A stretch of 50,711 bases of DNA from Nanobdellota archaeon (GTDB taxonomy: Archaea > Nanoarchaeota > Nanoarchaeia > Woesearchaeales > GW2011-AR9), in NCBI GenBank assembly GCA_002687775.1, contig NZBF01000016.1:1-50711 (forward strand), given 5' to 3'. Of this stretch, positions 1 through 50,711 are shown piece by piece. Each line of letters opens with the position of its first letter. The first letter of the stretch is position 1. The position numbers were made by a program, and so were the translations under genes. Below the pieces are notes generated by a model, which was not told where the DNA came from, did no database searches, and was given only the letters and a program-made list of their open reading frames with translations.

Positions 1-1239
1 ACTCACGATATTATTGAATATGACAAACATCCTGCTGGTCAAAATATTATCGTTGCTATCATGTGTTACGATGGATATAACATGGAAGACGGAGTTATCA
101 TTAACAAAAGTTCCGTTGAACGTGGATTTGGTCGAAGTACGTATTTCCGACCAGCATCTGCTGCTGAATTACGGTATTCAGGTGGACTTACCGATGACGT
201 TGGCGTACCTGATAAAGATGTTAAAGGCTACCGAACTGAAAGAGATTACCGATTTTTGGAAGAAGATGGAATTGTCTACCCAGAAGCACGGTTAAAGGAA
301 GGTAATGTTCTTATTGGAAAAACTTCTCCTCCACGATTCTTAAGTAGTTTAGATGAATACAATTTAGCTGCTGCTACTCGTAGAGAAAGTTCGATTGCGT
401 TAAAACATGGTGAAAGTGGAACTGCTGATTTTGTCATGCTTACTGAAAATGAAGATGGAAGCAAATTAATACAAATTCGAATGCGAGAGGAACGTGTGCC
501 TGAAATAGGTGACAAATTTACCTCGAGACACGGTCAGAAGGGTGTAGTTGGTATTTTAGTACCTGAGGCAGACATGCCATTTGCAACGAGTGGAATTGTT
601 CCTGATATTATTTTTACTCCGCACGGAATTCCCTCCCGTATGACTGTAAGCCAATTAATTGAAATGGTTGGTGGAAAAATGGGAGCAATGGCTGGCAGAA
701 CAGTCGATTCCACATTATTTAATTCCGAAAGTGCAACAGGTATTCGAAAGGAATTGTCAGAGATGGGATTCAAAGAAGATGGTACTGAAACATTTTATGA
801 TGGTCGAACAGGAAAAAGAGTACCAATGAGGATTTTTGTAGGAAACATTTACTACTTAAAATTACGGCACATGGTTGCTAATAAGATTCATTCCCGAGCA
901 CGTGGTCCAATTCAGTTGTTAACTCGACAGCCAACTGAAGGAAAAGCTAAAGAGGGTGGATTAAGATTAGGAGAAATGGAGAAGGATACATTCATTGCAC
1001 ATGGTGCATCATTATTGTTAAAAGAACGGTTTGATTCCGATCGAACTGTCTTACCTATCTGTGAAAAATGTGGGTTAATTGCAATTGAAGATCGTTATAA
1101 AAAGAGAAAGTACTGTTTAATGTGCGGTGAAGATATTGAAATAAATTACATTGAAATAAGTTACGCATTCAAATTACTCCTGGATGAATTCCGGAGTGTC
1201 GGTGTGTATTCACAATTACATTTAATGAACAAATACTAA
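1..1239 (+). CDS. rpoB: DNA-directed RNA polymerase subunit B, C-terminal part (truncated by window edge)
   Basis: This is the last 412 residues of the second-largest subunit of archaeal RNA polymerase, open from base 1. It forms part of the catalytic cleft and the clamp/wall. The motif NMEDGVIINKSS lies at the start and GDKFTSRHGQKG further on; both are hallmarks of the B subunit that contact the active site and the RNA-DNA hybrid. The C-terminal clamp segment has a Zn knuckle, CEKCG (about 1060) and CLMCG (about 1112). The gene stops 2 nt before rpo1N, so the two are cotranscribed. No internal stop or frameshift is visible. The upstream part, or a split B''/B' arrangement, cannot be judged from this window. 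Confidence 0.97.
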   Translation, partial: THDIIEYDKHPAGQNIIVAIMCYDGYNMEDGVIINKSSVERGFGRSTYFRPASAAELRYSGGLTDDVGVPDKDVKGYRTERDYRFLEEDGIVYPEARLKEGNVLIGKTSPPRFLSSLDEYNLAAATRRESSIALKHGESGTADFVMLTENEDGSKLIQIRMREERVPEIGDKFTSRHGQKGVVGILVPEADMPFATSGIVPDIIFTPHGIPSRMTVSQLIEMVGGKMGAMAGRTVDSTLFNSESATGIRKELSEMGFKEDGTETFYDGRTGKRVPMRIFVGNIYYLKLRHMVANKIHSRARGPIQLLTRQPTEGKAKEGGLRLGEMEKDTFIAHGASLLLKERFDSDRTVLPICEKCGLIAIEDRYKKRKYCLMCGEDIEINYIEISYAFKLLLDEFRSVGVYSQLHLMNKY

Positions 1240-1241
1240 AA

Positions 1242-3809
1242 ATGGAACACGTACACAAAAAAGTTCAGAAAATTTCCTTTGGTGTATTTTCACCAAGGCA
1301 TATGGTAGACTTAGCTGCTGCTAAGATTGTTACGCCTGAGTTATATGATAGGGAAGGATACCCTGTTGATGGTGGATTAATGGATATTCGATTGGGTGTT
1401 ATCGATCCAGGTTTAAAGTGTAAAACCTGCGGTGGGAAATTAAAGGAATGTGCAGGACATTTTGGATACATTGAACTTGCTAGACCAATCGTACACATTA
1501 AATTTGTGCGTCAAGTGTTAGATTTATTACGTTCAACCTGTAAATTTTGTAGCAGGATTTTGATGGAAGATGGACCTGGCATCAAAAATATTCTGGAGAA
1601 ATTGGACAAAGTTGAACATGAAGAAGGATTAGATCAAAGACGGAAGCAAGTTAAAGAGCTTATAATCAAAAAAAGTAAGACCAAAAGTAAATGCCCACAT
1701 TGCCAGAAAAAACAAGCAGTTGTGAAATTGGAGAAACCTTATTCATTTTATGAAGATGATGTGAAAATCAGTCCTATTGAAGTTCGTGCACGATTGGAAA
1801 AAATTTCTGATGAAGATGCGGCGATACTTGGATTTAATCCTAAGAAAATTAGGCCTGAATGGACCGTATTGACTATTTTACAGATTCCGCCAGTTACCAT
1901 GCGACCATCTATTACTCTGGAGTCAGGAGAGCGAAGTGAAGATGATTTAACGCATAAATTGGGTGATGTCGTTCGAATTAATCAGAGATTATTTGAGAAT
2001 ATTAACGCTGGAGCTCCAGAAATCATCATTGAAGATTTATGGGATTTATTACAGTATCACATTACTACTTATTTTGATAATTCAGTTGCACAGTTACCAC
2101 CTGCTCGGCACCGTGGTGGGCAAATGTTAAAAACGCTTATTGATCGAATTAAGAGTAAAGAAGGACGTATCAGGCATAACTTAGCAGGAAAAAGAACAAA
2201 TTTCTCCGCACGTACTGTCATTAGTCCAGATCCTATGATTGATTTGAATGAAGTAGGAGTTCCTCTACGAATTGCAATGAATTTGACAGTACCTGAACAA
2301 GTAACTGCATGGAATAAGGCATATTTGAAGAAATTTTTAGAAAATGGTCCTAAGAAATATCCAGGAGCTAATTATGTTATTCGATCTGATGGACGACGGA
2401 AATCTATCACTGAGGAAACTAAAGAAGAAATTATTGAAGAATTTGAAGAAGGGTTCTTTGTAGAACGTCACTTGTTAAATGGTGATATTGCTATCTTCAA
2501 CAGGCAACCAAGTTTACATCGAATGTCTATGATGGCTCACAAAGTTCGCATTTTACCGGGTAAAACATTACGGTTAAATCCTGCCGTTTGTCACCCGTAT
2601 AACGCAGATTTTGACGGTGACGAGATGAATTTACACGTTCCGCAAACTGAAGAAGCACGTGCTGAAGCTGAGATTTTAATGCTGGTGCAGACACAATTAA
2701 TTTCACCACGTTACGGATTAAGTGTCGTGGGTTGCATCCATGATGGAATTAGTGGAAATTATTTATTAACAAAATATCTAAAAATTCCACGGCAGGAAGT
2801 GATTTCCATATTATTTAACGCTGGGGTTACTGATTTCACACGATTACCAAAGAAAGAAAACCTTACTGGTCAAGAAATTTTTTCGATGGTTTTACCGGAA
2901 GATTTCAATTTCAAAGGAAAAGATAAGAGCGGGGATGAAGTAGTTATTGAAAAAGGAATGTTAAAGAAAGGTGTCATGGATAAAGCTAACTTAGGTCAAG
3001 AAAGTGGATTACTTTTAAGAAATATTTTTGAAAAATATGGTGAAGCATACACTGCTGCATTAATCAATCGAATTTCTCGGTTGGGAGTGCAGGTTGCAAC
3101 TCGAAATGGGTTCTCGGTTAATATTAGCGACATGGATGTTAATGAAAAGACATTACGCACCATTGAGGAAGAATTGGCGGCAGCTAAGAAAAATGTTTTT
3201 GATTTGATTCAGCAATACAAAAATAGTGAATTGAAAGCATTACCAGGACGAACATTGGAAGAAACATTGGAAGTGAACATTTTAACATTACTTAACCAAG
3301 TGCGAAATAGTACAGGAAATGCCGTGATTGCTGAGGAAAAAATAACAACCACATTAATGATGGCACGTTCTGGTAGTAGAGGAAACGTACTGAACATTTC
3401 TCAGATGTCTGCTATAGTTGGTCAACAGTCGTTACGTGGAGCGCGAATTGGTGAAGGATTCCAGCAACGGTCATTACCATTCTTCTCTCGGGGAGATTTA
3501 GGCGCGCATGCCCGAGGATTCATTGCAAACAATTTCAGAGTAGGATTAAACCCAGCCGAATTTTATTTTGGAGCAATGCTTGGAAGAGATTCATTAATGG
3601 ATACTGCGTTACGTACTCCTAAGTCTGGTTACTTATATAGAAGGTTATCTAACGCAATGCAAGATTTGAAAGTTGAATATGATTACACAGTACGGGACGC
3701 TAACAAGCGAATTGTACAATTTAGGTATGGTGAAGATGGATTAGATGTTAGCAAAACTGAAAATGGAATCATCAATGTAAAGAAAGTTATCGAGGAAATG
3801 GCAGAATGA
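1242..3809 (+). CDS. rpo1N: DNA-directed RNA polymerase subunit A' (Rpo1N)
   Basis: The N-terminal two thirds of the largest RNA polymerase subunit (855 aa), which in archaea is split from A''. It carries the invariant metal-binding motif NADFDGDEMN at about residues 453-462, whose three Asp hold the catalytic Mg2+. The N-terminal clamp has a C-x2-C-x6-C-x2-H zinc site at about residue 60 and further CxxC pairs (CKFC, CPHC). The bridge/trigger-loop region is left to the next gene. The ATG lies 2 nt after the rpoB stop, and the 3' end overlaps rpo1C by 4 nt, so translational coupling is likely. Length is normal for the family. Confidence 0.98.
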   Translation: MEHVHKKVQKISFGVFSPRHMVDLAAAKIVTPELYDREGYPVDGGLMDIRLGVIDPGLKCKTCGGKLKECAGHFGYIELARPIVHIKFVRQVLDLLRSTCKFCSRILMEDGPGIKNILEKLDKVEHEEGLDQRRKQVKELIIKKSKTKSKCPHCQKKQAVVKLEKPYSFYEDDVKISPIEVRARLEKISDEDAAILGFNPKKIRPEWTVLTILQIPPVTMRPSITLESGERSEDDLTHKLGDVVRINQRLFENINAGAPEIIIEDLWDLLQYHITTYFDNSVAQLPPARHRGGQMLKTLIDRIKSKEGRIRHNLAGKRTNFSARTVISPDPMIDLNEVGVPLRIAMNLTVPEQVTAWNKAYLKKFLENGPKKYPGANYVIRSDGRRKSITEETKEEIIEEFEEGFFVERHLLNGDIAIFNRQPSLHRMSMMAHKVRILPGKTLRLNPAVCHPYNADFDGDEMNLHVPQTEEARAEAEILMLVQTQLISPRYGLSVVGCIHDGISGNYLLTKYLKIPRQEVISILFNAGVTDFTRLPKKENLTGQEIFSMVLPEDFNFKGKDKSGDEVVIEKGMLKKGVMDKANLGQESGLLLRNIFEKYGEAYTAALINRISRLGVQVATRNGFSVNISDMDVNEKTLRTIEEELAAAKKNVFDLIQQYKNSELKALPGRTLEETLEVNILTLLNQVRNSTGNAVIAEEKITTTLMMARSGSRGNVLNISQMSAIVGQQSLRGARIGEGFQQRSLPFFSRGDLGAHARGFIANNFRVGLNPAEFYFGAMLGRDSLMDTALRTPKSGYLYRRLSNAMQDLKVEYDYTVRDANKRIVQFRYGEDGLDVSKTENGIINVKKVIEEMAE

Positions 3810-4948
3810 AGAAAGAAATTGAAGAGTTAATAAACGGATTTAAAGATAAATTACCTATTAAATTGTTAGACGAAGTCAGGGAACATCTTCCTGCCAATGT
3901 CACGAAAACAAAGGCTACTGCCATCATAAATAAATTGTTTGAATTGCATGAAAATGCAATGATTAATCCTGGTGAATCTGTCGGATTGGTTAGTGCTGAA
4001 AGTATCGGTGAACCTGGTACGCAGATGACATTGAACACGAAGCATTTCGGTGGAGTTGCTGAGATGAACGTTACTATGGGATTGCCACGAATTATTGAGA
4101 TATTGGACGCTCGGAAGGAAATTAAAACGCCTACTATGGAAATTTATTTACGATCGCCTCATAATAAAGTTGAAAGTGTCAAAAAATTTGCTGCTGAAAT
4201 TAAGGAAACATCTGTGGCTGACGTGGTTACAGAATTTGCATTAAATGTACTTGATCAAAGTTTGACATTACATGTAAACAAAGAGTTACTTGAAAATTTG
4301 AATATTCAGTTAGGTGACATGACATCGTTATTGAAAAAGAAAATTAAAACATTTACTGTTGAAGATGATGGTATAAAAATAATTTTAACCTATAAAGGAA
4401 AGGGAGACGAAATTAAAGAAGTTCATAATTTGAAAGCGAAAGTTCGAAAAATTAAGATTAAGGGAGTAAAAGGTATTACACAAGTTCTTCCAGTGAAACG
4501 TGGGGATGAATATATCGTGTTAACTGCTGGTAGTAATTTGAAAGATATTCTTCCTATGGGAAATGTTGATTCCGCGAAGACAATTACGAACGATATTAAT
4601 GAAATTTACGCAGTCCTTGGGATTGAAGCTGTTCGACAGGCAATCATTGAGGAAGTATACAAAGTTATTGAAGCTCAGGGATTAAACATTAACATTCGAC
4701 ATATCATGCTAGCTGCTGATATTATGACAGTTGGCGGATTAGTTCGTGGAATTACTCGATACGGTGTGGTAAGTGAGAAAGCATCTGTGTTAGCTCGTGC
4801 TTCCTTTGAAACTCCAGATAAGCATATCATTAACGCTGCGTTATCAGGTGAAGAAGATTATTTACAAAGTGTAGTTGAGAATGTTATGTTAAACCAGCCA
4901 GTTCCACTTGGAACGGGATTACCTGGATTAGTAACAAAAATGAAGTAA
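3806..4948 (+). CDS. rpo1C: DNA-directed RNA polymerase subunit A'' (Rpo1C)
   Basis: The C-terminal part of the largest RNA polymerase subunit (380 aa). It includes the segment EPGTQMTLNTKHFGG near residue 70, which belongs to the trigger loop and bridge region, and the conserved end of the jaw/clamp with GLVRGITRYGVV. The start codon overlaps the end of rpo1N by 4 nt (ATGA-type overlap), as expected for subunits made in equal amount. It ends the polymerase part of the operon; a TATA-like stretch and a 12-bp inverted repeat follow before rpl30e. Confidence 0.98.
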   Translation: MKKEIEELINGFKDKLPIKLLDEVREHLPANVTKTKATAIINKLFELHENAMINPGESVGLVSAESIGEPGTQMTLNTKHFGGVAEMNVTMGLPRIIEILDARKEIKTPTMEIYLRSPHNKVESVKKFAAEIKETSVADVVTEFALNVLDQSLTLHVNKELLENLNIQLGDMTSLLKKKIKTFTVEDDGIKIILTYKGKGDEIKEVHNLKAKVRKIKIKGVKGITQVLPVKRGDEYIVLTAGSNLKDILPMGNVDSAKTITNDINEIYAVLGIEAVRQAIIEEVYKVIEAQGLNINIRHIMLAADIMTVGGLVRGITRYGVVSEKASVLARASFETPDKHIINAALSGEEDYLQSVVENVMLNQPVPLGTGLPGLVTKMK

Positions 4949-4956
4949 AAATTATA

Positions 4957-5064
4957 AATGCTTGTGTGTAAATGACGGATGTGTGAACAAAGGTTATAGA
5001 AACGACCTGAACAATCCGAAGGATTGGAAGTTGAGAAGCGGATTAGGCCCCACACAAGCATTAG
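4957..5064 (+). other. Structured intergenic element closed by a 12-bp stem, upstream of rpl30e
   Basis: AATGCTTGTGTG (4957-4968) is perfectly complementary to CACACAAGCATT (5053-5064), enclosing 84 nt. Inside is a second stable hairpin, CAATCC-GAA-GGATTG (about 5013-5027). The element ends 9 nt before the rpl30e start codon, so in a read-through transcript it would form the L30e leader. A TATA-like TTATAAAT (4952-4959) overlaps the left arm. L30e is a kink-turn-binding protein and yeast L30 represses its own RNA through a K-turn, so an autoregulatory leader is possible. I could not fit a consensus K-turn. It does not fit a tRNA or 5S rRNA. Confidence 0.5.
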
Positions 5065-5073
5065 CGAAATAAA

Positions 5074-5352
5074 ATGGCAAAAGAACAAACAACACCAGAA
5101 TTGGTTGAATTGAAAGAAGCATTGAACAAGGGTAAGATAGTTGTAGGTTTTGATTCTGTTATGAAAAAGTTACGATCTAAAGCTGTGAAGAAAGTCTTCC
5201 TAGCATCAAATTGTCCAGAACATTTGAGTACTGACATTGAACATTACGGGAAACTGTCTGACATTGCAGTTACTTGGTTAGATCTAAACAATGAAGATTT
5301 GGGCGTCTTCTGTAAGAAACAGTTTTTTATCTCTGTTATTGGCATCGAATGA
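5074..5352 (+). CDS. rpl30e: Ribosomal protein L30e (eL30)
   Basis: A 92-residue protein of the L7Ae/L30e family, which binds kink-turns in rRNA. The pattern GKIVVGFDSVMKKL near the N-terminus, followed by KKVFLASNCPE, matches the L30e core that contacts RNA. It sits between the polymerase genes and nusA, its usual place in archaeal rpo/str clusters. The end overlaps nusA by 4 nt. A strong inverted repeat lies directly upstream and may regulate it. Confidence 0.93.
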   Translation: MAKEQTTPELVELKEALNKGKIVVGFDSVMKKLRSKAVKKVFLASNCPEHLSTDIEHYGKLSDIAVTWLDLNNEDLGVFCKKQFFISVIGIE

Positions 5353-5762
5353 GAATTAAATACGATCAAGAAATTCTTGGATTTATAACAATACTTAGTC
5401 GGTTAACTTCTGCAAATATTAAAGATTGTTTCAAAGATGAAGATATTTTTTTCTGCATTGTAGCCGAGGGTGACATTGGTAAGGCAATTGGTAAACACGG
5501 AAGTGTCATAAAAACAATCAAAGAAAGAGTTGGAAAACCAGTCCGGATCATTGAGTACAACAAAGATGTTGTCCAATTTATCAAAAATACAGTATTTCCG
5601 TTGAAAGTGTCTTCAATTGAACAACAGGATGACGTTTTTGTCATTACACCACTGGATAATAAAAGTCGCAGTTTACTTATTGGACGCGAAGGTAAACATA
5701 TCAAAATGACTAACAAGATTGTTAAGAGATTTTTCCCAGTTGGGGAAGTTAAAGTTGTTTAG
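5349..5762 (+). CDS. nusA: Transcription elongation protein NusA (archaeal, KH domains only)
   Basis: A short 137-aa archaeal NusA with two KH RNA-binding domains and neither the S1 nor the N-terminal polymerase-binding domain of bacterial NusA. The GxxG loops are visible as GKAIGKHGSVIK (about residue 45) and LLIGREGKHIKM (about residue 110). It is thought to bind RNA during elongation. The ATG overlaps the rpl30e stop by 4 nt. The 3' end overlaps the convergent methyltransferase gene by 4 nt; in related archaea rps12 normally follows here. Confidence 0.93.
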   Translation: MRIKYDQEILGFITILSRLTSANIKDCFKDEDIFFCIVAEGDIGKAIGKHGSVIKTIKERVGKPVRIIEYNKDVVQFIKNTVFPLKVSSIEQQDDVFVITPLDNKSRSLLIGREGKHIKMTNKIVKRFFPVGEVKVV

Positions 5763-6367
5763 AATTTCTTTTTTAAAATGTAATTCATATAAGAGTGTTG
5801 TTCATCCCTTGTAATTTCAAAATATGACTCTATATGAAATAATGGCTCGAGGTATGTTCTTAATTCTTTATCTGTGTACAGCGAGAACCACCTCTTGATG
5901 CCTGGATACTTATCTTGTACCCTGAATCCTTCATTGTTTCCTTTTTTCATACCTAGGAAGAAAATTCCTGAAGGTTTCAAAACTCTTGAAATCTGTTCCA
6001 AGATGTCCCTTATTTTTTCTTTTGGAACATGAAGAAGAGAAGTATAAGCAAAAACACCATCAAAAGATTCTGGAGAAAATTTTAAATGCTCAAAATCCAT
6101 AATTTGTGCAGATAATGCTTTCTTTCTACATAGCTTAATCATTTCCTCTGAAATATCAATACAGATTACATTATGACCAGCTTGTTGAAAATGAACTGCA
6201 TGGTTTCCAGCACCGCTTCCAGCATCAAGTATCTTTGAGTTACTTGGTAATCTTTTAAGAAATTTATTTATTTTTTCCCCAGATTGTTGAAGGTAAGTTT
6301 CAAACTTGTTGTCAAAAGTATCAGGAAATGTATTGTACGCATGTCTTGTCTCTTCTTTGTAATCCAT
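5759..6367 (-). CDS. Class I SAM-dependent methyltransferase (substrate unknown)
   Basis: A 202-aa Rossmann-fold methyltransferase. Motif I KILDAGSGAGNHAVHF (about residue 45) binds SAM, followed by the acidic ribose contact in VICIDISEEM, and SRVLKPSGIFFLGMKKG corresponds to the post-II/III region. Nothing identifies the substrate. It lies on the reverse strand inside the otherwise conserved L30e-NusA-S12-S7 cluster, tail to tail with nusA, so it is likely an insertion in this neighbourhood. Its start is just left of the TA cassette promoter repeat at 6395. Confidence 0.85.
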   Translation of the reverse strand: MDYKEETRHAYNTFPDTFDNKFETYLQQSGEKINKFLKRLPSNSKILDAGSGAGNHAVHFQQAGHNVICIDISEEMIKLCRKKALSAQIMDFEHLKFSPESFDGVFAYTSLLHVPKEKIRDILEQISRVLKPSGIFFLGMKKGNNEGFRVQDKYPGIKRWFSLYTDKELRTYLEPLFHIESYFEITRDEQHSYMNYILKKKF

Positions 6368-6394
6368 TTTTTCCTAATTAAAATGCTGTTATAA

Positions 6395-6422
6395 ATAATT
6401 TCTCAGTTAAATTTATAAACAA
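6395..6422 (+). repeat. Left copy of a 28-bp promoter-containing direct repeat
   Basis: This 28-bp stretch contains the TATA box ATTTATAAAC and matches 6877-6904 at 27 of 28 positions, the single mismatch being C for T at the eighth base. The two copies flank the toxin-antitoxin genes exactly. This copy supplies the cassette's promoter. Confidence 0.85.
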
Positions 6423-6442
6423 TAATGCGTATGAATATATTC

Positions 6443-6610
6443 ATGGAAGCAACAAAAGTTATTATTGAAAAGTTAGATAACATTAAATCTGAATTAGATT
6501 ACATTAAAGAACACATGGTTGATGTCGATACTATTCTTACGGATGACGATATACAGTCAATCCAAGAAGCTGAGAAAGATTTTAGTGAAGGAAAAACAAA
6601 GAGGTTATAA
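6443..6610 (+). CDS. Putative antitoxin of a RelBE/ParDE-like module
   Basis: A 55-aa acidic, helical protein starting MEATKVIIEKLDNIKS and ending in a charged tail (EAEKDFSEGKTKRL), the form of a small antitoxin whose C-terminus wraps the toxin. An ATG exists at 6425, but the TATA box at 6411-6420 would place transcription initiation near 6440, so the ATG at 6443 gives a leaderless start like most genes here. It lies 2 nt before the RelE-like toxin. Assignment rests mainly on size, order and partner; the family is not recognised by motif. Confidence 0.65.
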   Translation: MEATKVIIEKLDNIKSELDYIKEHMVDVDTILTDDDIQSIQEAEKDFSEGKTKRL

Positions 6611-6612
6611 AC

Positions 6613-6873
6613 GTGTATCACGTTGACCTTTCTCAAAAGGCTCAGAAATTTTTACAGAAAACTGACTACCACATTAAAGAAAGAATTGAGAACAGATTAA
6701 GAAAATTAAAAGAAAACCCAGTACCTTCTGATTCAAAATATATTGGGAGGGAAAACAATGAAAAAATATTTAGATATCGTATTGGTAATTACCGAGCGTT
6801 GTATAAAGTAAAAGAAAATATAAAAGTGGTCCTTATCATTAAGATTGACAAAAGACCAAGAGTGTATAAGTAA
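6613..6873 (+). CDS. RelE/ParE-family toxin
   Basis: An 86-aa protein with the RelE/ParE pattern: N-terminal YHVDLSQKAQKFLQK, a middle RLRKLKENP, and the conserved strand block FRYRIGNYRALYKV followed by VVLIIKIDKRPRVYK. RelE toxins cleave mRNA on the ribosome; ParE members target gyrase, and this sequence is closer to RelE. It starts with GTG 2 nt after the antitoxin, so the pair is one operon. The cassette sits directly upstream of rps12 between two copies of the rps12 promoter. Confidence 0.88.
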   Translation: MYHVDLSQKAQKFLQKTDYHIKERIENRLRKLKENPVPSDSKYIGRENNEKIFRYRIGNYRALYKVKENIKVVLIIKIDKRPRVYK

Positions 6874-6876
6874 GGG

Positions 6877-6904
6877 ATAATTTTTCAGTTAAATTTATAA
6901 ACAA
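6877..6904 (+). repeat. Right copy of the 28-bp promoter repeat; rps12 promoter
   Basis: Nearly identical to 6395-6422 (27/28). The TATA box AAATTTATAAAC ends about 22 nt before the rps12 ATG, so this copy drives rps12-rps7. The offset between copies is 482 bp, the size of the TA cassette unit. Confidence 0.85.
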
Positions 6905-6924
6905 ATCAAAATAAAAGACGTTAA

Positions 6925-7344
6925 ATGTCGAATAAATCACGAGGATTAGGAGCTGCAAAGAAACTTAAAGCGAGACGGAAGACCTATAAATTAATGCGAC
7001 GTTCCGTGCGTAAAAAGAAAGTTGACCCGTTAGCGGGAGCTTCTCAAGCGAAAGCTATTGTACTTGAAAAAATTCAAATTGAAGCGAAGCAACCAAATTC
7101 TGCAATGAGGAAATGTGTCAGAGTTCAATTAACAAAGAACGGGAAACAAATCTCTGCATTCCTTCCGATGGACGGTGCAACCAAGATGGTGAATGAACAC
7201 GATGAAGTTGTTGTTGAATGTATCGGTGGAAAAATGGGTCGTGCAAAGGGTGACATTCCTGGAATTCGATGGCAAGTTATCAAAGTAAATGATCAAAGTT
7301 TAAACGCGTTATTACGTGGTAAATTGGAGAAAGCACGAAAATGA
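6925..7344 (+). CDS. rps12: Ribosomal protein S12 (uS12)
   Basis: A 139-aa S12 of the archaeal type, part of the decoding centre. The conserved segment [17 protein letters not shown] (about residues 55-71) includes the loop that contacts the A-site codon-anticodon helix, and [16 protein letters not shown] matches the C-terminal block. It starts about 25 nt after a TATA box in the duplicated promoter and overlaps rps7 by 4 nt. EF-1 alpha, which often follows S7, is absent. Confidence 0.97.
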
Positions 7345-7937
7345 GCATACTAGCGTTCAACATCTGGAGCATGGATGGTATCACTGTGCAAGATGTTGGT
7401 TTACAACGTTACATGACTTTAGAACCGAAAATTCTTCCAAAGACTGGTGCACGGTATGCAGGTGATCGGTTTCATAAATCTAACATTTTTATCGTTGAAC
7501 GACTTATTAACAAAATGATGTCGTCTGGACATAAAGGAAAAAAACATTTCATGAGTTCTGGACATAACACTGGTAAGAAAAGTAAGATTGTTAAGAAAGT
7601 TGAACTTGCTTTTAAGAAAATTGAACAGAAGTTAAACAAGAATCCAATCGAGGTTTTTGTGAAAGCTGTTGAAAATGCCGCACCACGTGAAGAAGTTATC
7701 TCGATTGAATATGGTGGAGCGCGATATCCGAAAGCAGTTGAAGTAGCTCCTCAGCGAAGAATTGATTTAGCATTACGATATATGACGCAAGGTGCATATG
7801 GGAAATGTTTTAACAAGAAACAGTCCATTGAAGATGCATTAGCAAATGAAATTATTGAAGCGTACAAATCATCTCAAAATAGTAATGCGATTTCTAAGAA
7901 AAGAGATGCTGAACGGCAAGCTGCAAGTAGTAAGTAA
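7341..7937 (+). CDS. rps7: Ribosomal protein S7 (uS7)
   Basis: A 198-aa archaeal S7, the 3'-domain organiser of the small subunit. Conserved patterns include [27 protein letters not shown] and [17 protein letters not shown], the last being the S7 signature. It overlaps rps12 by 4 nt, so the pair is translationally coupled. It is followed by a new TATA box (about 7951) for an unrelated gene, so the str cluster ends here. Confidence 0.97.
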
Positions 7938-7984
7938 AACTATTTCTCACAATATTTATAAAAAATAAAACTAATTAGTAATTT

Positions 7985-8581
7985 ATGGCAGAATTAATTG
8001 ATGGACCAATTGTAGAAATAGATTGGCCAGAACCAGTTGTTAAACCTAAGGCAGTGAAGCCACCAGCGGACTACTTTCCAATTTCAATGGAGGAACAAGA
8101 ACCTGTATCAGTTTCAGGTGCTATTAGTGAACTAACAAACAATTCTGATTTTCCAGAAATATATCATAGAACCAAAAGTATTGATGATGTTGCGGTCAGT
8201 TGGTCATTTCTTGTACGACGATGTTATGAGATAGGATCTGAAACTGGTCAGAATATTGGTGCAATAGCACAAAATAATACGGTTCAATTTCAAAAAGCAT
8301 TGGAAGAATACGGATTACATTTTCTTTGTCCTTATTTTGAATATACTGGAAAACCACCTACCAATGAAAAGTGTCATCTTAATGTGGAAATTATTGATTC
8401 CGTTTGTGCGGGAAAAAATTACCAATGTGATTTTTTTAAGAGAGTGGCAGAACAGGTAGCTTGGGGCAATGATATTTTTCCATCCAAATTAACATTACCA
8501 ATAAAATATAAAATCCCAGAAGTTCCATTCGAACCAGTGGATTTACAAGATTGGTGGGAAGGTGAAGAAAAGTATGCTTAA
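7985..8581 (+). CDS. Hypothetical protein, Cys-rich centre
   Basis: A 198-aa protein I do not recognise. It has an acidic, Pro-rich N-terminus, no membrane segment, and a cluster of Cys in the second half (CPYF, KCHL, VCAG, QCDFF; about residues 118-150) that could hold Zn or an Fe-S centre or form disulfides. It has its own TATA box (ATTTATAAAAAATAA, about 7953) some 30 nt upstream. The stop overlaps the convergent serine protease by 4 nt. Confidence 0.6.
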   Translation: MAELIDGPIVEIDWPEPVVKPKAVKPPADYFPISMEEQEPVSVSGAISELTNNSDFPEIYHRTKSIDDVAVSWSFLVRRCYEIGSETGQNIGAIAQNNTVQFQKALEEYGLHFLCPYFEYTGKPPTNEKCHLNVEIIDSVCAGKNYQCDFFKRVAEQVAWGNDIFPSKLTLPIKYKIPEVPFEPVDLQDWWEGEEKYA

Positions 8582-9471
8582 CCAATAATTAAGTTCACAA
8601 TAGTATTCACATGATCAGAACTTAACGCGAAACCGACACCTTCAAACCCAGCTAATTTTAACGTGTTAACTCCAATGACATCTCCACTTGCGTCAATCAA
8701 CGGACCACCAGAATTTCCAGGATTGATTGGGACATCAATTTGAATGTAGGTATTTCCTTTCTCATCATTACGATTAGTAGCAGAAACTATTCCCTGCGTG
8801 ACACTAAAATCTAAACCACCGGGGTTACCAATAGCAATGACACGTTCTCCAACACGAGTTTGATGTGAACTACCAAAGTTTAACCAGTTATATCCGGCGT
8901 CAACTTTTAATACAGCGATATCTGCATTTTCATTCCATCCAACAATTTGAATGTCATATTGTTCGCCGTCATGCGTGACGATTACACCACTTGACGCGTC
9001 TTCAATAACGTGGTAATTGGTAACAATGTGACCATCCCTGTTAATGAAAAAACCGCTTCCTGTTCCAGTGTTTGTTTGAACACTCACCACACTTTGCACA
9101 GTTAGTTCGATAACGTCCGAGAAATCTTGGTAGCCAACTTCCAATGTTGAAATTGTTTTTTCAATGTCAGCAGCTTGTTCTTTACTTTCTTGACGAGCAG
9201 ATTCCAATCTGCCAGATAATCCTTCAATATCTTTCTCCAATGATGTGTTTAATTGTGCTAATCCTTCTTTAAGCGATTTACCTTCTTCTTCAAGTTGGCC
9301 GAAATTTCTCTGCACTTGGTTTCTTAATTGTGAAAGTTCACTGGCTAATATTGAAATATCTGAATTAATTTGGTAGGCTTGATAATTTTGATAACCAATT
9401 AAACCGGCAATTATTATAAGGAATATTACTGCATACAATGCATGTTGACTAATTTCCTTCTTTGATTCCAT
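8578..9471 (-). CDS. Membrane-anchored trypsin-like serine protease (DegP/HtrA-like, no PDZ)
   Basis: A 297-aa protein: one N-terminal transmembrane helix (about residues 11-26), a long coiled coil (about 30-120, Leu/Glu/Lys-rich heptads), then a chymotrypsin-fold protease. The triad is His in TNYHVIED, Asp in NENADIAVLKV and Ser in NPGNSGGPL. HtrA proteins degrade or chaperone misfolded extracytoplasmic proteins; here no PDZ domain follows, so substrate recognition may rest with the coiled coil. Topology suggests the protease lies outside the cell membrane. A TATA box (TTTTATATA, 9500-9492) lies about 25 nt before the ATG. Confidence 0.9.
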   Translation of the reverse strand: MESKKEISQHALYAVIFLIIIAGLIGYQNYQAYQINSDISILASELSQLRNQVQRNFGQLEEEGKSLKEGLAQLNTSLEKDIEGLSGRLESARQESKEQAADIEKTISTLEVGYQDFSDVIELTVQSVVSVQTNTGTGSGFFINRDGHIVTNYHVIEDASSGVIVTHDGEQYDIQIVGWNENADIAVLKVDAGYNWLNFGSSHQTRVGERVIAIGNPGGLDFSVTQGIVSATNRNDEKGNTYIQIDVPINPGNSGGPLIDASGDVIGVNTLKLAGFEGVGFALSSDHVNTIVNLIIG

Positions 9472-9513
9472 ACTGCAATGAATGTTTTTTGGTATATAAA
9501 ATTAAGTGTTACT

Positions 9514-9624
9514 ATGAGCACCAGCGCCCTGACGAAGTCGAGCCGCCTGAGTGCCTACCCACACAAGCGTAGTGAGTGTATCTGCTTTCACACTAAGCCT
9601 TAAGCGGCGTGCCCTGGTGCTCAT
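9514..9624 (-). ncRNA. Putative structured RNA, copy 1 of a two-member family
   Basis: ATGAGCACCAG (9514-9524) pairs perfectly with CTGGTGCTCAT (9614-9624), closing a 111-nt element. Read on the minus strand, the order is closing stem, GGCAC, a GCCGC/GCGGC stem with inner hairpins, then CTCGAC-TTC-GTCAGGGCG, then the stem. The blocks GCACG, CTCGAC and GTCAGGGCGC recur in the same order in 15291-15392. The strand is chosen from that match. TATA-like sequences exist on both sides but also serve the flanking genes. It is not tRNA, 5S rRNA or a recognisable C/D or H/ACA guide. Confidence 0.55.
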
Positions 9625-9670
9625 TAAAATTACAGATTATTTTTTAAAGTACGTTGATTATTTCCATTCT

Positions 9671-10615
9671 ATGATAATCCTTGGAGTTGAAACAACTGCG
9701 CACACATTTGGAGTTGGTATAGTAAATAACAAAGGAACAGTATTAGCCAATGAACTTGATATTTTTACGTCTGCTGAACATGGAATGATTCCTGAGGAAA
9801 TTGTCGAACATCATAAAGAAGTTGCTGAGAAGGTACTTTCTGATGCTCTAAAAGTAGCTTCTGTAACATGGGAAGACATTGATTACATTTCTTACTCAGC
9901 AGGTCCAGGATTAGATCCTGCATTGTGGACTGGATATCATATTGCAAAAAAATGGGCTGAGGAAAATGGAAAAAAATTGATTGGAGTCAATCATCCAGCT
10001 GCACATTTAAGCATTGGGAAAGTTCTGCATAACTTGAAAGACCCGTGCTATCTTTACGTTTCCGGTGTGAATACGCAGATAATTGTTGAAGATTCAACAT
10101 ACAAAGTTATCGGTGAAACTCTTGATTTAGGATTAGGTAACATGCTTGATAAATTTGGTCGTATTATCGGACTAGGATTTCCTGCAGGTCCTGACATTGA
10201 GAAATTAGCTGCACAGGGAAGTTACGTAGAATTACCATATGTCGTGAAAGGAATGGATACATCATTCTCTGGAATTTTAACAAGAGCCATGCAATTGTTT
10301 GAGAAAGGTGCGTCTAAGGAAGACCTTTGCTATTCTGTCCAGGAAACTTGTTTCGCCATGCTCACTGAAGTTGTCGAGCGCGCAATGGCGCATGCAGGAA
10401 AGAAAGAATTGTTATTGGTAGGAGGAGTAGGGGCAAATCAACGTTTCTGTGAGATGCTTACCATAATGTGTAAAGAAAGAGACGCAACTTTTTACAAAGT
10501 TCCCATGAAGTTAGCAAGAGATAACGGTGCGATGATCGCCTGGGAAGGTTACTTGCGTAAGGATTCTTCAGGAGACATTGAAGTAAATCCGCATTGGAGA
10601 ATTGATGAGATATGA
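9671..10615 (+). CDS. kae1: Kae1, tRNA N6-threonylcarbamoyladenosine transferase subunit
   Basis: A 314-aa Kae1/OSGEP protein, the catalytic subunit of KEOPS, which transfers the threonylcarbamoyl group to A37 of ANN-decoding tRNAs. It has the ASKHA-fold pattern IILGVETTAHTFGVGIV at the N-terminus, the metal-binding HPAAH (H-x3-H; about residues 115-119), GPGLDPALWTG, and LLLVGGVGANQRFC near the end. The start at 9671 is chosen because the protein begins there, with a TATA box (TTTTTTAAAG, 9640) about 25 nt upstream; an earlier in-frame start would run through the structured element. The Bud32 kinase is not fused. It overlaps the next gene by 4 nt. Confidence 0.95.
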   Translation: MIILGVETTAHTFGVGIVNNKGTVLANELDIFTSAEHGMIPEEIVEHHKEVAEKVLSDALKVASVTWEDIDYISYSAGPGLDPALWTGYHIAKKWAEENGKKLIGVNHPAAHLSIGKVLHNLKDPCYLYVSGVNTQIIVEDSTYKVIGETLDLGLGNMLDKFGRIIGLGFPAGPDIEKLAAQGSYVELPYVVKGMDTSFSGILTRAMQLFEKGASKEDLCYSVQETCFAMLTEVVERAMAHAGKKELLLVGGVGANQRFCEMLTIMCKERDATFYKVPMKLARDNGAMIAWEGYLRKDSSGDIEVNPHWRIDEI

Positions 10616-11109
10616 TCAGAGAAGCTCGTGTTAAAGATGCTGGAAGAATTTGTGATTTAGTTAAACAAAGAACCGTTCCGCGTGAAGGATCTGAATTAGG
10701 GTTCGTGGAATATCCTGAACATTCAGCACAGTGGTATGAAGAAAGAATTAATCATTTCACTGTTGTAGAAATAGATAATGCTGTGGAAGCTTTTGTCTCC
10801 GTTTACAATCATGATTCTTTGAACCGATTTGAGAATGATGAAATTGTTAATTGGATTAAGCAAAATGTGGAACCACCATTTTCTTACTTTGATCAATTAG
10901 CAGTTGACAAACAATTTGAGGGATGTGATTTTGGTAAATCATTATTACAATATGCTGTCGTAAGAGTTAATAAAGTAGTTGGGGCGGTTGCACATGCACC
11001 GAAAAGAAATGAATTACCAATAAGAATGATTGAAAAACTTGGATTTCAGTTACAAGAAGAAATTGAAGTTTATGATGGACTTACTTTTGGAATTTATGTG
11101 ATAAATTGA
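10612..11109 (+). CDS. GNAT-like N-acetyltransferase
   Basis: A 165-aa protein with a GNAT layout: N-terminal MIREARVKDAGRICDLVKQ, a central DQLAVDKQFEGCDFGKSLL where the acetyl-CoA pyrophosphate loop (Q/RxxGxG/A) is expected, and KRNELPIRMIEKLGFQLQEE as motif B. The loop is FEGCDFG, slightly off consensus. It overlaps kae1 by 4 nt (ATGA), so the two are translationally coupled; a link to ribosomal protein or tRNA acetylation is conceivable but unproved. Confidence 0.7.
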   Translation: MIREARVKDAGRICDLVKQRTVPREGSELGFVEYPEHSAQWYEERINHFTVVEIDNAVEAFVSVYNHDSLNRFENDEIVNWIKQNVEPPFSYFDQLAVDKQFEGCDFGKSLLQYAVVRVNKVVGAVAHAPKRNELPIRMIEKLGFQLQEEIEVYDGLTFGIYVIN

Positions 11110-11115
11110 TGAAAT

Positions 11116-11451
11116 TTAATTAGCTTTCCACGACGCAAGTTTGTTATACATTTGTTGTAATGATTCCGAAAGGTCCTCAACTGGTACTATCCGTGCAGCG
11201 AAAGTTGGCGTTTCAGTTCCATTCTTAACGATACCCACTAATCCAAAACCAATTCCTGAACTTAACAAATTAACCTGAATTCTTCGTTCTGCATCTTCAT
11301 GTTGCCTGTATAAATGAGCTACCGGTTCACCATTGGCAGCAGCATAATTGAGTTGCTTTTCCTCTGCAAATCCTCGAAGAATAGGATCAACCTCTTCCAT
11401 TGTCACCGGTTTTGTATACACAGTGTTTCCATATTTTGTTTCGTTTTCCAT
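11116..11451 (-). CDS. Hypothetical protein
   Basis: A 111-aa soluble protein I do not recognise. It begins MENETKYGNTVYTKPVTMEE and has no Cys, membrane helix or clear motif; residues 60-85 (LLSSGIGFGLVGIVKNG) look like a beta-hairpin core. The start is set at 11451 because CTATATAAAG lies about 30 nt upstream; a longer open frame continues into that promoter and beyond but is not needed. Divergent from nnrE. Confidence 0.6.
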   Translation of the reverse strand: MENETKYGNTVYTKPVTMEEVDPILRGFAEEKQLNYAAANGEPVAHLYRQHEDAERRIQVNLLSSGIGFGLVGIVKNGTETPTFAARIVPVEDLSESLQQMYNKLASWKAN

Positions 11452-11538
11452 CACAGCAGCAAAAATTCTCTCTTTATATAGGTTTCTATTTCCTACTTTT
11501 ATGAAAAATTTTATAAAAAAAGAACGAATGAGGTATGT

Positions 11539-12126
11539 ATGATTACAGTTAACGAAATGAAAGCATTGGAAAATCAAGCAGTAGCTAATGGAATTTCTAA
11601 ACTTGAATTAATGGAACGTGCCGGAGATGCCATTTCAGAAGAATTACGAGGGTTTGATAAGATTTTGTTTATCTGTTACCATGGTAACAATGGTGGAGAT
11701 GGATTTAACGCTGCAAAGAAATTAATTGAGACAAATGAAGTTGATGTTTTCTTTATTGGGAAAGAAGAAAAATTGAAAAAGGAAGCAAGACAAAATTTTA
11801 ACACATTAAAAAATATTGAACAAGAAACTGGCAAGGAAATATTTCTACGGAAGAAGTTAGATGAAGATCAGTATGATGTTATTGTTGATTGCATCTTAGG
11901 TATTGGTGTGAAAGGCGAATTGAAAGAACCGATTTTGTCTGCTATTAACTTAATTAACCGTGCTAAGTTTGTTGTAAGTGTTGATGTTCCTACTGGTATT
12001 AATGCAGACACCGGTGAGAAGCAGAAATTATTTGTATGCCCTGATTTAATTATTACATTGCATGATATCAAGAAGGGACTTGAGAGGTATGAGAAGATTA
12101 CTAAAGTTGTTGATATTGGATTGTGA
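11539..12126 (+). CDS. nnrE: NAD(P)H-hydrate epimerase (YjeF N-terminal domain)
   Basis: A 195-aa protein that epimerises damaged NAD(P)HX so that a dehydratase can repair it. The family pattern is clear: KLELMERAGDAISEEL, the loop CYHGNNGGDGFNAAK (about residues 47-61), VDCILGIGVKGEL and SVDVPTGINADTG. It is a single domain; in many archaea it is fused to the NnrD dehydratase, which is not present here. A TATA box (TTTTATAAAA, 11508) lies about 30 nt before the ATG. It is followed by tRNA-Ser. Confidence 0.92.
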   Translation: MITVNEMKALENQAVANGISKLELMERAGDAISEELRGFDKILFICYHGNNGGDGFNAAKKLIETNEVDVFFIGKEEKLKKEARQNFNTLKNIEQETGKEIFLRKKLDEDQYDVIVDCILGIGVKGELKEPILSAINLINRAKFVVSVDVPTGINADTGEKQKLFVCPDLIITLHDIKKGLERYEKITKVVDIGL

Positions 12127-12188
12127 TAGGAACATTTAAATAGGAATCAACTGACTTTTATTCATTGCCGAGATCGCATAATCTGGTA

Positions 12189-12217
12189 CTGGATGTATTC
12201 GTTTATATTCAGCAGGA
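12189..12217 (+). other. tRNA-Ser intron 1 (D-loop)
   Basis: A 29-nt insertion after G18 G19 in the D-loop. TGGATGTA (12190-12197) pairs with TATATTCA (12204-12211) with two wobbles. The 4-nt exon helix CTGG pairs with GCAG except for one G-G mismatch, leaving 3-nt bulges TAC and GAA. Cutting after the second bulge base gives an 11-nt D-loop. The exact register is uncertain by a base or two. Confidence 0.75.
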
Positions 12218-12235
12218 AATTGCGCAGGACTGGAA

Positions 12236-12249
12236 TATACTCAACAGTT
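12236..12249 (+). other. tRNA-Ser intron 2 (position 37/38)
   Basis: A 14-nt insertion at the canonical archaeal site. Exon CTG(G) (12230-12233) pairs with (A)CAG (12244-12247), with only a 7-nt apical loop, so it is a minimal bulge-helix-loop form rather than a full BHB. Removal closes the CAGGA/TCCTG anticodon stem on a 7-nt loop. Confidence 0.8.
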
Positions 12250-12281
12250 ATCCTGTTGGCTTCGGCCTGTCTGGGTTCAAA

Positions 12282-12356
12282 TCAGTTCTTTCGCCAACTG
12301 GGAGCGAAGTGTGGCATTCGCTGCGCTCAACCCCACATGTGAAAGAAGTGTGAAAG
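12282..12356 (+). other. tRNA-Ser intron 3 (T-loop, 59/60)
   Basis: A 75-nt insertion. Exon TTCA pairs with intron TGAA (12350-12353) as the 4-bp central helix; bulges are AAT and AGT (3 nt each); the intron stem CAGTTCTTTC (12283-12292) pairs with GAAAGAAGTG (12340-12349) with one mismatch. This is a strict BHB. Cutting after the second base of each bulge restores TTCAAAT-CCCAG exactly. Confidence 0.92.
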
Positions 12357-12416
12357 TCCCAGTCTCGGCGTTTTTATTTTCATAACGTTTAAAAAAAACT
12401 TCCTAATATCACTTTC

Positions 12417-13424
12417 ATGGAGGAATCCAATTGCATTGATGATGTTGCGCGTAATTTATTCTACATTTTATCGAGTGAAAAGAGAGCAGTTACTTTTCTG
12501 CATGCACTTACTGAAAAACCACGTTCACGGGCTCAAATATTTCGAGAAGTAAACAAGTCACTTCCCCTGCTTCCTAAAGAATTCTACCCATCACCACAAT
12601 CAATAGGTTCATTACTTGTAACTTTGGAAAAAAAGACCGGAATATTTGTCGATGTTGTGAATATACCTGGCCAACATAAAGGAAAGCAAACGAATGTTCC
12701 TCATTATTCACACTCGGCTTTCGGCGCGGCTGTCGGACCGTTCTTAGCATTTGGACTTGAGGTAGCATTAGAATTGGAAGTTTCTCTGAGTGGAATCTTT
12801 GGCGATTCTTCAGGCAATACACAGAAAAAAACCGCTGAAAATCGTATTACACTTCTTTCACGATTATATGAAGATGGCGAGTTGCATATCAGAGATGTTC
12901 AAAATGAACTTGGTCTGAAATTGGGATATGCCCTGCGACATTGCAAACAATTACGAGATCATGACTTAGCTTCTATTCGTTCCGCTCGTTTGGAGGGGGA
13001 CGATCGAAGAAAATCTTACTTTGTTTCTTCAAGACCTAACGGACATATCGCCGAATCTATCCCTAATATGGTAAGTGCGCGAATAATGCAAAAATTTGTT
13101 GACCATTTCAGTTTACATGATGTTGGTGACTACGTTGAACGAGGAACATTTTTTGCATTCAGTGGAGCACCAAAATGTTCACGTAGCCAAGTACCAATGA
13201 TGCGTTACTTAGTTGAACACGGATTTATGGAAGTTCATTCCAATAATACCGCTAGAATACAATTATCCAGTAAAGGGAGAGAAGTTGTTGAACAACTCAT
13301 TTATCCCATACAAGATGCTCTAGGGGGAGACGGAGAAAGCCAAGCATTAATTCTTGACTACGCTAAACAACATAAGAAGCATCCAAAGAAGAGTGTCTAT
13401 AAAATAGCAAGAAGTCTCAACTAA
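12417..13424 (+). CDS. Winged-helix/HTH transcription regulator-like protein
   Basis: A 335-aa protein with what look like three winged-helix units: residues about 15-85 (HALTEKPRSRAQIFREVN, then SPQSIGSLLVTLEKKTGIF), about 140-205 (LYEDGELHIRDVQNELGLK, YALRHCKQLRDHDLA) and about 240-295 (KCSRSQVPMMRYLVEHGFM, TARIQLSSKGREVVEQL). This pattern suggests a DNA-binding regulator; ligand and targets are unknown. It has its own TATA box (GTTTAAAAAAAA, 12386) directly after tRNA-Ser. Family name not recognised. Confidence 0.6.
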   Translation: MEESNCIDDVARNLFYILSSEKRAVTFLHALTEKPRSRAQIFREVNKSLPLLPKEFYPSPQSIGSLLVTLEKKTGIFVDVVNIPGQHKGKQTNVPHYSHSAFGAAVGPFLAFGLEVALELEVSLSGIFGDSSGNTQKKTAENRITLLSRLYEDGELHIRDVQNELGLKLGYALRHCKQLRDHDLASIRSARLEGDDRRKSYFVSSRPNGHIAESIPNMVSARIMQKFVDHFSLHDVGDYVERGTFFAFSGAPKCSRSQVPMMRYLVEHGFMEVHSNNTARIQLSSKGREVVEQLIYPIQDALGGDGESQALILDYAKQHKKHPKKSVYKIARSLN

Positions 13425-13454
13425 ATTTATAAGCAGTAAAAGAATTCTTAGTAT

Positions 13455-14678
13455 ATGTTGAAAGAAGTATTATCTGAAATAAAACCGACAAAGAAGGAAG
13501 AAGCAGACTTTAAGAGAGTGACAACATCATTTCTCAAGAAGTTAAATGCAAAATTGAAAGATGCAAAAGCTATCATTGGCGGAAGTGGTGCAAAAGGGAC
13601 ATGGTTGAAAGGAGCACACGATGTAGACATTTTTGTTGTGTTCAATTATAAAAAGTTCTCAACGAAATCAAGTGAATTAAGTGATATTCTTGATCCAGTC
13701 ATGAAAAAATGTTTTCCAAAACACAAACGAGTGCATGGTAGTCGTGATTATTTCCAAATAACTTACCAGAATTTTGATTTTGAAGTTGTTCCCATTCTCA
13801 ACATTAGCAAAGCAGAGCAGGCAAAAAATATCACAGACATTTCACCACTGCATGTAAAGTGGGTAAAAAAACAAAAACGGAATGATGATATGAGGTTAGC
13901 AAAACATTTTGCAAGAGCTATCGGTGTGTATGGAGCTGAGAGTTACATAAGCGGCTTCTCAGGGTATGTCTTAGAAATTCTTATTGGTTACTATGGTTCA
14001 TTTGAAAAGTTCCTTAAAGCTGCCTCTAGCTGGGAGAGTGGATTAATTATTGATGTTGAAAATTACTACAAGAAAAAAAAAGTCATGTTAGAATTGAATC
14101 AATCAAAATTACAATCACCCATTACAGTCATTGATCCTGTTGACAAATCTCGAAATGCTGCTGCTGCATTATCTGCTGAGAAATTTACATTTTTAAGAAC
14201 AGCCGCAAATGAATTTGTAAAAAATCCAAGAAAAGAGATATTTACCAAAGAGAGAATTTCATTCAAAGAATTAAAAAAGTTGAACACTAATATTGTATAC
14301 CTAGAAATTCAACCATTATCAGGCAAGCGAGACGTTGTTGGAAGTAAATTATTGAAAGCGTTTGAATTCATGAAAAAAGAACTTAACGAATTTGGATTAC
14401 TTGATTCTGGATGGGAATTTGACGGGAAAGCCTTAGTGTATTTCTCATTACAAAGGAAACTTCTTGAACCCTCATTTGTGCGGGAAGGGCCACCTACTAA
14501 ACTTGATCATGCAACACAGAATTTTAAAAGAAAAAATAAAGATACGTTCGTAAAAGGAAAGCGTATATATGCAAACATTCAACGAAAACATGTTGAATTA
14601 AAGAAAGCAGTTATAGCATTAGTAAAAGAGAAATATGTCACTGAACGTGTGAAAAAAATAAAAATAACTCTTCTTTAA
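13455..14678 (+). CDS. cca: CCA-adding enzyme (archaeal class I tRNA nucleotidyltransferase)
   Basis: A 407-aa enzyme that adds CCA to tRNA 3' ends from CTP and ATP. The nucleotidyltransferase core has GGSGAKGTWLKGAHDVDIFV (about residues 43-62), with the catalytic Asp pair DVD, and FDFEVVPIL with the third carboxylate. The central and C-terminal archaeal domains follow (EGPPTKLDHATQNF). Neither tRNA in this window encodes CCA, so the enzyme is needed. TATA box ATTTATAAGC is at about 13425. The 3' end overlaps the convergent next gene by 4 nt. Confidence 0.95.
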   Translation: MLKEVLSEIKPTKKEEADFKRVTTSFLKKLNAKLKDAKAIIGGSGAKGTWLKGAHDVDIFVVFNYKKFSTKSSELSDILDPVMKKCFPKHKRVHGSRDYFQITYQNFDFEVVPILNISKAEQAKNITDISPLHVKWVKKQKRNDDMRLAKHFARAIGVYGAESYISGFSGYVLEILIGYYGSFEKFLKAASSWESGLIIDVENYYKKKKVMLELNQSKLQSPITVIDPVDKSRNAAAALSAEKFTFLRTAANEFVKNPRKEIFTKERISFKELKKLNTNIVYLEIQPLSGKRDVVGSKLLKAFEFMKKELNEFGLLDSGWEFDGKALVYFSLQRKLLEPSFVREGPPTKLDHATQNFKRKNKDTFVKGKRIYANIQRKHVELKKAVIALVKEKYVTERVKKIKITLL

Positions 14679-14932
14679 TCTTCCATATATTCTTCAATTT
14701 TGTCAGGAAATTCCGGGAAGAAACTTGACACCATGCGGACATTAAATTTTCTCATTACTTGCTCAAGAGGTTCTCGGTCAACTAGGAAGCGAAATGTCCC
14801 TCTAATAAGTTCATTGACAGAATATTTTTCTTTAGTTAATTCCTGGTACGTTCCTTCATCAAGAATAACCATAAATTTTTGTTCCTGTACAATTACTTCA
14901 TAGGCATCTTCGCCCATTGAATGAATTTCCAT
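14675..14932 (-). CDS. Small hypothetical protein
   Basis: An 85-aa protein starting MEIHSMGEDAYEVIVQEQKF, mixed beta then helical, ending in the acidic FFPEFPDKIEEYMED. There is no Cys, membrane helix or recognised motif. It starts 1 nt after the stop of the gene at 14934-15242 on the same strand, so the two form an operon and may act together. Confidence 0.55.
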   Translation of the reverse strand: MEIHSMGEDAYEVIVQEQKFMVILDEGTYQELTKEKYSVNELIRGTFRFLVDREPLEQVMRKFNVRMVSSFFPEFPDKIEEYMED

Positions 14933-14933
14933 T

Positions 14934-15242
14934 TTAGTAAGAAATTATTTTTGAATCGTCAGATTTATCTTCGTTCTTCTTGTTAACCAGTTGCATGAAA
15001 CCAGAAAAATCCATTGGTTTACCTTCACTTACATTAGGTTCTCTTTCTTGCGATTCTGTACTACTTGCATTTCCAAACATGTCCATCATGTTGGTAGTAT
15101 CGACTGAAGGTTCCTTCTGTTCAACAATTGGTTTATTACTTAGAACAGCACCATTCTTTGTGTGAATTACTTCAGAAAGTACGCGAATTACTCGCTTAAT
15201 ATCATCCAACGTATCATGTTGCGTGTCAATAGTAAGCTTCAT
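14934..15242 (-). CDS. Hypothetical protein with disordered linker
   Basis: A 102-aa protein: a helical N-terminus (KLTIDTQHDTLDDIKRVIRV), a polar, Ser/Glu-rich linker and a C-terminal segment PMDFSGFMQLVNKKNEDK. The start at 15242 is preferred because GTTATAAAC lies about 30 nt upstream; a longer frame from 15317 would run through that promoter and the structured element at 15291. Operon with the 85-aa gene. Function unknown. Confidence 0.5.
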   Translation of the reverse strand: MKLTIDTQHDTLDDIKRVIRVLSEVIHTKNGAVLSNKPIVEQKEPSVDTTNMMDMFGNASSTESQEREPNVSEGKPMDFSGFMQLVNKKNEDKSDDSKIISY

Positions 15243-15290
15243 ATCTTTTAGAATAATTTTATTGTTTATAACTTTTTCTAAGATTGAAAT

Positions 15291-15392
15291 TGTGTATTGG
15301 TGCACGGCGTCTATCATGAGGCCTTACAGTCCTCATCGCCTCGACGACTGGAATTATATGAAATGTTACTGTCGTCAGGGCGCCAATACACA
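15291..15392 (+). ncRNA. Putative structured RNA, copy 2 of a two-member family
   Basis: TGTGTATTGG (15291-15300) pairs perfectly with CCAATACACA (15383-15392), closing a 102-nt element. In order: TGCAC, GGCG, hairpin ATGAGG/CCTCAT, CGCC, then T, CGACGAC...GTCGTC hairpin, AGGGCG. It shares GCACG, CTCGAC and the 12-mer TCGTCAGGGCGC with the minus strand of 9514-9624. TTTATAA at 15265-15271 sits about 25 nt before the stem on the plus strand, a plausible promoter, though it also serves the divergent gene. Transcription direction is inferred. Confidence 0.55.
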
Positions 15393-15398
15393 GAGCAT

Positions 15399-16670
15399 CT
15401 AACGTACAGATAAGAATTTTTCCATGACATGAATTTCCGCTCGTCTTGGATCTTTGTAAAAGATTTGTTCTGTGCCATAGGAACCATCAAGTTTGTAGAC
15501 ATCTCCCATACAGAAATCCCGAACTTGCCCAGTGTGAATTCCAGATTCATTGAGTATCTGTAGCAGAGATGGAACACCATTAAGTGTTGGATTAAAAACC
15601 CGCTTCTTGAATTCTTCCGACCTATATCCTTTCATAACAACACGTTGCTCGTTACAAATATCTGCAACTTTTTGGGCAATCGCATCCTCAGTAATTGCCG
15701 GGTGGCTATCTAAGTAAAGACCGATTGCTAATGCAACACTTCTATTTATTTCTGCAAAACTTACTTTTCTTACATCCATGGCCGCTTTTTTCTTGTCAGG
15801 TGAAAATAACCCACTGTGATACTTTCCATTTTTCACACAATTTTCCAAGACATTGATGTTGATCACGGAAGGAAGTAAGCCATCAAGTGAATATTTATTT
15901 GGAGCCTGAGCAACGACGTCACCTGGATATTCCTGAAAACGCAGATGCTCAGGCCACTCTTCCATTTTTGTTCCATGACGATCTTTAAGTCCCATTTTTT
16001 TGGACAAATGAGTACCAAGTTGCTTGACAAAAACAGGAACACCGTATGAATGGGCTTCCTCCACAACCTTTTCGATCCACTCCAACTCACAAGGACGATA
16101 TTTATATTTCCCAGTTTCATTACCACTTTCGCCACCTACAACAACCCATTCAATACCAGTATAATCAATACCTTCAACAGGACCAATTATCGGTTCAATG
16201 CTGAGCCAGTGAACTGCCGCGGGAACCAAAAATAATTCGTCAATACGGGAAGATCTTTCTTGGTTTTCTATTGAGACACCTAACCAGATATTATCATATC
16301 CCTTCTCCCAATCCTCTGGTAGACATTCTAACATACGTTCCGGACGTTTTGTAAGAATTTGCCAAATGTGTTTTTCTCCTTTCTTAGTTCTTGCTGCTTG
16401 AGTAACATCCCAGGCTTCCTCCCGCCAATCATCAGCTTTTTCATGGAAGAAATCACTCCAGCTACAAGTAAAAATGCGTCGCTTTTTCTTGGTCCATTTC
16501 ATTGCCTGGAAGAATGTTTGATCACTTGTCCTGACGACTTCGTAAGGATCATACGCGGTTCTACCCATGTCCCGATACATATAGCAAAATTTACATCCCT
16601 CGGAAATTTTATCACAACTCATCCAAAAGTTAACCGTGTCATCAGTCCATCCAATGGCAGAATCTTTCAT
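15399..16670 (-). CDS. DUF5131 (phage Gp37/Gp68-like) Fe-S protein with extra C-terminal domain
   Basis: A 423-aa protein. Residues 1 to about 260 match the DUF5131/Gp37-Gp68 family as I remember it: IGWTDDTVNFW, the Cys cluster CDKISEGCKFCYMY (C-x6-C-x2-C, radical-SAM-like), QILTKRPERM, WLGVSIENQ, WLSIEPIIGPV and VVVGGESGNE. The family has no proven reaction that I know of. Residues about 265-423 form an added helical domain (AINRSVALAIGLYLDSHPA, VKKRVFNPTLNGVPSLLQIL-like) that I do not recognise. The gene ends 6 nt from the structured element at 15392. Confidence 0.8.
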   Translation of the reverse strand: MKDSAIGWTDDTVNFWMSCDKISEGCKFCYMYRDMGRTAYDPYEVVRTSDQTFFQAMKWTKKKRRIFTCSWSDFFHEKADDWREEAWDVTQAARTKKGEKHIWQILTKRPERMLECLPEDWEKGYDNIWLGVSIENQERSSRIDELFLVPAAVHWLSIEPIIGPVEGIDYTGIEWVVVGGESGNETGKYKYRPCELEWIEKVVEEAHSYGVPVFVKQLGTHLSKKMGLKDRHGTKMEEWPEHLRFQEYPGDVVAQAPNKYSLDGLLPSVININVLENCVKNGKYHSGLFSPDKKKAAMDVRKVSFAEINRSVALAIGLYLDSHPAITEDAIAQKVADICNEQRVVMKGYRSEEFKKRVFNPTLNGVPSLLQILNESGIHTGQVRDFCMGDVYKLDGSYGTEQIFYKDPRRAEIHVMEKFLSVR

Positions 16671-16708
16671 AAGAAGTTGAGGATTTTATAGTATAAAAGC
16701 TTTATGTC

Positions 16709-17503
16709 TTAGAAAAACAATTTCTGCGCATTTTTCCAAATTTGATCCCTTGCCTCTTTCACTGGAATTTTCTTTAAATCAGCTATAATTTTTACACTTC
16801 CAACAACATTTGCTGGTTCATTAAGTGTTCTCGGTACCGGAGATAACCACGGTGCATCGGTTTCAGTAAGTAACTGTTTTATGTCAACAATTTGACTCAT
16901 CATCTGGAAATGTTCTAATCGAGTGACGTGTGCAGGAATCGAGAAGTAATAACCAAGGTCAGCCGCACGTTTGATTAATTTCTTATTTCCTTCAAAACAA
17001 TGCAGTTGCACTTTTTTCAAATTAGAAGATTCAAGTATATCTACGCAATCTTTCTCTGCTCGTCGCGAATGAATAACAATTGGTTTTTTCAATTTTTCAG
17101 TAAAATCAATTAATCGCTGCAAATTTTCTCTCTGCTTTTTTTGTTCACTTTCTTCCGTTGACCATTTGTAATCAAGTCCTACCTCGCCTATTCCAACTAT
17201 ATCTTTTTTATTCTTCTTCATAAATTCAAATTCTTTATCTAAATCAATAGGTTCAATTTGCCTCGTTAATCCTGTTTCATCCTCCGATTCAACTTTTCCT
17301 AATAGGTCAATTGGATAAGCACCTAAGCAAGCTTTCACAATGTCATACTTTTTAGCCATTGCAAGAACTTCTTCATTCGTAGGATGATTTACCCCAGAGC
17401 AGATAATTGCACCTACGCCAGCTTTCTTCGCATTTTTTATAATGTTGTCAAGTTTTCCTTCAAAGAGTTTATGCATTAAATGGGCGTGAGTGTCGATGTA
17501 CAT
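16709..17503 (-). CDS. TatD-family metal-dependent deoxyribonuclease/hydrolase
   Basis: A 264-aa TIM-barrel hydrolase with the full TatD metal set: DTHAHLMH (H-x-H), IGEVGLDYKW (Glu), IVIHSRRAEKD (His), VQLHCFEGN (His) and LTETDAPWLSPV (Asp). TatD proteins act as 3'-5' exonucleases or DNA-repair nucleases; related archaeal proteins are often left as amidohydrolases. It lies 1 nt from the ferredoxin gene on the same strand, so the two are cotranscribed. Confidence 0.92.
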   Translation of the reverse strand: MYIDTHAHLMHKLFEGKLDNIIKNAKKAGVGAIICSGVNHPTNEEVLAMAKKYDIVKACLGAYPIDLLGKVESEDETGLTRQIEPIDLDKEFEFMKKNKKDIVGIGEVGLDYKWSTEESEQKKQRENLQRLIDFTEKLKKPIVIHSRRAEKDCVDILESSNLKKVQLHCFEGNKKLIKRAADLGYYFSIPAHVTRLEHFQMMSQIVDIKQLLTETDAPWLSPVPRTLNEPANVVGSVKIIADLKKIPVKEARDQIWKNAQKLFF

Positions 17504-17504
17504 T

Positions 17505-17771
17505 TTATTTCACCATGTCTTCCGGATGGAATACTTTCCCATCTCTTTTGAGTAAGATCACACGAACTGGACAAGATTCAGCAGCCATTTTTTGTTGCTC
17601 TAATTCAGAATCTTCTATTTCCAAAGTATGAGTATCGCCGTCAATTGTTGCATCCTTTAATACAGCCTTTGCTTCATCATCCAAACTCCATCTATCCGGA
17701 TGTACAGCGACGCAACTTGATGCTCCAATACATTTCTCTCGATTATATTCAACGATTGTTTTTGACATCAT
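17505..17771 (-). CDS. Ferredoxin, three-cysteine single-cluster type
   Basis: An 88-aa small ferredoxin. The N-terminal KCIGASSCVAVHPDRW carries two Cys in a C-x5-C arrangement where a four-Cys protein would have CxxCxxC; the last ligand is Cys of ESCPV near residue 68. Only three conserved Cys are seen, so a [3Fe-4S] or a labile [4Fe-4S] cluster is likely. An acidic linker separates the halves. It starts with two ATGs in a row (17771, 17768); TATTTAAAC lies about 20 nt upstream. Electron partner unknown; cotranscribed with TatD. Confidence 0.85.
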   Translation of the reverse strand: MMSKTIVEYNREKCIGASSCVAVHPDRWSLDDEAKAVLKDATIDGDTHTLEIEDSELEQQKMAAESCPVRVILLKRDGKVFHPEDMVK

Positions 17772-17853
17772 ATGAGGAGTTTGGAATTGTTTAAATAGAT
17801 ATCGATGTAAGTAATTCCATAAGTCTTAAATACTTTATTTTATTCAAAATTTC

Positions 17854-18354
17854 ATGAGAAGTGTTGCTAATATTGCTGATAAACTGGTTGGACTAGAATT
17901 TACTGGACAATTTCAGAGATTGCCTCGATTTGTACAGGTTGCTGAAAGGGAAATGGATGAACTTAAAGAACAACATCCAGATATTTATCAGGAACGGTTA
18001 AGTCAACATGAGACTAATAATGGTCTCTTTGAAACCTGGATGAAAATAATGGATTATGATCAAGAAACTGGATTTTTTCTTGCAAAAGGGAATGATCATT
18101 TTGGTCAATCACGGATGGTTGGGAGAATGCAGTCAATGCCAAGTGGTGCTGAAATCGGATTTATGAAATTATATGGAACTGAATTTCGAGAAGATGCTGC
18201 CACACATATTCTTTTGCCAATGCGTGGTATTCAATATACCGGTACTATAAGTATTCCAGATGATAAAATTACTATAGGTGGGAATCATCAACCTGATAAT
18301 ATGCCAGCAAATTACCGTGGCTGGTGGCGATTGGATTCTGTAGAAACAGTTTAG
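17854..18354 (+). CDS. Hypothetical protein
   Basis: A 166-aa soluble protein that I do not recognise. The N-terminal half is helical (LPRFVQVAEREMDELKEQH), the second half beta-rich with many Gly/Met (SRMVGRMQSMPSGAEIGFM, THILLPMRGIQYTGTISIP). No catalytic motif, Cys pair or membrane helix. TATA-like TTAAATACTTTATTTTA lies about 25-30 nt before the ATG. Divergent from the ferredoxin/TatD pair. Confidence 0.55.
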   Translation: MRSVANIADKLVGLEFTGQFQRLPRFVQVAEREMDELKEQHPDIYQERLSQHETNNGLFETWMKIMDYDQETGFFLAKGNDHFGQSRMVGRMQSMPSGAEIGFMKLYGTEFREDAATHILLPMRGIQYTGTISIPDDKITIGGNHQPDNMPANYRGWWRLDSVETV

Positions 18355-18393
18355 TATCGAACATTTTTTATATTTACAAAGTAACCTTCTGCT

Positions 18394-20100
18394 ATGAAGA
18401 ATATTGAAGTGGCAAAATTGCTACGAGAAATTGGAGATATTCTAGAGTTAAAAGAGATTCCATTTAAACCACGTGCTTTCCACAAAGCAGCGCTAACTAT
18501 CGAGAGCATGAGTGATGACATTGAAGATTATTTCAAACAAGACAAGTTGCTTGACATTCCCTCTGTGGGGAAAGGTATCTCAAAACTCATTACTGAATTC
18601 TTTGAAACCGGTTCAATGAAAGAATTGAAAAAGTTGCGCAAAGAAGTTCCCATTGATTTAGAATCGTTAAATAAAGTACAGGGTTTAGGACCGAAGACGA
18701 TTAAATTACTGTACATGAAATTGAAAGTGAAGAATTTGGATGACTTGAAAAAAGCAGCAAAAAGAGGAAAAATTGAATCCATAAAGGGTTTAGGAAAAAA
18801 GTTTCAAGACAACCTTATTCATGAAATTGATGTGGTGAAAAGTAGACCAAATAGAATGTTGCTTGGACATGCGTATCCAATCGCTGATGAACTTAAAGAA
18901 CGTTTATCGCAATTGAAATCTGTGAAACAAGTTGAGATTGCTGGATCATTTCGAAGAGGAAGGGAAACAGTGGGAGACCTAGATATTCTAACCATTTCAA
19001 ATAATCAAAAAGAGGTTATGGATTTCTTTACTTCAATGAAAGATGTGAAAAAAGTTCTTGCAAAAGGTTCTACGAGAAGTTCCATTCGATTAGATAACGG
19101 ATTAGATGTTGACATACGAGTTGTGAAAGGTGATGCTTTTGGCGCTGCATTGATGTATTTCACTGGAAGCAAAATGCATAACATCCAATTGAGAAAAATT
19201 GCATTGAAGAAAGGGTTAACATTAAATGAATACGGATTAGCCGGATTGAAAGATAAGAAAAGAATAGGAGCAAGAAGTGAAGAGGTGGTGTACAAAAAAC
19301 TGGGCTTAAAATGGATTCCACCAGAATTACGCGAGAATGTCGGAGAAATTGAATTGGCACGAAGAAATAAACTTCCTCATTTAGTTGAACTGAAAGATGT
19401 CAAAGGAGATTTCCAAATACAGACAAATTGGAGTGATGGTGCTCACAGCATTCCAGAGATGGTTGAGAAAGCTGAATCTCTCGGTTGGAAACATTTGACC
19501 ATTACCGATCACGTTGGTAACATTGGTGTAGCCAATCCACTTGATAGAAAAAGATTATTAAAACAAATCAAAGAAATTGAAAAATTAAATAAATCCTCAT
19601 CAATCAAAATATTTGCAGGAGCTGAAGTTGACATTTTAAAAAATGGTAAATTAGCAATGGATAAAGATGTGTTAAAGAAATTAGACGTGGTCTTAGGAAG
19701 TATTCATTCTGCATTTAAGATGTCTGAGAAAGAGATGACCAACCGAGTCATCTCAGCAATGGAGAATTATCCATTCCATATTTTTGCTCATCCAACAGCG
19801 AGAAGAATTAACGTACGTGAACCAGTTGCATTGAACATGGAGAAAATTGCTGATGTATGTAAAGAAAGAAACATTTTCTTAGAAATCAACGGACAACCGG
19901 GAAGAATGGATTTACATGCTACTCATGTTCGCATGGCAAAGCAAAGGAAATGTCATTTTTCAATTGGATCCGACGCTCATTCTAAAGAAGAATTGGAATT
20001 GGTGAAATACGGTGTCATTACTGCAAGAAGAGGAGGATTGGAAAAGAAAGATATTTTGAATTGCTGGAATTTGAAAAAGATTGAAAAGTCGTTCAATTAA
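18394..20100 (+). CDS. polX: DNA polymerase X family protein with C-terminal PHP domain
   Basis: A 568-aa PolX: an 8-kDa-like HhH region (VGKGISKLITEFFETG; VQGLGPKTIKLLYMKL; IKGLGKKFQDNL), the nucleotidyltransferase palm with AGSFRRGRETVGDLDIL (GS and D-x-D), a thumb (ALMYFTGSKMHNIQLR; LNEYGL), then a PHP phosphoesterase domain from about residue 335. PHP ligands are visible in TITDHVGN, GAEVDIL, GSIHSAF, FAHPTARR and IGSDAHSKE. The first PHP motif, normally H-x-H before WSDG, reads QIQTNWSDG, so two His are missing. The protein fills gaps in base-excision repair; its PHP nuclease may be weakened. Overlaps the convergent PBP gene by 4 nt. Confidence 0.95.
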   Translation: MKNIEVAKLLREIGDILELKEIPFKPRAFHKAALTIESMSDDIEDYFKQDKLLDIPSVGKGISKLITEFFETGSMKELKKLRKEVPIDLESLNKVQGLGPKTIKLLYMKLKVKNLDDLKKAAKRGKIESIKGLGKKFQDNLIHEIDVVKSRPNRMLLGHAYPIADELKERLSQLKSVKQVEIAGSFRRGRETVGDLDILTISNNQKEVMDFFTSMKDVKKVLAKGSTRSSIRLDNGLDVDIRVVKGDAFGAALMYFTGSKMHNIQLRKIALKKGLTLNEYGLAGLKDKKRIGARSEEVVYKKLGLKWIPPELRENVGEIELARRNKLPHLVELKDVKGDFQIQTNWSDGAHSIPEMVEKAESLGWKHLTITDHVGNIGVANPLDRKRLLKQIKEIEKLNKSSSIKIFAGAEVDILKNGKLAMDKDVLKKLDVVLGSIHSAFKMSEKEMTNRVISAMENYPFHIFAHPTARRINVREPVALNMEKIADVCKERNIFLEINGQPGRMDLHATHVRMAKQRKCHFSIGSDAHSKEELELVKYGVITARRGGLEKKDILNCWNLKKIEKSFN

Positions 20101-22559
20101 TACTTCCTTGCCATTTTTCTGAATTTCTCGTTACCACTCCATCTTACGTTATCAAAGGCGCGTTCAGCGATAGATTCATAATTCCATTTTTGGCGAGAAT
20201 TCTGACGATCTTCAGAACTCCATCCCCACCTGCCCAGTAAACCCGAATACAATCTATCCTCATATAATTCGGATAATTCATGTGCGGCCATTCCTCTTAC
20301 TAACTCAAAGAAAGTATTTCCGTTTTGGTCTGCTTCATAAAATCCACGGCATGCAGTGGCATCCGTCAGTGCAGTTTGTAGAGCGTCTGCATTATTTGCC
20401 TCTCTCAATCCTCTGTACTCAGAGGCAAGTCCATCAAGATTTGTTGTTTCATAGAATGTCTCACGGCATTGCTCCCTCTCTTGTTCCTCAGCGAAATCGG
20501 CAGCTTCATCAACAGTAAGACCTGGAGTTCGTCGTGAAAATCTTTTAATAAATTCCTTCATGATAGGTCCCAAGACGGTTGAAGCATACGCATTCCGTCC
20601 AAGACTTCTCTTTCTTCCCTTAGGCACGGCTAACATTGCTACAGAGTATGTGTCGTGATTATTGACCCTGGGCATGAAATAACCAGCAAGGAATAAATGA
20701 GTTGCTTTGCTTGCAGTTCCGGTCTTAATACCTATGTAGACATTTTGACTTGGCGCGTAATTTTGACCTATTTTTCCTAATGCTGTTTTTACTTCCCTCA
20801 CTGTCGATGAGCTAAATACCTGTGATACTTGTTCTTCCAAATTGAGTTCTACATCACCAACTTTGAATGAGTTGATAACACTTGGCTGCTGATAATTTCC
20901 TGTGGCTAGCGCAGCATACGCACTGGCTAAATCTGTAGGTGAACCACCGCGAGCACCCAAAGCAACAGCAGGCCCAAGCTTCGCTGCTTCTAAGAAGGAT
21001 TCCCTATCAAAGCCAAGCTTACCCATATAATCAGCAAATCCCTCAACACCAATTTTTGCCTTAATTTTCTTATACAATTTTGTGTATATTCGATTATTGG
21101 AATTTTTTAAAGCTTGCTCAAGTGTCATTTCCCTTCCCTGAATTCTATCATGATTACGAGGGCACCAATCACGGAGATCTTCACAAGTATCATTAAACGT
21201 TGAATATCTGCTCACTATTCGCTCTTGAATCCCAATGGCTAGCAGAATAGTTTTCATTGTTGACGCGAGACCTTCATTCGGCCTGGTTGCGTAATTAAAG
21301 TTTGACCAAACTTTATTATTTCTTTGACCAAGTACGGCTACAATGTCCCCATTTTGATTCACAATCGTACCACCATATTGGGCAGTCTTATGCTTGAATC
21401 CTTTGGTAACTGACTTCTGGAAATCACGCGTCATCCTCATTGAGGCTGTTAACTCGGCTTCAAAACCAAACGGTGGATTAGGATCAGTGACTATTTTCAC
21501 AAGGTCGATATCTTTCTCTTTCATCTCTGCATAAAACGTTCCAAGAGCTGAGGGAAGTTTCTGTTTGTTTGGTACTTGTTCCATAATATCAACTGATCTC
21601 CATTTACCCAGCTCATCCCTTTTTGCCTTGCTGATTACTCCACGTTTGTATAACGTTGTAATGACTTCTCCCTGAGCATGCCACAATTTTGTAAAATTTT
21701 CATCATTGGTTGGATTTGTAGCTGGGTTTCTCGGTAACAAGGATAAGAACAGTGCTTGAGGTGGACTTAGTTGACTAACATGTTTACCAAAATAATTTTT
21801 CGCGGCCATGCCAATGCCATAATTACCGTTTCCGAAATATGTCATATTGAGGTAAGTGGCAAATATTTCATCTTTCGCATGTTCACCATATTTCTCAGCA
21901 AATTTCCCTTCAATGGCTGTAGCGTATGCCATCTCCTTCAATTTCTGTACGACACCATCATATCCACCACGAAGAGGCATTTTTCCCTGTTGAGCCATGA
22001 CCATCTTTGCTAGTTGCTCGGTGATGCCACTTCCTGCAGTGCGCAGTTTTCCCTGCTCCAAATTGATTTTTGTTGCTCGAACCTTTCCCCAAAGATTAAT
22101 TCCATGATGATTTTTGAAATCTTGATCTTCTTTTACTAAGAAGGCCCATTGCACGTGATCAGGAATGTCTTCTTTTCTTACATAAATTCTACTAACTCTA
22201 TCTACCAGTGTTACTCCGTCACTTGACTTTATTGTAACACGATTATCACGGACAAAAGGAAAGTGGTCAAAAATTGACAAATCAGGAAAATCCCCCTCAG
22301 AAACTCTTTGTGGATTTTCGGCATTAGTAACTTTTGCAGTAAACTGAGAATATTCATTGTAATCCTGCCATAATCGGCCTTGCGTTTGATTAGTAGCTTC
22401 AGAGGAAACATACTCAGCAACTTTCTGCTGCAAAATACCAGTTTCTTTTTCAACTTTGTATGCGCCATACGCTAATGCTACTGCGACTCCAGCGGCTGCT
22501 ATCGGATAGACAATTCCACGTCGAATCCAATTATTCCTCCAAAGAGTTTTTAATGACAT
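20097..22559 (-). CDS. Bifunctional penicillin-binding protein (GT51 transglycosylase + transpeptidase)
   Basis: An 820-aa bacterial class A PBP-like protein, unexpected in an archaeon. It has one N-terminal membrane helix (IVYPIAAAGVAVALAYGAYK), then GT51 with KEDQDFKNHHGINLWG (catalytic Glu), GSGITEQLAKM, and EIFATYLNMTYFGNGNYGI; then a transpeptidase with SxxK (STMK), SxN (NSNNRIY) and KTGTAS. All three active-site boxes are intact. The family polymerises lipid II and crosslinks peptidoglycan outside the membrane. ATG 22559 is used; a GTG at 22580 adds 7 residues. Archaeal genes on both sides argue against contamination. No other wall gene is in the window. Confidence 0.9.
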   Translation of the reverse strand: MSLKTLWRNNWIRRGIVYPIAAAGVAVALAYGAYKVEKETGILQQKVAEYVSSEATNQTQGRLWQDYNEYSQFTAKVTNAENPQRVSEGDFPDLSIFDHFPFVRDNRVTIKSSDGVTLVDRVSRIYVRKEDIPDHVQWAFLVKEDQDFKNHHGINLWGKVRATKINLEQGKLRTAGSGITEQLAKMVMAQQGKMPLRGGYDGVVQKLKEMAYATAIEGKFAEKYGEHAKDEIFATYLNMTYFGNGNYGIGMAAKNYFGKHVSQLSPPQALFLSLLPRNPATNPTNDENFTKLWHAQGEVITTLYKRGVISKAKRDELGKWRSVDIMEQVPNKQKLPSALGTFYAEMKEKDIDLVKIVTDPNPPFGFEAELTASMRMTRDFQKSVTKGFKHKTAQYGGTIVNQNGDIVAVLGQRNNKVWSNFNYATRPNEGLASTMKTILLAIGIQERIVSRYSTFNDTCEDLRDWCPRNHDRIQGREMTLEQALKNSNNRIYTKLYKKIKAKIGVEGFADYMGKLGFDRESFLEAAKLGPAVALGARGGSPTDLASAYAALATGNYQQPSVINSFKVGDVELNLEEQVSQVFSSSTVREVKTALGKIGQNYAPSQNVYIGIKTGTASKATHLFLAGYFMPRVNNHDTYSVAMLAVPKGRKRSLGRNAYASTVLGPIMKEFIKRFSRRTPGLTVDEAADFAEEQEREQCRETFYETTNLDGLASEYRGLREANNADALQTALTDATACRGFYEADQNGNTFFELVRGMAAHELSELYEDRLYSGLLGRWGWSSEDRQNSRQKWNYESIAERAFDNVRWSGNEKFRKMARKY

Positions 22560-22653
22560 TGTAATATACCTATTCAACACTCTATTTATTGTGTTTCTTT
22601 AAAAGAATTTACTCTAGAAAATACATAGTAATAGTGCTTAAGAAATATAAGAT

Positions 22654-22881
22654 TTACGACATTCCGTCCTGAAAGTCAACAGCACAATCTCTGGAGCAGA
22701 ACCCAAACTTTTCTCCGTCCACCGTTCGCTGGACAGGTTCGCCTTTTACAAACTCGCCACATTCAGAGCATTCGTTGATTTCTTCTTCTTCGTCATAGCC
22801 TCGCATAAATGCTTGGTCAATTGCATCTTCGGGTGCTTCCTCACTTGTTTGATCTTCTTCCATTACCTTCGAAAACCACAT
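22654..22881 (-). CDS. Small acidic zinc-finger protein
   Basis: A 75-aa protein with an acidic N-terminal half (EEDQTSEEAPEDAIDQAF) and one Zn-finger: ECSECGEF, then FCSRDCAV (C-x2-C...C-x3-C). This spacing resembles TRASH/YHS-type treble-clef fingers that bind metals or proteins. No partner is evident. TATA-like GTATATACAATAA is at about 22900. A later ATG at 22863 is also possible. Confidence 0.7.
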   Translation of the reverse strand: MWFSKVMEEDQTSEEAPEDAIDQAFMRGYDEEEEINECSECGEFVKGEPVQRTVDGEKFGFCSRDCAVDFQDGMS

Positions 22882-22940
22882 AGTCTATTTTTAAAATTAT
22901 TGTATATACATCCTATGTTTTTGAGACCATAGGAATATAC

Positions 22941-24062
22941 CTATTCCAACTTCTTCAAAATTCGCTTTATCTTGTTAATCGATCGTTCCCAAGAGAAAGA
23001 ATACGCAACTGTTCTTCTTGCTTGCTTACCTAATTTACGCCGTAATATTTCATCTTTGTATAATTTTTCCAATTTCAATGAGAGGATAGCTGGGTTGTCT
23101 CTTGGGAAAAAAAGACCATTAAAATTTCTGGAAATGTATTCCTTCATCATACCAACTTGCGTAACAACAACAGGTAAACCAGTTGACATGGCTTCCAAAG
23201 TTGCCAGTGACGTTGTTTCAGTTAAACTGGGCATCACAAAAATATCCATGGTTTTAAGATAATCTTGCACATTATCAACGAAACCAGTTATTTTGATATG
23301 TTCATAATTGGTGTAATGTTTTGTGTCACCATCACCTACTAATAAGAGTAGTTTATTGGGCACGTCTATTCTTGCGAAGGCGTCAACTAGAACGTCAACA
23401 TTCTTTTCTTTTGAAATTCTTCCAACATAGCCAACGACAAATGTTCCTTGTTTAATTTTTAGTTTCTGTTTCATCGCTTCTTTATTTTTCTCCGGTGAAA
23501 AGCGGTTAATATCTACGCCAAGACGAGCTATTTGCATTGGAGTGGATATGCCTGATTTTTTTAAATCACGTTGTAAACCTCTGTAGGGTACTAATACGAG
23601 ATCGCACAGATTAAATAACCAAATGGAAACTCTCTTGATAATGCCGTGGAAAAGTTTGTTTATTAATGGCGGTAAGAATTTTTCATAGAGTTCCCAAGTA
23701 ATAACATGAACATAAGTGACTGTTTTCTTTTTCAGTATCCTACCATAATACATCGCAAGATAACTAATAAGGGCTGGTCCTTGCACAAAAATAATATCAT
23801 TTTCTCTAATCGCTTCCCTTATTTTTTTAACATTCTTCCACGATAATTTCATGACATGATAACCAGAGAGTTTAATGAATCGAGAATTGTCTAGAAATGT
23901 TATCTTTTCAACATCCACCCTATGTTTTCTTTTCCCATAATTTGGAACAAGCAAAGATACAGCGAAATCTTTAGCACGTGGAATGAACTCTTCAATGAAT
24001 CGAAGTGTTCCATCTACTTTAGGATGATAGGTGTCCGCAACTAGCAAAATTTTTGGTCTCAC
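22941..24062 (-). CDS. GT4-family glycosyltransferase
   Basis: A 373-aa GT-B glycosyltransferase. The N-terminal acceptor domain starts ILLVADTYHPKVDGTLRFIEE; the donor domain has VVGYVGRISKEKNVDVLVDA, LLLVGDGDTKHY, VDNVQDYLKTMDIFVMPSLTETTSL and the GT4 E-x7-E site (TETTSLATLEAMSTG). It overlaps a PIG-L-type deacetylase gene upstream on the same strand by 4 nt. A GT4 next to a LmbE/PIG-L deacetylase is the core of pathways such as MshA/MshB or BshA/BshB thiol synthesis and of GlcNAc-lipid synthesis; which applies here is open. Confidence 0.9.
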   Translation of the reverse strand: MRPKILLVADTYHPKVDGTLRFIEEFIPRAKDFAVSLLVPNYGKRKHRVDVEKITFLDNSRFIKLSGYHVMKLSWKNVKKIREAIRENDIIFVQGPALISYLAMYYGRILKKKTVTYVHVITWELYEKFLPPLINKLFHGIIKRVSIWLFNLCDLVLVPYRGLQRDLKKSGISTPMQIARLGVDINRFSPEKNKEAMKQKLKIKQGTFVVGYVGRISKEKNVDVLVDAFARIDVPNKLLLLVGDGDTKHYTNYEHIKITGFVDNVQDYLKTMDIFVMPSLTETTSLATLEAMSTGLPVVVTQVGMMKEYISRNFNGLFFPRDNPAILSLKLEKLYKDEILRRKLGKQARRTVAYSFSWERSINKIKRILKKLE

Positions 24063-24712
24063 TTTATCTTATAAAACTCCTCACCCATTTTCTTCTTAAT
24101 CTTTAATCCTGCTTTCAAATTTCTAAATAACGTCTGCAAAGAGAGTGGTAAAATAGCTTGATACTGACTACGGAAAAGTTTTAATGCCTGCAATTTTTTC
24201 TTAAATGTTGATGAAATGTCCACATACATTTTTGGAACATCCAACGTTTTCATTGAAACAGGATTCCAAATTGAATAAATGTAGACATCCGGTTTCTTCT
24301 TCAACAAATCGAAAACATCCAGGGTCAATAAATGTGTTGCTCTATGATCAGGATGTGGATCCTCATCAGAATGAGTAAATATTTTCGAGGGTTTCTCAGT
24401 AATAACAATTTCTTTTATTTTCTTAATAAGTCTTTTTCGTTTTGCTTCCTCTTTAAAATCAAACTCTTTCAAGTTAAAGAAAGTTGTAGTGCATCCCAGT
24501 ACTTCACTTGCTTTGAACGCTTCCTCACTTCTAAACTTTTTGGTAACATTATCTTTCATCCACGGATGTGATTTCTCACCGTAGGACATGACAAACACAA
24601 GAACTTTTTTTCCCTCTTCAGAGTATTTAGCAATCGTCCCACCAGCACCAATGACAAAATCGTCTGAGTGTGCACTAAAGATAATTACTGTTTCCCTCTT
24701 TTTCATAATCAT
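24059..24712 (-). CDS. PIG-L/LmbE-family N-deacetylase
   Basis: A 217-aa Zn-dependent deacetylase. Metal ligands are in FSAHSDDFVIGAGGTIAKY (AHxDD; about residues 13-31) and the downstream HPDHRATH (about residue 122). The family removes N-acetyl groups from GlcNAc-linked substrates. It heads a two-gene operon with the GT4 glycosyltransferase (4-nt overlap), so the likely substrate is the GlcNAc conjugate that enzyme makes. The start could be the ATG at 24712 or 24706. Confidence 0.9.
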   Translation of the reverse strand: MIMKKRETVIIFSAHSDDFVIGAGGTIAKYSEEGKKVLVFVMSYGEKSHPWMKDNVTKKFRSEEAFKASEVLGCTTTFFNLKEFDFKEEAKRKRLIKKIKEIVITEKPSKIFTHSDEDPHPDHRATHLLTLDVFDLLKKKPDVYIYSIWNPVSMKTLDVPKMYVDISSTFKKKLQALKLFRSQYQAILPLSLQTLFRNLKAGLKIKKKMGEEFYKIK

Positions 24713-24731
24713 AGAAATATTTTGAAGTTAA

Positions 24732-25691
24732 TTAAGCTTCTGGTTCAGTTTTGCCATTGACTGCCATTTGACGATTAAATTTGGATACATCTTGATGCAA
24801 GTGTGTAGGAGCATATTTTAAATCGGATTCGGTGATATCAAGCTCCATGGCAATGTTCTTGTAATTGCTCTTTCCTGAATAAAGATCTGCCACCATATCC
24901 ATTGCTTCCCCCTTGCCAATAACACCAGCTATTTGCTTACTGGCAACGCGAACAGCTGCATTAACTTGAATGGGATCTATGTATGAAACTCCATCTTTGG
25001 TCACTTCTGCAATGCTCATGAATCCTCCCACTCCCGCATTAGCCGTCGCGGCAGCGCAAGCGAGTGAAATGAAATAGAACGTCTGTTCTGGTTTTATCTG
25101 ATCCCAATCCATTCCTGAAACCTGAGTCGCAAGGTAGGCACCAGCCAAATCTCCACCAGTTCCGTCCGCGAAAGCGGAGACAATATCTAATTTGCCCATC
25201 ACAGCTCCGCGATGATCAGGCAATTGAAATTTTGAAAATGATTGTGCTTTTTTGTCATATCCTAGAATGTGTAATGAACCTACCCCATGTCGAACAGCGT
25301 CACGAACTTGACCATTGAATTGATCTACCGCCTGAGAAAATTCCCTAGAAGTCAATTCTTCACGTTTTGCGGGGTCTGAAATCATTCGATATTTAGTTTC
25401 TATTCCTGTTTGAATCTGACCAAGCTGCCTCTGGTATCTAATCTCGTGTTTAACCTGTTGATCTCTTTCCAATTCATCAATAAGACCTTGAAAAGTAGCC
25501 GCATTGGAATTTCCAACAAAATCCATGGCGTCAGTAACAACGACACCACTCCCATTTCCAACAAGAACGCCATGATAATCGTCGGCCTTGAGAAGAATAC
25601 TTTTTTCTGCATCATCCGAACTACGAGCCTGACCGAGACCAACTTCACTGTCAACTCCAATCATATTATTAACAATAACATTTAACGTCAT
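24732..25691 (-). CDS. Hypothetical protein, possibly Ntn-hydrolase-like
   Basis: A 319-aa soluble protein. It contains blocks vaguely like proteasome/HslV subunits: GVVVTDAMDFVGNSNAATFQGLIDELERD (residues about 48-76), SLHILGYDKK, SAFADGTGGDLAGAYLAT (about 168-185) and TKDGVSYIDPIQVNAAVR. No N-terminal Thr/Ser is exposed at the start chosen. GATTTATAAACAAG is about 33 nt upstream, supporting the start. It lies 19 nt before the deacetylase gene on the same strand and may belong to that transcript. I do not recognise the family. Confidence 0.5.
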   Translation of the reverse strand: MTLNVIVNNMIGVDSEVGLGQARSSDDAEKSILLKADDYHGVLVGNGSGVVVTDAMDFVGNSNAATFQGLIDELERDQQVKHEIRYQRQLGQIQTGIETKYRMISDPAKREELTSREFSQAVDQFNGQVRDAVRHGVGSLHILGYDKKAQSFSKFQLPDHRGAVMGKLDIVSAFADGTGGDLAGAYLATQVSGMDWDQIKPEQTFYFISLACAAATANAGVGGFMSIAEVTKDGVSYIDPIQVNAAVRVASKQIAGVIGKGEAMDMVADLYSGKSNYKNIAMELDITESDLKYAPTHLHQDVSKFNRQMAVNGKTEPEA

Positions 25692-25788
25692 AATCTATAT
25701 AGTGGAGTATACTTGTTTATAAATCTTTTTGTTATTTGATAGTAGTATAAGAATAACATTTATAAAGAAATATATTAAAAATAATTGT

Positions 25789-26622
25789 ATGAAAACATTT
25801 GGTACGTATGATGGAGAACCATTTGATGAACTGCCAGTAAGTTTGCATAGAGAAACAATCAGAGAATTCTTCCAAGAGGAACTGAAAGACATTATGCCCT
25901 TTGAAGATTTTGGAGAAATGATGCATGATTATAACCGATACATGGGGCGTAGTGCTAGGAAATTTGATTCTCGCTATTATAAAAAATTAGCACAAACTGA
26001 CAGAGAAAAAGTCCGGCGAGAAGTTGCACAAGAATATAAAAAATTATTTAATTGGATGGGTAAGCGAGAGGCAGCTTTTGTTGGTTATTCAAATGTTGAG
26101 GAGGGAGCCCAGTTCTTGGAAATGATTGCAGATAGCGTGGAAGAAGATGATAGAGTTATTGTTGACAATGGTTGTGGTTCTGGCCTGCATATGACGGCAC
26201 TAGCAAGATTATTCCCAGATAAACGATTTATTGGAATTGATATTTCTGATGTTCTCATTGATATTGCGAAAGAGCTTGCTGACAAGTATGCATTAAGTAA
26301 CTGTGAGTTCCTAGCAATGGATCGAGCCGATGCTCCGTTTGAAGATAATTCAGTAGACGTTTTATACATTAAAAGTGGTTTGGCAGAAGTTAGCCTTGCG
26401 CCATTCCTTGAAGAAGAAAAAAACGAAGATGGAGTTGCTCTTGATCTCATTGAGTCCACGGTGAGAAATTACCGTATGCTCAAACCAGGTGGAGTACTAC
26501 TTACATTCCAGCATGTTCATGGAAAGATTGGAAGGGAAACACCCCACTTTACTTACGAAAGTTCTGTGTACTGGGGAGATCCAAGACATGATTTTAATGT
26601 ATCCATATGTTATAGAAAATAA
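25789..26622 (+). CDS. Class I SAM-dependent methyltransferase
   Basis: A 277-aa methyltransferase. An N-terminal helical domain (about residues 1-110) precedes motif I VIVDNGCGSGLHMTAL, the acidic loop FIGIDISDVLIDIA, and FEDNSVDVLYIKSG. Post-motif LKPGGVLLTFQHVHG is typical. Substrate unknown. The start is 25789 because CATTTATAAAG lies about 30 nt upstream; a longer in-frame start would precede the TATA box. Directly downstream lies a structured convergent intergenic region. Confidence 0.82.
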   Translation: MKTFGTYDGEPFDELPVSLHRETIREFFQEELKDIMPFEDFGEMMHDYNRYMGRSARKFDSRYYKKLAQTDREKVRREVAQEYKKLFNWMGKREAAFVGYSNVEEGAQFLEMIADSVEEDDRVIVDNGCGSGLHMTALARLFPDKRFIGIDISDVLIDIAKELADKYALSNCEFLAMDRADAPFEDNSVDVLYIKSGLAEVSLAPFLEEEKNEDGVALDLIESTVRNYRMLKPGGVLLTFQHVHGKIGRETPHFTYESSVYWGDPRHDFNVSICYRK

Positions 26623-26708
26623 CCCATCAAGTCTTTCGAGTATGGTTTTACAACAACCGTTAACCAATTGGATTTTACAGTCTAACCACTTCTTTCGACC
26701 CTGATGGG
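26623..26708 (-). ncRNA. Putative structured RNA between convergent genes
   Basis: CCCATCA (26623-26629) pairs with TGATGGG (26702-26708), closing an 86-nt element that begins right after a stop codon. On the minus strand it contains two copies each of TCGAAAG and TGTAAAA arranged nearly symmetrically, and a CCAATTGG palindrome. TTTTTATA on the minus strand (about 26731-26738) lies about 24-30 nt before the 5' end, and TTATTTTC follows the 3' end, so a short transcript is plausible. A cloverleaf fails at the T-arm. A bidirectional terminator is the simple alternative. Confidence 0.4.
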
Positions 26709-26746
26709 CTAACAAAAGTAAATCTTTTAGCTATAAAAAAGTATCG

Positions 26747-27691
26747 TTATGATAATTCTGTTATTAAGCGACCAAGAACGTCCCGATCATGTCGAATGAA
26801 TCTTCCATCTTGACGCATTTGTTCTATAAAAACATGGTCGCCTGTTAAATCATTTACAACAGGATAGGATTTTTCTTCTGCATATCTTGCTAAGGATTCA
26901 GAATCTAAACTGTTTTCATTACACACAACATAGTTTACTGATTGTCCAAGATAATGTTCAATAGTTGACACGAATTTACTCGTAGGATATCTATCTGTTT
27001 CACCGTGTTTCGTCATCATATTACAAACATAAACAATTTTTGCTGTGCTTGACGCAATAGCTTCAGGAACCCCATTTACTAATAAATTTGGTATCACACT
27101 TGTGTATAAATCACCTGGACCAACCACAAGGATGTCTGCATTTCTTAATTTCTCTGCTGCTTTAGGATTTACTTGTGCAGATGGTTGTAAATATACATAA
27201 TTAATCGGTGCTCTTTCATATTCAGCGATGTCAATTTTGGATTCCCCTTCAATCACTTTGCCGTCAGTTAACCGTGCACATAACATAGCATTATCAAATG
27301 ATACAGGATAAGCACCACCTTTTAGTCGAAGTATTTTTGATAATTTGCCAATACCGGTGCCTTTGCCCCAAATACCTTCCGCTGCAGCTAAGATTAGATT
27401 TCCAATTGAGTGTTCTGCAACACCATTTTCGAAACGATACTGAAACAATGTTCGCATGACATTTTCTTGATCATCTTCCTCAGGATCATCATCTGCTAGT
27501 GCAATTAAACATCTTCTCAAATCGCCAGGTGGTAGAATACCTAATTCATCTCTAAGTTGACCAGTACTTCCACCAGAATCAAATGTGTTAACTATAGCAT
27601 TCAGAGATATGTCATTTTCCGTATATCTTTTCAATCCCTTTAGAATTGTGTGGCTTCCCGTACCTCCACCAACCACTGTGACTTCTTTCAT
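26747..27691 (-). CDS. YvcK/CofD-like protein (gluconeogenesis factor family)
   Basis: A 314-aa Rossmann-like protein starting MKEVTVVGGGTGSHTILKGL. The block VNTFDSGGSTGQLRDELGILPPGD and the later HSIGNLILAA are typical of the CofD/YvcK fold; LVVGPGDLYTSVIPNLLV is the YvcK-type phosphate-binding loop. CofD makes F420 from LPPG, while YvcK affects carbon use and cell shape and binds UDP-GlcNAc in bacteria. This sequence looks closer to YvcK. The start at 27691 is preferred: TTTTTTAAATCCC lies about 30 nt upstream, inside the longer open frame. Confidence 0.85.
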   Translation of the reverse strand: MKEVTVVGGGTGSHTILKGLKRYTENDISLNAIVNTFDSGGSTGQLRDELGILPPGDLRRCLIALADDDPEEDDQENVMRTLFQYRFENGVAEHSIGNLILAAAEGIWGKGTGIGKLSKILRLKGGAYPVSFDNAMLCARLTDGKVIEGESKIDIAEYERAPINYVYLQPSAQVNPKAAEKLRNADILVVGPGDLYTSVIPNLLVNGVPEAIASSTAKIVYVCNMMTKHGETDRYPTSKFVSTIEHYLGQSVNYVVCNENSLDSESLARYAEEKSYPVVNDLTGDHVFIEQMRQDGRFIRHDRDVLGRLITELS

Positions 27692-27749
27692 TGCTGAAAT
27701 CTTTTTGTTGGGATTTAAAAAAGTGATGGAATAGAAGAACATTACGTAT

Positions 27750-28325
27750 TTACTTAAGAATTAGTTTAGCAGCATTTCCTGCAATATTGCTAGATGATCC
27801 TTCAAGAAAAAAATGCAAACCGAGTTCAACCGGGAAAAGGACAATTCCCGAAATCAACAAGGTGGAAAAAGACTGACCCATAGTGATACCATGAGAAACA
27901 CTCACTGCTTTCAATCTGAAATAGATAATAAGAACTAAAGTAATCAAAGCCAGTGGTAGAAGGATAAACCCACTTACACCCGGTATTAATCCAAGGAATT
28001 TGCTAAAAATAGTAAAAATATGTGTATAGCCCAGACAACTGAATATACCCCAATAGTTACCCCTCCCACCATAAATACTTCTCCCAAAGTAGGATACAAG
28101 GGCTGCTACGACAAAAGTGGACCCAATATGCCACACAAACGTAAACAGAGAATTAACTGTCACTCCATCCATAAATCCAAAAAGACTGAGAATAAAAATA
28201 ATCCCCAAAGCTCCGGGCAAAAATGCCTTGCCATTTTCGTTAATTTTCTGAAAAGCGACTGACGGAGTAGTAAAGAAATCCTTGAGGATAAATATGTTAT
28301 CTGACAATGCAGTCACCTCTACCAT
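27750..28325 (-). CDS. Yip1-domain membrane protein
   Basis: A 191-aa integral membrane protein with about five hydrophobic helices (for example FLPGALGIIFILSLFG, FVWHIGSTFVVAALVSYFG, FILLPLALITLVLIIYF). The layout (PSVAFQKINENGKAFLP, then GGRGNYWGIFSCLGYTHIF) matches Yip1-family proteins, which in archaea are often DUF1282-like and of unknown role. TATTTAAAC (about 28345) lies about 25 nt upstream. It stands alone between yvcK and tRNA-Gly. Confidence 0.7.
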   Translation of the reverse strand: MVEVTALSDNIFILKDFFTTPSVAFQKINENGKAFLPGALGIIFILSLFGFMDGVTVNSLFTFVWHIGSTFVVAALVSYFGRSIYGGRGNYWGIFSCLGYTHIFTIFSKFLGLIPGVSGFILLPLALITLVLIIYFRLKAVSVSHGITMGQSFSTLLISGIVLFPVELGLHFFLEGSSSNIAGNAAKLILK

Positions 28326-28451
28326 TTAATTGAAAGATAATTTCGTAGTTTAAATACTTTCTTATTTACTGCATTTTTCAGATAAAAAGAATTCATTAAC
28401 TATCTGAACATCAATGGTTCTAGAAAAGACATGCGCCGGCCGGGATTCGAA

Positions 28452-28479
28452 TATCCGGACGTAAACAACGTTCACATCT
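28452..28479 (-). other. tRNA-Gly intron 2 (53/54, T-arm)
   Basis: A 28-nt intron in a strict BHB motif: exon TCCG pairs with intron CGGA, bulges are GGA and TAT, and the intron stem GATGTGAAC/GTTTACGTC has 9 pairs (two wobbles) with loop GTT. Cutting after the second base of each bulge gives a perfect T-arm, CCGGG-TTCGAAT-CCCGG. Confidence 0.95.
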
Positions 28480-28494
28480 CCCGGATCACCGGCT

Positions 28495-28530
28495 CACATC
28501 AAAGTGAGCAGTCATTAACCACTGACCTTT
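28495..28530 (-). other. tRNA-Gly intron 1 (37/38)
   Basis: A 36-nt intron. Exon CTTC pairs with intron GATG (one U-U mismatch), bulges are CAA and TGA (3 nt each), and AAGGT pairs with ACTTT as the intron stem, with an inner CAGT/ACTG hairpin. Cutting after the second base of each bulge rebuilds the CTTCCAA anticodon loop. Confidence 0.9.
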
Positions 28531-28601
28531 TGGAAGGCCGGGATTCTAGCCATTAAACTACCGGCGCACAAATGTGTTAAGAAGTGAATTTCTTTATAAA
28601 A

Positions 28602-29825
28602 TTAACCGTTGGAAGCAGATTTTATACGTTCCTCAGCCATGGCATTAGAAATCGAACGCGTATTTTGACCCGTCTCTTTAGAACGTTGTAAAATTTCACT
28701 AACAGTGTTCCCAATATCCCTTGCCTTAGAGAATGCTGCCTCGTGATCAAATGTTGTTCCTTGACGTCTTGCAAGATGGCCAAAGTGAACGTTGATAAGT
28801 CCGCCAGCATTAGCTGCATAGTCAGGAACCCAAGTAATGCCAGCGTCATGGAGTGCTGCTGCATCGATTTCTGGATTCGTTAACTGATTATTTTCAGGAC
28901 CACAAATTATTTTGCAACCTGACTCGACTAATTGAGAGAGATATTTGGTGCCTGCACTATGTCTCGCAGCTGCTGGAATAAACACATCTATTCCTGTTCT
29001 ATTATCACCATCATCAGTCCCAAATAACCGCTCATCTGACCGACGCTGTAGTTTTTTGTTTAATCCAAGTTCTCGCGCTCTATCTTTAAATTTATCTGCG
29101 CGATCACCAGCTTTATCATGATAAAAAATGACTTCTGGATCCAAGTGAATAAGTCCTGGAAATTCCGCCCGAACGGAGTTATAAATTGGCTCATCTGGAA
29201 ATCCAAATACCAAATAACTGGCAACGCTTCCTGCACCTTTCAATGCAAATCGCAATCCTTCAAATGATGATATGCCCCAATCTTTTAGCGATGCTTTAAG
29301 AGATTGATACACTCCAAATGCAGTCACTGGTGAAGGATTTCCGCTATGTGCTGATAAACCAACAACATGATCCGTGAAATGTGATAAATAATCCATGTCA
29401 TCAGTTCCCGTTCCTACATCCTCCGCTGTAATGTATCGACCATTCAACCTATTAACCATTTTTGCAAATGATTGAAGTAACATTTGACCATCCTCAGAAA
29501 GAACTACCCGGTCTTCTAATGTTTCAGGGTCAGTAGTATTTGTGTGAACTTCACTCCGAGAGTCAGCAAAGATAACAGATTTTCCACCACCATAAGGAAC
29601 ATCAGCTAATGCAGATTTGTACGTCATGCCATGAGCCAATTCCTGCGCATTTTTTCTCGCTTCAAAGGCAGAGGGATATATCTTTATGCGACAACCACCA
29701 AGCGCTGGACCACGATTTAAATCATCAAGAGCAATGTACGCACGAACCATACGCTTACCATTCCATAGTTCATCCTCAAAAACTCTCGGTAAACTTTCTT
29801 TGTCAACATCCCAATAAGAACCCAT
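28602..29825 (-). CDS. Glu/Leu/Phe/Val dehydrogenase (leucine dehydrogenase-like)
   Basis: A 407-aa NAD(P)-dependent amino acid dehydrogenase that interconverts an amino acid and its 2-oxo acid with ammonia. The substrate domain has GPALGGCRIKIYPS, the catalytic-Lys loop ADVPYGGGKSVIF, and YITAEDVGTGTDDMDYL. The Rossmann half includes FALKGAGSVASYLVFG, VFIPAAARHSAG and GPENNQLTNPE. This set is nearer leucine/valine dehydrogenase than hexameric glutamate dehydrogenase; exact specificity is not readable. TATA-like ATTTAAAGC lies upstream, inside an AATCCTCA/TGAGGATT inverted repeat (about 29836 and 29877). Confidence 0.88.
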   Translation of the reverse strand: MGSYWDVDKESLPRVFEDELWNGKRMVRAYIALDDLNRGPALGGCRIKIYPSAFEARKNAQELAHGMTYKSALADVPYGGGKSVIFADSRSEVHTNTTDPETLEDRVVLSEDGQMLLQSFAKMVNRLNGRYITAEDVGTGTDDMDYLSHFTDHVVGLSAHSGNPSPVTAFGVYQSLKASLKDWGISSFEGLRFALKGAGSVASYLVFGFPDEPIYNSVRAEFPGLIHLDPEVIFYHDKAGDRADKFKDRARELGLNKKLQRRSDERLFGTDDGDNRTGIDVFIPAAARHSAGTKYLSQLVESGCKIICGPENNQLTNPEIDAAALHDAGITWVPDYAANAGGLINVHFGHLARRQGTTFDHEAAFSKARDIGNTVSEILQRSKETGQNTRSISNAMAEERIKSASNG

Positions 29826-29953
29826 GAATTTTCGTAATCCTCATGCTTTAAATATTTATTGCAACCCAAAACTAGTTGAGGATTTGAAAATTTAGATGTT
29901 TCATAACTATAAAATCCAAAAAGTATATAAAATAAAAAGGCAATTCTTACAAA

Positions 29954-30469
29954 ATGGATGAACTAGGCGGCCAACCGTGCCCAATTTGTAACGAGAAAAC
30001 GTTAACATTACGAGAAGAAGAAATGGAAGTTCCTCACTTTGGACACGTATTCATGTTCTCAATGAGTTGTTCAAGTTGCAACTATCACAAAGGAGACATT
30101 GAACCTGCTCAACCAAAAGAACCAGCAAAATATACATTAGAAGTCAGTTCCGAAGATGACTTAAACATTCGAATTGTGAAGTCAGGAAATGCAAGTATAA
30201 AAATCCCGCATGTTATTACGCAAGATCCAGGTCCTGCTTCTGAAGGATATATCACCAATGTTGAAGGATTGATTGAGAAAGTCAAAGCTATCATTCAAGC
30301 TGCAGCTGAAAGTGAGGATGAAAAGTCTGATCGGAAGAAAGCAAAGAATTTGATTAAGAAATTGAACAAGGTAATTTTTGGAAAAGAAAAATTAAAAATT
30401 ATCATTGAAGATCCTACTGGAAATTCAGCTATTATTTCTGATAAGGCGGTTAAGAGTAAATTGAAATAA
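29954..30469 (+). CDS. ZPR1 zinc-finger domain protein
   Basis: A 171-aa archaeal ZPR1-like protein: one Zn-finger CPICNEKTL...SCSSCNYHKGD (CxxC...CxxC; residues about 9-48), then the ZPR1 beta domain with RIVKSGNASIKIPHV, GPASEGYITNVEGLI and IIIEDPTGNSAII. In eukaryotes ZPR1 is a chaperone for eEF1A; the single-copy archaeal form is believed to be related. TATA box AGTATATAAAATAA lies about 22 nt upstream. It abuts the convergent glutaredoxin gene. Confidence 0.9.
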   Translation: MDELGGQPCPICNEKTLTLREEEMEVPHFGHVFMFSMSCSSCNYHKGDIEPAQPKEPAKYTLEVSSEDDLNIRIVKSGNASIKIPHVITQDPGPASEGYITNVEGLIEKVKAIIQAAAESEDEKSDRKKAKNLIKKLNKVIFGKEKLKIIIEDPTGNSAIISDKAVKSKLK

Positions 30470-30703
30470 TTATAAATGTTCTTCAATATATTCTATAATA
30501 TCTGCTGATTCCCCAATAAATTTTCCGTCAATGTCAATAACAGGAACAGTAGGAACGCCAGATTTTTCTAATAATTCTTTCCTTACAGGATCAAACCGGT
30601 CATTAGGAACTTCAACAGTTTCATATTCCAAATTCTTTTTGTCCAAAGCTACACGAACTTTCTGACAGTACGGGCAGTGTTCAAATTGATAGAGTGTTAT
30701 CAT
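30470..30703 (-). CDS. Glutaredoxin
   Basis: A 77-aa dithiol glutaredoxin with active site CPYC (residues 10-13) in YQFEHCPYCQKVRVAL, the cis-Pro loop GVPTVPVIDIDG, and the C-terminal GESADIIEYIEEHL that binds a low-molecular-weight thiol in the glutathione type. It reduces disulfides. ATTTAAATATAA lies about 20-25 nt upstream of the ATG. It ends 1 nt from the ZPR1 stop. Confidence 0.9.
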   Translation of the reverse strand: MITLYQFEHCPYCQKVRVALDKKNLEYETVEVPNDRFDPVRKELLEKSGVPTVPVIDIDGKFIGESADIIEYIEEHL

Positions 30704-30736
30704 GATAGTTCGTATGTTTGATTATATTTAAATATT

Positions 30737-30780
30737 TTTTCAAAAGCAGGAGAAAGCTTTGCTTGCCGGCGCTTTGAAAA
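30737..30780. promoter_or_regulatory. Inverted repeat between divergent grx and lrp promoters
   Basis: TTTTCAAAAGC (30737-30747) pairs with GCTTTGAAAA (30771-30780) with one unpaired A, around a 23-nt loop. It lies between the two divergent TATA boxes, so an operator for the Lrp-like regulator downstream is possible. A second TTTTCAAAAG follows at about 30790. Confidence 0.4.
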
Positions 30781-30832
30781 CTTCCCAAATTTTCAAAAGT
30801 AATATAAAGATTAAGAGATCACATAATTTCTA

Positions 30833-31360
30833 TTGAATTTGTTAAATTTCTTTATACTTGGTATTGGAAAAAAACAATTTAGTTCTGCAAAGGTTGCTGA
30901 AAAAGAAAAAAAAGTGGACGCACTTGATAGAAATATCCTTCTAAGTTTATCACGGGATGCAAGAGTGAGTAATACTGCTTTAGCTAGAAAGTTCTCCGTT
31001 TCAAAGGATACTATTACCTACCGAATTAAAAATCTGGAAAGTTCTGGTGTAATTCGAGATTACCGACCAATTATTAATTACTCTGCATTAGGATTAAGCA
31101 TTAATTCTGTGTTGTTGAAAATATCTCCCTCTTCCGCATTTGAACAAGTGCTACGAGATAGTAAGTCAATATTATGGGCAACGAAAACAGTTGGGTATCA
31201 TAATCATTTGATATACGTTATTACCAAAAATTTAGAAGAGTTCCATGATGTTATTAATGAGATTAAAGAAAAGTTTGATGATGTCATCCAGACGTATGAA
31301 ATCCTGTTTGCATTTGAAGAATTGAAGTATAATTTCTTTGCAGAGTCAATAGTTGCCTGA
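30833..31360 (+). CDS. Lrp/AsnC-family transcription regulator
   Basis: A 175-aa regulator: N-terminal HTH (VDALDRNILLSLSRDARVSN, TALARKFSVSKDTITYRIKN) and a C-terminal RAM-like domain (YSALGLSINSVLLKI, ATKTVGYHNHLIYVIT, EFHDVINEIKEKF). Lrp proteins form dimers or octamers that sense amino acids. It starts with TTG, about 27 nt after TATA-like AATATAAAG (30801); the first ~25 residues precede the usual Lrp start. An inverted repeat upstream may be its own operator. Confidence 0.85.
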   Translation: MNLLNFFILGIGKKQFSSAKVAEKEKKVDALDRNILLSLSRDARVSNTALARKFSVSKDTITYRIKNLESSGVIRDYRPIINYSALGLSINSVLLKISPSSAFEQVLRDSKSILWATKTVGYHNHLIYVITKNLEEFHDVINEIKEKFDDVIQTYEILFAFEELKYNFFAESIVA

Positions 31361-31366
31361 TGCTGT

Positions 31367-32218
31367 TTATTTCCATTTCACTGAAACACCCAGGCGTCTT
31401 GATAAACTTTCCTTATGTGTCAATTTTGCGTAATCAACAACAACATCTTTGTTGAATTTTGCCATTCCGTCAAAAGTTTTCGGATGCGCAATCAAATCCT
31501 TCATTACAGTCAATGGAATAGTTGCAATGTCGGCACCCACAATGGCAGATTCACGAACTTGACGAACATTCCTCACAGATGCAGCAAGTACCTGAGTATT
31601 CATGTTATACTGTTTTAGCACACGTACACATTTGTCAACCAAATCAATTCCGGAAATGATACCATTATCATTATACACAATCTTCTCCCCAGCATGACCC
31701 TGAGCAGGGTAGTAATCCCACTTCTTAAATTTGGTTCCGCAATCTTCCCGTAACAGATCATCAATTCGGCCTGCGAATGGACTGACAAACGAAGCTCCTG
31801 CTTTCGCTGCCAAAAGTGCTTGTTCTGGTGTAAAGACTAATGTGCAATTGACAGGTATTTTCGACCTTGTTAAAGCACGTATGGCAGTAATTCCATCAAA
31901 ATGTGTACTATCTTTCTCTTTCAATGCTGGATTCACAGGAATTTTAATAACAACATTTTTTGCAACTTTGTTAAATATTTTGTACAATTGTTTCCCTTCA
32001 GCTATCATTCCAGTTGCATCAGTACTTGTTACTTCCAAACTTACTGGAGTTCCTTTAGCCCTTCTTAGAATTTTCTTAATGTAATCATTCCAATTCGTTT
32101 TCATCTTTGAAACAGCTTTCTTCATTAAACTTGGGTTTGTGGTGACGCCATCTGCGATACCCCAGTCGTACGCTTGTTTAATTTCTTCATAATCCGCAGA
32201 ATCGATAAACAGTTTCAT
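31367..32218 (-). CDS. Transaldolase / fructose-6-phosphate aldolase-like
   Basis: A 283-aa class I aldolase of the transaldolase family. It begins MKLFIDSADYEEIKQAYDWG, has GVTTNPSLMKK, the Schiff-base Lys in VVIKIPVNP (about residue 93), VNCTLVFTPEQALLAAKAGA, FVSPFAGRIDDL, and VLAASVRNVRQVRESAIVGA. It moves three-carbon units between sugar phosphates, the usual archaeal way to make or recycle pentoses. It overlaps a glutaredoxin-like gene by 4 nt on the same strand. Confidence 0.92.
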   Translation of the reverse strand: MKLFIDSADYEEIKQAYDWGIADGVTTNPSLMKKAVSKMKTNWNDYIKKILRRAKGTPVSLEVTSTDATGMIAEGKQLYKIFNKVAKNVVIKIPVNPALKEKDSTHFDGITAIRALTRSKIPVNCTLVFTPEQALLAAKAGASFVSPFAGRIDDLLREDCGTKFKKWDYYPAQGHAGEKIVYNDNGIISGIDLVDKCVRVLKQYNMNTQVLAASVRNVRQVRESAIVGADIATIPLTVMKDLIAHPKTFDGMAKFNKDVVVDYAKLTHKESLSRRLGVSVKWK

Positions 32219-32442
32219 TTTTTAATTGCCTCCTTTAAGGCTGCCTCATCAAAACCGACAATGATTTCATCACCAGTGTTTATCACAGGCACACCAGGCT
32301 GACCTGAAAGTTCAAACATTTCTTTAGCTGCTTTTTCGTCTTTCTCAACATCCTTTTCTTTATATTTTACATTATTAGCTTTGAAGAATTCTTTAGTTTT
32401 TTGGCACCATGGACAGGATTGTTTAGTATAAATTGTAATCAT
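32215..32442 (-). CDS. Glutaredoxin-like protein
   Basis: A 75-aa thioredoxin-fold protein with active site CPWC (residues 9-12) in YTKQSCPWCQKTKEFFK and cis-Pro loop GQPGVPVINTGDEI, ending GFDEAALKEAIKK. The GFD ending resembles NrdH/archaeal glutaredoxin-like redoxins that use thioredoxin reductase rather than glutathione. Cotranscribed with transaldolase (4-nt overlap). Confidence 0.9.
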   Translation of the reverse strand: MITIYTKQSCPWCQKTKEFFKANNVKYKEKDVEKDEKAAKEMFELSGQPGVPVINTGDEIIVGFDEAALKEAIKK

Positions 32443-32487
32443 GATATCACCTGGTGTGAAGTAATAATTTGGGGTTTATAATTGTTT

Positions 32488-33072
32488 TTATGCTTCTCCA
32501 AACCTTTTCCTTACAACATCCCAATCAATAGCGTTAACAAACGCTTTGATATACTCAGCTTTATTCAAACCGTAATCAGTGATAAACGCATGTTCAAACA
32601 CATCCATTACTAGAAGTGGAACTGCACCAGCAAGATGACCAGCATCATGTTCATTGATCCACTGGCAGAATAATTTCTTTGCAACAGGGTCATAATACAT
32701 TACAACCCATCCAATTCCCCTCATACTTCCAACAGAAACAAAAGTATCCATGCGCGCCTGGACAGAACCTAGACTCTTAGCCATTTGTTGAGCTAAAAGA
32801 GAATCTTCTGGTAATGTTTTTTTGTCTTTACTCATATTTTCAAAATATAATTCGTGCAATCGCATACCATTGAATTCCCAACCAAACCGTCTCTTCAACT
32901 CAGCGAATTCTGGTGTTGCAGTTTTGCCTTCTTGAATCATTGTTTTTAACGTTCCAGTTAGTTTATTCGTATTCGTTACATACCCAGCATACAGTTTGAA
33001 ATGGTTTTGTAGTAATTTATCGCTGAAACCTGGTGTTCCTAATAAATGTGAAAAATCTTTTTGTTCATACAT
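32488..33072 (-). CDS. Superoxide dismutase (Fe/Mn family)
   Basis: A 194-aa Fe/Mn superoxide dismutase. Metal ligands: His in LLQNHFKLYAGYVTNTN (first ligand), His in MRLHELYFENM (second), and DVFEHAF (Asp and His, third and fourth). The usual His-His-x2-Tyr of the first helix is changed (KLYAGYV), as in some archaeal members. It protects against superoxide, so the cell meets oxygen at times. A 33-residue membrane peptide gene lies 12 nt upstream on the same strand. Confidence 0.93.
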   Translation of the reverse strand: MYEQKDFSHLLGTPGFSDKLLQNHFKLYAGYVTNTNKLTGTLKTMIQEGKTATPEFAELKRRFGWEFNGMRLHELYFENMSKDKKTLPEDSLLAQQMAKSLGSVQARMDTFVSVGSMRGIGWVVMYYDPVAKKLFCQWINEHDAGHLAGAVPLLVMDVFEHAFITDYGLNKAEYIKAFVNAIDWDVVRKRFGEA

Positions 33073-33084
33073 TTTATACCTCCA

Positions 33085-33186
33085 TTAACCGTGAATGAAT
33101 CTCTGAATTACCAATACAATCACCGTGGTGCCCAATACAATTCCAATCAGTGAAAGTGCTTTTCCTACTTCTTTTTTGGTAATCAT
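33085..33186 (-). CDS. 33-aa single-membrane-helix peptide upstream of SOD
   Basis: A short frame starting MITKKEVGKALSLIGIVLG and continuing through one clear transmembrane helix to a basic end (QRFIHG). It ends 12 nt before the SOD start codon on the same strand, so it would share the SOD transcript. Composition (Lys-rich start, 18 hydrophobic residues) is convincing for a small membrane protein, but size alone makes it uncertain. Confidence 0.5.
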   Translation of the reverse strand: MITKKEVGKALSLIGIVLGTTVIVLVIQRFIHG

Positions 33187-33202
33187 CAATTTCTCTTTAA
33201 AA

Positions 33203-33273
33203 AATAATAATTGAGCATTGGGTTGCTAATCTTCAGGCCTGTGTTAGCGTCCTGCCCTCAGGTCTTTATTATT
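33203..33273 (-). other. Structured intergenic region between prx and the SOD operon
   Basis: AATAATAA (33203-33210) pairs with TTATTATT (33266-33273), around an inner hairpin GCTAA (33225-33229)/TTAGC (33244-33248) flanked by GGG and CCC. It could be a terminator for prx, a leader of the SOD transcript, or a small RNA. No promoter distinguishes these. Confidence 0.35.
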
Positions 33274-33316
33274 ATTTTTATTTTCCTTTGAAATAATCAA
33301 ATGAATAAAAACCTTC

Positions 33317-33889
33317 CTACAACTTTCCAACCAAATGCAGACCTGGTTGAAGAGTTTGTTTTCCACTGTCCCAATTAACTGGACATACATTACCAGGATT
33401 ATTTTTTACAAATTGGGCAGCTTTAATCTTTCTGATTAATTCAGTTGAACTTCTTCCAATAGAATTATCATGCAATTCAAACGCTTTAATATTTCCATCT
33501 GGATCAATGATAAACGTTCCTCGTAAACTTAATCCTTCGTTTTCAATGTAAGTTCCGAAAGCTTTGCAAATATTCCCGGTTGGATCAGCAATCATTGGAT
33601 ATCTTATCTTTCTAATAGTTTCAGAATTATCATGCCATGCTTTATGCACGAATGCTGTGTCTGTACTTACTGAAAGAACTTCTACTCCCATCTGTTGTAA
33701 TTCTTCATATTTATCTGCAAATTCTCCCAATTCTGTCGGACAGATGAATGTAAAATCTGCTGGGTAGAATAGTAAAACCACCCATTTCCCTCGGTAATCA
33801 TGCAAATTAACCTTTTTAATTTCGTTATTATGAAAAGCTTCCGCACTGAATGAAGGTGCCGGTGTGTTTATTTTAATTGTCGATATCAT
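33317..33889 (-). CDS. Peroxiredoxin (2-Cys AhpC/Prx1 type)
   Basis: A 190-aa typical 2-Cys peroxiredoxin. Peroxidatic Cys is in FYPADFTFICPTELGEF (about residue 50), resolving Cys in NPGNVCPVNWD (about residue 168), and the peroxidatic-site Arg lies in LSLRGTFIIDPDG. It reduces H2O2 and organic peroxides; likely reductants are the redoxins encoded nearby. It forms an oxidative-stress neighbourhood with SOD and two glutaredoxins. Confidence 0.95.
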   Translation of the reverse strand: MISTIKINTPAPSFSAEAFHNNEIKKVNLHDYRGKWVVLLFYPADFTFICPTELGEFADKYEELQQMGVEVLSVSTDTAFVHKAWHDNSETIRKIRYPMIADPTGNICKAFGTYIENEGLSLRGTFIIDPDGNIKAFELHDNSIGRSSTELIRKIKAAQFVKNNPGNVCPVNWDSGKQTLQPGLHLVGKL

Positions 33890-33972
33890 GGGATTTCATG
33901 GAATGTTTTTGTATATAAGAGTTGTGGAATTGTTTCAGAAGAGTTATAAACAAATTGAAATTATGTGCAATC

Positions 33973-34890
33973 ATGACAGCAAGACAACAGGAAGCTGAGG
34001 CATTTCAAGACAATTATGAGAAAAGGGTACACATGGCAGCTTCGCGTATTACCGAGTTGACCGATGGAAAATTTTTTGAATTTGGTGTAGTATTAGGATC
34101 TGGACTTGGTGATTTAGCTGATTCAATTGAAAATGCGCAAGTTATTCCCTACAATAGATTACCTTTCTTTCCACAAACAACTGTCCAAGGACACAAAGGA
34201 AATTTAGTGATTGGAGAACTCGAAGGTGTTCCAATAATTGGATTGCAAGGACGGAAACATTTCTATGAAGTTGCCGACGAGCCAATGAATACAGGAATGT
34301 TACAAACTATTTTCGCGGTGCATGTTCTAGCTGAGCTCAATGTTCCAAATTATTTTGTCACAAACGCGGCAGGAGGACTTAATTTGGAGTATGACATTGG
34401 AGATATCATGGTTTTGAAATCTCACATTCATGCACAACCTAATCCTTTGTTGGGAAGACAGCACAATTTCACTCGCGTTGATGATGGGGAACCAATTTGG
34501 AGATTCCAGCCGATGAATGGTGCGTATGATCCTGAACTTACTCGTATATTGAAAGAGGCTGGTTCAGAATTTGCTGTACATCTTCATCAAGGAACATACA
34601 TTGCAGTGACCGGACCCACCTATGAAACCGAAGGCGAATGTATTGCTTTTAGAGATGGATTTAAAGCTGACGCAGTTGGAATGTCAACCACAGCAGAAGT
34701 AATAGTTGCGAGAAATCGTGGGATGAGAGCAGTTGGTTTTTCTTGTATAACCAATAAGATTGCTCAAGACGGAACTAATGCTACAAATCATGATGAAGTA
34801 AAAGCAATTCTTGATTCAGACGAAGTGAAAGGACGTCTGGAAAGAACCGTCCGTCAATTCTTTGCATTATACCGGGAAAGTAAATCCTAA
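33973..34890 (+). CDS. Purine nucleoside phosphorylase (PunA-like)
   Basis: A 305-aa trimeric-type phosphorylase that splits purine nucleosides with phosphate. Motifs: GVVLGSGLGDLAD (phosphate site), VQGHKGNLVIGEL, GLQGRKHFYEV, VTNAAGGLNLEYDIGDIMV, TGPTYETEGEC, DAVGMSTTAEVIVARNRGMR and SCITNKIAQ. The pattern is that of bacterial/eukaryotic PNP rather than the archaeal MTAP type. The start is 33973: GTTATAAACAAA lies about 27 nt upstream, inside a longer frame. Confidence 0.93.
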   Translation: MTARQQEAEAFQDNYEKRVHMAASRITELTDGKFFEFGVVLGSGLGDLADSIENAQVIPYNRLPFFPQTTVQGHKGNLVIGELEGVPIIGLQGRKHFYEVADEPMNTGMLQTIFAVHVLAELNVPNYFVTNAAGGLNLEYDIGDIMVLKSHIHAQPNPLLGRQHNFTRVDDGEPIWRFQPMNGAYDPELTRILKEAGSEFAVHLHQGTYIAVTGPTYETEGECIAFRDGFKADAVGMSTTAEVIVARNRGMRAVGFSCITNKIAQDGTNATNHDEVKAILDSDEVKGRLERTVRQFFALYRESKS

Positions 34891-34933
34891 TTTCTCCCAA
34901 AATTTTATATATCAAAAAAGAAACATTCCATTA

Positions 34934-35362
34934 ATGCCAAAAAAGAAGAGTAAAAGAGAACATCCAACGAAACATAAGGCGCATCCTATTTTCAGGCAAG
35001 AGTTAAGCCTCGGAGAACGTGCGGCTGATAAAATAGCGAAGTTTGGTGGAAGTTGGACTTTTATCCTGTTATTCATCGTATTTCTTTTTGGTTGGATGGG
35101 AGTACAAAGTTGGTTACTTCTAAACAAAAGTTTTGATCCGTTTCCATTCATATTGTTAAATTTGACTTTATCCTGTCTAGCGGCTATTCAAGCACCAGTT
35201 ATTCTGATGGCAACGAATAGACAAGCCAGTAGAGAACATATCGATGCGAATTACGATCACATCATTAATAGGAAGGCAGAAAGAGAGATTCAACAAATGC
35301 AAAAAGAATTACGGACGATTCATAATCATATTCTTCATATTAAGAAAGGAAAGAAAAAGTAG
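34934..35362 (+). CDS. DUF1003-like membrane protein
   Basis: A 142-aa protein: a Lys-rich start, LSLGERAADKIAKFGGSWTF, two transmembrane helices (FILLFIVFLFGWMGVQSWLLL; FPFILLNLTLSCLAAIQAPVILM), then NRQASREHIDANYDHIIN and a basic coiled tail. The ADKIAKFGGSW and NRQ-x2-R-(D/E) features are DUF1003 hallmarks; the role is unknown. The ATG is 34934, with TTTTATATATC about 28 nt upstream. It is followed by two tandem hairpins. Confidence 0.85.
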   Translation: MPKKKSKREHPTKHKAHPIFRQELSLGERAADKIAKFGGSWTFILLFIVFLFGWMGVQSWLLLNKSFDPFPFILLNLTLSCLAAIQAPVILMATNRQASREHIDANYDHIINRKAEREIQQMQKELRTIHNHILHIKKGKKK

Positions 35363-35373
35363 GATCTAACCTA

Positions 35374-35429
35374 CTTGAAAATGTATCTTGCATTTTCAAA
35401 ACTTGAAAATGTATTCCACATTTTCAAAA
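35374..35429. repeat. Two tandem 28-bp hairpin repeats
   Basis: Units at 35374-35401 and 35402-35429 differ only in a few loop bases. Each has arms TTGAAAATG and CATTTTCAA around a 7-nt loop. They follow the DUF1003 stop and precede the GTPase gene; a terminator or RNA-processing role is possible. Two units without spacers do not make a CRISPR array. Confidence 0.8.
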
Positions 35430-35471
35430 CATTTAAGTACTCCATCCTTCTCCCGAACGTAGGGTAAAAAG

Positions 35472-36107
35472 ATGGTAGCAGAGAAATTTACAAAGTTCTT
35501 CAAGCGGTTGTTTAACAAAGCGTTTAGAAAGAAAAGTCATGTTAAACTTGGATTGTACGGTCCACCAAATGGTGGGAAATCTACGTTAGCAAATAGAATT
35601 TGTCTTGATTGGTTAGGAGAGGAAATGTCAACTGTTTCTCATCTACAACACGAAACACGTGAAATTAACATCAAAGAGCAAGTTAATATTAAGAATAAAA
35701 AGGGAAAGGAATTAACATTCTCACTTGTGGACACGCCTGGTATTGCAACTAGAATTGATTACGAACAGTTTATTAAGAAGGGAATGGATACCAAAGTTGC
35801 GAAGAAAAGAGCAAAGGAAGCAACGAAAGGAGTTATTGATTCCATCAAGTGGTTAGATAACATGGATGCTGTCGTGGTTGTGCTCGATTCGACAATAGAT
35901 CCGTATTCACAGGTAAACATTACCATCCTGGGAAATTTACAGGCAAGAAAAATTCCAGTATTGGTAGCGGCAAATAAGGTTGATTTGAAAAAATCTGATG
36001 TGGATAAAATTGAAAAAGCGTTCCCACAGTACAATGTCATTGGAATATCAGCGAAAAAAGGGCAAAGGGTGAGCGATTTTTACGAAAGTTTATTTAAGCT
36101 TGTGTAA
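35472..36107 (+). CDS. Era-like small GTPase of the archaeal GTPase/DUF2073 operon
   Basis: A 211-aa GTP-binding protein: P-loop GLYGPPNGGKSTLANRI (about residues 27-43), switch/G3 LVDTPGIATR, G4 NKVD and G5 ISAK. The short alpha-helical N-terminus is basic (FKRLFNKAFRKKSH). In many archaea this GTPase is followed by DUF2073 and a Zn-ribbon protein, as here; a role in ribosome biogenesis or membrane-linked RNA processing has been proposed for the set. It starts an operon running to 37266. Confidence 0.92.
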   Translation: MVAEKFTKFFKRLFNKAFRKKSHVKLGLYGPPNGGKSTLANRICLDWLGEEMSTVSHLQHETREINIKEQVNIKNKKGKELTFSLVDTPGIATRIDYEQFIKKGMDTKVAKKRAKEATKGVIDSIKWLDNMDAVVVVLDSTIDPYSQVNITILGNLQARKIPVLVAANKVDLKKSDVDKIEKAFPQYNVIGISAKKGQRVSDFYESLFKLV

Positions 36108-36134
36108 TTACTTAAACAAAGAGGAAAAAAAAAG

Positions 36135-36527
36135 ATGGTAACATTTCAATTCGTCCCATTCAATGAAATTGAAACACTGGGCAGTGCAAAACGTGTCAAT
36201 AAGTTGATTAACATTGTAAAAAATGATAAAATAGTTATCATGGAAGGGCGATTAAAAAAGCAGGAAGAAGCTGATTTGATTGAAATTACCATGGAAGAAA
36301 TTGGTAGTCGTTTCAGAGGAATTGAGTTGAGTGTTATTTATCCCGATCGAAAGAATTTATCCGGATTAAAACGATTCAGAAGTTCAGTGGTTGACGCTTT
36401 GCTTGGTGATAGGCAAGGATTGACAGTTATCGGTCCGGCCTCTGTTGTAAAGAGGATAGAGAGAAATCCAGATAAAATTGAATTATTTACCCGTGAAACT
36501 AACGGGAAGAAAAGAAGGAAGCGTTAA
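36135..36527 (+). CDS. DUF2073 protein
   Basis: A 130-aa protein matching the archaeal DUF2073 pattern: FVPFNEIETLGSAKRVN, KNDKIVIMEGRLKKQEEADL, RFRGIELSVIYPD and DRQGLTVIGPASVVKRI. It always neighbours the Era-like GTPase in the archaea I know and probably works with it. It lies 27 nt after the GTPase stop, with a purine-rich stretch before the ATG. Confidence 0.85.
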   Translation: MVTFQFVPFNEIETLGSAKRVNKLINIVKNDKIVIMEGRLKKQEEADLIEITMEEIGSRFRGIELSVIYPDRKNLSGLKRFRSSVVDALLGDRQGLTVIGPASVVKRIERNPDKIELFTRETNGKKRRKR

Positions 36528-36546
36528 GATATATTAGTAAATGTAT

Positions 36547-36565
36547 CGAAAATTGAAAATTTTCG
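36547..36565. terminator. Short hairpin after DUF2073
   Basis: CGAAAATTGAAAATTTTCG is a 19-bp near-palindrome (8-bp arms) between DUF2073 and the Zn-ribbon gene. No T-run follows, so an RNA-processing or attenuator role is as likely as termination. Confidence 0.35.
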
Positions 36566-36568
36566 GGA

Positions 36569-36595
36569 CATTCACTCACCCGGAGTTCGTGAATG
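36569..36595 (+). promoter_or_regulatory. Hairpin over the start codon of the Zn-ribbon gene
   Basis: CATTCAC (36569-36575) pairs with GTGAATG (36589-36595), hiding the start ATG (36593), while the Shine-Dalgarno-like GGAG (36582-36585) lies in the loop. This could throttle translation inside the operon. Confidence 0.45.
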
Positions 36596-36967
36596 CCACA
36601 CCAATGTGTTCGTTGCAGTACGCTTTACCCAGACGGATCAGAAGAAATTCTCAAGGGCTGCGATTGTGGAGCACGATTATTCTTTTTTATCAAGAAAAAA
36701 CATTTAGAAGAAAGTAAGGAAGTTATTCAAAATCTTACCACCGATGATAAAGAACAAATGGAGGAAGATATTTCTGAAATCATTGGATTGCAGAAAGAAG
36801 AAATTAAGCCAGTCGTGCTTGATTTTGAATCGATTAGAATATTACAACCTGGAAAGTATGAATTAGATCTCGTTCATTTGTTCAAGAAAGATCCTTTGGT
36901 ATTCAGATTAGAAGAAGGAAAATATATGATTGACATTCAACAAGCATTTCAGGGAGGAAAACAATGA
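36593..36967 (+). CDS. Archaeal Zn-ribbon protein (DUF2072-like)
   Basis: A 124-aa protein: N-terminal Zn-ribbon HQCVRCSTLYP...GCDCGARLF (CxxC...CxC), a helical linker, then a C-terminal domain FESIRILQPGKYELDLVHLF and FRLEEGKYMIDIQQAF that looks like two related beta units. This order (GTPase, DUF2073, Zn-ribbon) is a recurrent archaeal operon. Its ATG is buried in a 7-bp hairpin. It overlaps the next gene by 4 nt. Confidence 0.82.
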   Translation: MPHQCVRCSTLYPDGSEEILKGCDCGARLFFFIKKKHLEESKEVIQNLTTDDKEQMEEDISEIIGLQKEEIKPVVLDFESIRILQPGKYELDLVHLFKKDPLVFRLEEGKYMIDIQQAFQGGKQ

Positions 36968-37266
36968 ACATAACATTTTCGGGGTTACATGATACCCATT
37001 TAGAACCATACCAAATAGTTAACTTACAGAAACTCGCTGAGCAGGAAGCCGGTAAATTAGAACATGGAGTTCATAATGGTAATTTAGTATTACACGTGAA
37101 AGAATATTCTAAGGATGGAAAGAAACATAAATATTCCATTACCATGAAATTGGAATATCCAGGTCAATTAATTACGTCAACTCAGGAAGATTGGGATGTC
37201 GTAACTGCTGTTCGTAAGACATTTAACAATGCAAAGAATGCAGTCAATAAGAAGTTTAGGAAATAA
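36964..37266 (+). CDS. HPF/S30AE-like small protein
   Basis: A 100-aa protein with the beta-alpha-beta-beta-beta-alpha layout of ribosome hibernation-promoting factors: NITFSGLHDTHLEPYQ, the central strands NLVLHVKEYSKDGKKHKYSI and MKLEYPGQLI, and a C-terminal helix EDWDVVTAVRKTFNNAKNAV. The resemblance is structural rather than by strict motif. A clear Shine-Dalgarno GGAGG lies 8 nt before the ATG, overlapping the end of the Zn-ribbon gene. A role in ribosome binding fits the GTPase operon. Confidence 0.65.
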   Translation: MNITFSGLHDTHLEPYQIVNLQKLAEQEAGKLEHGVHNGNLVLHVKEYSKDGKKHKYSITMKLEYPGQLITSTQEDWDVVTAVRKTFNNAKNAVNKKFRK

Positions 37267-37632
37267 TTATTCCTGACTTTTCTTCTCTCTAAATTTTCGC
37301 GCGTTCTCTTGATTTACGAATCGATATTTCTTGCCGTCAATTTGTGTCTCAACAACATCTTCAATATCCATTAATGGTTCTCCTGTTAATGCATCGACAC
37401 CAAGTTGACCAGCTCCCGAAGCGCCTTCCATGAATCCTTGCTCAACGTTGGAAATTTCATCATCTTCTTCTAATTGCTCACGTCCTTCAGCTGTGTAGAC
37501 ATCTTCTTCAATGTCACCGTGTTCCATGCTATCTTTAATTTCTTCCGTCGTCTGCTCGTTAAGAATCCCTTGTTCTTCGGATGGGAAGAGTTCAACTTTT
37601 TCATCCGCATCTTTCTTTTTCTTTTTATGCAT
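37267..37632 (-). CDS. Hypothetical acidic protein
   Basis: A 121-aa protein with a Lys-rich N-terminus (MHKKKKKDADEKVELF), a long acidic low-complexity middle (EEIKDSMEHGDIEEDVYTAE) and a C-terminal ordered piece (VVETQIDGKKYRFVNQENAR). Likely mostly disordered. The start is 37632 because TTTTTATAAACC lies about 28 nt upstream; the longer frame is antisense to the neighbour. It ends 1 nt from the HPF-like gene. Confidence 0.6.
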   Translation of the reverse strand: MHKKKKKDADEKVELFPSEEQGILNEQTTEEIKDSMEHGDIEEDVYTAEGREQLEEDDEISNVEQGFMEGASGAGQLGVDALTGEPLMDIEDVVETQIDGKKYRFVNQENARKFREKKSQE

Positions 37633-37714
37633 TAGCAAAGGATATTTGATTGGTTTATAAAAATAATGGTAATGAAAGAGTAAAGTTTTTAAATTCTTGC
37701 CGAATGTTGCTCGC

Positions 37715-38134
37715 ATGTCATTCAATTTAGCAGTATTATTAATTGAAGAGGAATCTGGCAGGGATAGAAATCTTGCACATGGTATGATTGTTGGTGCACA
37801 TGTCCGGGAAGATATTGACATACTTGGTGACCGATATGATCATGCGTCAACCGTTACGGAAGCCAGAAAACTTTGTTTAGAAAGGAAGTACGATGTTATT
37901 GTTACCAAGACGAGAGATTCTTCAGGAAAATTATTAGGTCCAGTAATTGCACATTACAAAAAGTTATGGGACCAGGATAAAGCTATCATTGTGGGAGTAG
38001 GAACAGATGGTCAGGAAAATGATTGGAATGGTACCAAGCCAGATTATTATTTTGACAAGTATTCTGATGGTGTCTTTTACACTGGTGGTAAGTTCCATGA
38101 TCTTTTAAAAAAAGAATTTAGATCAAAGAGGTGA
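37715..38134 (+). CDS. Hypothetical protein, receiver-like fold
   Basis: A 139-aa protein with alternating strands and helices like a response-regulator receiver: FNLAVLLIEEESGRDRNL, ASTVTEARKLCLERKYDVIVTKTRDSSG, KAIIVGVGTDGQ. The phosphoacceptor Asp is not present at the expected strand end (VTKTRD), so it would be a non-phosphorylated relative. TTTTTAAA lies about 30 nt before the ATG at 37715; a TTG at 37697 would add 6 residues. It overlaps the next gene's 3' end. Confidence 0.5.
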   Translation: MSFNLAVLLIEEESGRDRNLAHGMIVGAHVREDIDILGDRYDHASTVTEARKLCLERKYDVIVTKTRDSSGKLLGPVIAHYKKLWDQDKAIIVGVGTDGQENDWNGTKPDYYFDKYSDGVFYTGGKFHDLLKKEFRSKR

Positions 38135-38725
38135 ATATATTCTGAGTAAAATGATTGTAGTTCCAGCAACTAATGGAACAACCAAATTATCATCCAACGT
38201 TTTATCATTCAAATCAATCTTGATTACTTCAGCGAGCATGGCTGCGAAACTTGCTAAAAAGGCTTGAGTGATAGGAACAAAAATGAATGCTCCAAGAGTT
38301 CCAGCAACGGTTCCAGCAATCATTCCCTCGAGTAATTTCTTTTTATCACCGGTGAAAATATTCTTGATTTTTCCAAATTGAGCACCAAAAAGATGACTTA
38401 CTGAATCGCCTAAGGTTAAAATCATAATTGAAGCTAGTGCAATATTTTTATCAAAGAGTTTTATTACTAATAGTACTCCGATGAAAAAGAAAATCATTCC
38501 TTTCCCGGGAAACTTCTTCATTTGTTCTTCGCGTTCGAAATTATCCAAAAAGAAACTGAAGAATGGAAGTCTTGTCCTTTTTGTGATAATGCTAGCGAGA
38601 ATTCCTATGATAATCATTAAGAATAATGAGAGTGGACTGAGTAAGTCAAAATAAATGAAGAGAATAGTTCCTAGTCCAATTGTTATGTGTAGTAACTGTC
38701 TCTTGAATTCTTTCTGAGTAATCAT
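38123..38725 (-). CDS. Dolichol kinase / phosphatidate cytidylyltransferase-like membrane protein
   Basis: A 200-aa protein with about six membrane helices. Features match the SEC59/VTE5/DGK1 group of CTP-dependent lipid kinases: FKRQLLHITIGLGTILFIYF at the start, MIIIGILASIITKRTRLPFF, FPGKGMIFFFIGVLLV, LGDSVSHLFGAQFGK (conserved D-S/A-x2-H-x-FG) and LEGMIAGTVAGTLGAFIFVP. It may phosphorylate a polyprenol used as sugar carrier. It overlaps the convergent gene's end by 12 nt. Confidence 0.82.
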   Translation of the reverse strand: MITQKEFKRQLLHITIGLGTILFIYFDLLSPLSLFLMIIIGILASIITKRTRLPFFSFFLDNFEREEQMKKFPGKGMIFFFIGVLLVIKLFDKNIALASIMILTLGDSVSHLFGAQFGKIKNIFTGDKKKLLEGMIAGTVAGTLGAFIFVPITQAFLASFAAMLAEVIKIDLNDKTLDDNLVVPLVAGTTIILLRIYSPL

Positions 38726-38805
38726 TATTGTTCTATTTTGGTTGATTTTTTATAAGGGTTATGAAGAACGAAAGGTATTTATACACCTGATGTTTACTTG
38801 AAATA

Positions 38806-39816
38806 ATGAAAAGAGAGATTGTTGTTAGTTTGTGTCTGGTGCTTTTTATTATAGGTTGTGGACAAGTTGATTCTGCTGAGTTGTCGGATGAAGAATTAGA
38901 ACAGCAATTAGATGGGTTGAGTGAGGATGAATTGGATGCTGCATTAGCCGGTAGTGATGAGGAGAAACAAGCCCTGACAGGTAAAGGATGGTTGGATAAT
39001 GTCCGTATACGTATCCCCCTTAACTGTGGGGAAACAGACGAGGGGAACGATTTGCCGAATTATGGAGTGTTAACGCAACGCTACCGATACTCAAATTCAA
39101 ACCGGGAATATACCCGTACAAGGCGAGATAGTTGCCGGGACGGAAGAATCAAAGAATATTATTGTGACGGAGCACAGTACCGGTATCCAACGGTCAATTG
39201 CCCCCAGGGAGAAACATGTCAGGACAACGAATGTGTACCTGTTGAGGCATGCGAATGCGATTCGCCTTACGAAAGTTGTGTCGATAATGAATGTGTGCAG
39301 ACTTGTAGAGATTTTGATGGCGGCCAAGTGTATCACATCGGTTCGCAAGTGAATTTTGATAATCAAGGGTATATTGATAGCTGCATTACCGCAGAAGGTT
39401 ACGGCCCGAACGGGGATACTGCGAGTCACTTGATAGAATATTACTGTGAGAATGGGGAGAGGCAATCAGAAACAGTAGAATGTGAACATCTCTGCTACGA
39501 CGGCGATGGGTTCGGCAGATGTGTGGTTGAAGGTTTTGATGAAAATGTACCGGACTCTGACGGTGATGGCTTGGTAGATGATACTATTCAAGTTGACAAT
39601 TGTCCATTTGTGGCGAACCCTACTCAAAATGACGAGGACAATGACGGCATAGGAGATGCTTGTGATATCTGCCGTCGGGAGGCAGCACCTGAAAATGTTG
39701 GACATCATGACGGTGATCATGATTCTGTAGGCAACATGTGTGATAATTGTATCAATGTTTACAATCCATTCCAAGAAGATGATAATGGGAATGGAATCGG
39801 AGATCTTTGTGAGTAA
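38806..39816 (+). CDS. Putative lipoprotein with thrombospondin type-3-like Ca-binding repeats
   Basis: A 336-aa secreted protein. A signal sequence ends in a lipobox IIGC (Cys18), so it is probably a lipid-anchored surface protein. The middle is Cys-rich (CGETDEGN; CPQGETCQDNECV; CDSPYESCVDNECV). The C-terminal third has Asp/Asn-rich TSP3-type calcium repeats: DSDGDGLVDD, DEDNDGIGDACD, DDNGNGIGDLCE with DNCP boxes. A bacterial-style lipobox is unusual in archaea but recurs at 42832. It stands alone; TATA-like ATTTATACACC is about 30 nt upstream. Confidence 0.75.
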   Translation: MKREIVVSLCLVLFIIGCGQVDSAELSDEELEQQLDGLSEDELDAALAGSDEEKQALTGKGWLDNVRIRIPLNCGETDEGNDLPNYGVLTQRYRYSNSNREYTRTRRDSCRDGRIKEYYCDGAQYRYPTVNCPQGETCQDNECVPVEACECDSPYESCVDNECVQTCRDFDGGQVYHIGSQVNFDNQGYIDSCITAEGYGPNGDTASHLIEYYCENGERQSETVECEHLCYDGDGFGRCVVEGFDENVPDSDGDGLVDDTIQVDNCPFVANPTQNDEDNDGIGDACDICRREAAPENVGHHDGDHDSVGNMCDNCINVYNPFQEDDNGNGIGDLCE

Positions 39817-39862
39817 TTATTTTTTCATAAGATTTTAATAGAATAAAACTTCTTAGAAATGT

Positions 39863-40414
39863 ATGAATGATTATAAAATTGCAACATTTACTGGTGTTTC
39901 TGGAACTGGGAAAACAACTATTGTAAAAAAGCTATTAGAGGGAGATTTTCGGCTAATCCCTAGTACCACTACAAGAAATCCACGAGAATCAGATTTACCC
40001 AGTGAATATAGATATTTATCTTTTGAAGAATTTGACCGACTTGGAGAAGAAGGAGAATTTTTGTGGACTACTGAATATGCTGGACAATTTTATGGAACAC
40101 CATATCGAGTAGTTCAAGAAGCATTCAAGCATGATGAAACGTCTGCAATGATTCTTGTGCCAGAAGTAGTTCCTTTACTAAGAGGATATACTGATAGAGT
40201 ACTTTCCATTTATGTAAGAAGTCCACCTGAAGAAGTGTTACGAGAAAGACTTGGTGCTCGTGGAGATACAGTAGAAAATATTGAACGTCGATTAGCAGAT
40301 ATTCGGGTGTGGGAAACACAGGCAGAAGAGTCAGATATCCCTTATCAATTTATTACAAATGATGGCACGATTGATGAAACTGTTGAACAAGTGAGAAGAA
40401 TTCTGGGAAGTTAG
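39863..40414 (+). CDS. gmk: Guanylate kinase
   Basis: A 183-aa GMP kinase-like P-loop enzyme: ATFTGVSGTGKTTIVKKLL (Walker A), STTTRNPRESDLPSEYRYLS (GMP-binding block), FEEFDRLGEEGEFLWTTEYAGQFYGTP, and RERLGARGDTVENIERRLAD (lid). It phosphorylates GMP to GDP. TTTTAATA is about 25 nt upstream. A GTCCA/TGGAC hairpin and two CACTGG repeats (40414-40431) follow its stop, before the endonuclease gene. Confidence 0.88.
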   Translation: MNDYKIATFTGVSGTGKTTIVKKLLEGDFRLIPSTTTRNPRESDLPSEYRYLSFEEFDRLGEEGEFLWTTEYAGQFYGTPYRVVQEAFKHDETSAMILVPEVVPLLRGYTDRVLSIYVRSPPEEVLRERLGARGDTVENIERRLADIRVWETQAEESDIPYQFITNDGTIDETVEQVRRILGS

Positions 40415-40445
40415 TCCACTGGTCACTGGACATGCGCGGACAGAG

Positions 40446-40453
40446 TTTATATA
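40446..40453 (+). promoter_or_regulatory. TATA box of the endonuclease-rtcB transcript
   Basis: TTTATATA ends 21 nt before the endonuclease ATG (40475). No TATA box is obvious directly before rtcB, so both genes are probably made from this promoter. Confidence 0.7.
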
Positions 40454-40474
40454 GAAGTCCTCTTCATTATTATT

Positions 40475-41347
40475 ATGAAATTTGATCAAAATCTTTCTGC
40501 TATTCATGGATATCTTTGCGGAGATGGATATGTCATAAAAAATCCGGAAACCCAAAATCACAAATATTACCATATAGGGTTTCGGAACACAAATGAAATT
40601 CTCTTAAAAGATTTTCAAAAGAAATTTCAAACTATTTTTAGATTGAAGCCGCACATAACAAATGAAGGTAGATGTAGAATTCAGAACAAAGATATTTATC
40701 ATTTCCTGACAAAAAAATATTCTTATTATTCATATGAATGGGAATTACCCACACTTTCACAACAAAATCTTAGGTTTTGGTTACGAGCATTTTTTGATTG
40801 CGAAGGTTGGGTTGAAAATCAACCGCGAAAAAGCAGACTTATTGGTCTAGATTGTTGCAACGAATTTGGAATTCTAAGCATCCGAGATTCTTTAGAAAAA
40901 TTAGGAATAAAATCTCAAGTTAAGAAAAAATCAAACAGAACAATTTGGCGAATAGCAATCTGTGGATTACACAATCTGAAAAGATTTCAGAAAGAAGTCA
41001 ATTTCCTACATCCAGAAAAAAAGAGTAAACTGAGTGAAGCTATTAACTCTTATCAAGACTATATTTGGGAGATTCCTACAAGTAAAAGTGGTGTTTTGAA
41101 ATTAATCGAACAAAAAGGAAGAATTAGGAAATCAAGAGCAGAAATAAGATTTATTTCAATTAAGAGAAAAAACTTAACAAATCTGGCGAAAGCTTTAAAT
41201 ACGTATCAAATGCCCTCGAAACTGTTTGGGCCTTGGAAAAATAATTCCGGTTCCAAATATTATTGTTTAGTAATCAAAGAAAAAAACATCCAATGGAAAG
41301 ACCAGAACCTGGACCACCTCCAGGAACAAAGCAAATCTCTGAAGTGA
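40475..41347 (+). CDS. LAGLIDADG homing endonuclease
   Basis: A 290-aa protein with two LAGLIDADG helices: AIHGYLCGDG (residues 9-18) and WLRAFFDCEG (about residues 102-111), about 90 residues apart as in monomeric two-motif homing enzymes; the acidic ends (D17, E110) are the metal ligands. These enzymes cut long DNA sites and spread introns or inteins. This one is free-standing, and its last 18 codons overlap the start of rtcB in another frame. rtcB carries a BHB intron at 41522. Basic and AT-rich, it looks recently acquired. Confidence 0.92.
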   Translation: MKFDQNLSAIHGYLCGDGYVIKNPETQNHKYYHIGFRNTNEILLKDFQKKFQTIFRLKPHITNEGRCRIQNKDIYHFLTKKYSYYSYEWELPTLSQQNLRFWLRAFFDCEGWVENQPRKSRLIGLDCCNEFGILSIRDSLEKLGIKSQVKKKSNRTIWRIAICGLHNLKRFQKEVNFLHPEKKSKLSEAINSYQDYIWEIPTSKSGVLKLIEQKGRIRKSRAEIRFISIKRKNLTNLAKALNTYQMPSKLFGPWKNNSGSKYYCLVIKEKNIQWKDQNLDHLQEQSKSLK

Positions 41348-42799
41348 TGTGGGAAGTACCTACTACTTTCAAACAAGGTATGCGTGTTCCAGCGAGGGTT
41401 ATTGCAAGTAAGGAACTTATTGAAACGATGGATGGCGGAGTATTTAATCAAATAACAAATGTGGCAACATTGCCCGGGATTACCAAATATGCCTACTGTA
41501 TGCCAGACGGGCATTGGGGATTCTGAATAAGGACATCCTTATTTGGCCCTTTATGGTTTTCCCATCGGTGGAGTTGCAGCGTTTGACGTTGAAGCAGGTG
41601 GAGTCATTTCACCTGGCGGAATTGGATTCGATATTAATTGCGGAATGCGATTGATGACCACCAATTTGACGATTGATGAAGTGCGGCCAAAAATCAAAGA
41701 GTTAGTCGATGCTCTGTATGATGCTGTTCCAGCTGGTGTCGGTTGTAAAGGATTTGTCAAGATTTCTAAGGAAGAATTTCGAAATGTTATGACGAATGGT
41801 GCGCAATGGTGTCTCGATAATGGATATGCATGGCCGGAAGATATCGAACATATTGAAAGTAATGGGAAAATTCCACAAGCGAATGCTGATAAAGTTTCTG
41901 AGAAAGCTGTCAAGCGAGGATTTGATCAAATTGGCACATTAGGAAGTGGGAATCATTACTTGGAAATTCAGGAAGTGCGTGAAGGGAACATTTATGACAG
42001 TAAAGCTGCTGCCAAAATGGGGATTACGAAAACTGGTCAAATTGTTATTATGGTTCATTGCGGTTCTCGAGGATTTGGTCATCAAATTGGAACGGATTAT
42101 TTACGAAAATTCTTAGAAATTATGCCCAAGTATGGCATTGAAATAAGAGATAAAGAATTAGCCTGTGCTCCGTTTAATTCACCGGAGGGTCAGGATTATT
42201 ACCAAGCCATGGCGTGCGCTGCAAACATGGCGTTTGCCAACCGTCAAGTAATTACTCATCAAATTCGAAAAACGTTCGAGAAAGTTTTCGGAAAAACAGC
42301 TAGAGAGATGGAAATCAATTTGGTCTATGATGTTGCCCATAACATTGCGAAGTTGGAGAAATATATGATTGATGGTGTTGAGAAGGAGTTACTTGTGCAT
42401 AGGAAAGGATCAACCCGTGCTTTTGGTCCATCTCGAGCTGAAGAGTTACCTGAAGATTATAAAGAAATTGGACAACCCGTTATTCTAGGTGGATCTATGG
42501 AAACTGGTTCATGGTTACTTCTTGGTACAGATGGTGCTGACGAAACATTTGCAAGTACTGCGCATGGTGCAGGTCGCACAATGAGTCGAACAAAGGCAAA
42601 GAAATTAGTGCAAGGTGCCGAATTGCAAAAAGATATGGAACGGCGTGGTATTTATGTGCATGGCGTTACTATGAAAGGACTTGCTGAAGAAGCAGGTAAA
42701 GCGTACAAAGATGTTGATGAAGTGGTAGAAACATTAGTTCGTGCTGGTATTACCAAGAAAGTTGTTGCATTGAAACCGATTGGTAATGTGAAAGGATAA
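41293..42799 (+). CDS. rtcB: RtcB RNA-splicing ligase, interrupted by a 31-nt BHB intron
   Basis: RtcB joins tRNA exon ends (2',3'-cyclic phosphate to 5'-OH) after endonuclease cleavage, using GTP and Mn2+. Exon 1 is 41293-41521, exon 2 41553-42799. Spliced length is 491 aa, normal for the family. Motifs: WEVPTTFKQGMRVPARV, LPGITKY, HWG-YGFPIGGVAAFD (at the junction), DINCGMRLM (metal Cys), VHCGSRGFGHQ, HRKGSTRAFGP and TAHGAGRTMSRTKAK (guanylated His). Without splicing, translation ends at TGA 41524-41526. An in-frame ATG at 41263 would add 10 residues. The start overlaps the endonuclease gene. Confidence 0.97.
41522..41552 (+). other. BHB intron in rtcB mRNA
   Basis: A 31-nt intron with a strict bulge-helix-bulge. 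Exon GGGG (41516-41519) pairs with CCCT (41547-41550); bulges are ATT and TTA; the intron stem CTGAATAAGG (41523-41532) pairs with CCTTATTTGG (41537-41546), loop ACAT. Cutting after the second base of each bulge gives exactly HWG-YGFPIGG. The intron contains an in-frame TGA and is not a multiple of three. Confidence 0.93.
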
Positions 42800-42831
42800 C
42801 CTTATAAATTCTAAAAAAGTTATTAGTTAAA

Positions 42832-43680
42832 ATGAGGTGGAATGTTCTTTGTGTATTACTTGTAGTTTTTATTATTGGATGTGGTAGTGTTGAAGTGGAA
42901 AACAATTCTACTGATAAGGTTGATGGTGACATGGTTTGTGGGAATGGCATTCTTGAGCCAACTCATGGAGAAGATTGTGATGATGGTAATACTGTTGACG
43001 ATGATGGTTGTGATTCTGAATGCAGTCTTGAAGTTGCTGAAACTGTCTGTGGCGATGGTGTATTACAAGAACGTGATGGTGAAGATTGTGATGATGGTAA
43101 CATTCTAAATGACGATGGATGTAACACTAAATGTAGCGTTGAAGAAGGTTGGGAATGTTCACCTGACTGTGTGGAAGTTTGTGGTAACGACATTGTTACT
43201 TCGGGTGAAGAATGTGACGATGGAAATGATGAAGAGGGAGATGGTTGTTTCAATTGTAAATTGCAGGAAAGAGATCCATTTTGTCACTACCTTGATAGTT
43301 CAGGAAATGAGAAGGAAGATGAATGGAAATTGACTAATTTCACGAAACCGTATGAGTATAACGGTGTACGCACTGAGGAGAAAGATTTTTTGAATACATG
43401 CAACGACGATTTCTCTGCTCTTGAACAAGAAGTATGTGGCAATGCAATCCCATATAAATCAGGAATTAATGTTAGACGGGGACCTATCCAGATTGTTGAA
43501 TGTGAATTTGATTGTAACCGTGGAACTAATAGATGTTGCGCGGTCACAAAAACTGAACAAACATGTAAGGGGGATCTTCTCATAAATAGTACTACTATTG
43601 ATTGTTTCCCGGGGAATCCTATTGAAGTGGAAATTACCTGTGATGAAGGATTAAGTTGTAGCGACGGTGAATGTAAATGA
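42832..43680 (+). CDS. Putative Cys-rich surface lipoprotein with DUF4215-like repeats
   Basis: A 282-aa secreted protein. The signal sequence ends in lipobox IIGC (Cys17), almost the same as in the lipoprotein at 38806 (both FIIGCG). Three tandem Cys-rich units of the Myxococcus-type repeat follow, each C-G-(N/D)-G...E-x-C-D-D-G-N...D-G-C: about residues 30-60, 65-95 and 110-145. The rest is Cys-rich with no named domain. Such repeats are often on adhesins or cell-surface proteins. The stop overlaps the site-2 protease start by 4 nt. Confidence 0.75.
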   Translation: MRWNVLCVLLVVFIIGCGSVEVENNSTDKVDGDMVCGNGILEPTHGEDCDDGNTVDDDGCDSECSLEVAETVCGDGVLQERDGEDCDDGNILNDDGCNTKCSVEEGWECSPDCVEVCGNDIVTSGEECDDGNDEEGDGCFNCKLQERDPFCHYLDSSGNEKEDEWKLTNFTKPYEYNGVRTEEKDFLNTCNDDFSALEQEVCGNAIPYKSGINVRRGPIQIVECEFDCNRGTNRCCAVTKTEQTCKGDLLINSTTIDCFPGNPIEVEITCDEGLSCSDGECK

Positions 43681-44780
43681 AGTTGTTTAAATTATTAGGA
43701 ATCCAGGTGCAGATACATTTCTCCTGGTGGTTCATATTCGCTCTTTTGACGTGGAGTTTAGCAGTAGGATTTTTCCCTCAATATTATGCAGGATTATCTT
43801 CAACGATGTATTGGGTGATGGGCGCAGTATCTGCAGTACTGTTGTTTTTTTCAGTGGTGTTACATGAATTAAGTCACTCCATTGTTGCTAAATTTAGAGG
43901 GATAAAAGTTGAAAGTATTACGTTATTCTTTTTTGGCGGCGTTGCTGGTATTGAAGATGAAGATTTGACGCCAAAATCTGAATTTTTGATGGCAATAGCC
44001 GGTCCGTTGTTTTCATTGGTTTTGGGAGGGTTGTTTTTTGTAATTAACCGTGCGAACGGATCTGTGTTTGTTTCCGCCATAACGTTTTATCTATATCAAA
44101 TAAATTTCATATTGGCAATATTTAATTTAGTACCTGGATTTCCACTTGATGGTGGAAGAGCCTTCCGAGCTATTTTACATTGGAAGTATAAGGATATCAA
44201 GAAAGCTACTCGTATTGCTTCAAAAGGTGGAAAATTCTTCGCTGGCGTGTTGATCTTTTTAGGATTTATTGGATTACTTTCTGGAACTGGTGGCGGATTA
44301 TGGTTCATTTTACTTGGTGGATTTTTGTATTTCATTGCCGGTGTGAGTTACCAGCAAGTGTTAATTAAAGATGTGTTGCAGAAAATTAAAGTAAAAGAAT
44401 TGATGAAATCTACTTATATAACCATTTCCCCTGATATTCCATTCAATGAAGTTTTGAAGAAATATCTTAAGGAAGAGCAGGAAAGTTTCATTGTTAAGAA
44501 AGGGAAGGAATTTGTTGGCATTTTGAATTTTCGTATCCTTGGTAAAATTCGGCCAAAATTGCAGAGAAAATTGACAGTTTCAAGTTTAGTTATTCCAAAA
44601 GCGCAGTTGAAAATGTTGCATCATGATGATGATTGTTACACTGCTTACAAATTATTGACAAAGAATAATGTGGATGCACTACCGGTTGTTTCTGGTGCGA
44701 GAGTTAAAGGTGTATTATTGCGTAAAAGTTTAGAGCATAGATTGTTGGTTGAAGTAAGGTATGGGGTTGCTAATTCTTAA
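43677..44780 (+). CDS. Site-2 protease-like M50 metalloprotease with CBS pair
   Basis: A 367-aa intramembrane metalloprotease: six hydrophobic segments, the zinc motif VVLHELSHSIV (HExxH; about residue 64), FNLVPGFPLDGGRAF (NxxPxxxLDG, third metal ligand, about residue 150), then two CBS domains (VKELMKSTYITISPDIPFNE; LLTKNNVDALPVVSGARVKG) that usually bind adenine nucleotides. The family cuts membrane-tethered proteins. Coupled (ATGA overlap) to the lipoprotein gene before it, which may be its substrate. Confidence 0.93.
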   Translation: MKLFKLLGIQVQIHFSWWFIFALLTWSLAVGFFPQYYAGLSSTMYWVMGAVSAVLLFFSVVLHELSHSIVAKFRGIKVESITLFFFGGVAGIEDEDLTPKSEFLMAIAGPLFSLVLGGLFFVINRANGSVFVSAITFYLYQINFILAIFNLVPGFPLDGGRAFRAILHWKYKDIKKATRIASKGGKFFAGVLIFLGFIGLLSGTGGGLWFILLGGFLYFIAGVSYQQVLIKDVLQKIKVKELMKSTYITISPDIPFNEVLKKYLKEEQESFIVKKGKEFVGILNFRILGKIRPKLQRKLTVSSLVIPKAQLKMLHHDDDCYTAYKLLTKNNVDALPVVSGARVKGVLLRKSLEHRLLVEVRYGVANS

Positions 44781-44819
44781 ACCGTAACATTTATTAGCAA
44801 ACCATCTATTTCTTTCATT

Positions 44820-45209
44820 ATGGCATTAGAAGTTCCTGAATCAATGGATAATTGTATTTACTTTACCAATCGCGGAGAAATTCTTGCATGGGTATATAGG
44901 AAAGAATGTCCACAATGCCATAAAGCCAAAATGGGAAAACCTGTTGTTAAAGGAAAAGTGAAAATTCGTGCAAAAGAATATACATGTCCTGAATGTGGAT
45001 TTACTGAAGAGAAGGAAGTACATGAAGAAAGTTTAGAATTGCAAGCTAAATATACCTGTCCAGACTGCGGGAAAGAAGGTGAGTCAACTGGTCAATACAT
45101 TCGAAAGAAGTATAAAGGCGTTCCTTCTTACATCGTTGATTGTCAACATTGCAAAGCGCAAATTCCATTGACTAAGAAGTTAAAAGAACCTAAAAAGAAG
45201 AAGAAGTGA
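44820..45209 (+). CDS. Zinc-ribbon protein
   Basis: A 129-aa protein with four CxxC knuckles: ECPQCHKAKM, TCPECGFTEE, TCPDCGKEGE and DCQHCKAQIP, arranged as two zinc ribbons, and a Lys-rich tail. Probably an RNA- or DNA-binding protein, but no family can be named. TATA-like ACATTTATTAG lies about 30 nt upstream. The stop is 5 nt from the convergent neighbour. Confidence 0.7.
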   Translation: MALEVPESMDNCIYFTNRGEILAWVYRKECPQCHKAKMGKPVVKGKVKIRAKEYTCPECGFTEEKEVHEESLELQAKYTCPDCGKEGESTGQYIRKKYKGVPSYIVDCQHCKAQIPLTKKLKEPKKKKK

Positions 45210-45213
45210 GTTG

Positions 45214-45558
45214 TTAAGAACCAACTAATAACTCTTGCAACACTTTGTCAACTGTCGATTCTAAATTCTGAAGATTTATTCCTTTGTATTCTTTTGAAAT
45301 CCGAATATGCAATTCATTCTTAACTCTTCGAATAACTTCTTCTCTAATTTTTGCTTTATCGTGTTCTGGTAATTCTCTCTGTACAGGGTGAATATTATTT
45401 CTATACCTCTGTGCAACATTGAAACTTACTAATGATTCTTTATCATATCGTTTTCTCAAGATTTCTTCCTGTGTTGCTCGCTCTAATATTCTATGAACAA
45501 CAACATTCACCACATTACCAATGAACAATTGAATCAACTTATTTCTATTTTGAGTCAT
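45214..45558 (-). CDS. Small protein coupled to the nucleotidyltransferase
   Basis: A 114-aa helical protein overlapping the end of the upstream nucleotidyltransferase gene by 14 nt. It contains RYRNNIHPVQ, an R-x5-H pattern as in HEPN toxins, but the rest does not resemble HEPN well, so I do not claim that. The gene order (nucleotidyltransferase then small helical partner) and the palindromic operator before the pair resemble toxin-antitoxin or antiphage modules. Function unknown. Confidence 0.6.
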   Translation of the reverse strand: MTQNRNKLIQLFIGNVVNVVVHRILERATQEEILRKRYDKESLVSFNVAQRYRNNIHPVQRELPEHDKAKIREEVIRRVKNELHIRISKEYKGINLQNLESTVDKVLQELLVGS

Positions 45559-46318
45559 TCTTTATGCTTTTCATAATCTTATTGAATGTCTTTTTGTATA
45601 CTGCTTTATATTTCTTTAAGAATATTCTTTTTTCAACCATGTTGTTCTGCAATTCAGATATCACATTTTTTCCAAACAATTTTTCCATTTCCTTATTCAC
45701 TGATTTTTTTGTTAATTGTTTTTTCACTAAGAATAATCGAATAGCAATAAGATTCCTTACTAATTTGTACTTTTCCCCACCAGTAAGCAGGTCAAAACTA
45801 TCAATTAATGATTTACTGCTATGCACATGGAGGTCAAGAATTTTGTAGTGAAATTCATTATGATATCTGAAAAATTCTCTTTTCTTAGCAATATACCTAT
45901 TCAACATTAGCTGAAATAATGGATCAGTACGTAATCCTTTTAGTAAACTTTTTCGGTTAATACAAATGATATGAACATTTATGCCTAATGCCTTCTTAAA
46001 ATAGTCTTTCCATAATTGTTCTTCACTTATTTCATTTATGACCACAATATCAACATCATTAAAATAAAATCCTTTCTCTAAAAATGACCCAGTTATAAGT
46101 ATATTATCGACATGAGCAAAATAATCAAAAATTTCATTCACCATTAATTGTTTAATTGGTTCAAAAGACTGAACATGGTGTGTATAAAAACTCTTTTTTC
46201 GCTTTCGTGTCGGCTTTATTTCTACTCTGTTCCCTACAGCAAACCCAGGCGGACGGGATTTCGGTAAGTACACTTGGTCCATCTGTGATCCTTTACTAAT
46301 TTTTGCTATCAACACCAT
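45545..46318 (-). CDS. Nucleotidyltransferase with AbrB-like N-terminal segment
   Basis: A 257-aa protein. Residues 1-35 (ISKGSQMDQVYLPKSRPPGF) look like a short AbrB/MraZ-type swapped-hairpin DNA-binding segment. The core has LITGSFLEKGFYFNDVDIVV (GS-x-D-x-D, nucleotidyltransferase active site; about residues 78-97), then helical segments. MNT-type enzymes add AMP or nucleotides to proteins or RNA. It heads a two-gene operon with 45214-45558, with a 16-bp palindrome at its promoter. Confidence 0.75.
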   Translation of the reverse strand: MVLIAKISKGSQMDQVYLPKSRPPGFAVGNRVEIKPTRKRKKSFYTHHVQSFEPIKQLMVNEIFDYFAHVDNILITGSFLEKGFYFNDVDIVVINEISEEQLWKDYFKKALGINVHIICINRKSLLKGLRTDPLFQLMLNRYIAKKREFFRYHNEFHYKILDLHVHSSKSLIDSFDLLTGGEKYKLVRNLIAIRLFLVKKQLTKKSVNKEMEKLFGKNVISELQNNMVEKRIFLKKYKAVYKKTFNKIMKSIKNDSK

Positions 46319-46320
46319 AT

Positions 46321-46336
46321 TACGTAATATTACGTA
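46321..46336. promoter_or_regulatory. 16-bp palindromic operator at the nucleotidyltransferase promoter
   Basis: TACGTAATATTACGTA is a perfect palindrome immediately before the ATG (46318), between it and the TATA box TTTATAAAT (about 46340-46348). It covers the likely transcription start, a good place for an autorepressor such as the AbrB-like segment of the encoded protein. Confidence 0.75.
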
Positions 46337-46428
46337 GTTATTTATAAATTTTTTGGAGAAATTTATGGAAGCTCAAAAATCTTGAATTATGAAAAAATTA
46401 TTTAAATACAAAAAAAAGCATTGATGAA

Positions 46429-48465
46429 ATGAGAAATAGAACAGTAATAACTGCTGCATTACCGTACGTGAATGGATCACCACATCTTGGACATATGGTG
46501 GAATATGTTCAGGGGGACATCTATTCTAGATTTTTGAAATCACAGGGAGAAGATGTTCTCTATATTTGCGCTTCAGATTCTCACGGTACGCCCATTGAAA
46601 TAAATGCTCGCAAGCAGGGAATTACGCCATTGCAACTTGTTAAAAAGTATGAAAAAGAATTTATTCGCGACTTTAAGTCATTCTTAGTAGAATTTGATAA
46701 TTATTACACCACACATTCTAAGGAAAATCAAGAATTAGCAGAATTGTTTTTCTCAACATTACAGAAGAAGAAGTTAATTTACACGAAAAATATTGAAGTT
46801 ATTTATTGTAATCACTGCCAGAGAAATTTACCAGACCGATTAGTTAAAGGTCAATGTCCAAATTGTTCAACAGCTGACCAGTATGGAGATGTCTGTGAAA
46901 GTTGTGGATTAGTGTTGAAAGGTACTGATTTAATTAATCCGAAATGTGCTGAGTGTGGGAACAGTCCTGTTAAGAAAGAATCTCTTGCCTATTTTTTTGC
47001 GTTATCAAAATTTACATCGAAATTGAAAACTTTTTTGAAAGGGAAGTGGGTGCAACCGGAAGTTAGAAATTCTGTTAGTGGCTGGATTAATGACGGACTT
47101 GAAGATTGGTGCATTTCACGTGACGGACCGTATTTTGGGTTTAAGATACCTGGTGAAGAAAATAAATATTTCTACGTCTGGCTGGATGCTCCAATCGGAT
47201 ACATTTCGTCTACTAAGAATTTACTAGATAAGAAAGGGAAGAAATGGGAATCATACTGGAAAGATGGAAAAGTTGTTCATTTCATTGGAAAAGATATCAT
47301 TTACTTTCATTATCTTTTTTGGCCTGCATTATTGATGGCAATGGATATCAAGTTACCTGAATTGAACACACACGGTTTCTTAACCATTAATGGGCAGAAA
47401 ATGAGTAAGTCACGTGGAACCTTCATTACTGCTAAGAAATTTTCAGATGATTACAACCCAGAATATTTACGGTTTTACTACGCGTTGCGGTTAAGTAAGA
47501 AATTGGTTGACATTGATTTAGATTTGAAAGATTTCCAGGCAGTCATAAATAATAAATTACTAGCAAATCTTGGTAATTTTTGTTACCGAACATTATCTTT
47601 TATTGACAAGAATTATTCAGGCAAAATAGGGAAAAGTGCGAATGATAAGATTATCAAGAAAATAAAAGATGAAGTAAAAGAAATTGAGAAAAATTATCAC
47701 GATTTGAATTACAAAGAAGCAATGAACGGCATTTTGCGCATATCAGACTTAGGGAATGCATATTTCCAGCATAACGAACCATGGAAGGATAAACTTGGAA
47801 AACAGGACGTTGTTTTTTTATGTGCTAACATCGTTCGAAATTTATCGATTTTGATTAAACCAGTTTTACCGGTTTTCTCTGAGAACTTAGAGATGCAATT
47901 AGGATGTAAGAATTTGTCTTGGAAAGATATTTCCTTTGATTATTCTGGGAAGATTAAGAAACCTTCAGTGTTAATAAATAGAATTGAAGACATTGAACAG
48001 CCAACATTCCCTCTTGATTTGAGAGTAGGTGAAATTATCAAAGTGTCCGATCATCCGAATGCTGACAAACTTTTTGTTCTGAAAGTAAATTTTGGTTCTG
48101 AGCAGAGACAAATAGTTGCAGGATTGAAGAAATTCTGGAAGTCTTCTGAAATTGTAGGTAAAAAATGTGTATTTGTGTTCAACATTAAACCAGCGAAATT
48201 ACGAGGTGTTGAAAGTAACGGAATGATTTTAGTAGCTTCAGACGGAAAACATGCGTCATTGTTAGAAGTTGCGAAATCTAAACCCGGTTCGAAAGCTGGA
48301 TTTGAAGGATTATCTGCTAATTCTGGGAAAATTACGTTTGATGATTTCTTGAGAGTTAGTTTACAATCTTTCAATGGAGAAATTAAGTATGATTCTAAAA
48401 TCTTGAAAACTGAATTGGAAAATGTTTCTGTTAAGCACGTGAATGATGGAGCGGTTGTGAGTTAG
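46429..48465 (+). CDS. metG: Methionyl-tRNA synthetase
   Basis: A 678-aa class I synthetase: GSPHLGHMVEY (HIGH box), a CP1 domain with two zinc knuckles (CNHCQRNL, CPNC; CESCG, CAEC; about residues 127-180), KMSKSRGTF (KMSKS box; about residue 325), the helical anticodon-binding domain, and a C-terminal tRNA-binding OB fold (DLRVGEIIKVSDHPNADKLF). Full length. ATTATTTAAATAC is about 25 nt upstream. It charges initiator and elongator tRNA-Met. Confidence 0.97.
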   Translation: MRNRTVITAALPYVNGSPHLGHMVEYVQGDIYSRFLKSQGEDVLYICASDSHGTPIEINARKQGITPLQLVKKYEKEFIRDFKSFLVEFDNYYTTHSKENQELAELFFSTLQKKKLIYTKNIEVIYCNHCQRNLPDRLVKGQCPNCSTADQYGDVCESCGLVLKGTDLINPKCAECGNSPVKKESLAYFFALSKFTSKLKTFLKGKWVQPEVRNSVSGWINDGLEDWCISRDGPYFGFKIPGEENKYFYVWLDAPIGYISSTKNLLDKKGKKWESYWKDGKVVHFIGKDIIYFHYLFWPALLMAMDIKLPELNTHGFLTINGQKMSKSRGTFITAKKFSDDYNPEYLRFYYALRLSKKLVDIDLDLKDFQAVINNKLLANLGNFCYRTLSFIDKNYSGKIGKSANDKIIKKIKDEVKEIEKNYHDLNYKEAMNGILRISDLGNAYFQHNEPWKDKLGKQDVVFLCANIVRNLSILIKPVLPVFSENLEMQLGCKNLSWKDISFDYSGKIKKPSVLINRIEDIEQPTFPLDLRVGEIIKVSDHPNADKLFVLKVNFGSEQRQIVAGLKKFWKSSEIVGKKCVFVFNIKPAKLRGVESNGMILVASDGKHASLLEVAKSKPGSKAGFEGLSANSGKITFDDFLRVSLQSFNGEIKYDSKILKTELENVSVKHVNDGAVVS

Positions 48466-48540
48466 GTATATTTTCTATTTGATGTATATGTTTGAGAAGA
48501 GATTTGTTTAAATATCAGGTTTGCGTAGAACGTTCTGTTA

Positions 48541-49914
48541 TTGCAAGTGATAGAGCTGGATGTTGAGTATGAGTCGGATTCTTTGGTGTTGGTGTTAGAT
48601 GGAGTTTCAAAAGATAATTTTGACTTTTTCTATAGAAATGAATATTTACCAAATCTTCAAAATTATTTCGCGGGTAGATCAACAGGCACGGTAATTTCCG
48701 AATTTCCTTCATTAACTGGTGCCTCACATTGTGGATTTCTTGGTTTGGAAGAACCTTCAGGTTATGAAGCTTCAAGATTTCTTAGAAGTAAAAATAGAAT
48801 GCATAATACTTACCCTCGCAACATTATTCTGAGAGATATACTAGGTATTGAAACTCCTTCCTCTATTGCGGGACAGTACGATTTTCATAAGGGAACACTG
48901 AGGCATGTCTTTGCATTCATGAACCCTGAAGCTAGTGCTCGCGCCGATAGTCATAAATTGCGGAGGCATGTTAGTAAGTTCAAACATGACCACAATTCTG
49001 TTTGGATTCTCTCTACAGACGAATTAACTCACCGAAATGGACGAGCTGGTTTAGGGTACGCTCTCAAAGAATTTGATGCTGTTTTCATGGATGTTGTTAA
49101 ACATTTACGTCCAAAGGAACTTCTCATATTTTCCGATCATGGTAACCATACAACTGATGAAAGATTAGAACGGTCCTACCTCGAAGATACAGTTCAAGAT
49201 GCCGGATTTACGTTGTCAAGAACTATTCGAAACGAACGCGATGTGGTTTTACCAAGTTTTGGTATGATAAGTTTCGCCGCACTTTATACAAATTCGTCCA
49301 ACATACCGGAATTATCAGATGTGTTACTTGAAAACAAGAAAGTTGATTTCATTGCATATGTGAACAAAGATCATAACATTACCGTAGAAGCTGTCCGAGG
49401 GAAAGCTCACGTTGAATGCAAAGTTGACATGCTTGATATGGAAGCAAGGAAAGTTCCTTTGAAATTTAGATATGAAGTTGTGAATGGACAAGACCCTCTT
49501 GGTTACCAAACAATCATTGCTGGATTACTTGATGAAGGCTACGGAGATGAGCAGGGATTTGTTGCAGAGAAATCATTATTTGCCACCACAATGAACCATA
49601 AGTATCCAAATGCACTTCGACGATTACATGGAGCTTTCTTCCAGAATGGAAGTCCTGGAGATATTTTAGTAAGTTTAAGAAATGGATATTACAATGGAAG
49701 AAAGAATTTGGAGAAATTGGTGGATGTGTATTCAACGCATGGTAATCTTACAAGAGAAGCATCTACTGGATTTTCGTTGTACACTGGACCTCAGGAATTA
49801 CCATCTTCAAGCATGATTTATGAACTTAACAGTTTCTCGAAAGAACCTAATCCGATAAAAAGAGGATTAAGAGCATTATATCAAAAAATCACTGATTCTT
49901 TCAAACGTAAATAA
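48541..49914 (+). CDS. Alkaline-phosphatase-superfamily hydrolase (phosphodiesterase-like)
   Basis: A 457-aa metal hydrolase of the type-I phosphodiesterase/nucleotide pyrophosphatase group: LVLVLDGVSKDNFDFF (metal Asp), SEFPSLTGASHCGFLG (nucleophile Thr/Ser site), STDELTHRNGRA, LLIFSDHGNHTTDE (Asp-His...His metal site; about residue 200). No signal peptide, so cytoplasmic. The second half is a domain I do not recognise. It begins with TTG; a GTG two codons later is equally possible. Confidence 0.8.
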   Translation: MQVIELDVEYESDSLVLVLDGVSKDNFDFFYRNEYLPNLQNYFAGRSTGTVISEFPSLTGASHCGFLGLEEPSGYEASRFLRSKNRMHNTYPRNIILRDILGIETPSSIAGQYDFHKGTLRHVFAFMNPEASARADSHKLRRHVSKFKHDHNSVWILSTDELTHRNGRAGLGYALKEFDAVFMDVVKHLRPKELLIFSDHGNHTTDERLERSYLEDTVQDAGFTLSRTIRNERDVVLPSFGMISFAALYTNSSNIPELSDVLLENKKVDFIAYVNKDHNITVEAVRGKAHVECKVDMLDMEARKVPLKFRYEVVNGQDPLGYQTIIAGLLDEGYGDEQGFVAEKSLFATTMNHKYPNALRRLHGAFFQNGSPGDILVSLRNGYYNGRKNLEKLVDVYSTHGNLTREASTGFSLYTGPQELPSSSMIYELNSFSKEPNPIKRGLRALYQKITDSFKRK

Positions 49915-49933
49915 CTAAACATTTATACAACGA

Positions 49934-49983
49934 AAATGAAACATTTTCGAGTAGAAATGTCTCGGAAAAAAAAAGATTTTTCC
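49934..49983. terminator. Two hairpins before the last gene
   Basis: CGAAAATG-AAA-CATTTTCG (starting about 49934) and, just after, CGGAAAAA/TTTTTCCG form adjacent hairpins in the gap before the final gene. They resemble the GAAAATG/CATTTTC hairpins at 35374 and may be terminators or processing sites. TATA-like CATTTATATATG (about 49988) for the next gene follows. Confidence 0.45.
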
Positions 49984-50036
49984 GGTACATTTATATATGC
50001 AATTTTATTTATTTCGGGTAGATAAAGAGGGATTGA

Positions 50037-50711
50037 ATGAAGTCAAAAAAAGGACAGGTGACCATCTTCATAATCTTAGGACTAATAATGGTGTTTGGCC
50101 TAGTTTTATTCTACTCATTAACTTCAAAAATAACTAAAGAAACTGTTGATTCATCAGGCAGACCGGTCATTGCACAAGTTTCTCAAGAATTCCGACCAAT
50201 CCAGTTATTTACTGAAAGTTGTGTAAGATCAACGGCTGAGAGAGGATTACTAATCCTAGGTCAGCAGGGTGGATATATTTACCCAGAATTAGTTGGTGAA
50301 TTTTCTGAAACTGAGCCAACAGAGGGGAGAGGAATTGTGCAAGGAAATATGCGAGTTCCATTTTGGCACCATAATGTTGAACCTTCTCAGAACAGTAAAG
50401 TCATATTATCTTCAGGAAAACCTGCGTTAAAAGAGGTTGACGATGCAGAAATGAGTATTGAATCGCAGTTGAACAGGTATATTGAAGGAGAACTTCCCTC
50501 TTGTTTGAACGGATATTCCTTATTTTTAAACCAGGGATTTTCTGTTCTGCAAGGAACCATTGATGTTGAAACAAAAATGACTGAATTCAGCGTTCAAGTT
50601 CTAGTTGATATGCCGCTTGACATTCAGAGGAGTGACGTTTCTGAGTCACCAGAAGCTTTCTTTGTTGAATTACCAATTGATCTTAAGCACATATATGAAA
50701 TTGCCGATAAA
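50037..50711 (+). CDS. Secreted/membrane protein of DPANN type (truncated by window edge)
   Basis: The first 225 residues of a protein that runs off the window. It starts MKSKKGQVTIFIILGLIMV, a short basic stretch and one membrane helix, a type I recall as common in Woesearchaeota-like genomes and perhaps pilin-like or adhesin-like. A segment FTESCVRSTAERGLLILG (about residues 62-79) followed by QQGGYIYPE is the most conserved-looking block. A Shine-Dalgarno AGAGGGA lies about 8 nt before the ATG. No function can be named. Confidence 0.7.
   Translation, partial: MKSKKGQVTIFIILGLIMVFGLVLFYSLTSKITKETVDSSGRPVIAQVSQEFRPIQLFTESCVRSTAERGLLILGQQGGYIYPELVGEFSETEPTEGRGIVQGNMRVPFWHHNVEPSQNSKVILSSGKPALKEVDDAEMSIESQLNRYIEGELPSCLNGYSLFLNQGFSVLQGTIDVETKMTEFSVQVLVDMPLDIQRSDVSESPEAFFVELPIDLKHIYEIADK

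Follow-up and report, generated by a model that had tools for sequence, protein, structure and literature searches.

The stretch of DNA that we analyzed (the window, 50,711 nt of contig NZBF01000016.1 from a Nanobdellota archaeon) carries an rtcB gene whose reading frame is interrupted by 31 nt at positions 41522-41552. These nucleotides separate two RtcB frames, one of which stops at 41526 while the other spans 41543-42799, and they bring both an in-frame stop and a frameshift into the gene. Pfam RtcB matched the first frame over profile positions 1-24 (23.9 bits, under the 27-bit cut-off) and the second over positions 25-426 (528 bits), in agreement with a preliminary description of this DNA, which had claimed that two RtcB frames are split in this manner. 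A free-standing LAGLIDADG endonuclease gene overlaps the start of rtcB by 55 nt. Directly after rtcB, at 42832-43680, lies a cysteine-rich open reading frame with DUF4215 repeats. The features discussed below, all on the + strand, are the following.

40475-41347, +: free-standing LAGLIDADG endonuclease gene (PF14528, LAGLIDADG_3, E=4.5e-20, in two stretches)
41293-42799, +: rtcB, interrupted; spliced frame of 1476 nt, or 491 aa plus stop (frames, excision, Pfam)
41293-41521, +: predicted rtcB exon 1, which resembles the N-termini of uninterrupted RtcB proteins
41522-41552, +: predicted bulge-helix-bulge (BHB) intron of 31 nt, at site A (excision, two-strand scan, comparative solver)
41553-42799, +: predicted rtcB exon 2 (excision, Pfam RtcB)
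41516-41519, +: GGGG, the exonic 5′ strand of the central helix, covarying with the 3′ strand in the introns at site A
41520-41522, +: 5′ bulge ATT, with a predicted cut after 41521 (cutting rule)
41523-41546, +: 10-bp inner stem (two pairs G-U) with the loop ACAT (excision, site-A alignment)
41547-41550, +: CCCT, the intronic 3′ strand of the central helix (covariation)
41551-41553, +: 3′ bulge TTA, with a predicted cut after 41552 (cutting rule)

Excision of 41522-41552 yields a single open frame of 1476 nt that starts with the ATG at 41293 and closes at 42799. Without excision the 5′ frame terminates as MPDGHWGF-stop; excision rebuilds the conserved block MPDGHWGYGFPIGG (HWGYGFPIGG, block 1), as the preliminary description had stated for both the spliced frame and the block; the comparison with uninterrupted rtcB genes that it had proposed found the rebuilt block intact in many homologs. 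An intein is ruled out as the nature of this insert by the in-frame stop and the frame shift, and a group I or group II intron by the length of only 31 nt and the lack of a catalytic RNA core. Rfam gave one match over its cut-off in the whole window, a tRNA.

The junction had been called a textbook BHB, and this description held in part. The GGGG/CCCT central helix (4 bp, including one G-U pair), the ATT and TTA bulges and the 10-bp inner stem are present as claimed, but the outer helix is poor, with only one of the first four outer pairs forming in the canonical register. The motif therefore lacks the full hBHBh′ arrangement with both outer helices and is a relaxed form only; helices on both sides are not required in relaxed BHB forms. 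As expected of an EndA substrate, the 4-bp central helix lies between 3-nt bulges on opposite strands, and a cut after the second nucleotide of each bulge restores the gene product. When both strands of the window were scanned for BHB geometry, the site at 41522-41552 ranked first. A strict scan (inner stem of at least 10 bp, G or C at 7 or more of the 8 central-helix positions) gave one match in the window, none in nine of ten Markov-randomized windows and one in the tenth, and looser BHB motifs numbered 21 in the window and 15-40 in the randomized windows, and so were not enriched. The folding energy was ordinary (z = -0.70; 50 of 200 shuffles were at least as stable), and the centroid fold of the region does not contain the BHB motif. 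Given the weak outer helix, the ordinary folding energy and the different centroid fold, the case for an intron must rest on comparison with other rtcB genes.

This comparison uncovered a recurrent, patchily distributed set of interrupted rtcB genes, which the preliminary description had not seen, just as it had not mentioned the LAGLIDADG gene overlapping the 5′ end of rtcB. We found 77 inserts of 12-33 nt whose removal restores the reading frame, distributed over 61 rtcB genes, which comprise the window's and 60 public ones (the total also takes in those of G009 and G010). The inserts occupy ten positions, three in MPDGHWGYGFPIGG (block 1) and seven in GGIGFDINCGMR (block 2), and 16 of the 61 genes carry two. 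If not removed, 74 of the 77 would leave an in-frame stop and 47 a frameshift, and none would leave neither. Record titles of the lineages bearing these inserts include Woesearchaeota, Nanoarchaeota and Aenigmatarchaeota. Among the 120 nearest proteins listed, 19 (that of the window included) begin at or past block MPDGHWGYGFPIGG, although some of these may simply be cut by contig ends, and a genome scan that returned 80 rtcB loci contained 12 with a short insert in this block and 2 with inteins further on. RtcB was present in 314 of 352 genomes of the order to which genome G001 belongs (a survey that leaves aside G326 and G327), and at least 39 of these 314 have short inserts, as judged by stops, splits and covariance-model matches. 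Thirty-seven of the 39 were solved from DNA, while G115 and G249 rest on covariance-model or Pfam matches without a solved insert; the share is a minimum, as genes truncated at contig ends are still counted in the total. In the phylum of G008, a sample of 135 genomes included 116 with RtcB and solved inserts in 16 genes, and five more solved genes came from scanning 371 genomes in the phylum of G001 with a covariance model.

The solver left L196, L199 and L206 unsolved, as well as block 1 of L202 and L205 and block 2 of L198, L207 and L209, and it skipped L203 and L204; L128 has masked bases, and L130, L131 and L134 stop at contig ends. L197 has stops elsewhere in the gene and both blocks intact. 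Stop-free introns were sought in four unusually long intact genes (G148, G082, G083 and G077), where there were none; they could be missed in other genes without stops, as the search covered only these four. The shortest inserts, of 12 nt, lie in block 2 of L027, L055 and L116, contain an in-frame stop and fit the same cutting rule, with a GAGG/CCTT central helix and a CCCG/CGGG outer helix; by our reading of the fold they would be of a bulge-helix-loop type. The 12-nt inserts of L055 and L116 are identical, including 25 nt on each side, and the block-1 introns of the two genes are at different positions. Separately, we observed that the rtcB genes of L135 (in G115) and L132 (in G272) are without the stretch between or across both intron-prone blocks, through deletion or misassembly, and that G055 has a long open RtcB frame split near profile position 28.

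Splice sites were solved by finding excisions that restore the protein block and then checking the BHB rule. The frame-restoring cut was unique in 18 of the 77 inserts. Since the solver took the best central helix among the 1-12 frame-restoring cuts of each insert, a choice that favors the motif, the counts at the rule offset should be read with that in mind: all four central pairs form in 50 of the 77 inserts and at least three in 73. Among the first 52 inserts, 33 combined four central pairs with an inner stem of at least 3 bp, and this combination occurred in none of the 52 when the 3′ cut was moved by 1-6 nt in either direction (at +1, four central pairs formed in 14 of the 52, without an inner stem).

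Covariation was most evident at site A, the position of the window's intron, which is shared by 28 introns. The exon and intron halves of the central helix at this site include GGGG/CCCT, AGGG/CCCT, AAGG/CCTT, TTGG/CCAG and TAGG/CCTG; the exon half tracks the local codons (HWG, HEG, HFG, HIG), and the intron half tracks the exon half. At site A 104 of 112 pairs form, relative to a shuffle mean of 90.6 (none of 5000 shuffles as high), and at site B 78 of 100, relative to a mean of 74.8 (10 of 5000 as high), in a test that can be inflated by the relatedness of the sequences. The site-A introns have a weak outer helix. Only three of the four central pairs form in 22 of the 25 site-B introns, and four site-A introns (L118, L119, L198 and L201) pair at only two of four. 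In an alignment of seven close site-A sequences (A2), there were one-sided changes only and no two-sided change.

Compared with the window, the rtcB exons of three intron-bearing relatives gave dN of 0.165-0.292 and dS of 1.96-2.26 (dS being computable in three of seven comparisons), so that the exons are under purifying selection. Taken together, the 60 other rtcB genes, the covariation at site A and the purifying selection support the BHB intron and the exact splice sites that had been put forward for this locus, and we consider that the 31 nt at 41522-41552 are very probably a spliced BHB intron of the rtcB mRNA.

A pseudogene or an assembly error might be suggested by the largely metagenome-derived sequences and by the deletions at some loci (L132, L135), but is exceedingly improbable, given that 60 further interrupted rtcB genes follow the same rule, that dN is well below dS where computable, and that a single rtcB locus was found in each of the ten intron genomes first checked (weak, divergent RtcB-family matches occur in G177 and G249 of the wider genome set). 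We give equally little credence to a split RtcB, in which the two frames would produce two proteins that assemble without splicing. The second frame does appear among protein predictions, as a product of about 400 aa, and it can be aligned with the solved P. horikoshii RtcB chain over positions 70-481 of the latter; however, a split protein would not need the full 4-bp central helix that stands at the splicing-rule offset in 50 of the 77 inserts, and the predicted starts of the second frame vary among relatives (MALYGF, MAAFD, VISPGG, MRL).

Translational bypassing, in which the ribosome hops over a hairpin, is known from phage T4 gene 60 and from the mobile byp elements of yeast mitochondria, and byp-type elements can also have an endonuclease nearby. 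The rtcB inserts share with these elements their short hairpins, their stop codons (74 of 77), their patchy distribution and, in some genomes, an endonuclease neighbor. In gene 60 and byp, however, the take-off and landing triplets match at codon boundaries, whereas they match in only one of the 53 rtcB inserts where a codon boundary is possible, and in 24 of the 77 the block is rebuilt only via a split codon, the junction tyrosine being Y in all 101 uninterrupted homologs tested. Under a looser pattern that accepts F at the tyrosine, a split codon is needed in 3 of 77 inserts, and the triplets match in 2 of 74. As a ribosomal hop also does not need covariation of the central helix, bypassing is a very unlikely explanation.

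If the insert is a BHB intron, its removal would follow the archaeal route outlined in PMC7714728, in which the cut by a splicing endonuclease is followed by ligation, and RtcB belongs to a ligase family described as widespread in archaea (PMC4090602). Of 42 intron-bearing relatives, 37 gave an EndA match and five gave none. No Pab1020-type ATP RNA ligase scored over the cut-off in any of the 42 intron genomes, while PF09414 did so in seven, some of them in long frames that may be DNA ligases; another ligase is possible in genomes with these PF09414 matches. Internal stops were absent from the control genes, that is, from the listed matches to the RadA family (41 genomes) and to EndA (37 genomes), so that, within the three gene families tested, the interruptions appear to be confined to rtcB. 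In the window itself, a tRNA match at 28432-28567 on the - strand (136 nt) is enlarged by about 36 nt in the anticodon arm and by 28 nt in the variable/T region, and ARAGORN called no tRNA in the window. This tRNA is possibly intron-containing, and if it is, the organism would need EndA and RtcB anyway.

We predict that EndA excises 41522-41552 from the rtcB mRNA and that RtcB itself would then seal the rtcB exons. We infer that splicing takes place in the cell and that RtcB, rather than another ligase, does the sealing. The maturation of rtcB mRNA would thus probably depend on pre-existing RtcB, as the preliminary description had proposed, and the single rtcB locus in each of the ten intron genomes first checked, the lack of over-cut-off matches to a Pab1020-type ligase and the occurrence of PF09414 in only 7 of 42 genomes are consistent with this self-dependence. 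Such a loop need not stall, because RtcB would be inherited at cell division, and it would act as positive feedback.

Homing endonucleases in archaeal rRNA BHB introns are often LAGLIDADG proteins, and the LAGLIDADG gene overlapping rtcB in the window is not an isolated case. In the 352 genomes of the order, homologs were matched at E values up to 1e-10 in 30, and strong homologs (E < 1e-48) were present in 16. Fifteen of these 16 adjoin rtcB, with the remaining one (G184) at the end of another contig, and 13 of the 15 lie beside an intron-bearing rtcB. A strong endonuclease gene was thus found beside rtcB in 13 of 39 intron genomes and in 2 of 275 others (Fisher p = 2e-11, uncorrected for kinship). 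In G100 the gene adjoins an rtcB that has no intron, and in G065 one with an intein; it is interrupted by a stop in G162, split in G135 and short in G001. Four more endonuclease genes adjoin intron-bearing rtcB in the other phylum (L061, L190, L193 and L201), and there are endonuclease remnants in L124, L135 and L187. Solved structures searched with the endonuclease sequence returned weak matches to V-ATPase and V-type ATP synthase chains (best E 0.006).

The arrangement in the window and in these other genomes, with a free-standing homing endonuclease gene adjoining an intron-bearing gene, is that of collaborative homing. It is likely that the endonuclease cleaves rtcB copies without an intron close to the insertion sites, and that repair templated by an intron-bearing copy would then spread the intron and the endonuclease together. 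L010 may preserve a trace of such events: the 5′ end of rtcB is present there a second time, as a truncated copy upstream of the LAGLIDADG gene, with a complete rtcB on the other side (duplicated stretches 1743-1988 and 2847-3092), and the extra copy stops at VATLPGI, directly before block 1, as might be expected of a scar of cutting and repair. On an RtcB tree of 109 rows, 102 of them scored, the minimum number of state changes was 15 for site A and 14 for site B. This was a quick tree of an uneven sample, which left out bacterial rows and L128, L131, L132, L134, L164 and L203, and in which the rows of L089, L196, L198, L199, L202 and L204-L207 are unscored. The window's intron is 68-87% alike to nine other GGGG-type site-A introns, and the corresponding protein likeness is 62-78%, with the intron likeness being the lower in two of the nine pairs; as the introns are little more alike than the proteins, transfer is not proven by sequence alone.

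These observations must be weighed against a reading in which the introns are spliced BHB introns that do not move by means of the neighboring gene, being instead ancestral or randomly gained and frequently lost, with the endonuclease as an independent parasite of the rtcB locus. No strong endonuclease lies beside rtcB in 26 of the 39 intron genomes of the order, one does lie beside two rtcB genes without a short intron, and intron positions 2-13 and 2-18 occur without an endonuclease in the fetched flanks of L111, L113 and L133; the small difference between intron and protein likeness fits this reading as well. Against it stand the enrichment of the endonuclease beside intron-bearing rtcB and the tree, which needs a minimum of 14-15 state changes per site; in addition, a block-1 intron is present in all 18 endonuclease-linked intron genes (though also in 55 of the 61 genes overall). 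We regard non-mobile introns as a serious possibility that nonetheless falls well short of even odds, and homing of the introns by the neighboring endonuclease as somewhat probable. For the most far-reaching reading, in which a BHB mini-intron and a free-standing LAGLIDADG gene form one mobile cassette that repeatedly invaded rtcB and made its expression autocatalytic, we tentatively put the probability at about 0.45.

The closest parallel among protein-coding genes is cbf5 of crenarchaea, for which BHB splicing of the mRNA has been confirmed, while introns in other protein genes had, according to the same source, been predicted without confirmation (PMC2738675). Another account cites a single mRNA with the BHB motif and describes a further mRNA that is cut by the enzyme (PMC7714728). 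As described in PMC2738675, the cbf5 introns (16-44 bp) are like the rtcB inserts in being short, in interrupting a gene for a protein of RNA metabolism, in having been gained and lost, and in being too short to hold an endonuclease. They differ in that the host gene here is that of the splicing ligase, in records titled Woesearchaeota, Nanoarchaeota or Aenigmatarchaeota, with inserts of 12-33 nt at ten positions in two blocks and up to two per gene, and with an endonuclease gene adjoining some rtcB genes; moreover, cbf5 splicing is confirmed (PMC2738675), whereas that of rtcB is predicted from sequence. A free-standing endonuclease gene, F-CphI, likewise adjoins the intron-bearing psbA gene of cyanophage S-PM2, a case of collaborative homing in which, according to PMC6083498, the intron prevents self-cleavage. 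That system combines a group I intron with an Endo VII-type enzyme in a phage and was tested by cleavage (PMC6083498), whereas the rtcB case, read from archaeal genomes, pairs a predicted EndA-type mini-intron with a LAGLIDADG protein. In archaeal rRNA, BHB introns occur that contain homing endonuclease genes (PMC2738675, PMC6125680). They resemble the rtcB case in associating a BHB intron with a homing endonuclease, but in rtcB the endonuclease gene is not within the intron, and the interrupted transcript is an mRNA. We found no rtcB intron in the literature searched, most subscription papers being outside that search, in keeping with the preliminary description, which was aware of none of this kind.

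Some relatives (L016, L019) carry an intein of about 1.5 kb at the DINC block of their RtcB, as do many other genomes, with frames of about 870-1040 aa. These inteins fall in the same conserved region as the second intron block; unlike the window's insert, they are in-frame and are removed from the protein.

The recurrent set provides dozens of candidate mRNA introns with which the gain and loss of archaeal introns can be tested, and its 12-nt members fall below the 16-44 bp given for cbf5 in PMC2738675. As at least 39 of the 314 genomes with RtcB in one order carry an interrupted gene, reading frames alone would call these genes fragments. If splicing is confirmed, rtcB mRNA would need its own product, and bootstrapping and feedback in RNA repair could be tested directly on it. 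And if the cassette explanation is true, there would be no mature rtcB mRNA without RtcB, the parasite would have guaranteed its own splicing ligase, and the host would carry a positive-feedback switch on RNA ligation.
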